This document shows, piece after piece, positions 1 to 64,000 of a DNA stretch of 64,000 nucleotides. The stretch is from Bifidobacteriaceae bacterium (GTDB taxonomy: Bacteria > Actinomycetota > Actinomycetes > Actinomycetales > Bifidobacteriaceae), in the NCBI GenBank assembly GCA_022651005.1, contig JALCQD010000002.1, positions 310,001 to 374,000 of the forward strand, written 5' to 3'. The notes beneath the pieces were generated by a model. That model was not told where the DNA came from and ran no database searches. It saw nothing but the letters and a program-made list of their open reading frames with translations. Numbering within the stretch: the stretch's first letter is position 1; each line of letters begins with the position of its first letter. The position numbers and the translations under genes were made by a program.

Positions 1-1
1 G

Positions 2-496
2 ATGGGCAGCGCAAAGAAGATCCTTAAAGAGTTGGTGAGCAAGCGCATCGAGAAGCTTGACGCTCTTGGTGTTCCTACCGGAGCCGAGCGAGAGCGCATC
101 ATTACAATCGCTTCCATCGCGGAAGGCGAAGTCAACAAGTCTGAATATTACCCAAAGGTAGTGCGAGTCATCCTCAACCGCCTCGACAAGGATATGGCTC
201 TTGGAATGGACTCCGTGGTGGCGTACGGCAATGACGTCGCTCCCCGTGAGCTCACCACGAAGATGCTGGAGGACACGAGCAATCCGTACAATTCTCGCGT
301 CAAGAAGGGGCTTCCGCCCACTCCCATTAACAACCCGGGAGACGAGACGCTTACTGCTGCCATGAACCCGGCAAGCGGTGACTGGTTGTACTTCGTCACC
401 GTCAATCTTGATACCGGTGAAACGAAGTTCACCTCAAGTGCTTCTCAGTTCAAGAAGTACTCCGAGGAATATCAGGCGTGGGAAAAGAAGAACTGA
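2..496 (+). CDS. mltG: Endolytic murein transglycosylase MltG, C-terminal part
   Basis: This is the C-terminal 164 residues or so of an MltG/YceG-family lytic transglycosylase, a membrane-anchored enzyme that cleaves nascent peptidoglycan strands. The family core is visible: ASIAEGEV (the Glu after ASIA matches the catalytic Glu of ASIVEKE in characterised members), then YYPKVVRVILNRL, a PYNSR segment and LPPTPINNPG followed by AMNPASGDWLYFV. The reading frame is open to the left edge, so the ATG at base 2 is probably an internal Met and the membrane anchor lies outside the window. In Actinobacteria mltG commonly sits just before the shikimate genes, which agrees with aroC-aroKB-aroQ downstream. 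Family assignment is firm; the true start cannot be seen. Confidence 0.9.
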   Translation: MGSAKKILKELVSKRIEKLDALGVPTGAERERIITIASIAEGEVNKSEYYPKVVRVILNRLDKDMALGMDSVVAYGNDVAPRELTTKMLEDTSNPYNSRVKKGLPPTPINNPGDETLTAAMNPASGDWLYFVTVNLDTGETKFTSSASQFKKYSEEYQAWEKKN

Positions 497-511
497 CGGA
501 TCACCTACAGC

Positions 512-1003
512 TCACCAAACGGCTGCCATCACATAGGTGAGAACTGCCGCCGCAACAATGACGGGAACAAAGGGAATACTTGCGGCACCGCGTTGCGTAT
601 CAGTGGTGTGATTGTGACTGCGGCTATGACTGCAGCTGTGCGCGCTCACCAACAGTGTTGCTAATCCAATAAGTCCCATGAGCAACCACCACACACAGAG
701 GCCTGCGATTCCGTGAAACATCGCGATTCCCACAGCCATGAGCGTGGTGGCGGTGGCATCTCCCAGGCCAATGGCTCCGGGACGAATAAGGGTGAGAACA
801 AGCTGCACCAGGCCGCAGCACAGCGCAAGAACGATTGCCGTGCCCAGTTTCTGCCACGAGAACAATGCGACGGCGGCAAAAACGAGAATCTGCGACACGA
901 ATCCCGCGGCGACAACGGAGCGGGGAACCCTCCGGGTGCGCACGTCAGTGACGCACAGCAGAACGGCCGCTATGAGACTGGGCATCAGACTGAGGTAGTG
1001 CAT
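512..1003 (-). CDS. Short A24-family prepilin peptidase-like membrane protein
   Basis: A 163-residue polytopic membrane protein resembling the peptidase half of type IV prepilin leader peptidases. The two aspartate motifs of A24 proteases are present: D in TDVRTRRVP after the first membrane helix (about residue 20) and GLGD near residue 81. The N-terminal Cys-rich methylase domain of full-length PilD enzymes is absent, as in many actinobacterial TadV/CpaA-type peptidases. A His/Ser-rich loop (SAHSCSHSRSHNH, about residues 120-132) lies before the last helix and is unusual. It is encoded opposite to its neighbours and no pilin or Tad genes occur in the window, so its substrate is unknown. It could process Tad/Flp pilins or competence pseudopilins encoded elsewhere. 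Confidence 0.72.
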   Translation of the reverse strand: MHYLSLMPSLIAAVLLCVTDVRTRRVPRSVVAAGFVSQILVFAAVALFSWQKLGTAIVLALCCGLVQLVLTLIRPGAIGLGDATATTLMAVGIAMFHGIAGLCVWWLLMGLIGLATLLVSAHSCSHSRSHNHTTDTQRGAASIPFVPVIVAAAVLTYVMAAVW

Positions 1004-1085
1004 TGGCTAGTATGGTCTTTCAGTGTGGGCGTTAGAGGAATAGGCCTTCAAAAACGAGTTCGAGTGATGCGTGGAAAGGGTTGCC

Positions 1086-2279
1086 ATGTTGCGTTGGCAG
1101 ACAGCGGGGGAGTCTCACGGGGAGGCGCTCGTCGCCATGATCGAGGGCCTGCCGTCGGGTGTAAAAGTCACCTCAGACGATATTAAGTCTGCTTTGGCCC
1201 GCCGTCGACTCGGTTATGGCCGCGGTGCACGCATGAGTTTCGAACAGGATCAGGTGCGCGTGCTCACCGGCGTGCGACATGGCTCCACCCTGGGCTCTCC
1301 GCTTGCCGTAGAGATTGGCAATACCGAATGGCCCAAGTGGGAAGAGATCATGAGCACGGATCCGCTTCCCGAAGGCACAGTTCTGAAGGATACGGGACGT
1401 AACGCGCCGTTGAGCCGTCCGCGCCCCGGTCATGCCGATCTCACCGGCATGCGTAAGTACGCCTTCACCGATTCGCGCCCCATTCTTGAGCGGTCCTCGG
1501 CCCGAGAGACGGCGTCGCGCGTGGCATTGGGGCAGATTGCCGCCAACTTCCTCGAGCAGACGATTGGCATTCGCACGATTTCACACGTTGTGTCTCTGGG
1601 GAAGGCCGAGGCGAGCGGTGCAACGCCGCTTCCGACTCCCGATGACCGTGCCGCACTCGACGCCTCGCCGACGCATACCCTGGATAAAGCTGCAGAGAAG
1701 GCAATGATTGCCGAAGTGGATGCAGCCAAGAAAGACGGTGATACCCTTGGCGGCGTCGTGGAGGTTCTTGCTTACGGTGTTCCAGCAGGACTGGGGACAT
1801 ACGTGGAATCTGATCGCAGGCTCGATGCCGCACTCGCCAGCGCGCTCATGGGCATTCAGGCGGTCAAGGGCGTTGAGATCGGCGACGGCTTCAAAGAGGC
1901 CTTCCGACGTGGCACTGAGGCTATGGATGAGATCGAGATTGGCCCCGACGGCACCATCACGCGCCTGACGAACCGTGCAGGTGGTCTTGAAGGCAGCATG
2001 TCCAACGGTGAAATCATCCGCGTGCGTGCTGCGCTCAAGCCGATTTCCTCGGTTCCCAAGGCACGCAAGACGGTGGACGTTCTCACAGGAGAACCGGCGG
2101 TTGCCATCAATCAGCGCTCCGACACTACTGCGGTGGTTCCCGCTGCGGTCGTGGCAGAGGCTATGGTGAGACTCACTCTGGCGCAGTTCGTCCTCGAGAA
2201 GTTCGGCGGCGACTCTGTGGGAGAAGTCACCAGAAATTACGAAGGCTACGTCAATTCGTGGCCCGAACACCTTCGCTGA
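1086..2279 (+). CDS. aroC: Chorismate synthase
   Basis: Converts 5-enolpyruvylshikimate-3-phosphate to chorismate, the last common step of aromatic synthesis, using reduced FMN. The N-terminus [12 protein letters not shown] holds signature 1 with the conserved His (residue 11). [12 protein letters not shown] (residues 39-50) is signature 2, and RSDTTAVVP near the C-terminus matches signature 3. The length of 397 residues is typical. ATG at 1086 is chosen over an in-frame GTG at 1071 because GGAAAGGG lies at 1073-1080 with good spacing and because actinobacterial homologues begin MLRW. It is followed after 16 bases by aroKB and then aroQ, forming a shikimate operon. Confidence 0.97.
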
Positions 2280-2295
2280 GAGTGCCGCACACGTC

Positions 2296-3942
2296 ATGAA
2301 ACCAACCCCTTCCACGAGAATCCCCAGAGCGGTGTTCATCGGCATGCCCGGATCCGGGAAAACGCGCATCGGTCGCGAACTCGCCGGTGTTCTCAAGGTG
2401 CCGTTCAAGGATTCTGACGTCGAAATCGAGATGCAGGAATCCATCACGATTCCTGAGCTCTTCGCCACTCGAGGTGAAGCCGTCTTCCGATCCATCGAAG
2501 CCGAACTCATCATGAGTCGTCTCTCTGGATTTGAAGGCGTGCTGTCCCTCGGTGGTGGCGCGCCTATGACGGCGTCGGTGCAGGACGGATTGCGCCGCTA
2601 TGCGCAGTCTGGCGGCATGGTCATCTTCCTGGACGCAGATCCTCGTGAGGCGATTTCACGTGCGGGGCGGTCTGGGAACAGACCGTTGCTGGCGCATGAT
2701 GCCGCGGCGAAGTGGCGCTCCCTGGCTTCTGTGAGAACGCCGGTTTTCAGCGATTTGGCAACGTTGCGTATCAAGACGAAAGGATTCAGCCCCATGGAAG
2801 TGGCGAGCAGCATCGAATCGGAATTGTACGAACACGTGGTGCATGTGGGGGGAGCTGATCCGTACGACGTCGTCATCGGTAACGACGTCCTCGAGGGCGG
2901 TGTGGCGCACAGTGGTCTTGCCGCAGCCGTCGGAGAGGCCGCGCACAAGGTGGCGTTGATTCATACTGAGCCGGTGAGAATGCATGCGGACAGGGCTCTC
3001 AGCCTGCTGAATGAGTCTGGGTACAAGGTTACAGATATCACCATTCCTGACGCTGAAGAGGGCAAGACCATCGACGTCATGAGCTCTATTTGGCACACAC
3101 TGGGCGAAGAAGGATTCACTCGCTCCGACGCCATCGTGGGCCTTGGCGGGGGAGCGGCCACCGACGTCGCTGGCTTCGCTGCGGCGACATGGATGCGCGG
3201 CATCCGTTACGTGAACTGCCCGACGTCTCTTCTGGCCATGGTGGATGCTTCCACCGGTGGCAAAACGGGCATCAATACGCCCCTAGGCAAGAACCTCGTG
3301 GGCAGCTTCTACACGCCTGCTGCCGTGTTCGCTGACATGACGACGCTTGCCACTCTTCCGAACGACATCTTTGTGGAGGGGCTCGGGGAGGTCACCAAGT
3401 CCGGTTTCATCATGGATACGCACATTCTCGACCTGCTGGAATCGCACTCGAGAGTCTTGCGGGACTTTGATGCGTCGAACCTCACGGGGGCGCAGCGTGC
3501 GGTGATTGCGGATCTCATTCGTCGTACGGTCACCGTGAAGTCCAAGCACGTCAGCACGGATCTCAAAGAATCGGGCCTGCGCGAATTCCTCAACTATGGG
3601 CACACTCTGGCTCATGCCATCGAACAGATTGAGCACTTCACGTGGCGGCATGGCCAGGCGGTTGCCGTCGGTATGGTGTTCGCAGCAGAGCTCTCGAATC
3701 TCACGGGGCACTTGGATCGAGAGGCGGTGGATTATCATCGCCGGCTGCTCTCAAGCCTCGGTCTGCGCACCAGCTGGGATGGTGGCACTTTCGACCAGGT
3801 ACTGGAACTCATGCACCGGGACAAGAAGGCTCGCGGCAACGAGCTGCGTTTTGTGGTCCTGGAGAGCATTGGTCATCCGATGCATCTCGATAACCCACCG
3901 CTCGATGCGGTGCGCGAGGCTTTCAACCGCATCAGAAAATAA
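2296..3942 (+). CDS. aroKB: Bifunctional shikimate kinase / 3-dehydroquinate synthase
   Basis: A 548-residue fusion of two shikimate-pathway enzymes. The first ~170 residues are shikimate kinase: P-loop GMPGSGKT (16-23), the DSDVEIE segment, the [10 protein letters not shown] motif and LGGGAP. From about residue 180 the protein is 3-dehydroquinate synthase: [11 protein letters not shown] near 283 (NAD binding), GGKTGINT near 321 and the metal-ligand region [11 protein letters not shown] around 433-443. Separate AroK and AroB are usual in bacteria; a fused AroKB is known in bifidobacteria. The protein catalyses steps 2 and 5 of the pathway. It lies between aroC and aroQ in one transcription unit. 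The Shine-Dalgarno sequence is weak, which suggests coupling to aroC translation. Confidence 0.95.
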
Positions 3943-3953
3943 GGGGATTCATC

Positions 3954-4445
3954 ATGAGTGAGCAGCAGGCAGTATCTGTGGCACAGCCAGAGCCGCACAA
4001 AGTCGTGGTCGTCAACGGTCCCAATCTGGGTCGTCTCGGCGTGCGTGAGCCGGAAATCTATGGTCACGCAACCCTGGAAACCCTGCGTGAAAAGTGCACC
4101 GCATGGGGAGCACAGCTGGGATTGGACGTCGAAGTGCGTCAGAGCGATGACGAAGCGGAAGTCATTCATTGGATGCATCAGGCGGTGGACGAGCAGACGG
4201 ACATCGTGCTCAATCCCGCGGCCTTCACCCACTACAGCTACGGGCTTGCCGACGCCGCAGCCCAAGTGACGGACGAGGGACTCACACTCGTCGAGGTTCA
4301 CATCTCAAATCCTGCATCACGAGAGAGTTTCCGGCGACACTCCGTGATCTCACCCGTGGCAACCGGCACCATTACGGGCTTTGGCTTCAATGGATACCAT
4401 CTGGCGCTCGAAGCAATCGCCGCGAGAGGAAAAAACGTCAGGTAG
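3954..4445 (+). CDS. aroQ: Type II 3-dehydroquinate dehydratase
   Basis: Third shikimate step: removes water from 3-dehydroquinate to give 3-dehydroshikimate. The type II fold is shown by VVVNGPNLGRLGVREPEIYG (residues 17-37), whose Tyr36 corresponds to the catalytic lid-loop Tyr, then NPAAFTHYSYGLADA, and VEVHISNPASRESFRRHS with the active-site His. At 163 residues it is slightly longer than the usual 145-155 because of an extra N-terminal 15 residues; a start nearer VVVVNGP is not offered by a better codon. ATG 3954 is preceded by AAGGGGATTC, a reasonable ribosome-binding site. It closes the aroC-aroKB-aroQ operon. Confidence 0.95.
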   Translation: MSEQQAVSVAQPEPHKVVVVNGPNLGRLGVREPEIYGHATLETLREKCTAWGAQLGLDVEVRQSDDEAEVIHWMHQAVDEQTDIVLNPAAFTHYSYGLADAAAQVTDEGLTLVEVHISNPASRESFRRHSVISPVATGTITGFGFNGYHLALEAIAARGKNVR

Positions 4446-4465
4446 TGCTGATATGCTGAAGTTCC

Positions 4466-6121
4466 ATGGTTAAACAACATGGAATTCCCCAGCAGCACAT
4501 CACAAAACACATTTTTGTCACTGGTGGTGTCGTCTCTTCACTGGGCAAAGGTCTCACCGCTTCCTCCCTCGGACGTCTGCTTCGCAGCAGGGGAATCCGC
4601 GTTCTTCAGCAAAAACTCGATCCCTACATCAATGTCGATCCCGGCACAATGAATCCCTTCCAGCATGGAGAGGTCTATGTGACGGAAGACGGCGCCGAGA
4701 CGGATCTTGACATCGGCCACTACGAGCGCTTCCTTGACGTGTTCCTTTCTCAACGCGCCAACGTCACCACCGGTCAGGTGTATCAAAACGTGCTGCGCAA
4801 GGAGCGCGCGGGCGAATATCTGGGCCAATGCGTTCAGGTGATTCCTCACATCACCGGTGAAATCAAGGCGCGCATGCGTGCCCAGGCTTCTGACGACGTC
4901 GACGTCATCATCACCGAAATCGGTGGCACCGTGGGCGACATCGAATCCCAGCCCTTCATGGAGGCAGCACGCGAGGTGCGTCGCGAAATCGGACCACAGA
5001 ACTGCATGTTCGTGCACGTTTCCCTGGTTCCTTACATCGCCGCCGCCCATGAGCTCAAGACCAAGCCCACGCAGCACTCCGTCATGATGCTGCGCCAGCT
5101 CGGCATCACCCCAGACGCACTCGTTCTACGGTCGGATCGCCCGCTCAACCAGGCCATCAAGGACAAGATCTCGCTGATGTGCGACGTCGACGGCGAAGGT
5201 GTGGTCAACTGCGTGGATGCCCCGAGCATCTATGACGTCCCGAAGATCCTCTTCAACGAGGGCCTTGACACCTATGTGGTGCGCAAGCTTGGCTTGCCGT
5301 TCCACGATGTGAATTGGGCCGAGTGGGGAGAGCTCCTCGAGCGCGTTCACAACCCGAAGACTGAGGTCTCCGTGGCCATCGTCGGCAAGTACATCGATCT
5401 GCCCGACGCCTATCTTTCCGTTACCGAGGCACTCAAGGCCGGCGGTTTCGCTAACTGGGCCAAGGTCAACATCAAGTGGGTCCAGGCCGATACCTGCGAA
5501 ACCATGGAGGGCGCACAGAAGAACCTGGGCGACGTCGATGGCATCGTGGTTCCGGGAGGCTTTGGTATCCGCGGCATTGAAGGCAAGATCGGTGCACTGC
5601 GTTGGGCTCGCGAGAAGAAAGTTCCCGCGCTTGGTCTGTGCCTCGGCCTGCAGTCCATGGTCATCGAATACGCACGCAACGTCCTCGGTCTTGAGGACGC
5701 GAATTCCTCCGAGTTCGAGCCCGACGCCACCAATCCTGTGATCGCCACGATGGAAGAGCAGAAGGAAATCGTGTCCGGCAAGGGAGACATGGGCCACACC
5801 ATGCGTCTGGGAAGCTATCCGGCAGAACTTCAAGAGGATTCTCTTGTAGCGGAACTGTACGGCACCACTCACGTCACCGAGCGTCACCGTCACCGCTACG
5901 AGGTAAACATCGCCTACAAGGCGCAATTGCAAGAGGCTGGCCTGCGAATCTCCGGCACAAGCCCCGACGGAGAGCTCACGGAATTCGTTGAATTGCCGCA
6001 GGAAACACACCCCTTCTATGTCGGCACCCAAGCACATCCTGAGTTCAAGTCGCGCCCGACCAAGCCTCACCCACTGTTTGCAGGCTTGATCTCGGCAGCG
6101 CTCGATCATCAAGGAAAATAG
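4466..6121 (+). CDS. pyrG: CTP synthase (glutamine-hydrolysing)
   Basis: Forms CTP from UTP, ATP and glutamine. The synthetase domain begins with [20 protein letters not shown] and continues with [13 protein letters not shown] and [16 protein letters not shown]. The class I glutamine amidotransferase domain holds the nucleophile Cys392 in LCLGLQ and the His-Glu pair in AHPEF near the C-terminus, with GGFGIRG for the oxyanion region. The length of 551 residues is typical. It starts 20 bases after aroQ, and sufB follows after only 12 bases, so read-through from pyrG into the suf genes is likely. No pyrG-type attenuator was recognised. Confidence 0.97.
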
Positions 6122-6133
6122 GAGGCGCCCTCA

Positions 6134-7654
6134 GTGGCAGAGAAGACCACGGACTCCTCGGCTTCTGCAGCCGGTACAAAGCAGGCTGCAGACGTCGAGA
6201 TGAGCCAATACGTCGCCGACCGCGAACGTGTGAACGAAGACAAGATCAAGCAAGACGACAAGATCATCTCCGAGTTCGGCGAATATTCCTACGGTTGGCA
6301 TGATTCTGATGCAGCAGGTGAAGCTGCGAAAAAAGGAATCAGCGAAGAGGTTGTTCGCGAGATTTCGGCAGACAAGCATGAGCCCCAGTGGATGTTGGAC
6401 TACCGTCTGGCAGGCTACAAGGCGTTCCTCGACAAGCCCATGCCCGATTGGGGAGTGGACCTGAAGGGTTTCAACGCTCAGGACTTCAAGTACTACGTGA
6501 AGCCGCTGGATAAGCAGGCGAAATCGTGGGACGATTTGCCGCCGGACATCAAGAACACCTACGACCGTCTAGGAATTCCAGAGGCCGAAAAGAAGCGTCT
6601 GGTGTCAGGCGTCGCGGCGCAGTATGAGTCCGAGGTCATCTATAACTCCATTCGAGAGGATCTGAAGGCGCAGGGCGTCATCTTCCTCGATACGGATGCC
6701 GCGGTTCAGCAGTATCCCGATCTGGTGAAGAAGTACTTCACCACCGTGGTGCCAGTCGACGATAACAAGTTCGCCGGCCTCAACACGGCGGCGTGGTCGG
6801 GTGGATCCTTCGTGTACGTCCCCAAGGGCGTTCACGTCGAGATCCCACTGCAGGCCTACTTCCGCATCAACACTCCAGCAATGGGGCAGTTCGAACGCAC
6901 ATTGATCATCGCCGATGAAGGCTCCTACGTCCACTACGTGGAAGGCTGCACGGCGCCGATCTATTCACAGGACTCGCTGCACGCCGCCGTCGTGGAAATC
7001 GTGGTGGAGAAGAACGCTCGCGTTCGCTACACCACCGTGCAAAATTGGTCCAACAACGTCTACAACCTGGTGACGCAGCGTGCTTACGTCAAAGAGGGTG
7101 GCACCATGGAATGGGTCGATGGAAACATCGGCTCGAAGGCCACCATGAAGTATCCTGCGTGCATCCTGGCGGGCCCTTACGCCAAGGCGGAAACCATGTC
7201 CATTGGCTTCGCCGGCAAGGGTCAGTATCAGGACACGGGTGCAAAGATGATTCATCTTGCTCCTCACACCAGCTCCACTATTGTGGCGAAGTCCATTTCC
7301 AAGGACGCCGGCCGTTCCGCCTACCGCGGCTTGGTCAAAATCGTCAAGGGAGCCGAGGGCGCGCACTCCTCCGTGGTATGCGACGCTTTGCTCGTTGACG
7401 ACTATTCGCGTTCCGACACTTATCCGCACGTCGACGTCCGTGAGGACGACGTCACCATGGCGCACGAGGCGACGGTGTCCAAGGTGTCCGAGGATCAGCT
7501 GTTCTACCTCATGAGCCGTGGCATCGAAGAAAAGGAAGCCATGGGCATGATTGTGCGTGGCTTCGTGGAGCCAATCTCCAAGCTGCTGCCGATGGAATAT
7601 GCGCTTGAGCTTAACCGTCTCGTTGAGCTTCAGATGGAAGGATCGGTGGGCTGA
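6134..7654 (+). CDS. sufB: Fe-S cluster assembly scaffold protein SufB
   Basis: Core scaffold of the SUF system, which with SufC and SufD builds Fe-S clusters for transfer to target proteins in the cytosol. The SufB/SufD beta-helix family is clear from [36 protein letters not shown] and the C-terminal [18 protein letters not shown]. The Cys in EGCTAP matches a conserved SufB position. At 506 residues it is a little longer than the usual 470-480, with an acidic, Ala/Ser-rich N-terminal leader of about 30 residues. GTG at 6134 is used; AGGAGG lies at 6119-6124. sufD follows after 2 bases. Confidence 0.96.
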
Positions 7655-7656
7655 TC

Positions 7657-8886
7657 ATGACTGATGCAGCATCTCAAGAAGTGTCCATGCCCGTTTTCGA
7701 TCCGGCCGATCCGTACAAGGTCCCGGCGTTCATGCCGTCCAGCGCCGACAAGGAGCCGCGTTCCTTCTCACCGGACGCGTTCGCCATTCCCACTCGCAAG
7801 ATTGACGATTGGCGTTACACGCCGGTAGAGCGCATCTCTGAGTTCTTCGACGTGTTCACACCGTCGAACCGCACCAAGGTTTCTGCGAGCTTCATTGATG
7901 GATCGCCACTTTCTGATGGGGTTCGTTTCCGTGCTCTCGACAAGACGCAGGCGCCTGTTGGTACGGTTCTGAAGCCGTCGGACCGCGCTGCGGCCGTTCA
8001 GTGGGTCTCCACTGAAAAGGCGTATGCGGTGGAGGTCACAGCTGATCAGCCGAGTCCGATTTTGATAAACGTGGAGGGCGCGGGACTCGATCTCGATGCC
8101 GTCCAGATTGCCATCACCGTGGCCGCTGACGTTCATGCCGACATCGTTGTGGAGCACTCTGGTGTGGCTCGTCTTGCCGAAGGCATTGAGCTGAGCACGG
8201 GTGCACATTCCGAAGTTTCTTTCACATCGACCCAGGAATGGGCGAAGGGTTCCAAGCACGTAGGCTCTCACAGGCTGCACGTAGGGGAAGGCGCTCATCT
8301 GCGCCATTCCGTTGTGACCTTGGGTGGCGACGTCGTACGTTTGCGCATGGATCAAGATTTCGGTGGTCCGGAAGGCAACCTCAATATGCTTGGCATCTAC
8401 TTTGTGGATCCCGGCCAGCACATGGAACACCGCACGATGGTGGTGCACAATTACCCAGAGTGCAAGTCCCGTGTGGTGTACAAGGGTGCGCTTGACGGTA
8501 AAGACGCGCATTCCACCTGGGTTGGCAATGCGCTTATCCAGCCATCCGCTCCAGGAACGGATTCGTACGAACTCAATCGCAACCTCGTGCTCACCCCGGG
8601 CGCCATTGCCGATTCAGAGCCGAACCTCGAGATCGAGAACGGCAACATCGTGGGAGCAGGCCACGCCAGCTCTGTCGGCCGTTTCGACGACGAGGAACTG
8701 TTCTACCTGCAATCCCGCGGAATTCCCGAGATTGAGGCGCGCAAGCTTGTGGTGCGTGGATTCTTTGGAGAATTGGTTGACCAGATCGGCATTGCGGAGA
8801 TTTCAGACCACCTCATGGGTGTTATTGACCGCAGGCTCGCTCGCGGCGAGTCAGATGAAATGAAGTTAGTTTTGGAGGAGAACTGA
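7657..8886 (+). CDS. sufD: Fe-S cluster assembly protein SufD
   Basis: Partner of SufB in the SufBC2D complex, involved in iron acquisition and cluster assembly. The C-terminal family region is present: GKDAHSTWVGNALIQP, ELNRNLVLTPGAIADSEPNLEIENGNIVGAGHASSVG is abbreviated here by its landmarks PNLEIEN and GHASSVG, followed by DEELFYLQSRGIPEIEARKLVVRGFF. The invariant His of GHASSVG matches the functional SufD His. The 409-residue length is normal for the actinobacterial type. It is tightly packed between sufB (2-base gap) and sufC (1-base gap), indicating one transcript and balanced subunit synthesis. Confidence 0.94.
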   Translation: MTDAASQEVSMPVFDPADPYKVPAFMPSSADKEPRSFSPDAFAIPTRKIDDWRYTPVERISEFFDVFTPSNRTKVSASFIDGSPLSDGVRFRALDKTQAPVGTVLKPSDRAAAVQWVSTEKAYAVEVTADQPSPILINVEGAGLDLDAVQIAITVAADVHADIVVEHSGVARLAEGIELSTGAHSEVSFTSTQEWAKGSKHVGSHRLHVGEGAHLRHSVVTLGGDVVRLRMDQDFGGPEGNLNMLGIYFVDPGQHMEHRTMVVHNYPECKSRVVYKGALDGKDAHSTWVGNALIQPSAPGTDSYELNRNLVLTPGAIADSEPNLEIENGNIVGAGHASSVGRFDDEELFYLQSRGIPEIEARKLVVRGFFGELVDQIGIAEISDHLMGVIDRRLARGESDEMKLVLEEN

Positions 8887-8887
8887 T

Positions 8888-9670
8888 ATGCAGCACACTC
8901 TCGAAATCAAGGATCTGCACGCCGCGGTCGAGACAAAGGAAGGCCGCAAGGAGATTCTGAAGGGCGTCAATCTCACGGTGCACTCCGGTGAGACGCACGC
9001 CATCATGGGTCCTAATGGCTCAGGAAAGTCCACGCTGGCCTACACGCTGGCAGGTCATCCCAAGTACGAGGTGGAATCCGGCCAGGCGTTGTTGGATGGC
9101 GAGGATCTGCTGAAGATGAAGCCCGACGAGCGCGCCAAGGCGGGCCTTTTTCTCGCCATGCAGTATCCCGTCGAGGTTCCCGGCGTATCCATGACTAACT
9201 TCCTGCGCACTGCAAAAACCGAAGTTGACGGCAAGGCGCCCGCAATTCGTTCGTGGGTCAAGGATCTGCAGGGCTCTATGAAGAAGCTGCGCATGGATCC
9301 GAAGTTCGCCCAACGCTCGGTCAACGAGGGCTTCTCCGGCGGCGAGAAGAAGCGTGCAGAGGTGCTTCAGCTTGAGCTGCTCAAGCCCAAGTTCGCCATT
9401 CTCGACGAGACTGACTCCGGCCTCGACGTTGACGCACTGCGCATCGTCTCCGAAGGCGTGAATCGTGCCAAAGAGGATAACGACTTCGGCATCCTCATGG
9501 TGACGCACTACACGCGCATTCTGCGTTACATCAAGCCAGACATTGTGCACGTGTTCGCCGATGGACGCTTCATCAAGACCGGTGGGCCTGAATTGGCTGA
9601 CGAACTGGAAGAGACTGGGTATGATCAGTATCTTCCGGAGGGATCCGATTCGGAGTCCGCGCTGGCGTAG
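8888..9670 (+). CDS. sufC: Fe-S assembly ATPase SufC
   Basis: ABC-type ATPase that drives conformational change in the SufBCD scaffold; it is not a transporter and has no membrane segment. Walker A is GPNGSGKST (residues 41-49), the signature is FSGGEKKR, and Walker B is FAILDETDSGLD, where the SufC-specific DETDSGLD replaces the usual DEP. The H-loop His is in MVTHYTRIL. The 260-residue length is typical. It is the last gene of the first suf cluster; sufS follows only after a 0.39 kb spacer with several strong inverted repeats. Confidence 0.97.
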   Translation: MQHTLEIKDLHAAVETKEGRKEILKGVNLTVHSGETHAIMGPNGSGKSTLAYTLAGHPKYEVESGQALLDGEDLLKMKPDERAKAGLFLAMQYPVEVPGVSMTNFLRTAKTEVDGKAPAIRSWVKDLQGSMKKLRMDPKFAQRSVNEGFSGGEKKRAEVLQLELLKPKFAILDETDSGLDVDALRIVSEGVNRAKEDNDFGILMVTHYTRILRYIKPDIVHVFADGRFIKTGGPELADELEETGYDQYLPEGSDSESALA

Positions 9671-9690
9671 TAAGCGTAAGCGCGTATTCG

Positions 9691-9816
9691 CTTTCTGAAG
9701 AGAAAAGCTGTTCTCCGACACGCTCAAGGGATACTAAAGCGAGTCGGTTCATCAGAACCGACTCCCACCCGCAGGCCGAGTCTTTAAGTCGGAGAACAGC
9801 TTTTCTCTTCAGAAAG
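9691..9816. repeat. Nested inverted repeat: perfect 29-bp arms around a 10-bp hairpin
   Basis: Bases 9691-9719 and 9788-9816 are perfect reverse complements over 29 bp (left arm begins CTTTCTGAAGAGAAAAGC). Between them, 9741-9750 (GAGTCGGTTC) and 9755-9764 form a second perfect 10-bp hairpin with loop ATCA. It starts 20 bases after the sufC stop codon. The inner hairpin lacks a following T-run, so a simple intrinsic terminator is not obvious. I see no target-site duplication, so a miniature transposon is possible but not supported. Confidence 0.85.
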
Positions 9817-9821
9817 CTCCG

Positions 9822-9861
9822 TTCCGCCCATTCCCTTTTTAGGGAAGGAAGGGGAGCGGAA
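9822..9861. repeat. Small nested hairpin in the sufC-sufS spacer
   Basis: TTCCGC (9822-9827) pairs with GCGGAA (9856-9861), and inside it TTCCCT (9831-9836) pairs with AGGGAA (9841-9846) around TTTT. It is the middle of three consecutive inverted-repeat structures that fill most of this non-coding stretch. It may contribute to transcript processing or pausing between sufC and sufS. Confidence 0.5.
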
Positions 9862-9943
9862 ATTGGTAAGTGAGTTCGAGATTTTCATTGACTTGAGGGG
9901 ATCTCGGCAGTAGAAGTTGTAAGCGGTATAACAACGCTCTAGT

Positions 9944-10025
9944 GGTGGGGTGGGGGTCTTAATCCTTGACATAAGGCTTGGCCAAGCGGCCTCGAGCGGT
10001 CAAGGGTTAAGACCCCCACCCCACC
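9944..10025. repeat. 27-bp inverted repeat just upstream of sufS
   Basis: Bases 9944-9970 (starting GGTGGGGTGGGGGTCTTAA) and 9999-10025 are reverse complements over 27 bp except for one position that would be a G-U pair in RNA. The 28-base loop holds a short palindrome, CTTGGCCAAG. The right arm ends 36 bases before the sufS start codon, so a folded transcript would place a very stable G/C-rich stem close to the sufS ribosome-binding site. No T-run follows. Confidence 0.85.
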
Positions 10026-10060
10026 GCGAACGTAAGTAATTCATGGATGAGGGATGGCAC

Positions 10061-11335
10061 ATGACGGATTTTGCGGCAATCAAATCAGAGTTTCCGATTC
10101 TGAATCAAAGCATTCATGGTCATCCTCTTGTGTACCTCGACTCTGGTGCAACGGCTCAAAAGCCTCAGGCTGTTATCGATGCTGAGTCGCACTTTTACGA
10201 AACTATCAATGCTGGTGTGCACCGTGGTGCCCATGAGCTGGCGGCGCGCTCAACCGTTGCGTTCGAAGAAGCGCGCGCCAAGGTTGCCAGGCTCGTCAAT
10301 GCAAATGCGGACGAGGGGCAAGAGGAAATCGTCGTCACCGCTGGTGCAACTGCCGGTCTGAATTTACTCGCAACTGCCTTCGGCAACGCATCTCAGGGAC
10401 GCGGGGGAGACGCTGCCAAGCGTTTTTCCATCAAGCCGGGCGATGAGATTGTGGTTTCCAAGGCTGAGCACCATTCCGTGCTGCTGAGCTTCCAAGAGCT
10501 CGCTGCTCGTACTGGCGCCACACTTAAGTGGTTCGATCTCGACGAGTATGGCTCTATTCTTTCCGATACCGCAGATACGGTCATCACGCCGCGCACCAAG
10601 GTGGTTGCTATCACTGAGATCAGCAACGTCACGGGCCATATCACGGATGTGGCCCCCATCGTTGCACGGGCACACGAGGTTGGTGCCATCGTGGTGCTTG
10701 ACGTGTGCCAGTCCGTGCCTCACATTCCCGTGGACGTGAAGGCTCTCGACGTGGACTTCGCCTGCTGGAGTGGACACAAAATGTACGGCCCTACGGGAGT
10801 CGGATTCATGTACGGACGCCGCGAATTGCTCGACGCGCTACCCCCGGCAAGCTTCGGTGGATCCATGGTTGAACTTGCGTGGATGGACAAGCCGGCGCAG
10901 TACATGGAACCGCCGGCACGTTTTGAAGCCGGGACGCAGCCCGTGGCGCAGGTAGTGGCCGCCGGCGTCGCCGCCGAGTGGATGATGAATATCGGCATGG
11001 AGACCATCGCCGAACACGAGAAGACCATCACGCGTGAACTGCTCAAACTGGGCGACGTTCCCGGGGTGAAAATCCTCGGGCGTCCCGACATGGAAGATCG
11101 CATTGGAACCGTGGCTTTCGAAGTCGAGGGAGTGCATCCCCACGACGTGGGACAGTTCATTGACTCCATGGGAATCGCCATTCGAATGGGGCACCATTGC
11201 GCACAGCCGATTCATCGTCACTTTGGCTATTACGCGTCCAACCGTGCCTCTTCGGGCGTCTACAACACTCCTGAGGACGCCAAGGCACTCGTTGATGCCG
11301 TGTCTCAGGTACGAGGCTACTTCCTCGGTAAGTAA
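10061..11335 (+). CDS. sufS: Cysteine desulfurase SufS (SufU-dependent type)
   Basis: PLP enzyme that takes sulfur from cysteine and passes it as persulfide to SufU. The PLP Lys is in CWSGHKMYGPTGVGF, and the catalytic Cys is in RMGHHCAQP near the C-terminus, the RxGxxC arrangement of group II desulfurases. The protein has about 424 residues, typical of SufS. ATG 10061 (MTDFAAIKSEFPIL) is preferred to ATG 10043 because GAGGG lies about 8 bases upstream and the family starts close to this segment. It is separated from sufBDC by inverted repeats and from its usual partner sufU by about 5 kb. Confidence 0.95.
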   Translation: MTDFAAIKSEFPILNQSIHGHPLVYLDSGATAQKPQAVIDAESHFYETINAGVHRGAHELAARSTVAFEEARAKVARLVNANADEGQEEIVVTAGATAGLNLLATAFGNASQGRGGDAAKRFSIKPGDEIVVSKAEHHSVLLSFQELAARTGATLKWFDLDEYGSILSDTADTVITPRTKVVAITEISNVTGHITDVAPIVARAHEVGAIVVLDVCQSVPHIPVDVKALDVDFACWSGHKMYGPTGVGFMYGRRELLDALPPASFGGSMVELAWMDKPAQYMEPPARFEAGTQPVAQVVAAGVAAEWMMNIGMETIAEHEKTITRELLKLGDVPGVKILGRPDMEDRIGTVAFEVEGVHPHDVGQFIDSMGIAIRMGHHCAQPIHRHFGYYASNRASSGVYNTPEDAKALVDAVSQVRGYFLGK

Positions 11336-11356
11336 GTGACGTCACCGCAACTTCTA

Positions 11357-11391
11357 TTCGCACTCGATGCTCAGAAGGTGTCGAGTGCGAA
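11357..11391. terminator. Hairpin downstream of sufS
   Basis: TTCGCACTCGA (11357-11367) and TCGAGTGCGAA (11381-11391) form a perfect 11-bp stem with a 13-base loop, 21 bases after the sufS stop. No U-run follows, so it may be a weak or factor-assisted terminator. It suggests sufS transcription ends before the 2-hydroxyacid dehydrogenase gene. Confidence 0.5.
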
Positions 11392-11486
11392 ATACGCACT
11401 GGGACAGAAGAGTGCGGGCAATTGATATCGAGATTGCGTCAGCTGCTAAGATTCTCGCAAAGACGGCGAGATCCTAGGAGGCTGCC

Positions 11487-12434
11487 ATGGCAAAGATAGT
11501 GGTGCTCAACGGCGATGTTGTCAACTATGACGGTCTTATTGATTGGTCTCGGCTGGGTGACGACGTTGCGGTGTATGGAACAACGCTGACATCCCAAATT
11601 CTTGAACGTGTGCGTGACGCCACGGTAGTAGTCACAAAAGAGATGCCGCTTCCGGGAAACATCGTGCGGCAGTTTCCAGACAGTGTCAGGCTTGTAGTAG
11701 AGGCTGGAACAGGCTACAACAACCATGATCTTGAAGCGCTCGAAGACCGGGGAATTGTTCTGTGCAATGTTCCCGCGTACTCGACACAACGCGTTGCGCA
11801 TACAGCCATCATGCTGATGCTGAATCTTGCCAGTTCCATGCAGGTCCAGATGGCGATGCTGGCCTACGGCGATCACAGGAACTTCACGGAGCACCTGATG
11901 GTGCCTCACGAGGAGCTCAATGGGAAAACGCTTGGCGTCATTGGCTTTGGCCATATTGGGAAGGCCGTCATTGCAGTCGCACGGGCGATGGAGATGAATA
12001 TCCTCGTGGCGACGCGAACTCCGCGGAGCGATCGTGACGGAATTCGTTTCACCACGCAAGAGAATCTTTTGACGAAGAGCGATGTTGTGTCGCTGCACGT
12101 GCCGCTCACGCCTCAGACCCACCATCTCATGAATGCCACGACTTTTGCGATGATGAAGCCGGGCGCCTTCCTCATCAACACCGCACGTGGCGGGTTGGTG
12201 GATGAGGACGCGCTCATAGAGGCTTTACGCAACCATGAGATTGCAGGAGCCGGCCTCGATGTTCAAGAACACGAGCCGCTGGCAGATGACAGCCCCTTGT
12301 TCGGGATGAGCAATGTCATTGTGACGCCACATATTGGGTGGCGCGGCCTCGAGACACGACAACGGCTGGTGGGTGTTGTGGCCGACGATATCGTAGCCTT
12401 TGTCTCGGGGCAGCCGAAGAACCAAGTGAATTGA
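11487..12434 (+). CDS. D-2-hydroxyacid dehydrogenase (hydroxypyruvate/glyoxylate reductase-like)
   Basis: NAD(P)-dependent reductase of 2-keto acids with 315 residues. The Rossmann motif GVIGFGHIGKAV lies in the middle, followed by the substrate Arg in NTARGGLVDEDAL, the Glu in VQEHEPL and the catalytic His in VTPHIGW. The catalytic-domain part VEAGTGYNNHDLEAL is typical of the SerA/GyaR group, but there is no ACT domain, so it is not a complete SerA. The Shine-Dalgarno AGGAGG at 11475-11480 fits ATG 11487. Its role may be hydroxypyruvate reduction to glycerate; a glycerate kinase gene is 18 kb away. The substrate cannot be read from sequence. It interrupts the sufS-sufU order. Confidence 0.85.
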   Translation: MAKIVVLNGDVVNYDGLIDWSRLGDDVAVYGTTLTSQILERVRDATVVVTKEMPLPGNIVRQFPDSVRLVVEAGTGYNNHDLEALEDRGIVLCNVPAYSTQRVAHTAIMLMLNLASSMQVQMAMLAYGDHRNFTEHLMVPHEELNGKTLGVIGFGHIGKAVIAVARAMEMNILVATRTPRSDRDGIRFTTQENLLTKSDVVSLHVPLTPQTHHLMNATTFAMMKPGAFLINTARGGLVDEDALIEALRNHEIAGAGLDVQEHEPLADDSPLFGMSNVIVTPHIGWRGLETRQRLVGVVADDIVAFVSGQPKNQVN

Positions 12435-12441
12435 GTTGTGG

Positions 12442-13869
12442 CTATTCCTCGTTGATCTTCATCGAGGGCTTCACCGTGAAGCTGATGATTGCAATCACCA
12501 CGCAGAGCACAAACCCAAGAATGAAGTAGTTGTGCGTGCCGGTGATGATCTGGGATACGGTCTGTGTGGCCGAGCCGCCCGTGTAGGCGCCAGCACCGGA
12601 CGCCATGGCCACGAATACGGACGCAATGGCGGTTCCGAGCGAACCTGCGTACTGCTGCAGAGTGTTGAACGAGGCGTTGCCGTCACCGATGTTTCTCACG
12701 TCAAGCTGTTGAAGGCCAAACGTCAATGCGTTGTTGAAGATGAATGCGAAGCCTGCCATGTAGCTCACGTAGAACAACAGCATGCCAATGACGCTCAGTG
12801 ACGAGGTGAACACCATGAAGTACACGGTAGAAATGATGAGCAGCGCACTTCCGATGAGGAAGAGGGTGCGCGCGTTATCGGGACGCAGCTGACGACCCAC
12901 GAAGGGCAGCAAGATTGCAGACACAAGGCTGCCGGCGAGCAGAATGAGGCCGGAGACCGACACGGACTGGTGGCTCACCAACTGCGCGTACGTCGGCAGG
13001 AGGAAATTCATGCCGAGCTGTACGAACTGCACGAGGAAGTAGATTGCCAGAGGCTTTATAAAACCGGAAATCTTGAAAATCTTCAAGTCAATCAGCTTGT
13101 GTTCCGAACGTGACGTGGCGAGGCCGAATGCTACGAAGCAGACGATGGCGACGAGGAAAGGCCCCCAGCTCAGGACTGAGGCGAACCCCTGGGTGCTGAT
13201 GTTGTTGAAGCCCAGCAGCAATGTGGTGAGACCAATAACGACTAGCAGGAACTGCACGAGTGGGAACGGAATATGCTGCGTGGGGTGTGGCTGCTCAATG
13301 GTTTTGAGTGCGATGAGCCACATGACAATGCCAACGGGAAGCACGAACCAGAAAATCATGGGCCAGGAGAGCGTTTGCGTCACCAGGCCGCCGTAAGTGG
13401 GGCCTAGCGATGGCGCAAAAGCGACGACCATTCCGCCCGTTCCCACATACGTGGCCTGCAGAGCGAACGGAATGCGTTGCATGATGACTCCGAAGAGGAG
13501 CGGCATCGCGATGCCTGTGGAGACTCCTTGAATCACTCGGCCGGTCAGCAAAACGGGAAGACTGGGGGAGAGAGCGCAAATAAGGTCACCCACAATGAAG
13601 AGCGCGCCGCCCCAGAAAGCCAGAGTGCGGAAACTGAAGCGCGCCTCGAGAAAGGCCGCGATGACCATGGTTGCAGCCACCACGAGCAGGTAGGCCGTGG
13701 TCACCCACTGCACTGCTGCCAAGCTCGTGCCGAATTGCTTCATGAGGGTGGGAAACGTGACGTTCATTGACGTTTCGACCAGCACGCCGCAGAAGGCGAG
13801 GCCAGCAGTGCCCAGCACGGACAGTTTGGTGCGAGTAGAGACCTTTGGATGAGACATTGATTTTTCCAC
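12442..13869 (-). CDS. MFS drug/multi-solute exporter, DHA2 (EmrB/QacA) type
   Basis: A major facilitator protein of about 475 residues, largely made of hydrophobic helices, likely a proton-driven exporter. The region LLTGRVIQGVSTGIAMPLLFG matches the DHA2 motif that contains the conserved Arg and Gly residues, and LGPTYGG matches motif C (GPxxGG). GTG 13869 is chosen because AGGAAGG lies 5 bases upstream; the ATG at 13857 (MSHPKVS) has only a weak site, and longer extensions are not membrane-like. It is convergent with the dehydrogenase gene (7 bases apart) and is followed upstream by an ABC operon on the same strand. The substrate is unknown. Confidence 0.85.
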   Translation of the reverse strand: MEKSMSHPKVSTRTKLSVLGTAGLAFCGVLVETSMNVTFPTLMKQFGTSLAAVQWVTTAYLLVVAATMVIAAFLEARFSFRTLAFWGGALFIVGDLICALSPSLPVLLTGRVIQGVSTGIAMPLLFGVIMQRIPFALQATYVGTGGMVVAFAPSLGPTYGGLVTQTLSWPMIFWFVLPVGIVMWLIALKTIEQPHPTQHIPFPLVQFLLVVIGLTTLLLGFNNISTQGFASVLSWGPFLVAIVCFVAFGLATSRSEHKLIDLKIFKISGFIKPLAIYFLVQFVQLGMNFLLPTYAQLVSHQSVSVSGLILLAGSLVSAILLPFVGRQLRPDNARTLFLIGSALLIISTVYFMVFTSSLSVIGMLLFYVSYMAGFAFIFNNALTFGLQQLDVRNIGDGNASFNTLQQYAGSLGTAIASVFVAMASGAGAYTGGSATQTVSQIITGTHNYFILGFVLCVVIAIISFTVKPSMKINEE

Positions 13870-14012
13870 AAAAACCTTCCTAGCCAAGTTGGATGCCTCC
13901 GCGAGACGCGAAAGTACTGACCCTTGGAATTGGAGGTTTAGAGAAACACGGATTCCTACAGTGCAGACCGAAATTATGTGCACGCAACTTAACGATTGAT
14001 TGACCGAAGGTG

Positions 14013-14056
14013 AATATAGCATCTTAGCCTCGACTTTGAGACTAGGGTGCTATATT
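14013..14056 (-). terminator. Hairpin after the ABC permease gene
   Basis: Bases 14013-14027 and 14042-14056 pair over 15 positions (nine Watson-Crick pairs of AATATAGCA/TGCTATATT, then mixed pairs with G-U) around a 14-base loop. It lies 34 bases past the stop of the minus-strand ABC permease. A clear U-run is lacking. It probably ends or stabilises the ytrA-like operon transcript. Confidence 0.5.
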
Positions 14057-14089
14057 TCGGTGCGTGTCGCTGGGGAGCGAGGCGAGCGG

Positions 14090-14944
14090 CTATGCGTTCA
14101 CGCGTTTGATTTCGCGGCGTCGGTTGAGTAGGAAGGTGATTCCGAAGAACACAGTTGTCAGCGCGAGCATGGTTCCGATGATGGGACCGGCATGAAAGTA
14201 AGGGAAGTCCACGCCAGCAATGGTGCGGAAGAATGTACCGAATTGCGCGCGCACCTCTCCCGTGAGCAAATAGTTGTGTATTGCGACGATAGCGAAAGGC
14301 ACTGCGACACAACACGCCGCCAGAACGAGTCTCCCGACAGTTTCTAGTCGATCGAACAAGAGACTGAAAAGAACACCAAGGGCTGACATCATAAAGATGA
14401 GGAAGAAAGTTAGCACGAAAATCATGCCGTAGTGGTCACTCGCCATGTAGTGACTCATGATGAATTCTCCGTCTGCATATATTCCCACGCCCAGGAGCTG
14501 GAGTCGTACATTGCTCCCTGAAATCACTATGAAGGGCAAGGACCATTCGAGAAATGTTGTGAGCGCGGCGATGGTCAGGCTGCTGATGAAGGATTTCGCC
14601 ACGGCGATGGAAAAGATTCGGGTACGTGAAAAGCCGAATTGCACCAAGAGTTTGAAATCCTTGTTAAGTACCATTGCCGAGGTAATGATGGCATAGATCG
14701 CCGTTGCAATGATGATATCAGTGGTTCCAGTGTGGTCGTCTGGCACAGCGGCGAGCAGGATGATCATGGGTAGAAGCCAAGCACACGCAAGATAAATCCC
14801 GTAGAAAATCCCCATACTCATCAGCTGGTTTCGCATTCCGTGCAGGAGGAGTGCTCCGTAAGCCCGCAGTGGTGACGCAGGTGAAGAGTGATGGGCGCCT
14901 ACCGTTGAGCCAGGAGCGGCAGTTACGTTTGTTACGGAGGTCAT
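14090..14944 (-). CDS. ABC transporter permease (YtrC/D-like)
   Basis: A 284-residue integral membrane protein with about six hydrophobic helices and no nucleotide-binding motif. It overlaps the end of the ATPase gene by 4 bases (ATGA), so the two are translationally coupled and should form one transporter. The set GntR regulator-ATPase-permease resembles YtrA-type operons of Firmicutes and Actinobacteria, which respond to cell-envelope-active antibiotics. A segment LVQFGFSRTRIFSIAVAKSF is typical of ABC-2-like permeases. The cargo is not identifiable from sequence. Confidence 0.75.
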   Translation of the reverse strand: MTSVTNVTAAPGSTVGAHHSSPASPLRAYGALLLHGMRNQLMSMGIFYGIYLACAWLLPMIILLAAVPDDHTGTTDIIIATAIYAIITSAMVLNKDFKLLVQFGFSRTRIFSIAVAKSFISSLTIAALTTFLEWSLPFIVISGSNVRLQLLGVGIYADGEFIMSHYMASDHYGMIFVLTFFLIFMMSALGVLFSLLFDRLETVGRLVLAACCVAVPFAIVAIHNYLLTGEVRAQFGTFFRTIAGVDFPYFHAGPIIGTMLALTTVFFGITFLLNRRREIKRVNA

Positions 14945-15858
14945 CGTGCGTTCTCCTTTAGTGAAGTGGCGAGAAGTGCATTGGAATGGTGCTGTGTTGT
15001 CTGACGCTGGGTGAGGTGGATGAAGTAATCCTGTAATCCCAAGGGTTCGATGGAGATACCGGCAGGAATGCCGGCAGCGTCAGGAATCGTTCCCTGTACA
15101 TATGCGGTCGTATGACCGGTGATTGTTTTGGTTGCAAGGACGTCCAGTCCCGAGGTCGTAACAAAAGCGTTAACGGCAGTCGTCTCGCCCGATGCCGCGT
15201 GCCCGGCATGCGCCAGGGTGTCCGCATCGTTGACAGTGATAATGCGACCGTGGTCGATAATCACAACGTTTTCAACTAGGGTGGCAATTTCCTCGATGAG
15301 GTGCGTGGAAATGACGATGGTGCGTGGTCTCTCGACGAACGTTTCCATGAGCCTCGTGTAGAACAGATCGCGGTGATTGGCGTCGAGACCAAGGACGGGT
15401 TCGTCGAGGAACACATAATCTACCGGTACGCACATGGCGGCTACGAGTTTGGCGATGGTGCGGTAGCCAGTGGAAAGCTTTTTGAACTGTGAATCAACCG
15501 GCAGCTCGAAGTCGGCGACGAGCTTGTCGGCAAGTTCCCAATCGAAATCGCCATACACGGCGTCGGAGAGAGTGAAGATCTCTTTCACCTTCATCGACCC
15601 CGGAAACATGTTGTCTTCGCTCATGAGGTACATGTGTCGCAGAACCGTGGAGTCGTCCTGAGCCTTTTCTCCGTCGAGGGTGACAGAACCGGTGCTTGCA
15701 AAGATGCGATTGCTGATGATGTTCAACAGCGTGGACTTGCCGGCGCCGTTATTACCTAGCAGGGCATAGATGGTATCGGGCTGGAACTCGAGGCTTACGT
15801 CGTCAAGTGCCGCTTTCCTCTTGTACTTTTTTGTAAGGTGTGTGGTTTTCAAAGTCAT
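14941..15858 (-). CDS. ABC transporter ATP-binding protein (YtrB-like)
   Basis: A 305-residue ABC ATPase. Walker A is GNNGAGKST near residue 35, Walker B is YVFLDEPVLGLD, and the H-loop is ISTHLIEEI. The signature region is LSTGYRTIAKL in place of the standard LSGGQ, a variant often seen in YtrB/YhcG-type ATPases. A C-terminal part of about 90 residues follows the ATPase core. The start overlaps the GntR stop by 4 bases and its stop overlaps the permease start, so the three genes form one unit. Likely function is export or detoxification under GntR control. Confidence 0.87.
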   Translation of the reverse strand: MTLKTTHLTKKYKRKAALDDVSLEFQPDTIYALLGNNGAGKSTLLNIISNRIFASTGSVTLDGEKAQDDSTVLRHMYLMSEDNMFPGSMKVKEIFTLSDAVYGDFDWELADKLVADFELPVDSQFKKLSTGYRTIAKLVAAMCVPVDYVFLDEPVLGLDANHRDLFYTRLMETFVERPRTIVISTHLIEEIATLVENVVIIDHGRIITVNDADTLAHAGHAASGETTAVNAFVTTSGLDVLATKTITGHTTAYVQGTIPDAAGIPAGISIEPLGLQDYFIHLTQRQTTQHHSNALLATSLKENAR

Positions 15859-16220
15859 TGGAAGCTTCCTTTGATCATGTCGATCAACTGGGTTTGTGTA
15901 ATGCCGAGATTCCTTGCCTCGTCAACGAGGGTGGTGACTTGGTCATGGAGGAGGGAACCGCGGCGCTCGCTGGTCAGTTTCTGCTGGGCGCCGAGAGTCA
16001 CGAACATGCCGATTCCGCGTCTCTTTTCGAGATAGCCCTTGCTCACCAGCAGATTCATGCCTTTAAGAACGGTTGCCGGGTTGATTTTGTATGTGGCAGA
16101 GATCTCGGTGGTCGAGGGAACTTGCTCGTTCTCCTTCACTGCGGCGGTGAGAATGAGGTCCTCGATCTGGTCGGCCACTTGCTGGAACAGGGGGCGTGGG
16201 TCTGTGTCCGAAAAGTTCAT
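15855..16220 (-). CDS. GntR-family regulator, YtrA subfamily
   Basis: A short 121-residue repressor with only the winged-helix DNA-binding domain and a small C-terminal tail, as in the YtrA subfamily. Family landmarks are RPLFQQVADQIEDLI, VPSTTEISATYKINPATVLKGMNLLVSKGYLEKRRGIGMFV. It heads the operon with the ATPase and permease and probably represses it. A palindrome at 16256-16279 lies just upstream. The ATG at 16220 is poorly placed for the AAGGAG at 16235-16240, which instead is ideal for a three-codon reading frame (16228-16217) whose stop overlaps this start, so reinitiation is possible. Confidence 0.88.
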   Translation of the reverse strand: MNFSDTDPRPLFQQVADQIEDLILTAAVKENEQVPSTTEISATYKINPATVLKGMNLLVSKGYLEKRRGIGMFVTLGAQQKLTSERRGSLLHDQVTTLVDEARNLGITQTQLIDMIKGSFQ

Positions 16221-16255
16221 AGTGACATCGTATTCTCCTTCATCGTCATCTCGTT

Positions 16256-16279
16256 GGTTAGTTGCTCAAGTAACTAACC
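16256..16279. promoter_or_regulatory. Palindromic operator candidate for the GntR/ABC operon
   Basis: GGTTAGTT (16256-16263) and AACTAACC (16272-16279) are perfect inverted repeats around GCTCAAGT, with a wider match of 10 of 10 positions but one mismatch (GTTGC versus GTTAC). It lies 36-59 bases upstream of the regulator start on the minus strand. Small GntR/YtrA regulators typically bind such dyads in their own promoter. This is an inference from position and symmetry. Confidence 0.6.
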
Positions 16280-16383
16280 GTGTAAGTACGATATCACACT
16301 TTGTCCCAATCACTCTCTGTGACAATCGCTTATGAGCAATCCGGTGTAGATTTCTCTGCTTGAGAACTTCGCTCGACACCCTT

Positions 16384-16398
16384 GCGCTCCCGGAGCGC
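16384..16398. promoter_or_regulatory. 15-bp GC palindrome upstream of sufU
   Basis: GCGCTCC-C-GGAGCGC is a perfect dyad 72-86 bases upstream of the sufU start, in the divergent region between sufU and the GntR operon. It could be an operator or a short transcript hairpin. Nothing else identifies it. Confidence 0.3.
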
Positions 16399-16469
16399 GG
16401 AGGCAACAATAGACACAGCAACCGCGTGGGCAGCACGCTAGAGATTTCGAGAATGGATGGGGCTTGGGA

Positions 16470-17150
16470 ATGGCCGATTATGGGCTTGCTGGCGATGATC
16501 TTGAACAGATGTATCAGGAGTTCATACTCGAAGCCTCGCGTGATCCTCACGGCAAGGCCGATTTTGCGCAGGATGTGTCTGTCGAGAACGGTGGCAGCAG
16601 TGATTCCGGCATCGTTGGCGCTGACGGCGTGATAGATGCAGACAAGCGTGATGCGAATCATGCCGAGCTCGCACATTCCGTGCGTGCAGAGGCAAGTGCT
16701 GCGCAGGCGCACGAGGCGTGCATCATGGCGCAGTCACATCAGTTCAATCCCACGTGCGGTGATGAGGTGACGGTTCGCGTCAACCTCACCGATGGCACGG
16801 ATGGCAACCCGAATACTATTGAGTCTCTCGTATGGGATGGGCACGGTTGCTCTATTTCTCAGGCAAGTCTGTCCGTGATGACGGACATGGTCGAAGGCAA
16901 AACCGTCGACGAATTCACCGATCTTTCCGACACCTTCCACAAGCTTATGAACTCGCGTGGCAAAGGTCTTGACGACGAGGCCGCCGAAGACAAGCTGGAT
17001 GATGCCATGGCGTTCCAGGGAGTGTCGAAATATCCGATGCGTATTAAGTGCGCTCTGCTGGGATGGGCGGCAGTCAAAGATTCCATCGCGCAGGCACTCA
17101 CCCGAATGCCTACGAATACAGCAGCTACCTCAGTGACAAAGGAGGCATGA
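16470..17150 (+). CDS. sufU: Iron-sulfur sulfur-acceptor protein SufU, with an internal extension
   Basis: Zinc-binding sulfur acceptor for SufS. The three conserved Cys of SufU are present in FNPTCGDEVTV, WDGHGCSISQAS and RIKCALLGW, together with the Asp after the first Cys (CGD). The N-terminal LEQMYQEFILEASRDPHGK is canonical, but about 55-60 extra residues (Ala, Asp, His rich) lie between this helix and FNPTCGD, giving 226 residues against about 145 in Bacillus subtilis. ATG 16470 is chosen over TTG 16464. It overlaps the DUF59 gene. Normally sufU directly follows sufS; here about 5.1 kb of other genes separate them. Confidence 0.93.
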   Translation: MADYGLAGDDLEQMYQEFILEASRDPHGKADFAQDVSVENGGSSDSGIVGADGVIDADKRDANHAELAHSVRAEASAAQAHEACIMAQSHQFNPTCGDEVTVRVNLTDGTDGNPNTIESLVWDGHGCSISQASLSVMTDMVEGKTVDEFTDLSDTFHKLMNSRGKGLDDEAAEDKLDDAMAFQGVSKYPMRIKCALLGWAAVKDSIAQALTRMPTNTAATSVTKEA

Positions 17151-17713
17151 TGTCGAATACGGATTCTCTGGTTCCCGGACCTAGCTATTCGATTCTGGAC
17201 GCAGTGATGAAAGAGGTGCCGGACGAAGGTCTGGCCCGCAAAGTCATCTCGAACCCTACGTTGGCAGGCACCATCGGCCATCAGGGCGAGGCGAGCGGTG
17301 AAACGAACAGCGCTAATGGTTCTGCGCCGTCTGTCGCCGATTCAGCGAACGCTGGCCCCGCGGCTCCTACGAGCATCGCCATCACTGCGGTGGACGATAT
17401 CGGGCGGGCCACGGCGGAAGACATCATGGAGGCCATGCATCAGGTCATCGATCCTGAGCTTGGCATCGACGTGGTGGATCTCGGCCTCGTGTATGGCATC
17501 GAAATCGATGAGCTCAACCGTGCAATTCTCACTATGACGCTCACTACGCCTGCCTGCCCGTTGACGGACCTCTTGGAGGACGAGACGGCGAGCGTTCTCG
17601 CCGGACTCGTTGAAGAGTTCCGCATCGATTGGGTCTGGACCCCACCGTGGTCCATGGACATGATCACGCCCGAAGGCCGCGAACAGCTCAACGCCATCGG
17701 ATACAACTTCTAG
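17150..17713 (+). CDS. DUF59 / PaaD-like Fe-S assembly protein (SufT-like)
   Basis: A 188-residue protein whose C-terminal ~100 residues are a DUF59 (MIP18-like) domain: EDIMEAMHQVIDPELGIDVVDLGLVYGI, then TMTLTTPACPLTDLLED with the conserved Cys, and VWTPPWSMDMITPEGREQL. The family assists Fe-S cluster maturation or delivery, and members at the end of suf operons are widespread in Actinobacteria. The N-terminal ~80 residues are low-complexity (Ser, Ala, Asn, Gly) and unlike the compact family. ATG 17150 touches the sufU stop; GGAGG at 17141-17145 serves it (ATG 17147 is too close). The gene ends at a strong hairpin. Confidence 0.88.
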   Translation: MSNTDSLVPGPSYSILDAVMKEVPDEGLARKVISNPTLAGTIGHQGEASGETNSANGSAPSVADSANAGPAAPTSIAITAVDDIGRATAEDIMEAMHQVIDPELGIDVVDLGLVYGIEIDELNRAILTMTLTTPACPLTDLLEDETASVLAGLVEEFRIDWVWTPPWSMDMITPEGREQLNAIGYNF

Positions 17714-17779
17714 TCTGCCCTGAGTGCCTGCTTGCCACGCAAGGTAGTGAATCACGCAGGTGCACGACGTGGAAAACCA

Positions 17780-17820
17780 TTAAGGGCCACCGCTCGAGGA
17801 ATCGAGTCGGTGGCCCTTAA
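17780..17820. terminator. Bidirectional terminator between the DUF59 gene and glgC
   Basis: TTAAGGGCCACCG (17780-17792) pairs with CGGTGGCCCTTAA (17808-17820), with an inner CTCGA/TCGAG extension and GGAA loop. It lies between two convergent genes. The A/T ends of the stem provide short U-tracts in both directions. Confidence 0.8.
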
Positions 17821-17838
17821 TGTAATCAATAGACGCAC

Positions 17839-19083
17839 TTAATCCTGCACAACTGTGCCCTTCGGAACCACTGTGACGCCAGACGCAGACACTGTAAAAC
17901 CACGCTCTAAATCGTGCTGGCGGTCAATGCCAACAGTCGCGTTCTCCATCAAAACCACGTTCTTGTCAATAATGGCGCGGTAAATGCGTGCCCGCCGGTT
18001 CACCACAACTCCGTCGAAGAGAAGAGAATCCACCACTTGCGCCCACGAGTGCACGCGGACGTTTTCGAACAGAACCGAGTGGTGCACCTCGCCTCCGGAC
18101 ACGATGGAACCAGGCGCAACAATCGAATCAGTAGCATGGCCCATGCGGTCTTCGGCGGAATGCACGAACTTGGCGGGAGGCAACGAGCCTGTGTTGGTGT
18201 AGATCGGCCATTCCATGTTGTACAGGTTGAACTCGGGCACCACGGCGATGAGATCCATGTGCGCGTCGTAGAACTGATCAATGGTTCCCACGTCCCGCCA
18301 GTAGGCGGCGTCCTTCGCGTTGGCGCCCGGGACAACGTTTTGCGTGAAATCGTAGACGCCTGCCTCATGTCGCTGCGCAAAGTAGGGTGCGATGTTGGTG
18401 CCCATGTCGTGTTGGGTGTCGGGCGCCTTTTCGTCGAGACGCAGGGCCTCGAACAGCGCGTCCGTATTTGCCACGTAATTTCCCATGGAGGCAAGCATGT
18501 GCGTGGGATCGTCCGGAAGGCCCTCGGTGGTGTCCGGTTTTTCTTGGAAACCGGTGATGAGGTTCGGGTGCTCGGGATCTGATTGGATGACGCCGAACTG
18601 GTTGGAATCTGCCACTGGCTGGCGAATGCCGGCCACAGTGAATTCCGCTCCCGATTCGATGTGTTGGTTGACCATCTGCTCGAAATCCATGCGATAGACG
18701 TGATCGGCGCCCACGATGACCAGGATATCGGGCTGAACATCCTCGATGATGTTAATGGTCTGATTGATAGCGTCCGCGCTGCCCAAGTACCAGCGCTTTC
18801 CGAGCCTTTGCTGTGCCGGAACGGGAGAGACATAGGAGCCAAGAAGAGGTGAGAAGCGCCACGTGTTGGAGATATGGCGATCAAGCGAATGCGACTTGTA
18901 TTGAGTGAGCACGACGATCTGACGATATCCGGAATTGACGAGATTGCTGAGCGGAAAGTCCACGAGCCTGTAAACGCCTCCGAAGGGGACTGCGGGCTTG
19001 GCTCTATCGCGCGTAAGAGGCATGAGGCGTGTTCCCTCGCCACCCGCAAGAACGATGGAGAGAATCTTCGGGTTCTTTTTCAT
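17839..19083 (-). CDS. glgC: Glucose-1-phosphate adenylyltransferase
   Basis: Makes ADP-glucose from ATP and glucose-1-phosphate, the committed step of bacterial glycogen synthesis. The N-terminus has the nucleotidyltransferase motif [23 protein letters not shown], then the SADAINQTI region, GADHVYRMD and GFQEKPD. The C-terminal third is a left-handed beta-helix with [19 protein letters not shown]. The 414-residue length is typical of GlgC. ATG 19083 has GGAGG 5 bases upstream; a GTG at 19086 is too close. A glycogen synthase is encoded at 53.8 kb, so the pathway is not clustered. Confidence 0.96.
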
Positions 19084-19339
19084 CACGACCTCCTTGAAGC
19101 GACGTACATTCGGGCGGCTTCTGCGTTGACGCTGTCTCGAAAACCTTCGTTCTCATCATCTCACTTTTTTGGTTGTGCCTCGCCATGTTTCGCGGTAGGG
19201 AAGGAGATATGTGACGGGAGACAGAGAGTCGAAACACTCCCGTAGCGAACCTGGGAGTATTCTGTTTCAGGTGTCGGGAAAATAAACCGTCCTGCGCCGG
19301 TACGACATAATTTTCGAATCTTCAACGAGGAGTGGGAAA

Positions 19340-20671
19340 TTGGCAGGCCTGTTTACCTGGAAAATTCACGGCGATGGAAAAACTCTCAAACCGGGCGAAG
19401 TTGTTGAACCCGATGAAAGACTGACGTGGGGACGCACCGCCAGCATCGGCGCACAGCACGTTATCGCAATGTTTGGAGCGACCTTCCTCGTTCCAATTCT
19501 CACAGGATTTGATCCCTCGACGACGCTGTTCTTCACGGCCATGTCGACGGCGCTGTTCCTGCTCATCAATAAAAATAAGCTTCCCTCGTACCTCGGTAGT
19601 TCGTTCGGCTTCATTGCGCCTATTACGGCCGTCACCACCGCTCACAAGGGACTTGCGGTTGCCAGCTTCGGCATCCTGGTCACCGGACTTCTCCTGGTGT
19701 TGGTGGGTGTGCTTGTGCACTATGCGGGTGCCAAGTGGATCGATATTATCATGCCTCCGGTTGTCACAGGTGCGATTGTGGCCATCATTGGCTTTAACCT
19801 TGCGCCGGCGGCGTGGACCAACTTCAAGGCTGCGCCCGTCACCGCTCTGGTGACGCTGCTTGCTGTATTGCTCATTTCCGTGCTGTTCCGCGGACTGCTG
19901 GGCCGCTTGAACATTCTGTTGGGTGTTATCGTCGGCTACTTCTTTGCGATGGCGCGCGGTGAGATCAAGTTCCAGGCTGTTGAGGACGCCGCATGGATTG
20001 GTCTGCCCAAGTTCCACCTGCCACAGGTCGATTTCAGTGTTCTTGCCATGTTCATCCCAGTGGTGCTGGTGTTGATTGCTGAGAACATTGGCCACGTGAA
20101 GTCTGTATCGCAGATGACCGGCAAGGATTACGACGATCAAATTGGTACCGCACTGCTGTCTGACGGTATCGGCACGGTTCTCGCCGGCTTTGGTGGCGGT
20201 TCCGGAACCACCACGTACGCCGAGAACATCGGCGTGATGGCGGCCACCAAGGTGTATTCGACTGCCGCGTATTGGTGTGCGGCTGCCTTCGCGCTCATCC
20301 TCAGCTTCTGCCCGAAGTTCGGTGCGATTATCAACACGATTCCGACTGGTGTTCTCGGCGGCGTCACGACGTTGCTGTACGGCATGATCGGCATGCTCGG
20401 CATCCGTATCTGGGTAGAGAACAAGGTTGATTTCGCCCGGCCGATCAACATGATGGTGGGCGCTGTGGTCATGATCGTCGGTATCGCAGACTTCACCTTC
20501 GCCATTGGCAACGTGACCTTCAATGGCATCGCCATTGGATCCATCGCGGCCCTCGTGATGTACCACGGTCTGAAGGCCATCGGTAAGCTCACCGGCACGG
20601 TGCGCACCGATCAGGACGTTGACAATAAGGCAGACGACGAATCCATTGAGAAGGATCCGCCGCTGCTGTAA
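19340..20671 (+). CDS. uraA: Uracil permease, NCS2 family
   Basis: A 443-residue, 12-14 helix nucleobase:cation symporter of the NCS2/UraA group, importing uracil across the cytoplasmic membrane. Landmarks are SYLGSSFGFIAPIT, the substrate-binding AENIGHVKSVSQMTGKD (equivalent of UraA Glu241 region) and GGGSGTTTYAENIGVMAATKVYS (equivalent of the GENIGV motif with a second binding Glu). A TTG start at 19340 follows GAGGAG at 19327-19332. The gene is divergent from glgC across about 250 bases, in which a CATAAT element (19306-19311) could be the -10 box. No pyrimidine attenuator was recognised. Confidence 0.9.
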   Translation: MAGLFTWKIHGDGKTLKPGEVVEPDERLTWGRTASIGAQHVIAMFGATFLVPILTGFDPSTTLFFTAMSTALFLLINKNKLPSYLGSSFGFIAPITAVTTAHKGLAVASFGILVTGLLLVLVGVLVHYAGAKWIDIIMPPVVTGAIVAIIGFNLAPAAWTNFKAAPVTALVTLLAVLLISVLFRGLLGRLNILLGVIVGYFFAMARGEIKFQAVEDAAWIGLPKFHLPQVDFSVLAMFIPVVLVLIAENIGHVKSVSQMTGKDYDDQIGTALLSDGIGTVLAGFGGGSGTTTYAENIGVMAATKVYSTAAYWCAAAFALILSFCPKFGAIINTIPTGVLGGVTTLLYGMIGMLGIRIWVENKVDFARPINMMVGAVVMIVGIADFTFAIGNVTFNGIAIGSIAALVMYHGLKAIGKLTGTVRTDQDVDNKADDESIEKDPPLL

Positions 20672-20850
20672 GCAGCATGTTTGATTAAAAGCGTCTGAAG
20701 CGCTCACGCAGGGTGGGTAGCTGTGACTGGAGTGGAAACGTCCACTTGGGTTGCGGTTATCTGCTCTGTTTTTATTGATGTGAGAAATGTGATTCGTTTA
20801 TCGGGAATTTGAGATCGCACCTGATGGCGCGATCCGCTCATAGTATCGGA

Positions 20851-20876
20851 GTGAAGCACCTTTATGGGTGCTTCAC
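20851..20876. terminator. Hairpin between uraA and the SpoU methyltransferase gene
   Basis: GTGAAGCACC (20851-20860) pairs perfectly with GGTGCTTCAC (20867-20876), loop TTTATG. It sits 4 bases from the stop codon of the minus-strand gene and between convergent genes. The U-tract is weak on both sides. Confidence 0.6.
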
Positions 20877-20879
20877 CGT

Positions 20880-21761
20880 TTATAGTGTCCTCGTTGCCCA
20901 AAAGGCCACCGCTGAGGCGGAAGCAACGTTGAGACTGTCAACTCCATGTCCCATCGGGATCTTGACGGTCAGACTCGTGTGCGCAATGGTGCGCTGCGAC
21001 AGGCCATCGCCTTCCGTGCCGAAAACCATGGCCAATTTGTCAATATGATTCTCGGACCCTGCACCGTTCGCAGGTGAGTTCAGTCGTGCGACCAAGTCAT
21101 CCAGGCCAATCGAATCGTCCGTCAATGCCATCGCCGCGGTCGTGAAGCCGAGCGAGTGCAGCTCGTCGATGGCAGGCGAGGGCCAGGCGTGCGGATCGTC
21201 GCCGCCAATGCGCGTCCACGGCACCTGGAAAACAGTTCCCATCGAGACGCGGGCGGCGCGGCGGTAGAGAGGATCAGCGCAGGAAGGCGTCACGAGCACG
21301 GCGTCCACGTCGAGTGCTGCGGCAGAGCGCATGATGGCGCCCACGTTCGTGTGGTCCACAATGTTTTCCAGAACGGCCACGCGGCGCACGCTGGGATCTC
21401 CGCAAATCTCCGCAACTGTGGGCAGCTTCCAGCGGCGCATTGCCGAAATGGCGCCGCGGTGGAGCCTGTAGCCCGTGATGCGCTTGAGTTGTTCGGGTGA
21501 AGCGACGAACACGTCGACATCCGGACCGAAATTCTTGTCTACGTCGGCGAATTCTTGTGTCATGCCTCCGAGCCACGGCTCTTCTATGAGGAAGGAGAGC
21601 GGTTCGCGGCCCGCAGCCAGCGCGCGGTCGATGACTTTGGGCGACTCCGCGATGAAGATTCCCTTTTCCGGCTCGAGCTTGTTGCGCAGCTGCAGCTCAG
21701 TGAGATGCGTGTAAGCCTCGAGGCGAGGATCGTCGATATCATCAATATGGATCAGGTTCAC
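20880..21761 (-). CDS. SpoU/TrmH-family RNA 2'-O-methyltransferase
   Basis: A 293-residue methyltransferase of the SPOUT (TrmH/SpoU) class acting on tRNA or rRNA with S-adenosylmethionine. Motif 1 is LENIVDHTNVGAIMRSAAALDVDAVL, motif 2 is LAMVFGTEGDGLSQ and motif 3 is VKIPMGHGVDSLNVASASAVAFW; the three together form the trefoil-knot cofactor site. An N-terminal substrate-binding region (ELQLRNKLEPEKGIFIAESPKVIDRAL) is present. Which RNA and nucleotide it modifies cannot be told. GTG 21761 is the start; the ribosome-binding site is weak. Confidence 0.88.
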   Translation of the reverse strand: MNLIHIDDIDDPRLEAYTHLTELQLRNKLEPEKGIFIAESPKVIDRALAAGREPLSFLIEEPWLGGMTQEFADVDKNFGPDVDVFVASPEQLKRITGYRLHRGAISAMRRWKLPTVAEICGDPSVRRVAVLENIVDHTNVGAIMRSAAALDVDAVLVTPSCADPLYRRAARVSMGTVFQVPWTRIGGDDPHAWPSPAIDELHSLGFTTAAMALTDDSIGLDDLVARLNSPANGAGSENHIDKLAMVFGTEGDGLSQRTIAHTSLTVKIPMGHGVDSLNVASASAVAFWATRTL

Positions 21762-21877
21762 GGCGCCAAGCCTAGCAGCGGCAGGGGTCAGCCAGTATTC
21801 TTTGCGTGATTTTCTGTGTGAGGCTGGCTGTTCTGAAGACGCGACGCACCGAGTAGCGAAACGTAGGCAGAAAGTGT

Positions 21878-21883
21878 TATAGT
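21878..21883 (+). promoter_or_regulatory. Candidate -10 box of the tRNA-Leu promoter
   Basis: TATAGT preceded by TG and one base (extended -10, TGTTATAGT from 21875) lies 24 bases before the tRNA 5' end. No good -35 hexamer is evident. Position supports a start just upstream of the tRNA. Confidence 0.45.
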
Positions 21884-21907
21884 TCTATTCGTTGCCTTGA
21901 GGGCAAT

Positions 21908-21998
21908 GTCCGGGTGGCGGAATGGTAGACGCGCTAGCTTGAGGTGCTAGTGCCTAACTTTAACGGGCGTGCGGGTTCAACTCCCGCTCCGGACACCA
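21908..21998 (+). tRNA. tRNA-Leu (anticodon GAG), CCA encoded
   Basis: A class II tRNA. Acceptor arm GTCCGGG pairs with the 3' TCCGGAC, followed by discriminator A (21995) and an encoded CCA (21996-21998). The anticodon stem CTAGC/GCTAG (21934-21938 and 21946-21950) encloses loop TTGAGGT with anticodon GAG at 21941-21943, reading CUC and CUU. A variable arm (TGCCTAACTTTAACGGGCGT region) and T-arm GCGGGTTCAACTCCCGC complete the fold. Confidence 0.97.
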
Positions 21999-22009
21999 GC
22001 AGTAGCGGT

Positions 22010-22050
22010 AAGCGGGAGTAGGTTTCAGTCAATGAGACCTACTCCCGCTT
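22010..22050 (+). terminator. Terminator hairpin after tRNA-Leu
   Basis: AAGCGGGAGTAGGT (22010-22023) and ACCTACTCCCGCTT (22037-22050) form a perfect 14-bp stem with a 13-base loop, 12 bases past the tRNA CCA. A modest T-rich tail follows. It likely ends the tRNA transcript. Confidence 0.7.
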
Positions 22051-22220
22051 CGCATTTCAACTTCCTGGATGGTTGTTACTACTTACTTTCGCTTGAGATT
22101 GCACAGCTGCGTCTCGCTTGCTTTTCGCGTTTGGAATTGTCGGCCGCTCATCCACTCAAGTTAGTAAACAAAAATCGCCTAAGATGATTGTGGAATTTAG
22201 TCAAAGACGATTGGAGAATC

Positions 22221-22643
22221 ATGACCAAGCCTGAGGTCGATCAGGATGAACTGGAAGATTTCATCGGGGGCGGGATGCTCAAGGCGAATGAAGGACACGC
22301 CTTCAAGCTTGAGATAACAGCACTTGCCCTGTTTGGAATGGAAGATTTGTATCGTGGACAGAAAGGATTTTTCAAAAAGGGAAACCTTAATATCTGGTTC
22401 CCAAAAATTAATGGTGAGGAGTATGGGAACTTTATCAGTGCAGACGGAGAATACATTCTTGAATATTTTGATCATACTGAAGAAATAAATTCAAAGGTGC
22501 GAACCAACAGGATTACATTCTGCAAGTTTTCTGACAAATACGTGTTCACAGGTGAATATGTGGCTCTTAATGTTGCCAGGCAAGAAGACCGGTCACTAAC
22601 TATTTGGAAGCGAATCGGTACGCAGTTCCAAAGTCTAATCTGA
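22221..22643 (+). CDS. Orphan AT-rich protein of unknown function
   Basis: A 140-residue soluble protein starting at ATG 22221 after GGAGA; an upstream in-frame TTG (22188) is less likely. No signal peptide or membrane helix. The middle (GFFKKGNLNIWFPKINGEEYGNFISADGEYI) and the end (RITFCKFSDKYVFTGEY then LTIWKRIGTQF) remind me of a beta-rich domain found at the end of some restriction-associated or HNH-type proteins, but this is memory only and no catalytic motif is visible. The gene is markedly richer in A/T than its neighbours and lies just after a tRNA, both hints of horizontal transfer. Function unknown. Confidence 0.65.
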   Translation: MTKPEVDQDELEDFIGGGMLKANEGHAFKLEITALALFGMEDLYRGQKGFFKKGNLNIWFPKINGEEYGNFISADGEYILEYFDHTEEINSKVRTNRITFCKFSDKYVFTGEYVALNVARQEDRSLTIWKRIGTQFQSLI

Positions 22644-22653
22644 AGCAAGAACG

Positions 22654-22679
22654 CCCTCCACTTGTTCGCAAGTGGAGGG
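22654..22679 (+). terminator. Hairpin terminator after the orphan gene
   Basis: CCCTCCACTTG (22654-22664) and CAAGTGGAGGG (22669-22679) form a perfect 11-bp stem with a TTCG tetraloop, 11 bases after the stop. The U-run is weak, but stem and tetraloop are strong. Confidence 0.65.
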
Positions 22680-22981
22680 TCTCCAGAATTCTGGGATAAA
22701 AAAGATTTAGAAAATTTTCTATGAAAAGTACTCGTTCCTAAGCAGAGTTTTCAGCTGTTGCTCGGCATCGGAAAGCATTTGAGAATCTGAAAAGATTTCA
22801 GTCAGAGCAGGCTGGACTTCAGTTTGATTCCCCACCTCGACAGATCCTTCGCAATCGATCTGATCCTGAGGGTGAATACCAGGAAGGCTTCCAGGATCCA
22901 TTAGAGGATTCGGCTAACGCACAGATAGGCAAGACTGCGCAGAGTCCTCCCTGAGTACCGCCCGTGCCATACTTATCTCTT
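22680..22981. other. Non-coding stretch before rsmE
   Basis: About 300 bases without a convincing gene. A 60-codon minus-strand frame at 22719-22901 (ending DAEQQLKTLLRNEYFS) has a plausible amino-acid makeup but no clear ribosome-binding site or recognised family, so I do not call it. The stretch begins A/T-rich like the preceding orphan gene and ends in the rsmE promoter region. Confidence 0.4.
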
Positions 22982-23752
22982 ATGACATCGCCCCTTTTTA
23001 TTGCAACCCCGGAGACCCTCCCACGCACTGTAACGCAAACCCAGCAGCTCACTCTTCCTCCTGACCTCTTCAGGCATGCAGTGAGGTCAATGCGTCTGGG
23101 TGAGGGCGACGAACTCACACTTTCAGATGGCTTGGGCATGCGTGTCACTGCGACGCTTGAAGATCCCGAGAACGGCGTTGTCCGCGTCACGGCGACGGAA
23201 GTTGAGGAGAAACCTCGTGTGCGAATCAGCCTGGTGCAGGCGCTCGCAAAGGGTGGCCGCGACGAAATGGCGATCGAGGAAAGCACTGAAATCGGCGTCG
23301 ATGGTGTCATTCCATGGCAGGCAGATCGGTCCATCGTTCAATGGAGCGGCGCCAAAGCCGCTAAGGCTCAGCGCAAATGGACTCAGATTCTCACGGCAGC
23401 AACGGAACAGTCGCGCAGGGCCTGGATTCCACAGCTCAGTGACGTGATGTCCACAAAACAGCTCGTTCGCTTCTGTGAGAAGGAAACGGCGGAGGGCAAT
23501 CTCTTCGTGGTGCTTCATCAGGATGCCACGAAGACATGGGAGGGAATCGAACAAGCGGCCGAACAGCTGACGGATGGCAAAACCGTTTATTTCGTTGTGG
23601 GCCCTGAGGGCGGTATCAGCGATCGGGAGATTGAGCAATTGACGCAAGCGGGTGCAGAGGTGGTTGTTATCGGACGCACCATACTGCGTGCGTCCACTGC
23701 AGGACCCGTTGCCGTAGCGCTGCTGAGTCGTACGTTGGGAAGATTCTCGTAG
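22982..23752 (+). CDS. rsmE: 16S rRNA m3U1498 methyltransferase RsmE
   Basis: SPOUT-class enzyme that methylates N3 of U1498 in 16S rRNA. Family features are RHAVRSMRLGEGDELTLSDG at the N-terminus, the EESTEIGVDGVIPW and QWSGAKAAKAQRKWTQILTAATEQSRR core, and the cofactor knot VGPEGGISDREIEQL and IGRTILRASTAG. The last motif has Ser where many homologues have Glu (LRTETA), an actinobacterial variant. ATG 22982 (MTSPLFIATPE) fits the family better than GTG 22964. No Shine-Dalgarno is visible; TACTTA (22970-22975) just upstream could be a -10 box, so leaderless translation is possible. A HIT protein gene follows. Confidence 0.92.
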   Translation: MTSPLFIATPETLPRTVTQTQQLTLPPDLFRHAVRSMRLGEGDELTLSDGLGMRVTATLEDPENGVVRVTATEVEEKPRVRISLVQALAKGGRDEMAIEESTEIGVDGVIPWQADRSIVQWSGAKAAKAQRKWTQILTAATEQSRRAWIPQLSDVMSTKQLVRFCEKETAEGNLFVVLHQDATKTWEGIEQAAEQLTDGKTVYFVVGPEGGISDREIEQLTQAGAEVVVIGRTILRASTAGPVAVALLSRTLGRFS

Positions 23753-23824
23753 GAGGCAGCGTTCCTCGTAGCGCGGATATGGCGGAACTTCAAACATGAC
23801 AAAACTTCGTGGCAGAATAAGGCT

Positions 23825-24190
23825 ATGACTGATATGACTGAAAAAACTGCACAGCACACAGATCCTGATTGCCTCTTCTGCAAGATCATTGCGGGCCAGA
23901 TCCCCAGTGACAAGGTGTACGAGGACGACGTGGTCTACGCGTTCAAGGACATCAATCCCAAGGCAAAGGTCCACGTGCTCGTTGTGCCGAAGAATCATTA
24001 CAAAGACGTGGCGGATCTTGCCGAGAACGACCCGAAGACGCTCGTTCACATTGTGGAAACGGCCAAGAAGATCGCGGAAGACGCCTTCCACGGCAACTTC
24101 CGCCTGATTTTCAACACAGGCAAGGACGCAGGGCAGTCTGTGTTCCACGTTCATGCGCATGTGCTCACGGGTGAAGTCCTCGAGGAGTAG
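23825..24190 (+). CDS. HIT family nucleotide-binding protein (HinT-like)
   Basis: A 121-residue histidine-triad hydrolase acting on purine nucleoside phosphoramidates. The triad is HVHAHV in SVFHVHAHVLTG near the C-terminus, and the N-terminal CLFCKIIAGQIPS, the DINPKAKVHVLVVPKNH strand and FRLIFNTGKDAGQSV are standard. The short length matches HinT rather than Fhit. It lies 72 bases after rsmE and about 90 before phoH, an order seen in other Actinobacteria. Confidence 0.93.
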   Translation: MTDMTEKTAQHTDPDCLFCKIIAGQIPSDKVYEDDVVYAFKDINPKAKVHVLVVPKNHYKDVADLAENDPKTLVHIVETAKKIAEDAFHGNFRLIFNTGKDAGQSVFHVHAHVLTGEVLEE

Positions 24191-24278
24191 TTCGCTGCTG
24201 GCACAGGCCCACGTCGCTAGCTTGAGAAATAATGTGTGGCAGTTGTAATAGGTAAATAGCGTAGGTGAAAGGTTCTTT

Positions 24279-25508
24279 TTGGGCACAACGACACGTTCCA
24301 TGACGATTCCATCTCAAGTGAATCCGACGGCAGTTCTGGGGCCAGTAGACGAGGTGCTCAGGGAGCTCGAGAAGGGCTACCCGGATCTCACCATTCTCGC
24401 TCGCGGCAATACTCTGTCCATCATGTCTCATTCGGCGGAATCGGAGGCCAGTGCTCTCGATGCGGAGAGTTTTGTCAGTGATCTCATTGATGCTGCGGCA
24501 TCTGGTTCACCCCTCGATGGAGATGCTGTGCGTCGCCTCCTCGACGAGCGTCGCAGCGCATCTTTCAGCAAGGGGAAGGGCCGCGGTATCAGTGGTCTCA
24601 AGCGTCGCGTCGTACGCCAAGTCTCGGGAGACACCACAATGTCATCGGGGCGTCGTTCCACAACACGCCACGCGGCAGCGTCGCAGCAGCCGGCTGAGCA
24701 GCGCAGCGCTTCCCAGCGGCAGGCAGCAACGGCGTTTGCGGCCTCTCTGCAATCCCGCGAATCCCAGGACCCTTCGCATCCCGATGCTCTCAGTGACTTG
24801 TCTCAGGATCGTCTCGGTGGTCGCCTTCCACGCGTCATCACCTTTGCTCTCGGCGTCCCTGTGCGTCCCAAGACTCCGGGCCAAATCGAATACGTTGACT
24901 GCATCGATCGCAATGTCATCACATTCGGTATTGGTCCTGCAGGAACCGGAAAAACGTACCTCGCTGTCGCCAAGGCGGTGCAGGCTTTTGAAAGCAAACA
25001 GGTGCGTCGCATCATCCTGACGCGTCCTGCGGTGGAGGCGGGGGAGAACCTCGGTTTTCTGCCAGGAACGCTCAGCGAGAAAATCGATCCGTACCTGCGC
25101 CCGCTCTACGACGCTCTCAGCGACATGCTGGGATCCGAGCAGCTCAAACGCTATATTTCCGACGGCACCATCGAGGTGGCGCCGCTGGCGTACATGCGCG
25201 GCCGCACGCTCAATGACGCTTTTGTGATTCTCGACGAGGCGCAGAACACTACGGAACAGCAGATGAAGATGTTCCTCACGCGTCTCGGATTCAATACCAC
25301 CATGGTGGTCACGGGTGATGTCACGCAAGTTGACTTGGGCGTTACCCGTTCGGGTCTCAAATCCATTGAATCCATTCTGGGAGATATTTCCACCATCAAG
25401 TTCGTGCACCTGGGCGCCGGGGACGTGGTACGTCACTCGCTGGTTGGCAAGATCGTGAAGGCGTACGAACAGCACGCCGAGCAGGTGGCGGGCAAGGAGA
25501 AGGCATGA
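24279..25508 (+). CDS. phoH: PhoH-family ATPase/RNA helicase-like protein
   Basis: P-loop ATPase of the PhoH/YbeZ family, linked to ribosome maturation and RNA metabolism. Walker A is GPAGTGKT in [19 protein letters not shown] (about residues 226-233), Walker B is [11 protein letters not shown], and [12 protein letters not shown] follows. The C-terminal 230 residues are canonical; the N-terminal ~170 hold a basic and Gln/Ser/Ala-rich linker ([14 protein letters not shown]), making it 409 residues against 320-350 in typical members. TTG 24279 has GAAAGG 6 bases upstream; ATG 24300 is the alternative. It overlaps ybeY by 4 bases. Confidence 0.92.
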
Positions 25509-26092
25509 GCGTCGAGGTCGGCAACGAAACCAGTTGGAGCATAGACCCCAAGCAGTTCTCTGACTTAGGCGTATGGGTGATGGACCAGATGAGGGTCAGC
25601 ACCCAGTCCGATCTCACCATCACATTTGTGGATCCCGCACCCATCGCCACGTTGCACGAGAAGTGGATGAGCCTCGAAGGCCCCACCGACGTCATGAGTT
25701 TCCCGATGGATGAGCTGCGTCCTGGTGTGGGATCAGTGACACCCGCTGGCATTCTGGGAGACATTGTCATTTGCCCTGATGTGGCGGTTCAGCAGGCGGT
25801 GGCCGCCGGTCACTCTGCCATTGAGGAAATCATGCTGTTGACAGCGCATGGCATTCTGCATTTGCTGGGATTTGATCATGCGACCCCTGATCAGGAACAC
25901 CAGATGTTTGTACTGCAGCGTCAGCTGCTCCTCACTTTTTTGGCACAGCGACCCGGAAGTCTTGACGAGATTCGACGCGAACCGGGTTCTGTGGACATGC
26001 TTGCACAGTATTATGCGGACGTCGCTGCCAGCAACAATTCAGACGACGGCGGTGCGGCAGACGCCGGTACAAACGGCAAGCAGAGGGGCTGA
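25505..26092 (+). CDS. ybeY: Endoribonuclease YbeY
   Basis: Single-strand-specific zinc endoribonuclease needed for 16S rRNA 3' maturation and ribosome quality control. The zinc motif is [21 protein letters not shown] (His x3), preceded by [11 protein letters not shown] and [11 protein letters not shown]. At 195 residues it is longer than most (150-180) through an acidic C-terminal tail ([12 protein letters not shown]). It is coupled to phoH by a 4-base overlap and followed after 6 bases by a CorC-like gene. Confidence 0.95.
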
Positions 26093-26098
26093 TTTCGC

Positions 26099-27484
26099 AT
26101 GCCGAATATTACGGTAATGGTGGCTCTGGGAATTCTCACGCTCATTTTGGTGTGGATGTCTCTTCTTTTGGCTGGGCTTGAGGCTGCGGTGACGCGCGTC
26201 ACCCGGTCCTCGCTTAACAACCTGACGCTGGAAACCCAGACCGACGAGGATCTGACGAAGTTTGCGCGCATGAAGCGCATCGAGAAGATCAACCGAGTGC
26301 AGTCGGTCATTTCGGATCGTAACGCCGCTGCGTCGTCTGCGGCCTTTTTCCGCATTGTATTCAACATTGTGTGCGGCGTGCTTGTGACTATCATCGCGGC
26401 ACAGCTCACCAGCGACTGGTGGGTGGATCTGCTCATCGGCTTTGTGGGCGCGCTCATTGTAGGCGTTCTGTCGGTGATGTTCCGGCCGCGTATGACCGGG
26501 GCCGCCAAGCCGCTCACCATGCTGGTGCGTCATTCTCGGCTGCTCAAAGGGGCAGTGGTGCTGACACCCTTTGCACGGATAACAGGCGTCGGCAAGGGCT
26601 TCAGAGAAGATCACGACAAGAACTCGCACGACAAGGGCCTTTCCGACGACGAGGAGATTGAGAAGGTCCATTACGAGCAGGGCAAGGCGATGGTGGATCG
26701 CATGGTGGAGGCCACCACGCTTGACCCAGAAGTTGCGGAGATGCTGCGCAACGTGGTGACTCTTTCGGAGACCCTGACACGTGAAATCATGGTGCCGCGA
26801 ACCGACATGATCTGTGTGGGGGAGCACGAAACGCTGAATTCCACCTTGCAACTGTTCTCTCGCTCCGGTTTCTCCCGCATTCCCGTCATTGGTGATTCGG
26901 TGGATGATCTCGTCGGCATGGCCTATCTCAAAGATGCCGTGCGCGCCACCGCGTTCAATCCCGAGGCAGGATCGCGCGAGGTGAGCACCATTGTGCGTGA
27001 CCCGTTGCTGGTTCCAGAATCCAAGCCAACGGACGATCTCTTCCATCAAATGCAGCGTCAACGCCAGCATATTGCTATCGTGGTGGACGAATGGGGCGGA
27101 ATAGCGGGTCTGGTCACTATTGAGGATGCCATCGAGCAGATTGTGGGCGAGCTGGAAGACGAGCACGATCGCAGCCAAAAGCAGGAGCCTGAGAAAATCG
27201 GTCCTACCACATGGAGGGTTCCCGCCCGAACGCCCATTGCGGACCTGGAAGAGATCTTCGAGATTGACATCGACGAGGACGATGTGGACACTGTGTACGG
27301 CCTGCTCACCAAGCTGCTTGGCCGCGTACCCATCGTGGGGGAGTCTGCGGTGACGCGTGGTCTGAGACTGACCGCCGTCGATTCAGCGGGGCGGCGCAAG
27401 AAGGTGTCGATGATTCTCGTGGAGCCAGCGTCGCGTACATCAGTCGTCGCCGATAGCCAGAATGACACACAGGAGAAGAAATGA
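26099..27484 (+). CDS. CorC/HlyC-family CBS-domain membrane protein
   Basis: A 461-residue protein with an N-terminal DUF21/CNNM-like membrane domain of three to four helices (for example MVALGILTLILVWMSLLLAGLE), two CBS domains (IMVPRTDMICVGEHETLNSTLQLF and SGFSRIPVIGDSVDDLVGMAYLKD, then IVVDEWGGIAGLVTIEDAIEQIVG), and a C-terminal CorC_HlyC domain (GLLTKLLGRVPIVGESAVTRGL). The family handles Mg2+/Co2+ export or envelope stress; 'hemolysin' names are historical. It overlaps era by 4 bases; ybeY-corC-era is a widely conserved order. Confidence 0.92.
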   Translation: MPNITVMVALGILTLILVWMSLLLAGLEAAVTRVTRSSLNNLTLETQTDEDLTKFARMKRIEKINRVQSVISDRNAAASSAAFFRIVFNIVCGVLVTIIAAQLTSDWWVDLLIGFVGALIVGVLSVMFRPRMTGAAKPLTMLVRHSRLLKGAVVLTPFARITGVGKGFREDHDKNSHDKGLSDDEEIEKVHYEQGKAMVDRMVEATTLDPEVAEMLRNVVTLSETLTREIMVPRTDMICVGEHETLNSTLQLFSRSGFSRIPVIGDSVDDLVGMAYLKDAVRATAFNPEAGSREVSTIVRDPLLVPESKPTDDLFHQMQRQRQHIAIVVDEWGGIAGLVTIEDAIEQIVGELEDEHDRSQKQEPEKIGPTTWRVPARTPIADLEEIFEIDIDEDDVDTVYGLLTKLLGRVPIVGESAVTRGLRLTAVDSAGRRKKVSMILVEPASRTSVVADSQNDTQEKK

Positions 27485-28512
27485 GCTCAGACGTGACCGA
27501 AGAGACGAACATTCCTCAGGAAGTAGCTGAGCAAGAGATCCCCGATTCCGCACGGGTGAGTTTTGACTCCGATCAGGACGGCGCCAGCACCTACCGCTCC
27601 GGCTTCGTCGCCGTGGTCGGCCGCCCCAACGTGGGTAAGTCGACGCTCATCAATGCATTGGTGGGCAGTCGTGTCGCCATCACGTCCTCTCGCCCTGAGA
27701 CCACGCGCAAGGCCATCCGTGCTATCCTCACGCGTCCCACGGCACAGCTTGTGCTTGTAGACACCCCCGGAATACACCGTCCGAGGACACTGCTGGGTCA
27801 ACGGCTCAACGACGTGGTAGATGACTCTCTGTCCGACATCGACGCGGTGGCATTCCTTCTGCCGGCAGATCAGAAAATCGGACCGGGAGATCAGCGCATC
27901 CTCGAGCGGCTGCAAGGCGACTTTGGCAAAAAAGGCCAGGAAATCAATTCTCCCGAAGCATGGAAGAAACCGGTCATCGCCATCGTCACCAAGATCGACG
28001 AATTGTCTCGCACGCAGCTGGTTGACAAGCTCATCGAAGTGGACCAATTCGGTCACTTCTCGCAGATCATTCCTGTGTCGGCACTCGAAAAAGACAATCT
28101 CGACGAAGTAGAGAAAACACTCATCGAATCCGTGCCTGTGGGACCACAGATGTATCCGGAAGAAACGGTGAGTGAGGAAAGTGCCACAGAAACCATTTCC
28201 GAACTTGTGCGTGGCGCATTCTTGGAAGAGTTGAACGACGAATTGCCTCATTCTCTGGCAGTGGTCGTGGATGATCTGGAATACGACGATGATGGCGAGC
28301 ATGCGCTGGCACACGTGTCCCTCTATGTGGAGCGCGACTCTCAGAAGCCCATCATTATTGGCCGGGGAGCGGAGCATCTTGTGCGCGTCAAGAAGAAAGT
28401 GCGCACGGCGGTCAACAGAGCGGTGGGTGCACGCACCAAGCTGGAGTTGCACGTCAAGGTGTCGAAGGAATGGCAATCCGATCCCAAGAAGCTGGATCGA
28501 CTGGGGTTCTGA
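27481..28512 (+). CDS. era: GTPase Era
   Basis: Ribosome-assembly GTPase that binds 16S rRNA near its 3' end. G1 is GRPNVGKS, G2 lies in SRPETTR, G3 is DTPG, G4 is TKID, and the C-terminal KH domain contains IGRGAEHLVRVKKKVRTAVNRAVGARTKLELHVKV. It has 343 residues, somewhat over the usual 300, partly from an N-terminal leader of about 35 residues and an insert between G3 and G4 (DFGKKGQEINSPEAWKK). As last gene of the phoH-ybeY-corC-era operon it shares the 30S maturation theme. Confidence 0.95.
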   Translation: MSSDVTEETNIPQEVAEQEIPDSARVSFDSDQDGASTYRSGFVAVVGRPNVGKSTLINALVGSRVAITSSRPETTRKAIRAILTRPTAQLVLVDTPGIHRPRTLLGQRLNDVVDDSLSDIDAVAFLLPADQKIGPGDQRILERLQGDFGKKGQEINSPEAWKKPVIAIVTKIDELSRTQLVDKLIEVDQFGHFSQIIPVSALEKDNLDEVEKTLIESVPVGPQMYPEETVSEESATETISELVRGAFLEELNDELPHSLAVVVDDLEYDDDGEHALAHVSLYVERDSQKPIIIGRGAEHLVRVKKKVRTAVNRAVGARTKLELHVKVSKEWQSDPKKLDRLGF

Positions 28513-28658
28513 CGTGCCGCCCTTTTCGATGAGCGTAGCGTCGGCGTGCCGGAATTCCGCGTCAGATAATAGATAAGTGTGCGCTTGCGCGAGGATATTT
28601 TTAGATATTCCGTGCACAGTATCAAAAGTAAGTGGCAACGAAGCTGAAAGGGCCTGAA

Positions 28659-29690
28659 ATGAGCAAACGCAATGGTGCTGGAACTGGAACAATAAATGTC
28701 GCCATCCTCGGCGTCGGAAGAATCGCCGTGCATATGGCGGAAACCCTGACCAAGATGGCGGGTGATGACCGTTACTCGACACTCATCAACCGTTACGCCG
28801 TCGCCACCCGCAACGACTCCGAGCGCGCTCAGCAGTTCGCAACGGATAACGGATTCGAGAAGGGATATGGCTCCTATCAAGAGCTCATTGACGATCCGGA
28901 AGTCGACCTGATCTATATTGCCACGCCGCACGCGCTCCACGCAGAGCAGGCGATGGCCTGCATGCGAGCCGGTAAGAATGTGCTCGTGGAGAAGTCCTTC
29001 ACTGGAAATGGCAAGCAGGCGCGCGAGGTCATGGCAGTAGCCGACGAGACCAAGATGCTGTGCACCGAGGCTATCTGGACTCGGTACATGCCCAGTCGGC
29101 AAATGATTTTGGACATAGTCGCAAGTGGTGAGATCGGCGAGGTCCATGGCATTACCGCAAACTTGGCCTATCCTGTGTCCGACAAGGCCCGCATGACGGA
29201 TCCGAAGATGGCGGGAGGCGCGCTCCTGGACTTGGGCGTGTATCCGCTCAACTTCATCCGCATGGCACACCCTGCTTCTGACATCAAGCGTCTCGTGAGC
29301 TCCTGCAACTTCACGGAGCTCGGCGTCGATGAGTCTCTGAGCACCACCCTGTGGTTCGAGGATGGCGTGATGGGCGTCATGAGCTCCAACATGTATGCTG
29401 CCGGTGACTCACAGGGCATCCTGTGGGGCGAGAAGGGCTATATGGTGGTGGAGAACATCAATAATCCTGCGGCTATTAACATCTTCGACGGCGACCACAA
29501 GCTGCAGCGTCGCGTTGAGGTTCCTACGCAACTGACAGGTTATGAGTACCAAGTGGCAGATGCCGCACACGCCGTTCTCAATGGCGACCACGAGTGCGCT
29601 GCCATGCCTCACGACGAGACTATCGCCATGATGGATGCCATGGATGCCATGCGCGATCAGTGGGGCGAGGTCTTCCCGTTTGAGAAGTAA
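28659..29690 (+). CDS. Gfo/Idh/MocA-family oxidoreductase
   Basis: A 343-residue NAD(P)-dependent oxidoreductase with an N-terminal Rossmann fold (VAILGVGRIAVHMAETL), the segment IATPHALHAEQAMACMRAGKNVLVEKSFTGN (here EKS replaces the usual EKP), and a C-terminal substrate domain (GGALLDLGVYPLNF). It probably acts on a sugar, sugar alcohol or trans-diol. ATG 28659 has AAAGG about 7 bases upstream and is preferred to GTG 28632. It is followed 30 bases downstream by glycerate kinase, and the two may be co-transcribed. The exact substrate is not readable. Confidence 0.88.
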   Translation: MSKRNGAGTGTINVAILGVGRIAVHMAETLTKMAGDDRYSTLINRYAVATRNDSERAQQFATDNGFEKGYGSYQELIDDPEVDLIYIATPHALHAEQAMACMRAGKNVLVEKSFTGNGKQAREVMAVADETKMLCTEAIWTRYMPSRQMILDIVASGEIGEVHGITANLAYPVSDKARMTDPKMAGGALLDLGVYPLNFIRMAHPASDIKRLVSSCNFTELGVDESLSTTLWFEDGVMGVMSSNMYAAGDSQGILWGEKGYMVVENINNPAAINIFDGDHKLQRRVEVPTQLTGYEYQVADAAHAVLNGDHECAAMPHDETIAMMDAMDAMRDQWGEVFPFEK

Positions 29691-29719
29691 TGAGGAATAA
29701 GCGGGAATAGTCTTAAACC

Positions 29720-30901
29720 ATGACTCGGTATCTCTGCGCACCGGATTCCTTCAAGGAAAGTTTGTCTGCCAAAGAAGTGGCAGCGGCGATGCGAGAAGGA
29801 ATCTTGCGTGCTGACGCTGCCGCCGAGGTAGCGTGCATTCCATTGGCCGATGGCGGAGAGGGAACGATGCAGGCCCTCGTGGAAGCCACAGATGGAGAAT
29901 GGCGCGAGGCGGTGGCACACGACGCTTTACGCCGACCCATCACCGCGCGTTTTGGGGTACTGGGGCATGGCAGAGAATCTTCTATCGGTAGCAGCGAGGT
30001 GGTTGCCGTTGTGGAGACCGCCGAGGCGAGTGGCCTCGCGCGACTTGACCCGGCGGAACGTTCCCTGCGTGCCACAACATCGTATGGCACGGGGGAGCTC
30101 ATTGAGGCTGCGTTGGACTTCGGAGCTACCACTATCATCGTTGCGCTTGGGGGTAGCGCCTCCAACGATGCTGGAGCCGGGCTCATCACTGCGCTGGGAG
30201 TGCGCCTTCTTGATACCGAAGGCCATCAGATTGGGATGAGCGGTGGCAGTTTGGCGCATGTTGATGCCCTCGACATCACAGGGATGGATCCGCGGCTTGC
30301 GCACACCACCATTGTGGCGGCAAGTGACGTGACGAATCCGCTTCTGGGGGTACACGGTGCAACGAGGGTTTTCGGCCTGCAGAAGGGTGGAAGTCCGGAG
30401 GACCTCGTTGCTATGGAAGGCGCCATTGCGCATTACATGGAGATTGTGGTGCGTGAGACTGGCAACGACGTTGCCGGCGTCGCGGGTGCGGGTGCCGCCG
30501 GCGGTATCGGTGCGGCACTGTTGGCATTTCTCGGGGCATCGTTACGACCGGGCTTTGACGTCGTCGCCGAGTCCGTGGGACTCGAGACTGCGATGGCACA
30601 TGCCGACATCGTGATGACTGGCGAGGGTCGCATTGATGCGCAGACGCAGTTCGGCAAGGTACCAAGTGGCGTGGCTGCTGTGGCACAGGCACAGGCACGG
30701 GCGCGCCCGGTTATCGTGCTCGCTGGGTCCGTGGAGAGGGGAATTGATCCCCTCTATGACAATGGGATAACAGCCGTCTTCGGCATCACTCCTGGGGCTG
30801 CGTCTCTCGATGACCTCCTCGAATCTGCGACAGCGGCCGCCAATGTCTCCCGCACTGCAGAACAGGTTGCGCGACTCGTCCAACAGATGCATGCACAATA
30901 A
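29720..30901 (+). CDS. Glycerate kinase (GlxK/GarK type)
   Basis: Phosphorylates glycerate, giving 2- or 3-phosphoglycerate, and feeds glycolysis. The 393-residue sequence has the family N-terminus APDSFKESLSAKEVAAAM, ADGGEGT (around residue 45), GGSASNDAGAG (catalytic glycine-rich loop), the GATRVFGLQKGG segment and the end TGEGRIDAQTQFGKVPSGVA. The first half of the fold lacks a kinase P-loop, as expected for this family. Together with the dehydrogenase at 11.5 kb it could route hydroxypyruvate or glycerate into central metabolism. A strong terminator follows. Confidence 0.94.
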   Translation: MTRYLCAPDSFKESLSAKEVAAAMREGILRADAAAEVACIPLADGGEGTMQALVEATDGEWREAVAHDALRRPITARFGVLGHGRESSIGSSEVVAVVETAEASGLARLDPAERSLRATTSYGTGELIEAALDFGATTIIVALGGSASNDAGAGLITALGVRLLDTEGHQIGMSGGSLAHVDALDITGMDPRLAHTTIVAASDVTNPLLGVHGATRVFGLQKGGSPEDLVAMEGAIAHYMEIVVRETGNDVAGVAGAGAAGGIGAALLAFLGASLRPGFDVVAESVGLETAMAHADIVMTGEGRIDAQTQFGKVPSGVAAVAQAQARARPVIVLAGSVERGIDPLYDNGITAVFGITPGAASLDDLLESATAAANVSRTAEQVARLVQQMHAQ

Positions 30902-30917
30902 AGCAATATGGGTGGGC

Positions 30918-30973
30918 GTAGTGAAACGACCGCTTGGCTGCTGAAGAAGTCAGCCAAGCGGTCGTTTCACTAC
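30918..30973. terminator. Long bidirectional terminator between glycerate kinase and the acyl-CoA ligase
   Basis: Bases 30918-30940 (GTAGTGAAACGACCGCTTGG and on) pair perfectly over 23 bp with 30951-30973, around a 10-base loop CTGAAGAAGT. It sits between convergent genes and should stop transcription from both sides, although U-runs are weak. Confidence 0.75.
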
Positions 30974-30993
30974 GTGCAGAAAAGGTAAGCTTG

Positions 30994-33009
30994 TTATTTC
31001 TTTCGTGGCGTATACATCTGCGTATCGAGCAGTTGGGCATAGTGCTTGAGCACCTTGGGGCGAATCACCTTCATCGAGGCGGTGAGCAGTCCATTGTCCT
31101 GTGTGAAGTCCTCGGGCAGAACGATGAACTTGCGCACGGATTCCGCCCTGGAGACACCCTCGTTCGCCAAGTCCACGTACTTCTGAATCTCCGCGTGGAC
31201 GGCCGCGTTGGAGGAGGCCTCGAGAACGCTCATGTTCTCGTCAAGGCCCTTGGAGGAAAGCCAATCGCCCAGCGTCTCCGAATCCAAAGTCACCAGTGCG
31301 GAAATGAACGGTCGCTTGTCTCCCAGCACAACGGCGTTGGAAACGATCGAGCAGCGTTGAATAGCGGCCTCAATCGGTCCTGGGGCAACGTTCTTGCCGC
31401 CGGCGGTAATGATGATGTCCTTCTTACGGCCCGTTATGTAAACGAAACCGTCGGGGTCAATCCGGCCCAAGTCTCCCGAGGCATACCATCCGTCGGGGGT
31501 GAAGGACTCAGAGGTGGCCTCGTCGTTCTTGTGATATCGGTGGAAGGTGGACGCGCCCTTGATCTGAATCTCGCCATCGGTGGAAATGCGCAGATCGAAA
31601 CCGGGGAAGGCGATGCCGATAGAGCCCTGATGGAACGGAGTTCCCAACGGGGCGAAGGCGCAGGGAGCCGTAGTCTCCGTGAGTCCGTAACCCTCGTACA
31701 CGGGTACGCGGGCGCCGCGGAAGAAGCTCAACAGTGCCGGGTCGAGAGGGGCACCACCAGACACAATCCACTTGGCGCGTCCGCCGAGCGCGGCGCGCAG
31801 CTGTGAATACACAATGGGATCGTACGTGGCGCGCAGGGCCGCTGTGTGCTTGCTGACCTTGCCTTTTTCGCTGAGCTCCTTCATGTACTGTCGCGCTGCA
31901 CGCACGGCGAGCGCGAACACGCGGCCCTTGGCACCGTGGCCTGCCTTCTGCGAGGAGGCGTTGTAGACCTTCTCGAACACGCGGGGAACGCCGATCATCA
32001 CGGTGGGACGAGCCACCTGCAAATCTGAGATGAGCGTGGCGATGCTGCCGGCGATGTACACGCGAATGCTTCCGGCCACCACCGCGTAGTTGATGGCGCG
32101 CGCGAAGGAATGCGCCTGGGGGAGGAACATGAGCACGGACCCGTCCGTGTCGAAGAGGAGGTCCGGGATGTAGGCACGAAGGTTCATCGCCATCGTGCAG
32201 TAATGCTCGTGGGTCATTTCCACACCCTTCGGTGCGGCCGTGGAACCGGAGGTGTACACGATGGAGCACAGATCTGTTTTCTTCACTGAGTCGATGCGCT
32301 CATCGAGTTGGGCGTCGGAGATGGTTTCCCCGTAGGCCTGAATTTCGGAGAGAGCGCCATTTTCGAGGCAGGAGATGGATTCAAGGCTTTCGCAATCTTC
32401 GATGGCGCCGTCAGCCTTTTCCTTCATGCCCAGTGTCTCCACGATGAGGAACCGCGCGTCAGAATTATTGACGATGTTGCGAATCTGCTCGGCGGAATCC
32501 GTGTCGTACACGGTGGCAAGCACGCCACCGCAGGCCATGACGGCCGCGTCGATAACGTTCCATTCATAACTCGTGTGGCACATGAAAGCGACACCGTCGC
32601 CTTTTTTGAGGCCGTAATGCATGAGGCCCTTGGCGGTGGCGCGAATATCAGCGAGCGTCTCGTTGGCGGTGCGTGATACCCACTGGCCGTCCTGCTTGAA
32701 GTAGTAGAGAGGATCCTCGCCCATGCGCTCGGCGCGTTCCGCATAGAGACCGTAGATGTTGAGTGAGTCAGGGATCTCACCGTTGCCGCGTGTGCGCGTC
32801 GTCATGAGGTGCGATTGCGGATCAATGAAGGTCTCGGTCGGGTAGCCTTCCGACCACTCCACGGTGGAGGGGAGACTCGGCTGCTCGGTCGTCTTCTTCA
32901 CTCTGGGACGGCTCGCTTCGTCGAGATTGTCCTCGAGCTCGTTGAGAAGACCTGCCGCCTTGCGTGCAGCAGTTGACAGGTGCTTATTGATTGAGGGGAG
33001 AAAAGCCAC
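30994..33009 (-). CDS. Long-chain acyl-CoA synthetase (AMP-binding, FadD15-like)
   Basis: ATP-dependent acyl-CoA ligase of 671 residues. The adenylation motif is YTSGSTAAPKGVEMTHEHY (residues ~265-283), followed by YEGYGLTETTAPCAF, and the hinge WYASGDLGRIDPDGFVYITGRKKDIIITAGGKN; the near-C-terminal SALVTLDSETLGDW region follows. It activates fatty acids for lipid synthesis or membrane remodelling; bifidobacteria lack beta-oxidation, so a catabolic role is unlikely. GTG 33009 is chosen because AAGGAG lies 8 bases upstream; GTG 33018 is too close. Confidence 0.93.
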   Translation of the reverse strand: MAFLPSINKHLSTAARKAAGLLNELEDNLDEASRPRVKKTTEQPSLPSTVEWSEGYPTETFIDPQSHLMTTRTRGNGEIPDSLNIYGLYAERAERMGEDPLYYFKQDGQWVSRTANETLADIRATAKGLMHYGLKKGDGVAFMCHTSYEWNVIDAAVMACGGVLATVYDTDSAEQIRNIVNNSDARFLIVETLGMKEKADGAIEDCESLESISCLENGALSEIQAYGETISDAQLDERIDSVKKTDLCSIVYTSGSTAAPKGVEMTHEHYCTMAMNLRAYIPDLLFDTDGSVLMFLPQAHSFARAINYAVVAGSIRVYIAGSIATLISDLQVARPTVMIGVPRVFEKVYNASSQKAGHGAKGRVFALAVRAARQYMKELSEKGKVSKHTAALRATYDPIVYSQLRAALGGRAKWIVSGGAPLDPALLSFFRGARVPVYEGYGLTETTAPCAFAPLGTPFHQGSIGIAFPGFDLRISTDGEIQIKGASTFHRYHKNDEATSESFTPDGWYASGDLGRIDPDGFVYITGRKKDIIITAGGKNVAPGPIEAAIQRCSIVSNAVVLGDKRPFISALVTLDSETLGDWLSSKGLDENMSVLEASSNAAVHAEIQKYVDLANEGVSRAESVRKFIVLPEDFTQDNGLLTASMKVIRPKVLKHYAQLLDTQMYTPRKK

Positions 33010-33107
33010 GAGATCCACTCCTTGGTATTGATGAACACAACAACTCTAGTCGGCGTGATGTGGCGGCGCCACTTACTGAAGCGTAGCCACTGCATCCGCC
33101 GCCGTCA

Positions 33108-35390
33108 TCACCTTCCGCCGAAGGAACCTCCACCGAAGCCGCCTCCACCGCCACCGAAACCGTCACCGCCTGAGAAGGAGCCTCCTGAACTGCCCGAGCT
33201 GGACGATGAGCTTGTGGCGCTCGAAATTGTGGACTGGATGTCCGAGAGATTCGAGGCGAGAGAGGTACCGAGATTGTCGAAGGCGAAACCTGATCCGGGG
33301 GTAAAGCCGCCATTCCCGGGGTCGGTGAATCCACTCCTGCCCATTCCCCAGAACGGCCTGTAATAGCAGTAGAGCAGCGAACTCTCCACGATGGTGGTCG
33401 AATCCCAGGTGGAGGCATCAGTCAGCTGCGGATAATTCTTTGCCAGTTGGGTGGCGGCTTCCTTTGAGATTCCGAATGCTGCCGCATACACCAGATAGCG
33501 GTCCCACAGCGTGAGGTCTTGCGCTCCTCGATCCTTGAACGAGCTGAAATCAAGGAGGAAGTTTCGCAGCCCCAGCACCTCTCCTGCAGGTTTTTGACCG
33601 GCAGGCGTCAACACCTTGCCGTGGGTGAGCTTGGCGCACAGAACAGCAACGAAGATGCTGACGAAGGAGAAGATGATGCCGAGGAGCACCTGTCCCTCAT
33701 GCCCATACCAGGAGCCGGCGAGGAGTCCCACAATGAACAACAGAAGAATGGGCGCACTATACAGGCTCCCGCGTGATTGCAGTGCCTTGAGCTGGTCGAA
33801 TTCCGCCTCTCCAGAGCTTTGCATTTCCTTGAGTTCGTTCGAGGCAGATATCGCGTGGGAACGTTGCGAGGACATCTTCAGTCGATCGGACACTGTGGTG
33901 AGATCGAAGTAACCGTGTCCGCCCGCCGCTGCATCCATTTTTTTGAGTGCCTGGAGGGCATGCCTCTCGGAGGAGCTGAGGTGAGCATGCTGAGTATTTT
34001 GCAGAAGCACTACGGTGGTGGCTTTGGGATCGGCGGTGGTCAGGCCGTCTCCATCGCGGAAAAGATCGTTGATGGCGGTATATGAGGAACCCTGTACTGC
34101 GGCATCAAGCTTCTGGACTCGGGGAATCAAGCCGCGGGCGCCCGCAACCGGGGCGACACCCGGAAGTAGCAGAATGGTCTTCTTCGATGCGAGGGAGAGC
34201 AGCGTAGAGGTGAGAACTCGCGACTTAGTCTTTTTGGACGGCGTGCTTTCAAGTGAGCCAAGCAGGTGCGCGGCAGCGGCGGGACTCATGGCCGGTGGCT
34301 CTCGCCAATAGTCGAGGGGACCGGTGTACTGGAGCCCTCTGCGCAGAATCACCATGCCCGTCAGCCCCCAGATGCTCAGTCCAAGAACGGCGATGGCAGT
34401 TGCTATCCATAGCGTGATCCGCACAACGGAACGACGGTGGACGTCTGCATTCCACTCTGTTTCCTTCTGTGTCTCCTCTTGCAGAATTCGAGATTTTGCA
34501 GGTTCGTCTTCGTCAGTGGTTCCGTGAGCTGCCACGTTTTTGCCCATTGCCTCGGCGTCGAACATGGCGCGCACGTCCAGATAGGTGCCAGGAGTGACGT
34601 CATCGGCAGTGAATTTCAGCTCTCCGTTTGTTCCGCGCTGTGTCGTAGACGTCGATTTGTAGTGCAACCACGCCCACGAGGTCTTCTCGTCAATGCCTTT
34701 GGGGAATTGCACGGTTCCGGAAACGTGGTCGATGGGGATGGTGTTAGTGCGTCCGATGGGCTCCCATTGGAATTCAGCGACGTCGGGGTGGACGATTACG
34801 GCGTCGTCGAAGGTCATGGAAATAGTGAAGGTCCTGGTGGACGCTTCATAGGTCTCCGGTATGTTCCATCCGATTTCGATGGCCTCGTCAGAGGAGTCGT
34901 CGTCCTCATCCGCCGTGGTATGAATCTCGTACCAGGTGTGTGCCAGTTCGGTATCCCAATCCATTCCCTCGTCATCCGCCTCGGAGGGGAGGATGCGCGT
35001 ACGGGCCTTGGAGAACGTCTCTCCGGAATCGTCATCGCGGACAGAGACATTCGAAATGTCCGAATACTGAGATGTATCAACTTTATATTGCTGGAAGAGC
35101 TGACGCCATGGCTCGTCGTCATCTCGTTCCTCGAGATTCATGGTGACTGTCTGCGTCACGCGGATGTCGCCATTGGACTTGACGACAGTGTGATAGTTCA
35201 CGTTGCTGTATGTCATTTCGGCATAGCTGCCGGAGCCTGTATTCGCTGCTGCGGTAAAAGCGACTGTTGCGCCGCCGATAAGAACGGCAGAGAAAAGCGC
35301 CGTGAGCACCGCCTTGAGGATGTGCGAGAGATTTCCCCGCGTATGCGACGTACCGCTGTTATTCGGAGTGTTGCTGATGGGGGAGCTCAT
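33108..35390 (-). CDS. DUF2207 membrane protein with glycine-rich tail
   Basis: A 760-residue protein with an N-terminal membrane segment (about residues 27-50), a large extracytoplasmic region in DUF2207 style (YSNVNYHTVVKSNGDIRVTQTV ... FTISMTFDDAVIVHPDVAEFQWEPIG), a helix near residue 330 (ITLWIATAIAVLGLSIWGL), a cytoplasmic part, two more helices (about 555-600), and a low-complexity tail rich in Gly, Ser and Phe ending GGGGGFGGGSFGGR. Function is unknown. Family members are often encoded next to lemA, as here (12 bases apart, same strand). The tail suggests a flexible or surface-exposed end. Confidence 0.85.
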   Translation of the reverse strand: MSSPISNTPNNSGTSHTRGNLSHILKAVLTALFSAVLIGGATVAFTAAANTGSGSYAEMTYSNVNYHTVVKSNGDIRVTQTVTMNLEERDDDEPWRQLFQQYKVDTSQYSDISNVSVRDDDSGETFSKARTRILPSEADDEGMDWDTELAHTWYEIHTTADEDDDSSDEAIEIGWNIPETYEASTRTFTISMTFDDAVIVHPDVAEFQWEPIGRTNTIPIDHVSGTVQFPKGIDEKTSWAWLHYKSTSTTQRGTNGELKFTADDVTPGTYLDVRAMFDAEAMGKNVAAHGTTDEDEPAKSRILQEETQKETEWNADVHRRSVVRITLWIATAIAVLGLSIWGLTGMVILRRGLQYTGPLDYWREPPAMSPAAAAHLLGSLESTPSKKTKSRVLTSTLLSLASKKTILLLPGVAPVAGARGLIPRVQKLDAAVQGSSYTAINDLFRDGDGLTTADPKATTVVLLQNTQHAHLSSSERHALQALKKMDAAAGGHGYFDLTTVSDRLKMSSQRSHAISASNELKEMQSSGEAEFDQLKALQSRGSLYSAPILLLFIVGLLAGSWYGHEGQVLLGIIFSFVSIFVAVLCAKLTHGKVLTPAGQKPAGEVLGLRNFLLDFSSFKDRGAQDLTLWDRYLVYAAAFGISKEAATQLAKNYPQLTDASTWDSTTIVESSLLYCYYRPFWGMGRSGFTDPGNGGFTPGSGFAFDNLGTSLASNLSDIQSTISSATSSSSSSGSSGGSFSGGDGFGGGGGGFGGGSFGGR

Positions 35391-35402
35391 AGAGAGAGTG
35401 GC

Positions 35403-35969
35403 CTACTTTTCGAAGGTGACTTGTGGCACGGTGCGCGCTGCCTCATCGGCCTTGAAATATTCGCGCTGAGTGAAGTGGAACATTCCCGCCACGATATTGC
35501 TGGGGAAGGTTTGCAGGGAGTTGTTGTACTTGAGAACCACGTCATTGTAGAACTGGCGCGCGTAGGCGATCTTTTCCTCGAGTGCCTTGAGCTGTGTCTG
35601 CAGATCGATAAAGTTTTGGTTGGCCTTGAGCTCAGGGTATTGCTCGGCGGTGGCCAAGACGTTGACAAGTGCGCGTGACAGCTGATTCTCAGCGTCCGCG
35701 CGTGCGGCAATGCCGGTTGCGTTTGCCGCGGCAGCACGGGCCTGCGTGACCTTTTCAAAGGTTTGGGATTCGTGGGTTGCGTATCCCTTGACGGTCTCGA
35801 CCAGATTCGGAATGAGATCAGCTCGCTGCTTGAGTTGAACGTCAATCTGGGCCCACCCGTTATCAACCATGTTGCGGGTGCGTACCAGTGAGTTGTAAGC
35901 GTGAATGAACCACGCCACGATGGCAACGAGAATGACGACGATGACAATTGTTGTAATAAGTGCGCTCAT
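35403..35969 (-). CDS. LemA family protein
   Basis: A 188-residue protein with a single N-terminal membrane helix (TIVIVVILVAIVAWFIHAYNSLV) and a helical bundle beyond it, with family landmarks VDNGWAQIDVQLKQRADLIPNLVETVKGYA, then ELKANQNFIDLQTQLKALEEKIAYARQFYNDVVLKYN and FPSNIVAGMF. LemA proteins have an extracytoplasmic N-terminus in Listeria and unknown function. It probably works with the DUF2207 protein downstream, with which it shares strand and close spacing. Confidence 0.94.
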   Translation of the reverse strand: MSALITTIVIVVILVAIVAWFIHAYNSLVRTRNMVDNGWAQIDVQLKQRADLIPNLVETVKGYATHESQTFEKVTQARAAAANATGIAARADAENQLSRALVNVLATAEQYPELKANQNFIDLQTQLKALEEKIAYARQFYNDVVLKYNNSLQTFPSNIVAGMFHFTQREYFKADEAARTVPQVTFEK

Positions 35970-36106
35970 GAGTCAAGTATGCCATGTATTACTAATAAAA
36001 GACGGAAGGGCGAACCAAAGATGGGAGCCCTCCGTGGTCGGGTACACTGTGACATGGTGCCTGACCATTCTCCCATCGCAAAGACGGGAAAGGAGAATTC
36101 ACGATC

Positions 36107-37279
36107 GTGACAACCGAAACGACATCGCAAGTGACGTTTGGGGTGACGAAGCAGACGAGTGAGCATGAGGCTCGCGTTGCGCTCACACCCGAAATCGTTA
36201 CTCGCCTAGGAAAGAAGTCGGTGAGCTGCCTCATCGAGTCCGGAGCGGGACTTGACGCAGGCTTCGCCGATGAGCAATACGCAGCGGCAGGAGCACGCAT
36301 CGCTACGCGCGATGAAGTGCTGACCGGATCTACTGCGCTGGGCTTCATCGAGCGTCCAGAGGGGGAGGTGCTCGACAAGATTCCCAAGGGAACATGGGTT
36401 ATCGGAATGCTCTCGTCCTTCTCGGACAAGGAATACGTGGCCTCACTGGAGTCCCGCGGAATTGTCGGTGTCGCCATGGAACAATTGCCGCGCCAGCTGA
36501 GCTCGGCGCAGTCTATGGATGCCATGACGTCTCAGAACTCCGTGATGGGCTATAAGGCGGCGGTGAAGGCAGCCGACGAATACGGTGCCTTCTTCCCGAT
36601 GATGACCACTGCAGCGGGCACCATTCGCCCTGCAAAGGTTCTCATTCTTGGCGCGGGCATTGCCGGTCTTCAGGCCATCGGCACTGCGCGTCGTTTGGGA
36701 GCCGTCGTGACGGCATACGACGTTCGTCCCGCGTCAAAGGGCGAGGTGGAATCGCTGGGTGCGAGCTTCCTCGATCTCGGTCTTGATTTTTCAAAGGGCC
36801 AGGGTGAAGGCGGATACGCTCGCGAACTTTCTGCCGAGGAGCGCGCCGCTCAACAAGCGGCAGTCGATTCCAAGGCTGCGGGCTTTGACGTCATCATCAC
36901 CACCGCAAAGGTTCCGGGTCGTAAACCCCCGGTACTGCTGACGGCGGCCGGAATTGACGGACTGCACACGGGTGCGGTCGTGCTCGATTGCGCTGCAAGC
37001 GACTTGGGCGGCAACGTTGAAGGCTCCAAGCCCAACGAAACCGTTACCACAGAACGTGGCGTGCGCATCCTCGGAATGCCCTCGTTGGCATCCGAAGTTC
37101 CTGCCACGGCCTCCAATCTCTTCTCGCGCAACGTGGCAGATATCCTGACGCATTTCGTCACGGAAGCGGGGCTGAAGGCTACCGCCGGCGAAGAGCTGGA
37201 TGACGCCTTGATCGTCTCCGGCAAGCCAGCACCTGCCGCACCCGCTGACGCCGCGACTGAAAGGACGGATCAGAAATGA
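36107..37279 (+). CDS. pntAA: NAD(P) transhydrogenase subunit alpha part 1
   Basis: Soluble NAD(H)-binding subunit (dI) of proton-translocating transhydrogenase, which drives hydride transfer from NADH to NADP+ at the expense of proton gradient. The alanine dehydrogenase-like N-terminal half (VALTPEIVTRLGKKSVSCLIESGAG) and the Rossmann motif GAGIAGLQAIGTARRLGAVVTAYDVRP are clear. 390 residues matches dI of the three-subunit type. GTG 36107 lies 11 bases past AAGGAG. The three genes overlap by 4 bases each. It provides NADPH, useful where the oxidative pentose phosphate route is incomplete. Confidence 0.95.
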   Translation: MTTETTSQVTFGVTKQTSEHEARVALTPEIVTRLGKKSVSCLIESGAGLDAGFADEQYAAAGARIATRDEVLTGSTALGFIERPEGEVLDKIPKGTWVIGMLSSFSDKEYVASLESRGIVGVAMEQLPRQLSSAQSMDAMTSQNSVMGYKAAVKAADEYGAFFPMMTTAAGTIRPAKVLILGAGIAGLQAIGTARRLGAVVTAYDVRPASKGEVESLGASFLDLGLDFSKGQGEGGYARELSAEERAAQQAAVDSKAAGFDVIITTAKVPGRKPPVLLTAAGIDGLHTGAVVLDCAASDLGGNVEGSKPNETVTTERGVRILGMPSLASEVPATASNLFSRNVADILTHFVTEAGLKATAGEELDDALIVSGKPAPAAPADAATERTDQK

Positions 37280-37608
37280 GCAGTCTCGTCGTACCAATTA
37301 CGCTGTTCATCCTGGCGCTGCTCATCGGCGTCGAGGTCATCGGCAAAGTTCCCGCAACGCTGCATACCCCGTTGATGTCGGGCGCCAACTCAATTCACGG
37401 CATCGTCATCGTGGGCGTGGTGCTCGTGGCGGCGGACGCAAACTCGGTGTTGGGCTACATCTTCATCTTCCTGGCAGCTGTGCTGGGAACCATGAACGTG
37501 GTAGGCGGCTACGTCGTCACCGACCGCATGCTGGAGATGTTCAAGTCGTCCAAGCCCGCAAAGGGCGATGAGGACAAAGACACCAAGGGCGAGGAGGCCG
37601 CAAAGTGA
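37276..37608 (+). CDS. pntAB: NAD(P) transhydrogenase subunit alpha part 2
   Basis: A 110-residue membrane subunit of the transhydrogenase with three hydrophobic helices: VPITLFILALLIGVEVIG, HGIVIVGVVLVAADANSVLGYIFIF and the helix around LGTMNVVGGYVVTD. It forms part of the proton channel (dII) with PntB. Conserved TPLMSGANSIHGIVIVG is characteristic. It overlaps neighbours on each side by 4 bases, indicating strict coupling. A charged tail (KGDEDKDTKGEEAAK) is specific to this lineage. Confidence 0.95.
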   Translation: MSSLVVPITLFILALLIGVEVIGKVPATLHTPLMSGANSIHGIVIVGVVLVAADANSVLGYIFIFLAAVLGTMNVVGGYVVTDRMLEMFKSSKPAKGDEDKDTKGEEAAK

Positions 37609-39017
37609 GCGTTATCGATACCATTGCATGGTTCGTGTATTTGCTGGCGGCAGTGCTCTTCGTGGTGGGTCTGCATGACATGAACTCGCCGAAGACTGCG
37701 CGCAAGGGCAATCGCATTTCGGCCTTCGGCATGATTCTGGCCGTCATCATGGCCTTCATCTCCTTGTTCGTCAAGGGCTTCGTGAGTACGACCGCCGTCA
37801 TCGTGCTGGTCGTGGGCATCGTCATCGGTGCGGTTGCTGGCGTTTTGAGCGCCAAGAAGGTCAAGATGACCGATATGCCGCAGCTCGTCTCCGTGTTTAA
37901 TACGGTGGGCGGCGGCGCGGCGGCGCTCGTGGCGCTCAACGACATCCTCACGTCCCAGGGCGGACCCACGGCAGTGGTGCTCGTCACTGCAGGTCTGGGC
38001 ATCGTCATCGGTTCCGTAACCTTTACTGGCTCGCTCATCGCCGCTGGCAAGCTGCAGGGCATCGTTCCCGGCAAGCCCATGGTGCTTCCCGCGCAGGCGG
38101 TGTGGAACAACGTTGTCATTCTCGCCACCATCGTGAGCTTTGTGCTCCTCATCATCGACCACTCCCATACGGGTCTGTGGGCGGTGCTGACCACGGTGTT
38201 CGCCATGTGCTACGGCCTGCTGTTCGTGTTCCCGATTGGTGGCGCGGACATGCCCGTCGTCATTTCGGTATTGAACGCGTGCACCGGCACCGCAGTTGCC
38301 ATGAGCGGTCTCGCTATTGATAACGTGGCGCTGATCGTCGCTGGCGCTCTCGTCGGCGCTGCAGGCGTGACCCTGTCGGTCCTCATGGCAAAGGCCATGA
38401 ACCGGCCTCTCACCGCAGTTCTCTCCGGTGGCTTCGGTGGCGGTAACGCCGCTGCCGGTGGAGACGCCGATGGTCCCGAGGGAACCATGAAGGAGACTAC
38501 GGCTGACGATGTGGCCGTGCAGTTGGTGTACGCCGACAAGGTCATCTTCGTTCCCGGCTTTGGCTTGGCTCAGGCTCAGGCTCAGCGCACCTTGGCTGAT
38601 TTGGGTGAGTTGCTCAAAGGACACGGTGTGCAGGTGTCATACGCGATCCACCCGGTTGCGGGTCGTATGCCTGGCCACATGAACGTGCTGCTCGCGGAGG
38701 CAAATGTGCCGTACGAGGAGCTCATTGACCTTGACGACATCAACCCGCAGTTCAGCTCGGCCAACGTTGCGCTCGTCGTGGGTGCTAACGACGTGACCAA
38801 CCCAGCTGCTCGCAGGCCAGGCACTCCGGTGTCCGGCATGCCGATTCTCGATGTCGATCACGCTCAGAACGTGGTGGTCATCAAGCGTGGCCGTGGTAAG
38901 GGCTATGCAGGCATTGAAAACGAGTTGTACTTCGAAGACAACACGCAGATGCTCTTCGGCGACGCGAAAGTGGAGCTGCAGGACATCATCGCCGCTGTCA
39001 AGGAGCTGATTGACTAG
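37605..39017 (+). CDS. pntB: NAD(P) transhydrogenase subunit beta
   Basis: A 470-residue subunit with an N-terminal membrane domain of about nine helices (dII) and a C-terminal NADP(H)-binding dIII. dIII landmarks are VIFVPGFGLAQAQAQ, YAIHPVAGRMPGHMNVLLAEANVPYE, VALVVGANDVTNPAAR and RPGTPVSGMPILDVDHAQNVVVIKRG. The proton-channel His is likely in the membrane part. Together with PntAA and PntAB it forms the full enzyme; a hairpin and T-rich stretch follow the gene. Confidence 0.97.
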   Translation: MSVIDTIAWFVYLLAAVLFVVGLHDMNSPKTARKGNRISAFGMILAVIMAFISLFVKGFVSTTAVIVLVVGIVIGAVAGVLSAKKVKMTDMPQLVSVFNTVGGGAAALVALNDILTSQGGPTAVVLVTAGLGIVIGSVTFTGSLIAAGKLQGIVPGKPMVLPAQAVWNNVVILATIVSFVLLIIDHSHTGLWAVLTTVFAMCYGLLFVFPIGGADMPVVISVLNACTGTAVAMSGLAIDNVALIVAGALVGAAGVTLSVLMAKAMNRPLTAVLSGGFGGGNAAAGGDADGPEGTMKETTADDVAVQLVYADKVIFVPGFGLAQAQAQRTLADLGELLKGHGVQVSYAIHPVAGRMPGHMNVLLAEANVPYEELIDLDDINPQFSSANVALVVGANDVTNPAARRPGTPVSGMPILDVDHAQNVVVIKRGRGKGYAGIENELYFEDNTQMLFGDAKVELQDIIAAVKELID

Positions 39018-39059
39018 AGGTTTATTCGACCTGCGGCATTAGTGTTTGTGCGTCGCATG

Positions 39060-39120
39060 AAGCGTGGAGTGGTTCCCGATCCTTTTACGAGGAGTTGTGA
39101 ATCGCTCCACGCTTTTGTTG
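39060..39120 (+). terminator. Intrinsic terminator after pntB
   Basis: AGCGTGGAG (39061-39069) pairs with CTCCACGCT (39105-39113), followed by TTTTGTTG. The loop is long (35 bases), but stem and T-run are good. Confidence 0.7.
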
Positions 39121-39165
39121 TGTGGGGGAGCGCATGTGATACCATTCTTCAGGTGCTTTGGCGAG

Positions 39166-39180
39166 GGGAGTTCTGCTCCC
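39166..39180 (+). promoter_or_regulatory. Leader hairpin upstream of the L25 gene
   Basis: GGGAG (39166-39170) pairs with CTCCC (39176-39180) around TTCTG, about 90 bases before the L25 start. A TGTGATACC element just upstream could be an extended -10 promoter, so this hairpin would lie in the leader. It could be a weak regulatory structure for L25. Confidence 0.3.
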
Positions 39181-39269
39181 GTAATCGACTCGGCTGATGT
39201 GGTTCACAGATTTGTGTTCCTCCGTCTTGTCCTCGCAAAGAAGCGACAGATAAACATAAGGAGGACATC

Positions 39270-39920
39270 ATGGCAGATCGAATTAAGCTCGAAGGAACTG
39301 AGCGCACTGAGTTTGGTAAGGGTGCGGCACGCCGTATTCGCGTCAAGCAGCAGGTGCTGGCAACCATTTATTCAGGTGGCAAGGACCCGCTCTTCTTGCA
39401 GCTTCCAATGCGCGAGACCAACAACGCACTGCGCCGCAAGAACGCTCTGTTCGAGCTCACCTTCGGCAAGGAAGACCGTCTCGCCGTTGTCAAGGACATT
39501 CAGCGCAACCCGGTGAAGCAGATCGTTGAGCACATCGACTTCTACGAGGTCGTCGCCGGTGAGAAGATCACCGTCGAGGTCCCGATCTTCGTCGAGGGAG
39601 AGACCAAGGGCAACGGTGTTGCGTTCGTCGACATCCAGCAGCTTGCCGTTCGTGCCGATGTCACCAACCTGCCGGAGAGCTTCACTCTCTCTGTTGAGGG
39701 CCTGCAGGAAGGCGACAAGATCTTCGCGAAGGACATCAAGCTTCCCGAAGGCGTCGAACTCGCGGATGTTGATCCGGAAGAGTCCGTTGTCAGCGTTCAG
39801 ATTCCTCAGGAAGAGGTTGCTCCGGAACCTGTGGCCGTTACAGCTCCTGCAGAGGGCGATGCGGACGCCGCTCCTGCGGATGCCGATGCTGCTGCAGACG
39901 CAAGCGCGGACGAGAAGTAA
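39270..39920 (+). CDS. rplY: 50S ribosomal protein L25 (CTC type)
   Basis: Binds 5S rRNA in the large subunit. At 216 residues it is the long general-stress (CTC) form with the L25 domain (AARRIRVKQQVLATIYSGG ... ETNNALRRKNALFEL) followed by a beta-barrel C-terminal TL5 domain (VPIFVEGETKGNGVAF, LPESFTLSVEGLQEGDKI) and a low-complexity acidic Ala-rich tail (about 40 residues). AAGGAGG stands before the ATG at 39270. It is monocistronic with its own terminator. Confidence 0.96.
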   Translation: MADRIKLEGTERTEFGKGAARRIRVKQQVLATIYSGGKDPLFLQLPMRETNNALRRKNALFELTFGKEDRLAVVKDIQRNPVKQIVEHIDFYEVVAGEKITVEVPIFVEGETKGNGVAFVDIQQLAVRADVTNLPESFTLSVEGLQEGDKIFAKDIKLPEGVELADVDPEESVVSVQIPQEEVAPEPVAVTAPAEGDADAAPADADAAADASADEK

Positions 39921-39946
39921 TTTTTCTTCTCTCGTCTTTTATTGTG

Positions 39947-39980
39947 AAAGCCCGCGTCCATATGGCGCGGGCTTTCTCTA
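39947..39980 (+). terminator. Intrinsic terminator after the L25 gene
   Basis: AAAGCCCGCG (39947-39956) pairs with CGCGGGCTTT (39966-39975) around TCCATATGG, a perfect 10-bp stem with a short T-containing tail (CTCTA). Confidence 0.8.
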
Positions 39981-40121
39981 TGATGAAGAACAGACTTCTG
40001 CGGATGCCCTGATGCCCACAAAAAGGACTCAGTCCTGTCGGCCAGTATTCGGACACAAGAAATCACATTGTGGACGAAAGCCAACACGGTATCCACACGG
40101 TGAGATAGTGAGTGCAAGTTC

Positions 40122-40146
40122 GGAATCGTAACGTTTCTACGATTCC
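40122..40146 (+). promoter_or_regulatory. Hairpin just upstream of the ilvE ribosome-binding site
   Basis: GGAATCGTA (40122-40130) and TACGATTCC (40138-40146) form a perfect 9-bp stem with loop ACGTTTC, ending 3 bases before GAAAGG (40150-40155), the ilvE Shine-Dalgarno. It may shape ilvE translation or be the end of an RNA leader. No leader peptide with Leu/Ile/Val codon run was seen. Confidence 0.4.
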
Positions 40147-40161
40147 TGTGAAAGGTAAGAA

Positions 40162-41292
40162 ATGACAGAGAATTCACATCATGATTCTGCAGAGGTGACG
40201 GATCTGGCGAAGCAATTCACCGTTCTGCCCAATGACAATCCTGCATCCGATGCACGTCGCCAGGAGCTCATCGACAAGCCGGCATTTGGCCAGCTTTTCT
40301 CCGACAACATGGCACACATCACATGGACCGAGGGCGAGGGCTGGAACGACCGTCGTATTGAACCATATGGTCCTCTCAAGCTTGATCCAGGCGCTTCCGT
40401 GCTGCACTACGCGCAGGAGGTCTTCGAGGGTCTGAAGGCATATCATCACGCCGATGGATCCATCTGGCTGTTCCGTCCCGATGCCAATGCCGAACGCTTC
40501 CAGAATTCTGCAGAGCGCCTGAGCCTGCCGCAGCTGAGCGCCGATGACTTCATCGGCTCGGTCGCAGCTCTTGTTCAGCGCGATAAGGCATGGGTCCCCA
40601 CCCGTCGCGAGTACACGCTCTACATGCGTCCGTTCATGTTCGCTTCCGAGCCTTTCTTGGGTGTGCGTAAGTCCAAGGAAGTTGACTATTGCGTCATCGC
40701 GTCTCCTTCTGGCCCTTACTTCAAGGGCGGCGTCAAGCCGGTGAGCATCTGGGTGGAAGACAAGTGGTTCCGCACTGGCCCTGGCGGCACAGGCTTCGCA
40801 AAGTGCGGCGGCAACTACGCTGCATCGCTCGTGGGCGAATACAACGGCATTGAGCATGGCTGCGAACAGGTCTGCTTCGTGGATGCTGCCACCAAGACCT
40901 ATCTTGAGGAGCTCGGCGGCATGAACATGTTCGCGGTGCACAAGGATGGACACCTCGAGACCCCGAGCCTCACGGGTACCATTCTTCCCGGCGTCACCCG
41001 CCGTTCCGTCATCCAGCTTGCCAAGGACCACGGCCGCGACGTCGTGGAGACCATGATCAAGCTTGACGATCTGTTGGCCGACATCAAGTCCGGCGAAGTC
41101 ACTGAGGTGTTTGCGTGCGGTACCGCCGCCATCGTCACCCCAATCGGTCGCTTCAAGTCCGAAAAGTTCGATGTGACCGTCGGCAACAACGAGTCCGGCA
41201 AGTTCACGACGGATCTGCGCAACGAGCTCCTCGGCATTCAGCTTGGTGAGATCGAGGATCCTCACAACTGGATGTGGAAGGTCTGCGACTGA
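40162..41292 (+). CDS. ilvE: Branched-chain amino acid aminotransferase
   Basis: PLP enzyme for the last step of Leu, Ile and Val synthesis (and first in breakdown), with 376 residues, fold type IV, long actinobacterial class. Landmarks are QEVFEGLKAYHHADGSIWLFRPDANAERF, YMRPFMFASEPFLGVR, the Lys-bearing PGGTGFAKCGGNYAASL (K is the likely PLP Lys), the ELGGMNMF segment and FACGTAAIVTPIG. It is monocistronic, flanked by terminators. Confidence 0.97.
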   Translation: MTENSHHDSAEVTDLAKQFTVLPNDNPASDARRQELIDKPAFGQLFSDNMAHITWTEGEGWNDRRIEPYGPLKLDPGASVLHYAQEVFEGLKAYHHADGSIWLFRPDANAERFQNSAERLSLPQLSADDFIGSVAALVQRDKAWVPTRREYTLYMRPFMFASEPFLGVRKSKEVDYCVIASPSGPYFKGGVKPVSIWVEDKWFRTGPGGTGFAKCGGNYAASLVGEYNGIEHGCEQVCFVDAATKTYLEELGGMNMFAVHKDGHLETPSLTGTILPGVTRRSVIQLAKDHGRDVVETMIKLDDLLADIKSGEVTEVFACGTAAIVTPIGRFKSEKFDVTVGNNESGKFTTDLRNELLGIQLGEIEDPHNWMWKVCD

Positions 41293-41307
41293 TTTTTCAG
41301 CTCATCG

Positions 41308-41360
41308 AAAGCCTTCGGAACCACTGTTATTTGTTATTACGGGGTTCCGAAGGCTTTTGT
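41308..41360 (+). terminator. Intrinsic terminator after ilvE
   Basis: AAAGCCTTCGGAACC (41308-41322) and GGTTCCGAAGGCTTT (41343-41357) form a perfect 15-bp stem with a 20-base loop, followed by TTG. Confidence 0.85.
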
Positions 41361-41463
41361 GTAGCAAGCGGATTGCAAACGTTACTGGACATATGCCTTG
41401 GCGTTGCGTGGGAGCGAAGGATATGCTCGTCGTGAAGTAATTGCTTGGCCGGAGGGGAACGCG

Positions 41464-42144
41464 ATGGACTCACAAATGCTCAGCAGCATCATTGAGTATC
41501 TCGCTGTTATCTCCTGCGGAATATCGGGTGGACTGGCTGCCATCAAGAAGCGGTACGACGTATTCGCCGTGCTCATCATCGCATGGCTCACAGCTGTGGG
41601 CGGTGGTCTCATTCGCGATGTGCTGCTCGGAGCGATTCCACCTGTTGGGGTGTCGGATAAGTGGCTCATTCTTTCGGCATTTGCCTCTGGAGTGGTGTGC
41701 CTCATCTTTTACCCGGAAATTACGGATCTTAAGCGGTCGATGCTTGTTTCCGACGCTCTTGCACTCGGCCTGTTTGCTGTGAACGGCACTCTGAAAGCGC
41801 TCAACTATGGCTCGTCCATGACGACTGCCGTTTTCCTTGGTATGGCAACAGCCCTCGGAGGTGGTCTCATCCGAGACATCCTGCTCAACGTAGAGCCAGC
41901 AATTTTACGGGACAAGCATTTTTATGCGTTTCCCTCACTGCTCGGATGCCTTCTTACTGCGGTCGTATACAGAGCGGTGCAGTGGGGAATACTCGGTGCC
42001 GCGTGGAGCATTCCGCTCAACATCGTGATTATTGTGACCGTTGTTGTGCTGCGTCTCTTGTCGGTGAAACTCAACATTCTGCTGCCTGGTCCGGTTCCAC
42101 GCACGCATTCGCACATTCGGCGGCGCAGACACAGGGATGCGTGA
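41464..42144 (+). CDS. TRIC-type (UPF0126) cation channel family membrane protein
   Basis: A 226-residue membrane protein of seven helices with two repeated halves: GGLAAIKKRYDVFAVLIIAWLTAVGGGLIRDVLLG and LGLFAVNGTLKALNYGSSMTTAVFLGMATALGGGLIRDILL. The duplicated GGGLIRDxLL motif is the hallmark of the family (trimeric intracellular cation channel homologues in prokaryotes). ATG 41464 has GGAGGGG about 6 bases upstream; a TTG 22 codons earlier is not used. The C-terminus is Arg/His-rich (RRRRHRDA). The physiological cargo is unproven. Confidence 0.9.
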   Translation: MDSQMLSSIIEYLAVISCGISGGLAAIKKRYDVFAVLIIAWLTAVGGGLIRDVLLGAIPPVGVSDKWLILSAFASGVVCLIFYPEITDLKRSMLVSDALALGLFAVNGTLKALNYGSSMTTAVFLGMATALGGGLIRDILLNVEPAILRDKHFYAFPSLLGCLLTAVVYRAVQWGILGAAWSIPLNIVIIVTVVVLRLLSVKLNILLPGPVPRTHSHIRRRRHRDA

Positions 42145-42274
42145 GGGTCTTTTCGCGCCATCTCATTGTTGAGCCTAAGATGCGAAGAATGTTGCACCAT
42201 CAATGGGTTTTGACATTCGATGTCAAAACGAGAGCGAATGTCAACGGGAGGCGACGACATTCCCGACTTTTGGC

Positions 42275-42303
42275 AATAAAAAAGCCCTCCCGAAGGGGAG
42301 GGC
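42275..42303 (-). terminator. Intrinsic terminator of rpsT
   Basis: On the minus strand GCCCTCCC pairs with GGGAGGGC around CTTC, followed by six T (plus strand 42278-42283 are A). It begins 17 bases past the rpsT stop. Strong classic terminator. Confidence 0.92.
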
Positions 42304-42319
42304 ATCATGAGCGCTTATC

Positions 42320-42580
42320 TCACAGAGCGTTGATGGCAGTTGCAAGACCGGACTTGCGGTTTGCTGCCTGGTTCTTGTGAATGACACCCTTGCCGGCAGC
42401 CTTGTCGAGCTTCTGAGCTGCGAGCTTGTAGGCGGCGGCAGCGGCTTCCTTGTCTCCGGCGGTGATGGCCTCGCGCACCTTGCGCACGTAGGTCTTCAGC
42501 TCGCTCTTGACAGCGACGTTGCGCTGGTGAGCCTTCTCATTGGTGAGGACGCGCTTCTTCTGCGACTTAATGTTTGCCAC
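42320..42580 (-). CDS. rpsT: 30S ribosomal protein S20
   Basis: An 86-residue small-subunit protein binding the 5' region and body of 16S rRNA. The N-terminus [30 protein letters not shown] and the Ala/Lys-rich helices ([35 protein letters not shown]) are diagnostic. GTG 42580 with GGAG 8 bases upstream is used; longer N-termini are not S20-like. It is divergent from lepA, and the rpsT-lepA neighbourhood is common. Confidence 0.95.
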
Positions 42581-42820
42581 TGTGGTTTCTCCAAACGACG
42601 TAAATTTATGACATACGAGGTGCAATGATACACGCAATACCGCACAAACTCCACATTCCGTAGGGCATGCGCGTGTGCGAACTGTGTATCTCGCACCCAA
42701 CGGCGCGCTCTCGACGCTCGATTGCTACCGATGCCGAGGCGAACCGCTAAACTTGTGTGTTTGTAAGACTATCAGCAGGCATGCCAAACACTAGCCGCAT
42801 ACTGCAGGAACGAGGTTGTG

Positions 42821-44695
42821 GTGAATCAGAAGAACCAGCCAGGATCAACCGACCAATCGCTGATTCGCAATTTCTGCATCATCGCGCACATTGATCACGG
42901 CAAGTCGACAGTTGCGGACCGCATTCTCCAGTTGTCGGGAACGATTCCCGAGCGAGAAATGCGCGACCGCTTCCTTGACCGCATGGACATCGAGCAGGAA
43001 CGCGGCATCACCATCAAGTCGCAGGCCGTGCGCGTCCCATGGACGGTAGATGGAACTGAATACACGCTCGGCATGATTGATACTCCCGGCCATGTGGACT
43101 TCACGTACGAGGTCTCCCGCGCTTTGGCGGCGTGCGAGGGGGCAGTGCTTCTCGTGGACGCGACGCAGGGCATCGAGGCCCAGACGCTGTCCAACCTGTA
43201 TATGGCCATGGACCACGATCTCACCATCATCCCGGTCCTCAACAAGATTGACCTTCCGAGCGCAGAGCCCGAGAAGCACGCCGAAGAAATCGCAAACCTC
43301 CTTGGAATTGAGCCCAGCGAGGTCCTGCGCGTCTCAGGAAAAACGGGCGAGGGTATCAAAGAGCTGCTCGACACTATCGTCTCCGAAATCGACCCGCCGC
43401 ACGGCGATGCGAAGGCACCTGCCAGAGCCCTTATTTTTGACTCCGTCTACGACTCCTACCGTGGCATCGTGACGTATATCCGCATGGTCGACGGCGAGAT
43501 TCGTTCACGTGAGAAGATTCGCCAGATGGGCTTGGGAACGGCACACGACCCCATCGAACTCGGCGTCATCAGTCCCGACATGGTGCCTACGAAATCGTTG
43601 GGTGCCGGCGAGGTCGGCTATATCATCACCGGTGTCAAGGACGTGTCGCAGTCGAAGGTGGGCGACACCATCACCACGGAGCGCAACGGAGCCAGCGAAC
43701 CCCTCGAGGGCTATCGCGATCCACAACCCATGGTGTACGCGGGCCTTTTCCCTATCGACAACGCTCAGTATCCCGACCTGCGCGACGCGCTCGACAAGCT
43801 CAAACTCAACGATGCCGCACTCGTCTACCAGCCTGAAACCTCGGTGGCGCTGGGATTCGGTTTCCGCTGCGGCTTCTTGGGGCTGCTCCATATGGAGATC
43901 GTTTCGGAGCGTCTCTCCCGTGAATTCGGCCTTGACCTTATCTCCACGGCACCAAACGTGCACTACGAGGTGACGACGGAAGATAATAAGACCATCACGG
44001 TCAAGAATCCGAGTGAATACCCGGACGGCAAGATCAAGAAGGTAGTCGAGCCCATCGTGACTGCCGATATCATCACTCCCAAGGAATTCGTGGGACCGGT
44101 GATGGATCTGTGCCAGGAGCACCGCGGTCAGATGAAGAATATGGAGTACCTGAGCACCGAGCGCGTGGAGCTGCATTACGTGATGCCGCTGGCAGAGATT
44201 GTGTTCGACTTCTTCGATCAACTCAAGTCCCGTACCAAGGGCTATGCGAGCCTTGATTACCACGAGGCGGGGGAGCAGGCGGCCGACCTCGTCAAGGTGG
44301 ACATTCTCATCCAAGGGGAGAAGGTGGATGCCTTCAGCTCCATCGTCCACAAGGACAAGGCCTATGCGTATGGCGTCATGATGACCAAGAAGTTGCGCAA
44401 ACTTATCCCTCGCCAGCAGTTTGAGATTCCGCTCCAGGCGGCGATTGGTAGCCGCATCATTGCCCGTGAAACCATTTCCGCCATGCGTAAGGACGTGCTT
44501 GCCAAGTGCTATGGCGGTGACATCACGCGTAAGCGCAAGCTGCTGGAGAAGCAGAAGGAAGGCAAGAAGCGCATGAAGATGTTGGGTCGCGTGGAAGTGC
44601 CTCAGGAGGCCTTCGTCGCGGCGTTGTCGACGTCCGATTCCACAGACAAGGACACTGCCGACAAGATTCGTGCCGCCGCCAAGAAGGACGTGTGA
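42821..44695 (+). CDS. lepA: Elongation factor 4 (LepA)
   Basis: Ribosome-bound translational GTPase that back-translocates or relieves stalled ribosomes. G1 is [10 protein letters not shown]2 region [16 protein letters not shown]3 DTPGH, G4 NKID; LepA-specific domains 3-5 follow with the C-terminal [27 protein letters not shown] and [24 protein letters not shown]. 624 residues is normal (595-625). GTG 42821 is chosen; GTG 42818 is also possible. GAGG lies about 5 bases upstream. hemW overlaps its end. Confidence 0.97.
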
Positions 44696-45999
44696 TGGCC
44701 GGTACGGCTCAGGTTCTGCCGTCCGCCTTCCGACCGGTCGCTTCGCCCACCGCTGGCGAGACCATGCGAGCTCGGCAGCTGGAATTGGGGCGTCTCGTTG
44801 CGGCCGACCAAGCGGAAGACACGCGCCCCTTTGAGGTGTACTTCCACGTGCCGTTCTGCCTCCGTCGCTGCGGCTACTGCGATTTCAACACGTACACCGC
44901 CAAGGATTTGGGCGAGGGTGCCAGTCGTGGCAATTTCGCACATTTGGCAACACAAGAGGCCATGCGATTGCGCCGGTGGCAGGAGGCGGCGGGGATTGAC
45001 GCTCGCCCTGCGTCGACGGTCTTCTTCGGCGGGGGGACGCCCACGATTCTGCCAGCAACAGATCTTGCCGCCATGCTCAGCACTGTTCGTACGCTCTGGG
45101 GACTGGAGCCGGACGCTGAGATTACGACCGAGGCCAATCCCGACACCGTGGACGAGCGCTACATTGCCGCGCTTGCCGAGGCGGGGTTCACGAGAATTTC
45201 CTTTGGTATGCAGTCGGCGGTTCCGCAGGTGCTGAAAACTCTTGATCGTACGCATAACCAAGCCAACGTAGTGGCAGGAGTCCGTGCCGCTGCCGCGTAC
45301 GGCCTACGGTCCAGCGTCGATCTCATCTACGGCGCACCCGGGGAAAGTCTCGATCAGTGGAAGAGTTCCCTCGATGCGGCGCTTGAGCTGGGAGTCAACC
45401 ATATCTCCGCGTATGCGCTCACCGTGGAACCGACGACGAAAATGGGTCGGCAGATACGGCGCGGTGAATTGGCGTCACCAAATGACGATGACGAGGCCGC
45501 TAAATACGAGGTGGCAGATGAAACGTTGGCGGCCGCCGGTTTTGAATGGTACGAGATCTCCAATTGGGCGCGTGGCGGAGAGGTCTCACGACACAATCTC
45601 GGATATTGGCGCAACGCGGACTGGGCGGGTATCGGCCCGGGGGCGCACTCACACTATGGGAATATGCGCGCGTGGGATACAAAACACCCCAGGATGTGGG
45701 CGAAGCAGCAGCACTCGGGAATTATTCCCTGGGGCGGCACCGAACGCGTGAATGCTCAGGAGTCGCTTGAGGAAACAGTGATGCTGGGGTTGCGTCTGCA
45801 TGAAGGTCTGAGTCTACGTGAGGTTGCCCGCGATGACGAGGCAGCGTTGGAATCGCTGCGCCACAGTGCGGAGCAGCTCCGTGATGAGGGATTACTCGAG
45901 ATGGTGGATGAGCCGGCGCTGCGTGTGCGCCCCACTCTGAAGGGCAGACTTCTCAACGACCTCGTCATCGAGCGTGTGCTCGACGCCATGGGTGCGTAA
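44695..45999 (+). CDS. hemW: Radical SAM HemW-like protein
   Basis: Radical SAM enzyme of the HemN-like group, now seen as a heme chaperone rather than a coproporphyrinogen oxidase. The cluster motif is CLRRCGYCDFNTY (CxxxCxYC), followed by VFFGGGTPTIL and EANPDTVDERYIAALAEAGFTRISFGMQS. The length of 434 residues is a little over the usual 380. The stop codon of lepA overlaps this start (TGATG), so coupling is likely, and lepA-hemW is a conserved pair. A good terminator follows. Confidence 0.93.
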   Translation: MAGTAQVLPSAFRPVASPTAGETMRARQLELGRLVAADQAEDTRPFEVYFHVPFCLRRCGYCDFNTYTAKDLGEGASRGNFAHLATQEAMRLRRWQEAAGIDARPASTVFFGGGTPTILPATDLAAMLSTVRTLWGLEPDAEITTEANPDTVDERYIAALAEAGFTRISFGMQSAVPQVLKTLDRTHNQANVVAGVRAAAAYGLRSSVDLIYGAPGESLDQWKSSLDAALELGVNHISAYALTVEPTTKMGRQIRRGELASPNDDDEAAKYEVADETLAAAGFEWYEISNWARGGEVSRHNLGYWRNADWAGIGPGAHSHYGNMRAWDTKHPRMWAKQQHSGIIPWGGTERVNAQESLEETVMLGLRLHEGLSLREVARDDEAALESLRHSAEQLRDEGLLEMVDEPALRVRPTLKGRLLNDLVIERVLDAMGA

Positions 46000-46103
46000 T
46001 ACCAGATACGCGCAAGGGCCGTGCGCCACGATATTCGCGCCATGATCACATAGTGCACGGTTGCCCATGTTTCGAGTTTTTCCCTTCTATGCTGAATACC
46101 AGC

Positions 46104-46135
46104 AAGGCCGCCAAAAGCGGCCTTTTGTTTTCTTT
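46104..46135 (+). terminator. Intrinsic terminator after hemW
   Basis: AAGGCCGC (46104-46111) and GCGGCCTT (46117-46124) enclose loop CAAAA, followed by a T-rich tail (TTGTTTTCTTTT). Textbook intrinsic terminator. Confidence 0.92.
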
Positions 46136-46139
46136 TCAA

Positions 46140-46169
46140 TTGTGTTAAGAGAGTATTTCACGGTATAAA
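46140..46169 (+). promoter_or_regulatory. Candidate promoter of gltBD
   Basis: TTGTGT (46140-46145) as -35 and TATAAA (46164-46169) as -10 with 18 bases between; the transcript would start near 46176. It is between the hemW terminator and gltB. A fit to the consensus, not tested. Confidence 0.5.
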
Positions 46170-46254
46170 ACGCTGCAGTGTCGTTAACAAAAGCGTCTGT
46201 AGTGTGAAACAAAATGTGCTCGTATCAGGCCTCGACCTGACTAACGAAGAGGTG

Positions 46255-49200
46255 ATGGTGTTGACAAATCACGCGCCCTTGAATCTGACGATTCACGATA
46301 AGACGGGGCTGTATGATCCTGCAGCTGAACATGACGCGTGTGGTGTGGCCTTCGTTGCCACGCTCACGAAGGTGCCACAGCGGGCCATCGTGGATCAGGC
46401 AATCGAGGTCCTGGTCAACCTCAACCATCGCGGCGCTGTGGGAGCGGAGGAAAACACCGGAGACGGTGCAGGAATTCTCATGGCAATGCCCGACGAGTTC
46501 ATGCACGCATCAGTTGACTTCGATGTTCCGCAAGCCGGCTTTTACGCGGCAGGCATCGCCTTTCTCGACCGTGGCATTGCCGAAGGATCTTCCCAGCAGC
46601 AGGCAATAGGGAGCATCGCCGAGCAGGAGGGCCTGAAGGTTCTCGGGTGGCGCACCGTTCCCACGGATCCCAACGGACTCGGGCTGCAGGCGCTCGCCAC
46701 CATGCCGACGTTCCGTACGCTGTACGTTGCCGATGCGGCCGGCCAGCTCTCTGGCATTGGCCTCGAACGCCGCGTTTTCCGCCTGCGCAAGCGCATTGAG
46801 CACGAGGTGGGGGTGTACTTCGCCTCGTTGTCCACGCGCACCATCACCTACAAGGGCATGCTCACCACCATGCAGCTCACCCCCTTCTTCCCGGATCTTT
46901 CGGACTCGCGCATGACGACGGTTGCCGCTGTGGTTCATTCTCGTTTCTCCACCAACACGTTCCCCTCCTGGCCCCTGGCGCAACCATTCCGCCTTCTGGC
47001 GCATAACGGCGAAATCAACACCATTCAGGGCAATCGCAATTGGCTGAGCGCCCGAGAGGGTCGCCTGAAGTCAGAGCTGCTGGGAGACATGGCGCCACTG
47101 TTGCCGCTCAACACGGAGGGATACTCGGATTCAGGCACATTCGATGAGACGCTCGAGGTGTTGCATCTCGCCGGTCGTTCTCTTCCCCACGCCATCACCA
47201 TGATGGTGCCGCCGGCGTGGGAGAACGACGATCAGCTCGATCCCGACGTGCGCGCCTTCTACGAGTACAACAACACGCTTATCGAACCGTGGGATGGACC
47301 AGCGGACATCATCTTCACCGATGGGACTCAGGTGGGAGCGGTGCTCGATCGCAACGGCCTGCGCCCGGGACGGTGGCAGGTCAGCGACGAGGGACTTGTG
47401 GTGTTGGCCTCCGAGGCAGGCGTGCTCAATCGCATTCCACAGTCACACGTTGTGCGCAAAGGCCGTTTGGAACCGGGCAAGATGTTCCTTGTGAACACGG
47501 AGCAGGGCCGCATCATTCCGGATTCCGAAATCAAGCGTGACCTCGCGAGTCAACATCCCTACAGAGCGTGGGTGGAAAACAATTCGATGGAGCTCTCCGA
47601 GCTTCCAGAACGCGAGCACGTCAACTACACGGGAGTCTCGGTGCGCAGAAGGCAGCGCGCCTTCGGCTACACCCAGGAAGACCTCAAGATTCTGCTTACT
47701 CCCATGGCTAATACTGGCAAGGAGCCCATTGGCGCGATGGGTAATGACGCGCCCATTGCGGTGCTCTCGTCGCGTTCTCGAATGCTCTTTGATTACTTCA
47801 CGCAGAAGTTTGCGCAGGTCACCAATCCGCCGCTCGATTGGGAGCGCGAGCGCATGGTCACTTCATTGGAGTCTGCGATTGGGCCCGAGCCCAATCTGTT
47901 GGAAGACACCGAGCTGCACGCCAAGAAGATCGTGATTCCCGAGCCCATCATCGACTCGGAGGAGATGGCGAAGCTCAAGCGTCTCGATAAGGTGGCAGCC
48001 CTCAACGATTACTACAAGCCCTTCGTGGTGAAAGGCCTCTATCAGGTCGCTGGAGGGGGCAAGGCACTCGAGGCACGTCTCGACGAGATTTTCAACGAGG
48101 TGGACGCCGCCATTGCGGGGGGCAAGAACTTCCTTGTGCTTTCCGACCGCGATTCCAACCACACGTGGGGTCCGATACCCTCCTTGCTGCTGACATCGGC
48201 CATTCAGCATCACCTGCTGCGCACGCATACGCGCACTCAGGTGTCGATGGCCGTCGAGGCGGGCGATGTGCGTGAAATACACCACGTGGCCTTGCTCATC
48301 GCGTACGGCGCCGCCTGCGTCAATCCGTATCTTGCGCTCGAAACCGTGGAGGAACTGGCACGCAAGGGCTACGTCACCGTGACACCCGAACAGGCCGTGA
48401 AGAACCTCTCGCACGCGCTTTCCGAGGGCGTGCTGAAAATCATGTCCAAGATGGGCGTGTCCACGATCATGTCGTACCGCGGCTCTCAGCTGTTCGAGGC
48501 CGTGGGCCTTGATCAGCCCACCATTGACAAGTATTTCACCGGTACCACGTCACGCGTGGGAGGCGTGGGTCTCGAGGAAATCGCGCGCGGTGTGGCACAA
48601 CGCCACAATGTTGCTTATCCGGCACAGTGGACTGCATCGCCGCACAGAAACCTCAAGCTCGGCGGCGAGTACAAGTGGCGGCGCACCGGAGAGGACCATC
48701 TGAACGACCCCGAGGCCGTGTTCCTGCTGCAGCAGTCCACCCAGCGTGGCGACTACGCGATGTTCCAGCAGTACACAGCGCATGTTGACGACACGTCGCA
48801 CAGGCTCATGACGTTGCGTGGCCTCATGGAATTTGATTCCAAGCGTGCCCCGATTCCTCTGGAGGAAGTGGAACCGGCAACAGAGATCGTCAAGCGTTTC
48901 TCCACAGGTGCCATGAGCTATGGTTCCATTTCGCAAGAGGCGCATGAAACACTCGCCATTGCCATGAACCGCCTCGGCGCGCGGTCGAATTCAGGAGAGG
49001 GTGGTGAGTCCGACGATCGCATCGCTGATCCCAAGCGCACCAGCCGCATCAAGCAGATCGCCTCGGCCCGCTTCGGCGTCACCAGCGATTATCTCGTTTC
49101 CGCCACCGACCTCCAAATAAAGCTCGCGCAGGGCGCCAAGCCGGGAGAGGGCGGGCACCTTCCAGGTGCCAAGGTGCCGCCGTGGATCGCCAAGGTACGC

Positions 49201-50832
49201 CACGCAACGCCAGGTGTGGAACTCATCTCGCCGCCTCCTCACCACGACATTTATTCGATCGAGGATCTCGCGCAGTTGATCCACGACGCCAAGAACGCCA
49301 ATCCGCGCGCAAGGATTCACGTGAAGCTCGTGTCCGAGTTCGGTGTGGGAACCATTGCAGCGGGTGTCGCCAAGGCACACGCCGACGTGGTGCTCATTTC
49401 CGGTCACGATGGTGGAACCGGTGCAGCGCCCCTTAACGCCATCAAGCACGCGGGAACCCCGTGGGAAATTGGCCTGAGCGAGACTCAGCAGACGCTTGTT
49501 TTGAATGGCCTGCGTTCGCGTGTGGTGGTTCAGTGTGACGGTGAGCTCAAGACTGGCCGTGACATCGTCATCGCGGCGCTTTTGGGGGCCGAGGAATTCG
49601 GCTTCGCAACGTCCGCGCTCATGGTGGAAGGCTGCGTCATGATGCGCGCCTGCCATCTCAACACCTGCCCACAGGGCATCGCCACGCAGGATCCAGAGCT
49701 GCGCGCGCGCTTCACCGGCAAACCAGAATACGTCGTCAATTACTTCATGTACTTGGCGGAGGAGACTCGTGAGGTTCTCGCGAAACTCGGTTTCCACTCC
49801 ATCGAGGAAGCCGTGGGCCACGTCGAGGCTCTCAACCAGCGCAAGGCAGTGGATCAGTGGAAGGCGCAAGGCATCGACCTCAGTGCGCTGCTCGCTCAGC
49901 CAGGCCCCACGCCAGGTACCATTCTGCATCACACCATCAATCAGGAACACGGCCTCGAAAAGGCGTTGGATAATCAGCTCATCGCCGAGGCCGCACCCGC
50001 TCTGGAACGCGGCGAGCACGTGCGGCTTCACGCCGACATTCGCAACGTGAACCGCACCGTGGGCACCATGCTTGGCTACGAAATCACGCGTCGGTACAAG
50101 GCGGCGGGGCTTGCGGACAACACCATCGACATCACGCTCACCGGAACCGGTGGACAGTCCATCGGTGCTTTCATTCCGCGCGGAGAAACCCTGCGCATCG
50201 TCGGAGAAGTCAACGATTACGCGGGCAAGGGCCTGAGCGGCGGGCGCATGATTGTTCGACCGGCGGACGACGTGACCTTTGATCCGCATGCCAGCGTCAT
50301 CGGCGGCAACGTCCTGGGCTTCGGAGCCACCTCGGGGCAGATGTTCCTCGAGGGAACCGTGGGGGAGCGCTTCGCCGTCCGTAACGGCGGCGCCACTTTC
50401 GTGGTCGAGGGCGCCGGCGATCACTGCTGCGAATACATGACGGGCGGCACTGTTCTGGTGCTCGGACCCACGGGCCGCAACTTTGGCGCGGGCTTCTCTG
50501 GAGGCAACGCCTACGTGCTTGATCTGGATATGACCAAGGTCAACCGTCCGGCAGCCACGAATGGAACTCTCAAGTTCCTGCATCTTACGGAAGAGCAGGC
50601 CACCATGATTCACGACCTCATCACCCAGTATGTCGAGGAAACGGGATCTGCCTTTGCGGCGGGGCTCTTGGACGATTGGGAGGCCACGCGCTCTCGCATC
50701 ACGCACATCGTACCGTCGCAGTTCGTGGCGATGACGGCCGCGATGGAGGATGCAGCCGAGAAGAATGTGGACTTCGAGAAACCCGGTGCCTGGGAGCACG
50801 TGTATGAAACTGTGATGGAAGGAGCGCGCTGA
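46255..50832 (+). CDS. gltB: Glutamate synthase (NADPH) large subunit
   Basis: Large subunit of GOGAT, which transfers the amide of glutamine to 2-oxoglutarate. An N-terminal class II amidotransferase domain has the catalytic Cys after a propeptide in DACGVAF (Cys29 from this start), with HRGAVGAEENTGDGAG. The central FMN synthase domain includes GAMSYGSISQEAHETLAIAMN, PGEGGHLPGAKV and the Cys cluster CHLNTCPQGIATQ of the 3Fe-4S type. The C-terminal GXGXG beta-helix domain follows. About 1525 residues is normal. Starts at GTG 46204 or GTG 46258 are also possible; AAGAGG lies at 46247-46252. gltD follows after one base. Confidence 0.95.
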   Translation: MVLTNHAPLNLTIHDKTGLYDPAAEHDACGVAFVATLTKVPQRAIVDQAIEVLVNLNHRGAVGAEENTGDGAGILMAMPDEFMHASVDFDVPQAGFYAAGIAFLDRGIAEGSSQQQAIGSIAEQEGLKVLGWRTVPTDPNGLGLQALATMPTFRTLYVADAAGQLSGIGLERRVFRLRKRIEHEVGVYFASLSTRTITYKGMLTTMQLTPFFPDLSDSRMTTVAAVVHSRFSTNTFPSWPLAQPFRLLAHNGEINTIQGNRNWLSAREGRLKSELLGDMAPLLPLNTEGYSDSGTFDETLEVLHLAGRSLPHAITMMVPPAWENDDQLDPDVRAFYEYNNTLIEPWDGPADIIFTDGTQVGAVLDRNGLRPGRWQVSDEGLVVLASEAGVLNRIPQSHVVRKGRLEPGKMFLVNTEQGRIIPDSEIKRDLASQHPYRAWVENNSMELSELPEREHVNYTGVSVRRRQRAFGYTQEDLKILLTPMANTGKEPIGAMGNDAPIAVLSSRSRMLFDYFTQKFAQVTNPPLDWERERMVTSLESAIGPEPNLLEDTELHAKKIVIPEPIIDSEEMAKLKRLDKVAALNDYYKPFVVKGLYQVAGGGKALEARLDEIFNEVDAAIAGGKNFLVLSDRDSNHTWGPIPSLLLTSAIQHHLLRTHTRTQVSMAVEAGDVREIHHVALLIAYGAACVNPYLALETVEELARKGYVTVTPEQAVKNLSHALSEGVLKIMSKMGVSTIMSYRGSQLFEAVGLDQPTIDKYFTGTTSRVGGVGLEEIARGVAQRHNVAYPAQWTASPHRNLKLGGEYKWRRTGEDHLNDPEAVFLLQQSTQRGDYAMFQQYTAHVDDTSHRLMTLRGLMEFDSKRAPIPLEEVEPATEIVKRFSTGAMSYGSISQEAHETLAIAMNRLGARSNSGEGGESDDRIADPKRTSRIKQIASARFGVTSDYLVSATDLQIKLAQGAKPGEGGHLPGAKVPPWIAKVRHATPGVELISPPPHHDIYSIEDLAQLIHDAKNANPRARIHVKLVSEFGVGTIAAGVAKAHADVVLISGHDGGTGAAPLNAIKHAGTPWEIGLSETQQTLVLNGLRSRVVVQCDGELKTGRDIVIAALLGAEEFGFATSALMVEGCVMMRACHLNTCPQGIATQDPELRARFTGKPEYVVNYFMYLAEETREVLAKLGFHSIEEAVGHVEALNQRKAVDQWKAQGIDLSALLAQPGPTPGTILHHTINQEHGLEKALDNQLIAEAAPALERGEHVRLHADIRNVNRTVGTMLGYEITRRYKAAGLADNTIDITLTGTGGQSIGAFIPRGETLRIVGEVNDYAGKGLSGGRMIVRPADDVTFDPHASVIGGNVLGFGATSGQMFLEGTVGERFAVRNGGATFVVEGAGDHCCEYMTGGTVLVLGPTGRNFGAGFSGGNAYVLDLDMTKVNRPAATNGTLKFLHLTEEQATMIHDLITQYVEETGSAFAAGLLDDWEATRSRITHIVPSQFVAMTAAMEDAAEKNVDFEKPGAWEHVYETVMEGAR

Positions 50833-50833
50833 G

Positions 50834-52381
50834 ATGGCCGATCCACGAGGATTTCTGAAAACCCGCACCCGCCGCGAACTGGCGGAGCGCCCCGTCAACG
50901 AACGCGTGAACGACTGGTTCGACGTCCACGCCGAGAAGGGCGTTCAGCCCTGGACCGGTGAGCAGGCCGCTCGCTGCATGGATTGCGGAACGCCGTTCTG
51001 CATGACGGGCTGCCCCCTGGGCAACATCATCCCTGAATTCAACGACCTGGTGCGCCAGGGCCAGTGGGAGGATGCCTACAACCGTCTCTCCATGACCAAT
51101 AACTTCCCGGAGTTCACCGGACGCATCTGCCCGGCACCCTGCGAGAAGGCGTGCGTTCTCGGCATCCACCAGCCGCCCACCATGATCAAGCTCGACGAGC
51201 AGACCATCATCGATCAGGCATGGGACCTTGGCTACGTGACCCCGCAGCCTCCGCAGCGTCTCAGCGATCAGACGGTTGCCGTGGTGGGGTCGGGCCCCTC
51301 AGGCCTCGCCGCCGCTCAGCAACTCACCCGCGCCGGGCACACCGTTGTGGTGTACGAGCGCGCAGACGCCGTCGGCGGATTGGTGCGCTACGGCATTCCG
51401 AATTTCAAGCTCGACAAGCATTTGATCGACCATCGTGTTGCACAGATGGAGGCCGAGGGTACGAAATTCCGCACGGGTGTGGAAATAGGCCGCGATATTT
51501 CGTGGGACGAGTTACGCACCCGCTTCGATGCGGTGGTCGTCGCCACAGGATCCACGGTTCCGCGTGATATGCGAATTCCGGGACGTTCCCTCGATGGGAT
51601 CCACTTCGCGATGGACTTTCTACCCGACGCCACTCGTCGCGTGTACGGGGTGGATCCCGTCAACGACATCACGGCAGAGGGCAAGGATGTCATCATCATC
51701 GGCGGCGGCGATACCGGTTCCGATTGCCTTGGAACCTCGCTGCGCCAGGGTGCAAAATCCGTCACTGTGTTGCAGATCATGTCTCGCGAGCCGGACGAGC
51801 GTCCTGACTCCCAACCGTGGCCCACGTATGCGCGCACGTACCAGAAGACCTCTTCCATGGAGGAGGGCGGCACGTATATGTACGACACGGACTCCGTGGA
51901 ATTCTTATCCTCTGTGCCCGACGGGGCGTCGGATCGCGTTGCCACACCGCAGAACACCGCGGCCGATGGATTCGTGGCAGACGAGTCCGGGCACGTGACT
52001 GGGTTGAAGGTTGTGGATGTGGCGCCAGGGGAGAGTGGTCCGTTTACGCGCCAGGAGGGCACGGAGCGCGTGCTTCCCGCCGACCTGGTGCTGATTTCCG
52101 TGGGCTTCCTGCACACCGATTCCGAGACTCTCATGCAGCAGCTGCCGGTGGAGCTCGACAAGCGCGGCAACATCTCGCGCGATGCATCCTTCGAGACGTC
52201 GCAAAAAGGTGTGTTCGTGTGCGGTGACGCCGGACGCGGCCAGAGTCTGGTGGTGTGGGCTATTTCCGAGGGGCGTTCCTGCGCTGCTGCCGTCGACAAG
52301 TTCCTCATGGGTGCCACCGAGTTGCCGAGCCCCATCACCTCCACGCAGCGCCCCATGGCGTTGCCAATGACAAGAAAATAA
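50834..52381 (+). CDS. gltD: Glutamate synthase (NADPH) small subunit
   Basis: Flavoprotein subunit of glutamate synthase, 515 residues, passing electrons from NADPH to GltB. The N-terminal low-potential 4Fe-4S region has CMDCGTPFCMTGCPLGN and CPAPCEKACVLGI. Two dinucleotide folds are visible: VAVVGSGPSGLAAAQQL (FAD) and DVIIIGGGDTGSDCLG (NADPH), and VFVCGDAGRGQSLVVWAISEG near the C-terminus. It begins 2 bases after gltB, so they are co-transcribed. A hairpin follows at 52405. Confidence 0.96.
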   Translation: MADPRGFLKTRTRRELAERPVNERVNDWFDVHAEKGVQPWTGEQAARCMDCGTPFCMTGCPLGNIIPEFNDLVRQGQWEDAYNRLSMTNNFPEFTGRICPAPCEKACVLGIHQPPTMIKLDEQTIIDQAWDLGYVTPQPPQRLSDQTVAVVGSGPSGLAAAQQLTRAGHTVVVYERADAVGGLVRYGIPNFKLDKHLIDHRVAQMEAEGTKFRTGVEIGRDISWDELRTRFDAVVVATGSTVPRDMRIPGRSLDGIHFAMDFLPDATRRVYGVDPVNDITAEGKDVIIIGGGDTGSDCLGTSLRQGAKSVTVLQIMSREPDERPDSQPWPTYARTYQKTSSMEEGGTYMYDTDSVEFLSSVPDGASDRVATPQNTAADGFVADESGHVTGLKVVDVAPGESGPFTRQEGTERVLPADLVLISVGFLHTDSETLMQQLPVELDKRGNISRDASFETSQKGVFVCGDAGRGQSLVVWAISEGRSCAAAVDKFLMGATELPSPITSTQRPMALPMTRK

Positions 52382-52404
52382 CGAGCGTGCAAGTGCGCTG
52401 CTGA

Positions 52405-52447
52405 CTCCGGTACTCTGAAAATAATTGAGTATTTCAGAGTACCGGAG
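52405..52447 (+). promoter_or_regulatory. 16-bp hairpin overlapping the ribosome-binding site of the 52457 gene
   Basis: CTCCGGTACTCTGAAA (52405-52420) and TTTCAGAGTACCGGAG (52432-52447) are perfect complements around an 11-base A/T-rich loop. The 3' arm covers GGAG of the GGAGGAG Shine-Dalgarno (52444-52450) of the next gene, so a folded RNA would mask it. It may be the gltD terminator (no U-run) or a translational switch. Confidence 0.6.
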
Positions 52448-52456
52448 GAGCATGTG

Positions 52457-53179
52457 ATGGAGCAGAGACTCGCGGGACGACTTTCGAAGCGGCTTTGGGT
52501 GGTAACCGCATCTGTACTGGGACTGGTCATGGTGATGTGGCTCTCCTCTGTTCCTGCTGCCAGTGCCGACACGAGGGCAGTATCGATCCCGGATGACGTG
52601 CGCGCATATTTTCACGAAAAGGCGCCATCGGAAATAAAGACGGATCTCGGGATCGTCGATCCTCATATCAAGGCGATTCAAAAAACATCTATGGTGATGG
52701 CAGATTCCTCGGGAAAAGTGCGCATTGAGCCATCGGACTTATGGACGGCGGCAGTGTACGACACCGAAGAGCCAGTGGGTGTGGCAACACTCGAGCGCGG
52801 CAAAGACAATGTATTGTCGCTTGGGTCGTCGAACGATGGTGAGAAGGCTCGTTATTTAGTGACCGCCGAGGAGAGCGGCGGCGAGCTCGTCGAGGCCTCG
52901 CAATTGGAGGGAGCGATTTTTATGAGGATGGACGGAACGCTTTCTCCACTGAATACGGCGGCCTATCACGTGTTTGCTGACAAGACTCAGGAGGACACGG
53001 CGCTCGCGATGCTACAGAAGAAATTTGACGACCAGAAGAAAACTGGTGGTGGGTCGGCCGAAAGCTCGCCGTCTACATGGTCCTGGCTGTGGATCGTGGG
53101 CGTACTCGCACTTGCCATCATCATGTCGTCGGGAATCTATATGGCGACGAGCGGATGCAAGACATCGCACAAAAGATGA
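52457..53179 (+). CDS. Secreted/membrane-anchored protein of unknown function
   Basis: A 240-residue protein with a signal peptide (positively charged start MEQRLAGRLSKRLWVV, hydrophobic VTASVLGLVMVMWLSS and likely cleavage after PAASA) and a C-terminal membrane helix (WSWLWIVGVLALAIIMSSG) plus a short basic tail. The ~170-residue extracytoplasmic region (ADTRAVSIPDDVRAYFHEKAPSEIKTDLGIVDPHIKAIQ) has no motif I recognise. The start at ATG 52457 fits GGAGGAG 6 bases upstream; GTG 52454 is next to it. A long hairpin covers part of that site. It is widespread or lineage-specific in unknown degree. Confidence 0.6.
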   Translation: MEQRLAGRLSKRLWVVTASVLGLVMVMWLSSVPAASADTRAVSIPDDVRAYFHEKAPSEIKTDLGIVDPHIKAIQKTSMVMADSSGKVRIEPSDLWTAAVYDTEEPVGVATLERGKDNVLSLGSSNDGEKARYLVTAEESGGELVEASQLEGAIFMRMDGTLSPLNTAAYHVFADKTQEDTALAMLQKKFDDQKKTGGGSAESSPSTWSWLWIVGVLALAIIMSSGIYMATSGCKTSHKR

Positions 53180-53283
53180 GAAGTATCAGTTATGAAGCGC
53201 TGAGTCATCGACTTCCCAGAAAACGTTAGGTGTTCGCGGTAACCTTGACATCATAAGAATCGTATTCCAGGAGGTCACAACCG

Positions 53284-53781
53284 ATGGCAAATCGAGCACA
53301 GCGCAGGGCGAATACGCGAGCGGCACGCAAGGGCAATGACGGCCGGGACAACGGCCTACAGCAAGGTACCCAGTCGGCCACCAGTCAGGCGATGTTCAAC
53401 AACAAGGCAGATCGCGTGGCGGAGGGCAAAGACGAGTGGGTTCCTAGCCGAGTGGACATGGACGGCAACGCAATCTCGGCGGATGATGCAGACATGAACG
53501 CCTCTGATACCGCGATTCAAGATGCCACGTCTGCGAGCGCTCAGACAAACACGAGCCTCAAGCGCAAGCGCACTGGCAAGGGCTGGGCCAAGTTCTTCAG
53601 TTGGCTGCTCATCGGTCTATCGGCAGTGGCCTTCCTCATCGTTATGTGGATTCCAAATCTGCCGATGTGGGCCATTATCACGGTATCCGCAATCTTCGCC
53701 GTGGGAGTCTTGAGTCTGTTCGCCGTGCGCGGTGACAACGACAAGAACCCCTACCTGGACGAGAACGGCACAGCGGTATGA
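53284..53781 (+). CDS. Small two-helix membrane protein of unknown function
   Basis: A 165-residue protein with a basic, Arg/Ala-rich N-terminus (MANRAQRRANTRAARKG), a polar Gln/Asp/Thr-rich stretch to about residue 100, and two hydrophobic helices (FFSWLLIGLSAVAFLIVMW and MWAIITVSAIFAVGVLSLF). No enzyme motif is visible. AGGAGG at 53270-53275 precedes ATG 53284. The end overlaps the glycogen synthase start by 4 bases, so the two are probably translationally coupled, though a functional tie is not obvious. Confidence 0.7.
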   Translation: MANRAQRRANTRAARKGNDGRDNGLQQGTQSATSQAMFNNKADRVAEGKDEWVPSRVDMDGNAISADDADMNASDTAIQDATSASAQTNTSLKRKRTGKGWAKFFSWLLIGLSAVAFLIVMWIPNLPMWAIITVSAIFAVGVLSLFAVRGDNDKNPYLDENGTAV

Positions 53782-55025
53782 CCCGCCTGTCCGTCGATCT
53801 GCTGACGCGCGAATATCCGCCGCATATTTACGGTGGTGCGGGCGTCCATGTGAACGAGCTCTCCAAGGTTCTCGCCTCTCATGCTGATGTCATCGTCAGA
53901 GCCTTTGACGGTCCACGCACTGCCGCTGAGCTGGCGCAATACGAACGCACTACGGCGTCTGGCAGCCTGCGAGTAAAGGGGTATAGCGTTCCTGACGAGC
54001 TGGCCGGTTCGAATACCAACGCTGCGCTGCAGACCTTCGGCGTCGATTTACAGATTGCGCGAGACGTCGACGCTGACATCTTGCATTCCCATACGTGGTA
54101 TGCCTGCCTCGCGGGTCGCTTGGCCTCCCAGTTGCACGGTATTCCGCACGTGGTGACGGCGCACAGTCTGGAGCCCTTCCGTCCGTGGAAGGCGGAGCAG
54201 TTGGGCGGTGGATACCGTCTCAGCTCGTGGGCGGAGAAGGATGCCTTTGATTCGGCGGATGCGGTCATCGCAGTCTCCGCAGGCATGAAGAAAGACATTT
54301 TGGCAGCGTACCCGACAATTGACGAGACGCGGGTGCCCGTTGTCCACAACGGTATTGATATTGACGCTTTTGAGCCTCCTGCCGAAGATTCTCCGTCGTG
54401 GGGAGTTTTTGATCGGTATGGCATTGATCGCAGTAAGCCGACACTGTTGTTTGTGGGTCGCATCACGCGGCAAAAGGGGCTTCCGTATTTGCTGGAGGCC
54501 TTGGAGCACGTCAACTCTGATATTCAGGTGGTGTTGTGTGCCGGAGCGCCGGATACCAAGGAAATTGGCGATCAGGTGCGCACGAAGTTTGCTGAGCTCA
54601 ATGAGAGCCGCGGCAACATCGTCTGGATTGAGGAGATGCTGCCGCACGACCAGCTGACCGCTCTGGAGCATGGCTGCGATGCCTTTGTGTGCCCGTCGAT
54701 TTACGAGCCGTTGGGAATCGTAAATCTCGAGGCGATGGCGTGCGGATTGCCGGTTGTGGCGAGCGCCACGGGTGGCATTCCCGAAGTTGTGGTTGACGGT
54801 GAGACGGGCGTGTTGGTTCCGTTGGAGCAGATGAGCGATGGCACTGGAACCCCGTTGCATCCTGAGGAGTTCGTGCGGGATCTCGCCGCTGGCATTGAGA
54901 AGATCTTTTCGGATTCCGCTCGCGCTCAGCGAATGGGACAGGCGGGATTTGCGCGTGCGCGTGACCATTTTTCGTGGGAGTCGATTGCACGCGAAACCCT
55001 TGCAGTGTATGAAAGTGTGATGTGA
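53778..55025 (+). CDS. glgA: Glycogen synthase (single-chain, actinobacterial type)
   Basis: GT4-family glucosyltransferase of 415 residues, using ADP- or UDP-glucose to build alpha-1,4-glucan. The N-terminus LLTREYPPHIYGGAGVHVNELSKVL is typical of actinobacterial GlgA/GlgM enzymes, and the C-terminal domain has FVGRITRQKGLPYLLEAL, FVCPSIYEPLGIVNLEAMACGLPVVAS and GIPEVVVDGETG (the E-x7-E region). It lies apart from glgC (35 kb away) but should act with it. GlgM-type maltose-1-phosphate synthase is an alternative specificity. Its stop overlaps the next gene's GTG start by 4 bases. Confidence 0.9.
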   Translation: MTRLSVDLLTREYPPHIYGGAGVHVNELSKVLASHADVIVRAFDGPRTAAELAQYERTTASGSLRVKGYSVPDELAGSNTNAALQTFGVDLQIARDVDADILHSHTWYACLAGRLASQLHGIPHVVTAHSLEPFRPWKAEQLGGGYRLSSWAEKDAFDSADAVIAVSAGMKKDILAAYPTIDETRVPVVHNGIDIDAFEPPAEDSPSWGVFDRYGIDRSKPTLLFVGRITRQKGLPYLLEALEHVNSDIQVVLCAGAPDTKEIGDQVRTKFAELNESRGNIVWIEEMLPHDQLTALEHGCDAFVCPSIYEPLGIVNLEAMACGLPVVASATGGIPEVVVDGETGVLVPLEQMSDGTGTPLHPEEFVRDLAAGIEKIFSDSARAQRMGQAGFARARDHFSWESIARETLAVYESVM

Positions 55026-55888
55026 GCAATAATACGAATGCGTGGCGAGATCCTTCCGATACGGCGGTGGCGCTCCATGACGTGGAATTCCGTCGTCGCG
55101 GCCGTGTCATCCTCTCTGATGTCAACCTCGAGATTCTTCCTGGCGAGCGCTGGGTGATTTTTGGCCCCAACGGTATCGGGAAGTCGACGATGATTTCCAT
55201 GATGAGTTCTCGGCTTTTCCCGAGCGCAGGCAAAGTAGATATTCTGGGTCATCGCATGGGAACCATCGATGTGTTTTCGCTTCGTCCCCAGATCGGACTT
55301 GCCTCGCGTGAACTGGCAAAGATGTTCCCGGCGGAGGAAGATCCGCTCGACGCCGTGGTGACTGCTGCTACCGGTGTTACGGGACGGTGGCGCGACGAGT
55401 ATACGGCGCAGCAGACAACCAAGGCGCGTGGCCTCCTCGAACGCTTCGGAGTGGGCTATCTCGAAGGCAAGCACATGTGGAGGCTCAGCGAGGGAGAGGT
55501 GTCTCGAGTGCTCATCGCCCGAGCGCTCATGAACGATCCCAAACTGTTGATTCTCGACGAGCCGACTACGGGGCTTGACCTGGGTGCTCGTGAACAGGTG
55601 ATTTCGACACTGAACGAAATCGGCACTGAAGATTCCGAGCGCGCCGTGGTGCTGGTGACGCATCGCCTCGAGGAGATTCCAAAGGGGTTCGATCACCTCG
55701 CACTTATTGGGCGCATGAGCGATCGTCCAAACCCGAATCCGAATCCCACGGATCCGCAGCCCGGCACTGTGCTCTTCAAGGGCGCCATAGACCAGGGCCT
55801 TACTGACGCATGGCTCACGCGACTCTTCGATCTTCCGCTGAGCGTGCGTCAGGAGCAGGGCAGGTGGATCGCCTTCAGCAAGAATTGA
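55022..55888 (+). CDS. Soluble ABC-type ATPase (ModF/YlmA-like)
   Basis: A 288-residue single-domain ABC ATPase with no partner permease nearby. Walker A is FGPNGIGKSTMIS, the signature is LSEGEVSRVLIAR in place of LSGGQ, Walker B is LLILDEPTTGLD, and the H-loop is VLVTHRLEEI. This pattern resembles COG1119-type ATPases with unclear roles. GTG 55022 overlaps glgA. Whether it serves in transport or regulation cannot be told. Confidence 0.82.
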   Translation: MSNNTNAWRDPSDTAVALHDVEFRRRGRVILSDVNLEILPGERWVIFGPNGIGKSTMISMMSSRLFPSAGKVDILGHRMGTIDVFSLRPQIGLASRELAKMFPAEEDPLDAVVTAATGVTGRWRDEYTAQQTTKARGLLERFGVGYLEGKHMWRLSEGEVSRVLIARALMNDPKLLILDEPTTGLDLGAREQVISTLNEIGTEDSERAVVLVTHRLEEIPKGFDHLALIGRMSDRPNPNPNPTDPQPGTVLFKGAIDQGLTDAWLTRLFDLPLSVRQEQGRWIAFSKN

Positions 55889-56080
55889 TGGGTGCGCAAT
55901 TCGTCACTGAACACAATCGCGCGTACCTGCACAGACATTTCGCCTCAAGACGAATACGTTAGCTAACGGTGTTTGGGGTGCGGGGGAGAGTAAGATTTTC
56001 GAGGTCAAATTTTAATTACTCGAATACTCGATTCCCACTCCGATGTTGGGTCCCAATAAGCCGAATAGGTGGTATTACGC

Positions 56081-57844
56081 ATGACGCGAATGTTGTCACG
56101 ATACCTTCGGCCATACTGGTTGCAAGTGACGATTCTCGTCCTCTTCCAGGTGGCTCAGGCATTGCTCAATCTTTATCTGCCGAATCTTCAGGCAGACATT
56201 ATTAATAACGGTGTTGCCGCGGGAGACCAGGGCAAGATCTATCAAATCGGGTGGGAAATGATCGGCATTTCCGCACTCCAGATCGTTGCCTCCGTTGCTG
56301 CGGTGCTCATCTCAGCGCGCATCGCGATGCGTCTGGGCTACGAGGTGCGCCGAGATTTCTTCAACTCCGTGGAGACTTTCAGCCTCACCGAGATGGAGGA
56401 GTTCTCCGCAGGCTCCCTCGTCACCCGCGTCACCAACGATGTGCAGCAGGTGTCGCAGACCACGTATCAGACGTTGCTCATTATTCTGCAGGCTCCGGTG
56501 ATGTTCATTGGTGGACTCATTATGGCGCTTCAGCAGGATGGCCCGCTCACTTGGTCTTTGGCGGTTATTCTGCCTGTGATCCTCATCATTGCGCTGGGCC
56601 TCATGAGCCGTATGGGACCGTTGTTCACCAAGATGCAGGACAAGCTGGATTCGCTCAATCGCATTGTGCGCGAACAGATTTCCGGTGTGCGCGTCATTCG
56701 CGCCTTCACACGTGAGAAGACCGAAGTCAAGCGTTTCGATGTGGCGAATTCCTCCATGTACAAGGTACTTGTGTCCGTGGGCCGCTTGATGTCCATGATG
56801 ATCCCGCTCATCTTCTTCATGATCAACATGTCCAACATCGCCATCATGTGGTTCGGTGGTAAGCGCATTGACTCGGGTGGCATGCAGATCGGCTCGTTGC
56901 AGGCGTTCATCCAGTACCTCATGATCATCCTCATGGGAATCATGATGGCGGCCATGATGTCGGTGATGCTGCCACGCGCCTCTGTATCCTCCAAGCGCAT
57001 CCTGAAGGTCATCGACACCGAAACCGACATCAAGGCTCCGGCGAATCCCTACTGGCCTGACGCTCCCAAGGGTGTCATCGAGTTCAGGGACGTGAGCTTC
57101 AGCTACCCGGGTGCCGAGGAGCCGGTGCTGTCCCATATCAGCTTCACTGCAGAACCCGGCAAGACCACGGCGTTCATCGGGTCCACGGGGTCCGGTAAGT
57201 CCTCACTGCTTCGTCTTGGCATGCGCATGTTCGACGTGACGGAGGGCGAGGTCCTCGTCGACGGTCACAGCGTGCGCGACTACGATCCGGATCGGCTCGC
57301 CACTTTGTTCGGTCCCGTTCCTCAGAAGGCAGTGCTCTTCTCAGGAACCATCCGCACGAATCTGCGATACGGCAAGCAGGACGCCACGGAAGAGGAGATG
57401 TGGGAGGCCTTGCGCGTCGCCCAAGCGGACGACTTCGTGCGCGAAATCCCCGAAGGCCTTGACGCTCCCGTTGCAGAAGGCGGGACCAATTTCTCCGGAG
57501 GTCAGAAGCAGCGTCTGTGCATGGCTCGCGCCATCGTGCGCAACCCGCGCATCTATACCTTCGACGATTCCTTCTCGGCCCTCGATATGGCGACGGATCG
57601 CAAGCTGCGCGCCGCTCTCAAGCCGGCCACCACGGAGTCAACGGTGTTGCTGGTCGCTCAGCGCGCCGCCTCAATTCGTGACGCCGAACAGATTCTCGTC
57701 CTCGACGGCGGCAAGATCGTGGGCCGTGGAACGCACGACGAACTGATGGAAACGTGCGATACATACAAGGAGATCGTCGACTCTCAGGGCGGACAAGGCC
57801 CCGACGTGGAAGATCTCAGCATTGATGAGGAAGGAGGCCGCTGA
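56081..57844 (+). CDS. Heterodimeric ABC exporter, subunit with degenerate site
   Basis: A 587-residue half-transporter: about six membrane helices (to ~310), then an ATPase domain. Walker A is GSTGSGKSS, the signature is FSGGQKQR, and Walker B is TFDDSFSALD, where Asp replaces the catalytic Glu. This makes its ATP site the degenerate one, a known feature of heterodimeric exporters such as TM287/288 and BmrCD. ATG 56081 follows AGGTGG at 56067-56072; a GTG at 56069 is less likely. It overlaps the next exporter gene by 1 base, so they form one transporter, probably multidrug or lipid export. Confidence 0.9.
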   Translation: MTRMLSRYLRPYWLQVTILVLFQVAQALLNLYLPNLQADIINNGVAAGDQGKIYQIGWEMIGISALQIVASVAAVLISARIAMRLGYEVRRDFFNSVETFSLTEMEEFSAGSLVTRVTNDVQQVSQTTYQTLLIILQAPVMFIGGLIMALQQDGPLTWSLAVILPVILIIALGLMSRMGPLFTKMQDKLDSLNRIVREQISGVRVIRAFTREKTEVKRFDVANSSMYKVLVSVGRLMSMMIPLIFFMINMSNIAIMWFGGKRIDSGGMQIGSLQAFIQYLMIILMGIMMAAMMSVMLPRASVSSKRILKVIDTETDIKAPANPYWPDAPKGVIEFRDVSFSYPGAEEPVLSHISFTAEPGKTTAFIGSTGSGKSSLLRLGMRMFDVTEGEVLVDGHSVRDYDPDRLATLFGPVPQKAVLFSGTIRTNLRYGKQDATEEEMWEALRVAQADDFVREIPEGLDAPVAEGGTNFSGGQKQRLCMARAIVRNPRIYTFDDSFSALDMATDRKLRAALKPATTESTVLLVAQRAASIRDAEQILVLDGGKIVGRGTHDELMETCDTYKEIVDSQGGQGPDVEDLSIDEEGGR

Positions 57845-59802
57845 TGCCAGGTCCAGGAAGGCAAGTCAAGACGGCGAATCCTACGCTGTCAAAAACCGAA
57901 CGCAACGAAAGCCTCAAGCGCCTCGTCGGCTATCTCGCTGTCAAGAAGCTCAAGGTGGGCACCATGCTCGCCTCGGGTATGGTCTCCGTATTCCTCATGG
58001 TGCTCGGCCCCAAAATCATGGGCCAGGGAACCAACGTGCTCTTTGCGGGTCTTTTGGGCAAGATGCTCGCTGCCTCGGGAATTCCCAAGGGAACTCCCTC
58101 GTCACAAGTCGTCACCATGCTCAACAAGGCAGGTAAAGGCGACATTGCGCAGATGGTCACCTCGATGAACGTCAAGGTGGGAGAAGGCATCGACTGGAAC
58201 TGGTTCGCCATCATTCTGGTGATCACCGGGGCCATCTACCTCGTGTCCATCGTGCTGCGTCTCGTGCAGAACTTCATCATGACGCGCGTGGTGAGCGACA
58301 CCGTGTACCGCATGCGCCAAGAGATTGAGGACAAGCTCAACAGCCTGCCGCTCAACTACTTTGACCGCGTGCCCCGTGGCGAAGTGATGAGCCGCACCAC
58401 CAACGACGTCGACAACATCTCCCAGACGCTGCAGCAGGTGCTCGGCGAATTGCTGTTCTCGACGTTCATGATCATTGGTGTCTTCATCATGATGCTCACC
58501 ATCTCGCCGCTGATGACGCTCATCGCTTTCATCGTGATCCCCATCATGGCGCTGGTGTCCGTGTTCATTCTCAAGAAGGCCCAGCCGAACTTCACCAAGC
58601 AGTGGGCTCGCACCGGCAACCTCAACTCCAACGTGGAGGAAATGTTCTCGGGGCACCTCGTGGTGCGTGCCTACGGTCAGCAAGCCAATGCGGAAAAGAC
58701 TTTCGAGGGCCACAATATGGGTCTTTACGAGGTCAGCCGCAAGGCACAGTCGTTCTCCGGTCTTATCCAGCCGTCCACGGGCTTCTTCGGGAACCTCATC
58801 TTCGTGCTGGTGGCCGTGGTCGGCGGCGTGCGAGTCCTCAACGGCTCCATGACGCTGGGAGATCTGCAGGCCTTCACCCAGTATTCTCGTCAGGCATCCC
58901 AGCCGTTGGGCCAGGTGGCCTCCATGAGTACGATTCTGCAGTCCTCGCTGGCCTCCGCCAAGCGCGTCTTCGAGTTCCTCGACGAGCCAGAAGAGATTGC
59001 CGATACCACGACTCCGGAGCACATTCCCACGAATGCCGAGGGACGCATTGCGGGCCATGTGAGCTTCGACCATGTGGCGTTCTCCTATGATCCCAAGGAG
59101 CCGCTCATCACGGATCTGTCGATTCAGGCAGAGCCAGGGCAGACGGTAGCAATTGTCGGTCCTACGGGAGCCGGCAAGACCACGCTCGTCAATCTGTTGA
59201 TGCGCTTCTACGAGATTCAGGGCGGAGAAATCAGCATCGACGGTGTGAACACGAAAGACATGACGCGTCAGGAATTGCGCGCCCACTTCGGCATGGTGCT
59301 CCAGGACACCTGGCTCTTCGACGGAACCATTCGTGAGAACTTGTTCTACGGAGTGCATGAGGGCAAGCAGGTGGACGAGGCGAAGATGATCGAGGCCGCC
59401 AAGGCGACGCACGTGGACGAATTCGTCCGCAGGCTGCCGAAGGGCTACGACACGCTGATGAACGAGGACAGCTCCGAGCTGTCCCAAGGCGAGCGCCAGC
59501 TCATCACCATCTGTCGCGCCTTCCTGTCTGATCCCGACATCCTCATCCTCGACGAAGCGACCAGCTCCGTCGACACCCGTACGGAGATGCTGGTGCAGCA
59601 GGCCATGAATGCGCTGCGCAAGAACCGCACGAGCTTCGTCATCGCGCACCGCCTCTCGACGATTCGCGACGCGGACCTCATCCTCGTGGTCAACCACGGT
59701 TCCGTGGTGGAGCAGGGCAACCACGATCAGCTGCTCGCTGCCAATGGGGCGTACGCTAAGCTGTACAACTCACAGTTCTCAGGAGCAGCCGAGGAGGCTT
59801 AA
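57844..59802 (+). CDS. Heterodimeric ABC exporter, catalytic subunit
   Basis: A 652-residue half-transporter with an N-terminal membrane domain (about six helices, residues ~35-370) and C-terminal ATPase. Walker A is GPTGAGKTT, the signature is LSQGERQL, and Walker B is ILILDEATSSVD with the catalytic Glu, so this is the active site partner. An insertion around LLGKMLAASGIPKGTPSSQVVTML follows the first helix, making this subunit longer than usual. It is co-expressed with the previous gene. Confidence 0.9.
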   Translation: MPGPGRQVKTANPTLSKTERNESLKRLVGYLAVKKLKVGTMLASGMVSVFLMVLGPKIMGQGTNVLFAGLLGKMLAASGIPKGTPSSQVVTMLNKAGKGDIAQMVTSMNVKVGEGIDWNWFAIILVITGAIYLVSIVLRLVQNFIMTRVVSDTVYRMRQEIEDKLNSLPLNYFDRVPRGEVMSRTTNDVDNISQTLQQVLGELLFSTFMIIGVFIMMLTISPLMTLIAFIVIPIMALVSVFILKKAQPNFTKQWARTGNLNSNVEEMFSGHLVVRAYGQQANAEKTFEGHNMGLYEVSRKAQSFSGLIQPSTGFFGNLIFVLVAVVGGVRVLNGSMTLGDLQAFTQYSRQASQPLGQVASMSTILQSSLASAKRVFEFLDEPEEIADTTTPEHIPTNAEGRIAGHVSFDHVAFSYDPKEPLITDLSIQAEPGQTVAIVGPTGAGKTTLVNLLMRFYEIQGGEISIDGVNTKDMTRQELRAHFGMVLQDTWLFDGTIRENLFYGVHEGKQVDEAKMIEAAKATHVDEFVRRLPKGYDTLMNEDSSELSQGERQLITICRAFLSDPDILILDEATSSVDTRTEMLVQQAMNALRKNRTSFVIAHRLSTIRDADLILVVNHGSVVEQGNHDQLLAANGAYAKLYNSQFSGAAEEA

Positions 59803-59804
59803 TA

Positions 59805-60884
59805 GTGGTACGCCGTGGTCCGTTTGTAGCAGGCGAAAAGGTGCAATTCACCGATCGCAAAGGCAAAAAAGTCACCGTGCAGATTTCTGCAGGAGGGCTC
59901 ACGCAAACGGATCACGGCCTTTTGCGTCATGACGACGTTATCGGGATGACGCCCGGTTCCGTCATTGTGACGGTGTCGGCCCTCAATCCCGAGAAGTCGC
60001 ACGCCAAGACCATTAAGAATTCTCGGCGTATTGGGGGATGGGAATACACGGCGCTGCGCCCTCGCATGATCGACTATTCGCTGTCGATGCCGCGCGGTGC
60101 TCAGGTGATGTATCCCAAAGATATTGCGCAGGTGATCAGCCTCGGCGATATCCGCAGAGGGGACCGTGTGCTGGAGTCCGGCGGGGGCTCGGGCGCCATG
60201 ACGCTGGCACTGATCGATGCAGTGGGCGAGACAGGCGAGGTGCGCACCATCGAGCGGCGTCCCGAGTTTGCTCGGATTAGCGCGGCGAACATTGAACTTT
60301 ATTTTGGGCGCAGGCCCGAGTGGTGGACCATCGACGTTGATGGTTTTGACGAGGGAGCGGCACGCCTTGCAGATGCGTCGTACGACCGCATTGTGTTCGA
60401 CATGCTCGATCCGTGGAACCGTCTCGAGCAGGCGGAGCGCGTCATAGCGCCCGGGGGAGTGCTCGTTGCATACGTGACCACCACGACGCAGCTGAGTCGC
60501 ATGTGCGAGGGCTTGCGCGGCTCTGGACGATGGACCGCGCCGGAAGTTCAAGAGACACTTGAGCGGACGTGGAAGGTTGAGGGACTGGCGGTGCGGCCCG
60601 ATCACCAGATGATTGGGCACACCGGATTCCTGGTCATTGCGCGTGCGATGGCTCCTGGAGTTCATGCGTTGGAACGCAAGCGCCGTGCCACCAAGGACGT
60701 GTACACCGACGTGGACGAGATTCCGCAGGAGACTCGCGAGGCCGAGTTTGAGGATCTCGAGCTTCGAGACATTTCCGACCGCAAGGTGAGGAAAGTTTTG
60801 CGCGACCTGACCGACCAGTTGAAGGTTCTTCATGATACCGATACTCGCAATGGCCATGGCGAGGGCAACAAGGACAGCGAGTGA
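59805..60884 (+). CDS. trmI: tRNA (adenine-58-N1)-methyltransferase TrmI
   Basis: SAM-dependent methyltransferase forming m1A58 in the T-loop of tRNA, 359 residues. The N-terminal beta-rich domain contains RGPFVAGEKVQFTDRKGKK and the SAM motif is RVLESGGGSGAMTLALIDAVGETGEV; the later YDRIVFDMLDPW is the NPPY-like region typical of the family. A charged C-terminal ~60 residues is extra. GTG 59805 starts 3 bases after the ABC exporter stop, so it is likely in the same transcript, though the function is unrelated. Homologue in M. tuberculosis is TrmI (Rv2118c). Confidence 0.93.
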   Translation: MVRRGPFVAGEKVQFTDRKGKKVTVQISAGGLTQTDHGLLRHDDVIGMTPGSVIVTVSALNPEKSHAKTIKNSRRIGGWEYTALRPRMIDYSLSMPRGAQVMYPKDIAQVISLGDIRRGDRVLESGGGSGAMTLALIDAVGETGEVRTIERRPEFARISAANIELYFGRRPEWWTIDVDGFDEGAARLADASYDRIVFDMLDPWNRLEQAERVIAPGGVLVAYVTTTTQLSRMCEGLRGSGRWTAPEVQETLERTWKVEGLAVRPDHQMIGHTGFLVIARAMAPGVHALERKRRATKDVYTDVDEIPQETREAEFEDLELRDISDRKVRKVLRDLTDQLKVLHDTDTRNGHGEGNKDSE

Positions 60885-60978
60885 GCGCGGCAGGCATTCG
60901 CGAATGTGGCCTACAATAAGCGGTGGCTGCAGATAGGTCACACGGCCTCACGTGACGTCCAACGAAGGGTAGGCACCG

Positions 60979-61536
60979 ATGAGTGATTCGCTGAAGAAGG
61001 TTTCCAAGCGGGCGCGCCACTATGAGCATGTACTCGTCCTCATGCGTCATGCGAAGGCGGAACCGGCTGGAAGCGGCGCCGACATCGACCGCGAGCTCAC
61101 CGACAAGGGACTCAAGCAGGCAAAGCATGTGGCCAAGGGATTGGCCGCCATGAAGCTCACTCCGAATGCCATTCTGTGCTCGGGCGCCGTGAGGACGCGG
61201 CAGACTGTGGCTCGGATGCTCAAGGTTTTCGGTGACGCTCCCAGCGTCGAGTATCGAAAGAGCTTGTATGAACAGAGCAAGGGCGTTGTTTTCGACGAAC
61301 TTGCCACCGCCAAAGATTCCACGCGGGAATTGCTCATCGTGGGTCACGAGCCCACGGTATCCATTGCGTCCGGCCAGATCGCCACGAAAGATTCCGATGC
61401 GGGACTGCTGGCGCTGCTGAGCGTTGGCGTCTCCAATGCGTCTGCCGTGATTCTGGGATCAGATGCCCCGTTTGCACAATGGGATCACCACAGCGCAGAA
61501 CTCATCGCCGTTCTCACGCCGAAGGATTTCAGCTGA
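60979..61536 (+). CDS. SixA-like histidine phosphatase
   Basis: A 185-residue member of the phosphoglycerate mutase superfamily with the catalytic motif LMRHAKAEPAG (RHG-type, with His) and TDKGLKQAKHVAKGLAAMKLTPNAILCSGAVRTRQT, and GHEPTVSIA as the second His region. SixA in E. coli removes phosphate from a histidine of ArcB or the PTS protein NPr; the target here is unknown and could be any phosphohistidine protein. It starts about 95 bases after trmI and lies before metE. Confidence 0.85.
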   Translation: MSDSLKKVSKRARHYEHVLVLMRHAKAEPAGSGADIDRELTDKGLKQAKHVAKGLAAMKLTPNAILCSGAVRTRQTVARMLKVFGDAPSVEYRKSLYEQSKGVVFDELATAKDSTRELLIVGHEPTVSIASGQIATKDSDAGLLALLSVGVSNASAVILGSDAPFAQWDHHSAELIAVLTPKDFS

Positions 61537-61652
61537 TTTCCCCATCGAGCTATAAGTTACATTTATAGCGACACCCAGATTTTGAGAATTACGAATAACG
61601 TCATCGATTTGTTAACCTTTCTTAGTCTAAACAACTGTCTTTGGAGGCATGC

Positions 61653-63971
61653 ATGAGCGTAGCCAACGTCAGCGGGTTCCCCCGCATCGGTCAGAACCGC
61701 GAATTGAAGCGGGCTATCGAGGGGTACTGGAAGTCCAAGAACGATCTTGACTTCGTGCGTACCACGGCCGCCGGTCTGCGCAAGCGCCACTGGGAACTGC
61801 AGAAGAACGCCGGAATCGACCTCATTCCTAGCAATGACTTCAGTTATTACGATCAGATGCTGGACACGGCAGTGCTGCTTGGCGTGGTACCGCAACGCTA
61901 TCGTGACCTCAATCTCGGTGTCGAGGACACGGTTTTTGCACTTGGCCGTGGGTACCAAGGTGAACGTGGTGACGTCACCGCATTGCCCATGAAAAAGTGG
62001 TTCACCACCAACTACCACTATCTGGTTCCGGAAGTAGACGCTTCCACCACCATCTCGCTTTCTGGCACCAAGCCATTCGACGAGTTCATCGAGGCGAAGG
62101 ATCAGGACATCCTCACCAAGCCCGTTCTCATCGGCCCCTACACATTCCTCAAGTTGGCACGTGGCCCAGAGGCAGCAGAACTCGACCTCGCCGCTCGCAC
62201 GGATCTCGTGCAGCAGGCAGCCACCGCCTATTCTGACATCGTCACCCGTTTTGCGCAGCTGGGCGCCGAATGGATCCAGTTCGACGAACCGTATCTGGTG
62301 CTGGACAAGGAACCCGGCGACGTCGAGCTTTTCACCACCTTGTATACAGCGATTCTCACAGCACGCGACGCATCGCAGTCCGTCAAAGTGCTGCTGAATT
62401 CCTACTTCGGCAATATCGCTGATATTTATGGCACTGCCAACGATCTCGGCTTCGACGGCATCGGGCTCGACTTGCTCGAGGGCAAGGACGAGAATCTAGC
62501 AGCTCTCAGCGCCAATGGTGTGCATGATGGCACGAAGATCTTTGCTGGAGTTGTCAATGGCCGCAACATTTGGCGGAACAACTACGCCGTGAGTCTCGGT
62601 CTGCTCGACGCGGTCGCACAGGTCGCGGGAACCGAGGCAACTGTTGTCTCCACTGCGTCATCACTGCTCCATGTGCCATTCAGCACTGAGGGAGAAACCG
62701 GCCTCACGGACGAACAGCGCAAGCACTTCGCCTTCGCGGTCGAAAAACTCGGCGAGCTCAAGGATCTTTCCGTGCTCGCTTCGGCCACTGACGCAGAGCG
62801 CAAGGCAAGTGAGCCTCTTGCCTCCAATCAGGCTCTGTTCGACGGCACGCGCGTTGCCAAGGATCCCGCGGTCCACGAGCGCATCGCACAGCTTACCGAC
62901 GCCGATTTCACGCGGCAGCCGGCCCGTGCCGAGCGTCAGAGTATCCAGCGGAAGGAATTAGGCCTTCCTGATCTTCCGACAACGACCATCGGCTCTTTCC
63001 CCCAGACGCAGGATGTGCGCGCCGAGCGCGCCAAGCTGCGCAAGGGAGAAATCACGCAGGAGTCGTACGACGAGTTCATCAAGTCGAAGATCGTGGAAGT
63101 GCTGCGTCAGCAGGAGAACATCGGTCTCGACGTTCTGGTGCACGGTGAGTTTGAGCGCAACGACATGGTGGAGTACTTCGGCCAGAACCTCAAGGGATTC
63201 CTCTTCACGAAGAACGCCTGGGTGCAGTCGTACGGAACTCGGTGCGTCAAGCCTCCCATCGTATGGGGCGACGTGTCCCGCGCGCACCCGATCACCGTGG
63301 CGTGGAGCTCCTTCGCGCAGTCTCAGACCGATCACGTGGTCAAGGGCATGCTCACCGGACCTGTGACCATCCTCAACTGGTCGTGGCCACGCGAAGACAT
63401 CACGCATGAGGAACAGACCAAGCAGCTGGCGCTTGCCATTCGCGACGAGGTCATCGATTTGCAGGATGCCGGTATTAAGGTCATCCAAATCGATGAGGCA
63501 GCTCTGCGCGAGAAGTTGCCTGTGCGTCGTTCAGATTGGCACTCCAAGTATCTTGATTGGGCCATTCCCGCCTTCCGCCTGGTGCACTCCGGAGTGAAGG
63601 CCGGCACGCAGATTCACACGCACATGTGCTATTCGGAGTTCAACGACATCATTCGCGATATTGATGCCATGGACGCCGACGTCATCTCCTTCGAGGCCTC
63701 GCGTTCCGACCTCACTGTGCTTGACGCCATCCACGATGCCAACTTCGAGACGGAAGCGGGCCCCGGTGTCTACGACATCCACTCGCCGCGCATTCCCTCC
63801 GAGGAAGAAATCGAGGGACGCATTGGAGAGATTCTCGAGAAGATGGATGTTTCCAAGGTGTGGATCAACCCGGACTGTGGATTGAAGACCCGCGGAGACG
63901 CCGAAACGTGGCCAAGCTTGGAAAACATGGTTGCCGCTGCCAAGGCAGTCCGTGCCAAGCTCGCACAGTAA
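61653..63971 (+). CDS. metE: Cobalamin-independent methionine synthase
   Basis: Transfers the methyl group of 5-methyltetrahydropteroyl-tri-glutamate to homocysteine to form methionine. The 772-residue protein has duplicated barrels; the C-terminal catalytic domain includes [21 protein letters not shown], the zinc ligands in [12 protein letters not shown] (His and Cys) and [15 protein letters not shown] (Cys), with [16 protein letters not shown] 61653 has GGAGG 5 bases upstream; TTG 61641 is not needed. The 116-base leader shows no cobalamin or SAM riboswitch that I can recognise. The gene ends 29 bases before the window end. Confidence 0.97.
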
Positions 63972-64000
63972 TTAGTAACCTCAGAGAAGCCAGGCGCAGT

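Follow-up and report, generated by a model that had tools for sequence, protein, structure and literature searches.

A long hairpin after gltBD overlaps the start signals of the following gene in a Bifidobacteriaceae genome

What does a long perfect stem do when it follows one gene closely and runs into the ribosome-binding site of the next? The question is raised by the gltBD locus in the stretch of 64,000 nucleotides analysed here (the window), whose positions are used throughout. The original prediction proposed a thermosensor-like or protein-controlled translational switch for the downstream gene, or simple termination of gltBD. The features of the locus are as follows:

46216–50832, + strand: gltB-like gene, glutamate synthase large subunit (Pfam GATase_2, Glu_syn_central, Glu_synthase and GXGXG; coordinates from the ORF table)
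50834–52381, + strand: gltD-like gene, glutamate synthase small subunit (Pfam Fer4_20 and Pyr_redox_2)
52405–52420, + strand: hairpin 5′ arm, CTCCGGTACTCTGAAA, 16 bp of perfect pairing
52411–52416, + strand: candidate −10 element TACTCT, after GG and within the 5′ arm; predicted transcription start at about 52423
52421–52431, + strand: hairpin loop, ATAATTGAGTA, 11 nt
52432–52447, + strand: hairpin 3′ arm, TTTCAGAGTACCGGAG, pairing with 52405–52420
52444–52450, + strand: Shine-Dalgarno sequence GGAGGAG, of which GGAG (52444–52447) lies in the 3′ arm of the stem
52457–53179, + strand: gene for a 240-residue protein of unassigned family, with an ATG start 6 nt past GGAGGAG
53284–53781, + strand: small membrane-protein gene, found directly 3′ of gltD in many relatives, including the congener G001

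An alternative in-frame start of the gltB-like ORF is possible upstream, at 46204, and gltD is mostly 69–93% identical to its counterparts in Bifidobacteriaceae relatives. The 52457 gene has a second in-frame start, GTG at 52454, and its product matched no Pfam or NCBIfam family. Read by eye, the translation appears to carry an N-terminal signal peptide and a C-terminal membrane segment. Among 59 genomes, matches to this product outside its own genome were found only in G002 (53% identity) and G038 (28%), and no relatives of the protein were found in named genomes.

The perfect 16-bp stem described in the original prediction was recovered at 52405–52420/52432–52447, ending inside GGAGGAG. The GAG of this motif lies beyond the perfect stem, yet is partly paired with neighbouring bases. 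The stem begins 23 nt after the gltD stop codon, and the hairpin contains G+C. A fold of 101 nt around it had a z-score of −6.0, with none of 200 shuffled sequences folding as well, and the longest perfect stem produced by chance was 11 bp in five first-order Markov simulations of 464 kb of the window's genome. The 16-bp stem is real and far beyond chance. The eight nucleotides that follow it, GAGCATGT, contain two T residues; the U-run is missing, as had been noted. A genome-wide pattern search found no second copy of the hairpin sequence, on which ground a repeat family or mobile palindrome was rejected. No homologous copy was found in any other of 151 family genomes searched, apart from 31-nt matches in G088 and G156, which lie within an ORF in L265 and which we read as chance.

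To place this hairpin among others of its genome we used a 464-kb sample, made up of the window and 20 further stretches. It contained 29 perfect stems of at least 12 bp, 25 of them intergenic. Of these 25, 23 faced the 3′ end of a gene and 22 lay no more than 65 nt from a stop codon. Twelve were situated between convergent genes, ten between codirectional genes, one between divergent genes and two at edges; the 12 convergent cases and single divergent one are not what a 5′-leader regulator would predict. The 13 stems of at least 16 bp were all situated 65 nt or less from a stop codon, and nine of them had at most three T in the following 8 nt. For stems of at least 12 bp with a readable tail the corresponding figure was 12 of 22, the other 10 having four or more T. 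U-poor tails are not universal among the gene-end hairpins of this genome. Long perfect hairpins past stop codons are the ordinary 3′-end element in it, and because of these counts the stem at 52405–52447, 23 nt past gltD and lacking a U-run, is taken to be the genome's usual gene-end mark. Since most of the long stems (9/13) have no U-run, its absence is no argument against a terminator, and the earlier assertion that a terminator would need one fails here.

Genes were called with a home-made program, whose start sites were unreliable in the other two genomes, G108 and G116. By this program, a Shine-Dalgarno sequence was present in 11 of 87 upstream regions in G108, in 37 of 99 in G116 and, for the window's genome, in 85 of 223. 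Two other stems of the window may be recorded. A 24-bp perfect stem at 30917–30974, the longest of the 464-kb sample jointly with two others, is flanked by convergent genes whose stop codons are 15 and 19 nt away. A 14-bp perfect stem at 22010–22050 lies in a long gap between genes called as divergent by the home-made program, where a gene may have been missed.

The region downstream of gltD was compared in 36 loci, over 120 nt past the stop codon. Two species are counted twice (L039/L053 and L043/L054 gave identical values, L037/L038 near-identical ones), and L152 and L153 were left out of all counts. A perfect stem of at least 8 bp was present in 20 of the 36 loci and one of at least 12 bp in 16; in L026, one of the 20, the stem is at a distance of 82 nt and probably falls within the following gene. 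At 23 of 36 loci the fold after gltD exceeded in stability all the coding windows of that gltD. Relatives in which a strong hairpin after gltD is absent include L028, L031, L034 and L071. The congener G001 is without the 52457 gene, yet has a 12-bp stem at its gltD stop codon (scored as 11 pairs in the 36-locus count, because the stretch began at the stop codon). G002, which has the ortholog of the 52457 gene, lacks the window's hairpin. Its gap between gltD and the gene (L010, approximately 1213–1382) contains, by eye, a long imperfect inverted repeat whose arms are approximately 90 nt apart; this repeat is different from and longer than the window hairpin, and may be a mobile remnant. The post-gltD hairpins of relatives and congeners are unrelated in sequence to that of the window. 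What these loci have in common is the presence of a hairpin behind gltD rather than any masking of the 52457 gene; the position of the hairpin is old, its sequence is not.

These results bear on the last option of the original prediction, termination of gltBD, which fits best: hairpins follow stop codons genome-wide, and gltD family-wide. Of the features of a canonical intrinsic terminator, the locus has the hairpin soon after the stop codon and lacks the U-run. It has the sequence features of a U-less (I-shaped) terminator, namely a stem 23 nt from the stop codon, no U-run and a class that recurs in the genome. I-shaped intrinsic terminators of mycobacteria are described, in a passage of PMC12288462, as hairpins within approximately 50 nt of the stop codon with no poly-U; the same passage presents U-less termination in mycobacteria as disputed, setting references 134 and 135 against 137. 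As a putative terminator, the window hairpin resembles these in lying near a stop codon with no poly-U tail, and unlike them comes from another family of Actinobacteria.

The effect of the stem on the ribosome-binding site was assessed by RNA folding. In read-through RNA, with starts between 52300 and 52405, opening the 7-nt Shine-Dalgarno sequence was predicted to cost 10.2–13.7 kcal/mol (15 folds). For RNA starting between 52411 and 52431 the cost was 2.9–6.2 kcal/mol (24 folds), so that the Shine-Dalgarno sequence freed of the 5′ arm is still partly paired by comparison with the genome median of 2.6 kcal/mol. In a uniform test, the 52457 gene had an opening cost of 10.8 and ranked second among 204 genes with a Shine-Dalgarno sequence (median 2.6). 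The gene ranked first is in L150, and its start is probably misplaced. Masking of the 52457 Shine-Dalgarno sequence, as originally proposed, is thus supported for gltBD-derived RNA, in which the predicted folds have the stem hiding the site. In L150, a 12-bp gene-end stem at 13927–13966 has AGGAGG in its 3′ arm right before the next gene. The called start there is TTG at 13971, and the real start may be a GTG approximately 9 nt further on.

A promoter-like sequence, GGTACTCT, occupies 52409–52416. Its TA is 46 nt before the ATG, and it resembles family promoters; a clear −35 element is absent. The 10-mer CGGTACTCTG (52408–52417) is common to the window and the congener G001, where it precedes the next gene; for the G002 ortholog, GTAAACT is found, its TA lying 44 nt upstream of the ATG (distance counted by hand). 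We then looked at gaps behind gltD more widely, using 60 hand-picked regions, mostly short gltD-to-next-gene gaps, from 139 genomes with a match. Of loci L184–L242, 12 of 59 were unparsed and dropped, and L243 was left out, giving 47 gap sequences, 46 distinct ones from relatives and the window's own. GTANNNT occurred 28–62 nt before the start of the post-gltD gene in 25 of the 47, against a mean of 5.2 and a maximum of 12 in 200 shuffles (approximately 5 of 47 gaps by chance). A scan with the sigma-70 consensus called no site at the 52411–52416 candidate, a de novo search for promoter motifs by EM drifted to noise, and in a MAFFT alignment the G000 and G002 candidates for the −10 element did not line up; TA...T was weakly enriched upstream of genes in the window's genome. 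We consider a promoter of its own for the 52457 gene plausible. A start 6–8 nt past the −10 element would fall in the loop, and the RNA would therefore be without the 5′ arm. The original prediction had named transcripts starting downstream of 52432 as those that would leave this arm out; the predicted start, at about 52423, is not downstream of that position, but also omits the 5′ arm.

At this locus a gene-end hairpin does overlap the signals that start the following gene, and such an overlap is unusual. Our preferred reading, which we hold to be somewhat better than evenly probable, is that the hairpin is a terminator or insulator of gltBD overlapping the promoter and ribosome site of the next gene, and acts as a passive insulator, not a sensor. 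The hairpin would be the 3′-end element of the gltBD transcript, of the terminator type without a U-run that is usual in this genome; RNA polymerase passing gltD would form it and stop there with some efficiency. Any read-through RNA would hold both arms, and the predicted fold would lock the 52457 Shine-Dalgarno sequence and presumably its translation. The gene's own promoter, with its −10 element in the 5′ arm, would give RNA starting in the loop with a freer Shine-Dalgarno sequence. The outcome would be passive insulation of two transcription units. The gltBD-terminator half of this reading is likely. That one hairpin ends gltBD transcripts, carries the next −10 element and also locks the ribosome site on escaping RNA is a more tentative proposition, which we regard as doubtful on balance. 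If the preferred reading is right, adjacent transcription units are separated compactly, without an extra intergenic gap. If the hairpin does all three jobs, the membrane or secreted protein would stay silent while only gltBD is transcribed.

A precedent for such a lock is found in phage T4. Passages in PMC3014915 and PMC2988022 describe leaders of gene e (lysozyme) and I-TevI in which a stable stem hides the Shine-Dalgarno sequence on the long RNA, while a close upstream promoter gives RNA that is without the 5′ strand and is translated. The 52457 gene resembles gene e in having its Shine-Dalgarno sequence in the 3′ arm and a high opening cost on the long RNA (10.2–13.7 kcal/mol). According to the same passages (PMC3014915, PMC2988022), late starts and an effect on translation are demonstrated for gene e and I-TevI, whereas for the 52457 gene we infer both. 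Unlike that of gene e, the window hairpin is on a bacterial chromosome and is placed where the upstream operon should end. A hairpin doing all three jobs would be a lock of the T4 gene e type fused with a terminator, in a bacterial chromosome. Searches of one literature library on overlapping promoters and terminators, or on sequestered sites and read-through, returned nothing relevant, which is no proof of absence from print.

The most serious alternative, although we think it improbable, is that the hairpin is a gltBD terminator only, its overlap with the Shine-Dalgarno sequence reflecting tight packing with no selected effect on the 52457 gene. GTANNNT lies inside a hairpin, in stem or loop, as a −10-like site in four relatives, L207–L210, which are alike around the site (CCTGCGGTA) and probably of one origin. 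Such overlaps in the gltD-downstream gaps of relatives came to 4 of 16, where packing predicts 2.7 (P = 0.22), and are thus no more than packing would give. Genome-wide, the hairpins with GTANNNT in the loop or 5′ arm were 3 of 73 for codirectional hairpins, 0 of 90 for convergent hairpin orientations and 1 of 18 for divergent ones, counts too few to show design; on both comparisons, a promoter within a hairpin is unsupported as a family design. The G002 ortholog is without such masking, its Shine-Dalgarno sequence being more accessible at 3.9–4.5 kcal/mol. Against termination alone stands the strength of the predicted masking, which few of the 204 genes approach, so that an effect on read-through RNA would be hard to avoid.

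A regulated translational switch, in which the stem is an RNA thermometer or is opened by a protein or ligand, has in its favour a long stem over most of GGAGG. Some RNA thermometers do pair the Shine-Dalgarno sequence in a stem. However, the window stem, unlike those of thermometers, is perfectly paired, and its stability is much too high for it to open at growth temperatures. The cost of opening 52444–52448 was 13.6 kcal/mol at 20 °C and 6.6 kcal/mol at 70 °C, and the mean unpaired probability of the site rose from 0.12 to 0.22 over the same series. As the opening cost drops merely to 6.6 kcal/mol at 70 °C, the stem is no thermometer; the site is predicted to be paired throughout the series from 20 to 70 °C, and both the thermometer and the thermosensor-like switch first suggested were rejected. 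Nor was the suggested protein-controlled switch supported: the structure is missing from the G002 gene, the one close ortholog that was found, and no counterpart was seen elsewhere in the 151 family genomes. Rfam returned no family at threshold, its sole match being a microRNA with 19.7 bits against a gathering score of 80, so that no known riboswitch or Rfam leader was matched. We consider a sensor or a protein switch unlikely and give this alternative very little weight. A stem in a leader may be the terminator of the previous gene, which should be asked before it is named a switch.

We give slightly less credence still to a DNA operator, in which a repressor binds the palindrome on the 52457 promoter. 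The perfect inverted repeat does lie on a promoter-like element, but it has a single copy in the genome, and places matching the hairpin pattern elsewhere with two or three mismatches numbered 12, against 22 for a reversed-pattern control. Similar long palindromes also occur between convergent genes, and arms of 16 bp with an 11-nt spacer would be unusually long for an operator. An operator-like arrangement is seen elsewhere in the window, at 42207–42244, where two overlapping 10-bp inverted repeats sharing TTGACATTCG-like units directly precede GGGAGG. Least probable of all is a stabiliser or processing site of the mRNA 3′ end with Rho terminating further on, a role that suits a long perfect RNA duplex with no U-run just past a stop codon and that the present data do not separate from a terminator, but in which Rho would act inside the next gene, only 9 nt further.

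The G002 locus has two further peculiarities. Downstream of the ortholog of the 52457 gene, at contig C1 60539–60634 (L010, approximately 2663–2761), the final 32 codons of gltD occur a second time, with 81% identity. The ortholog thus has a gltD tail on either side, as though the 3′ end of gltD had received an inserted segment. The region that separates the second tail from the following gene contains a perfect stem of 20 bp, with a loop of 16 nt (L022 4711–4766; L010, approximately 2832–2895).
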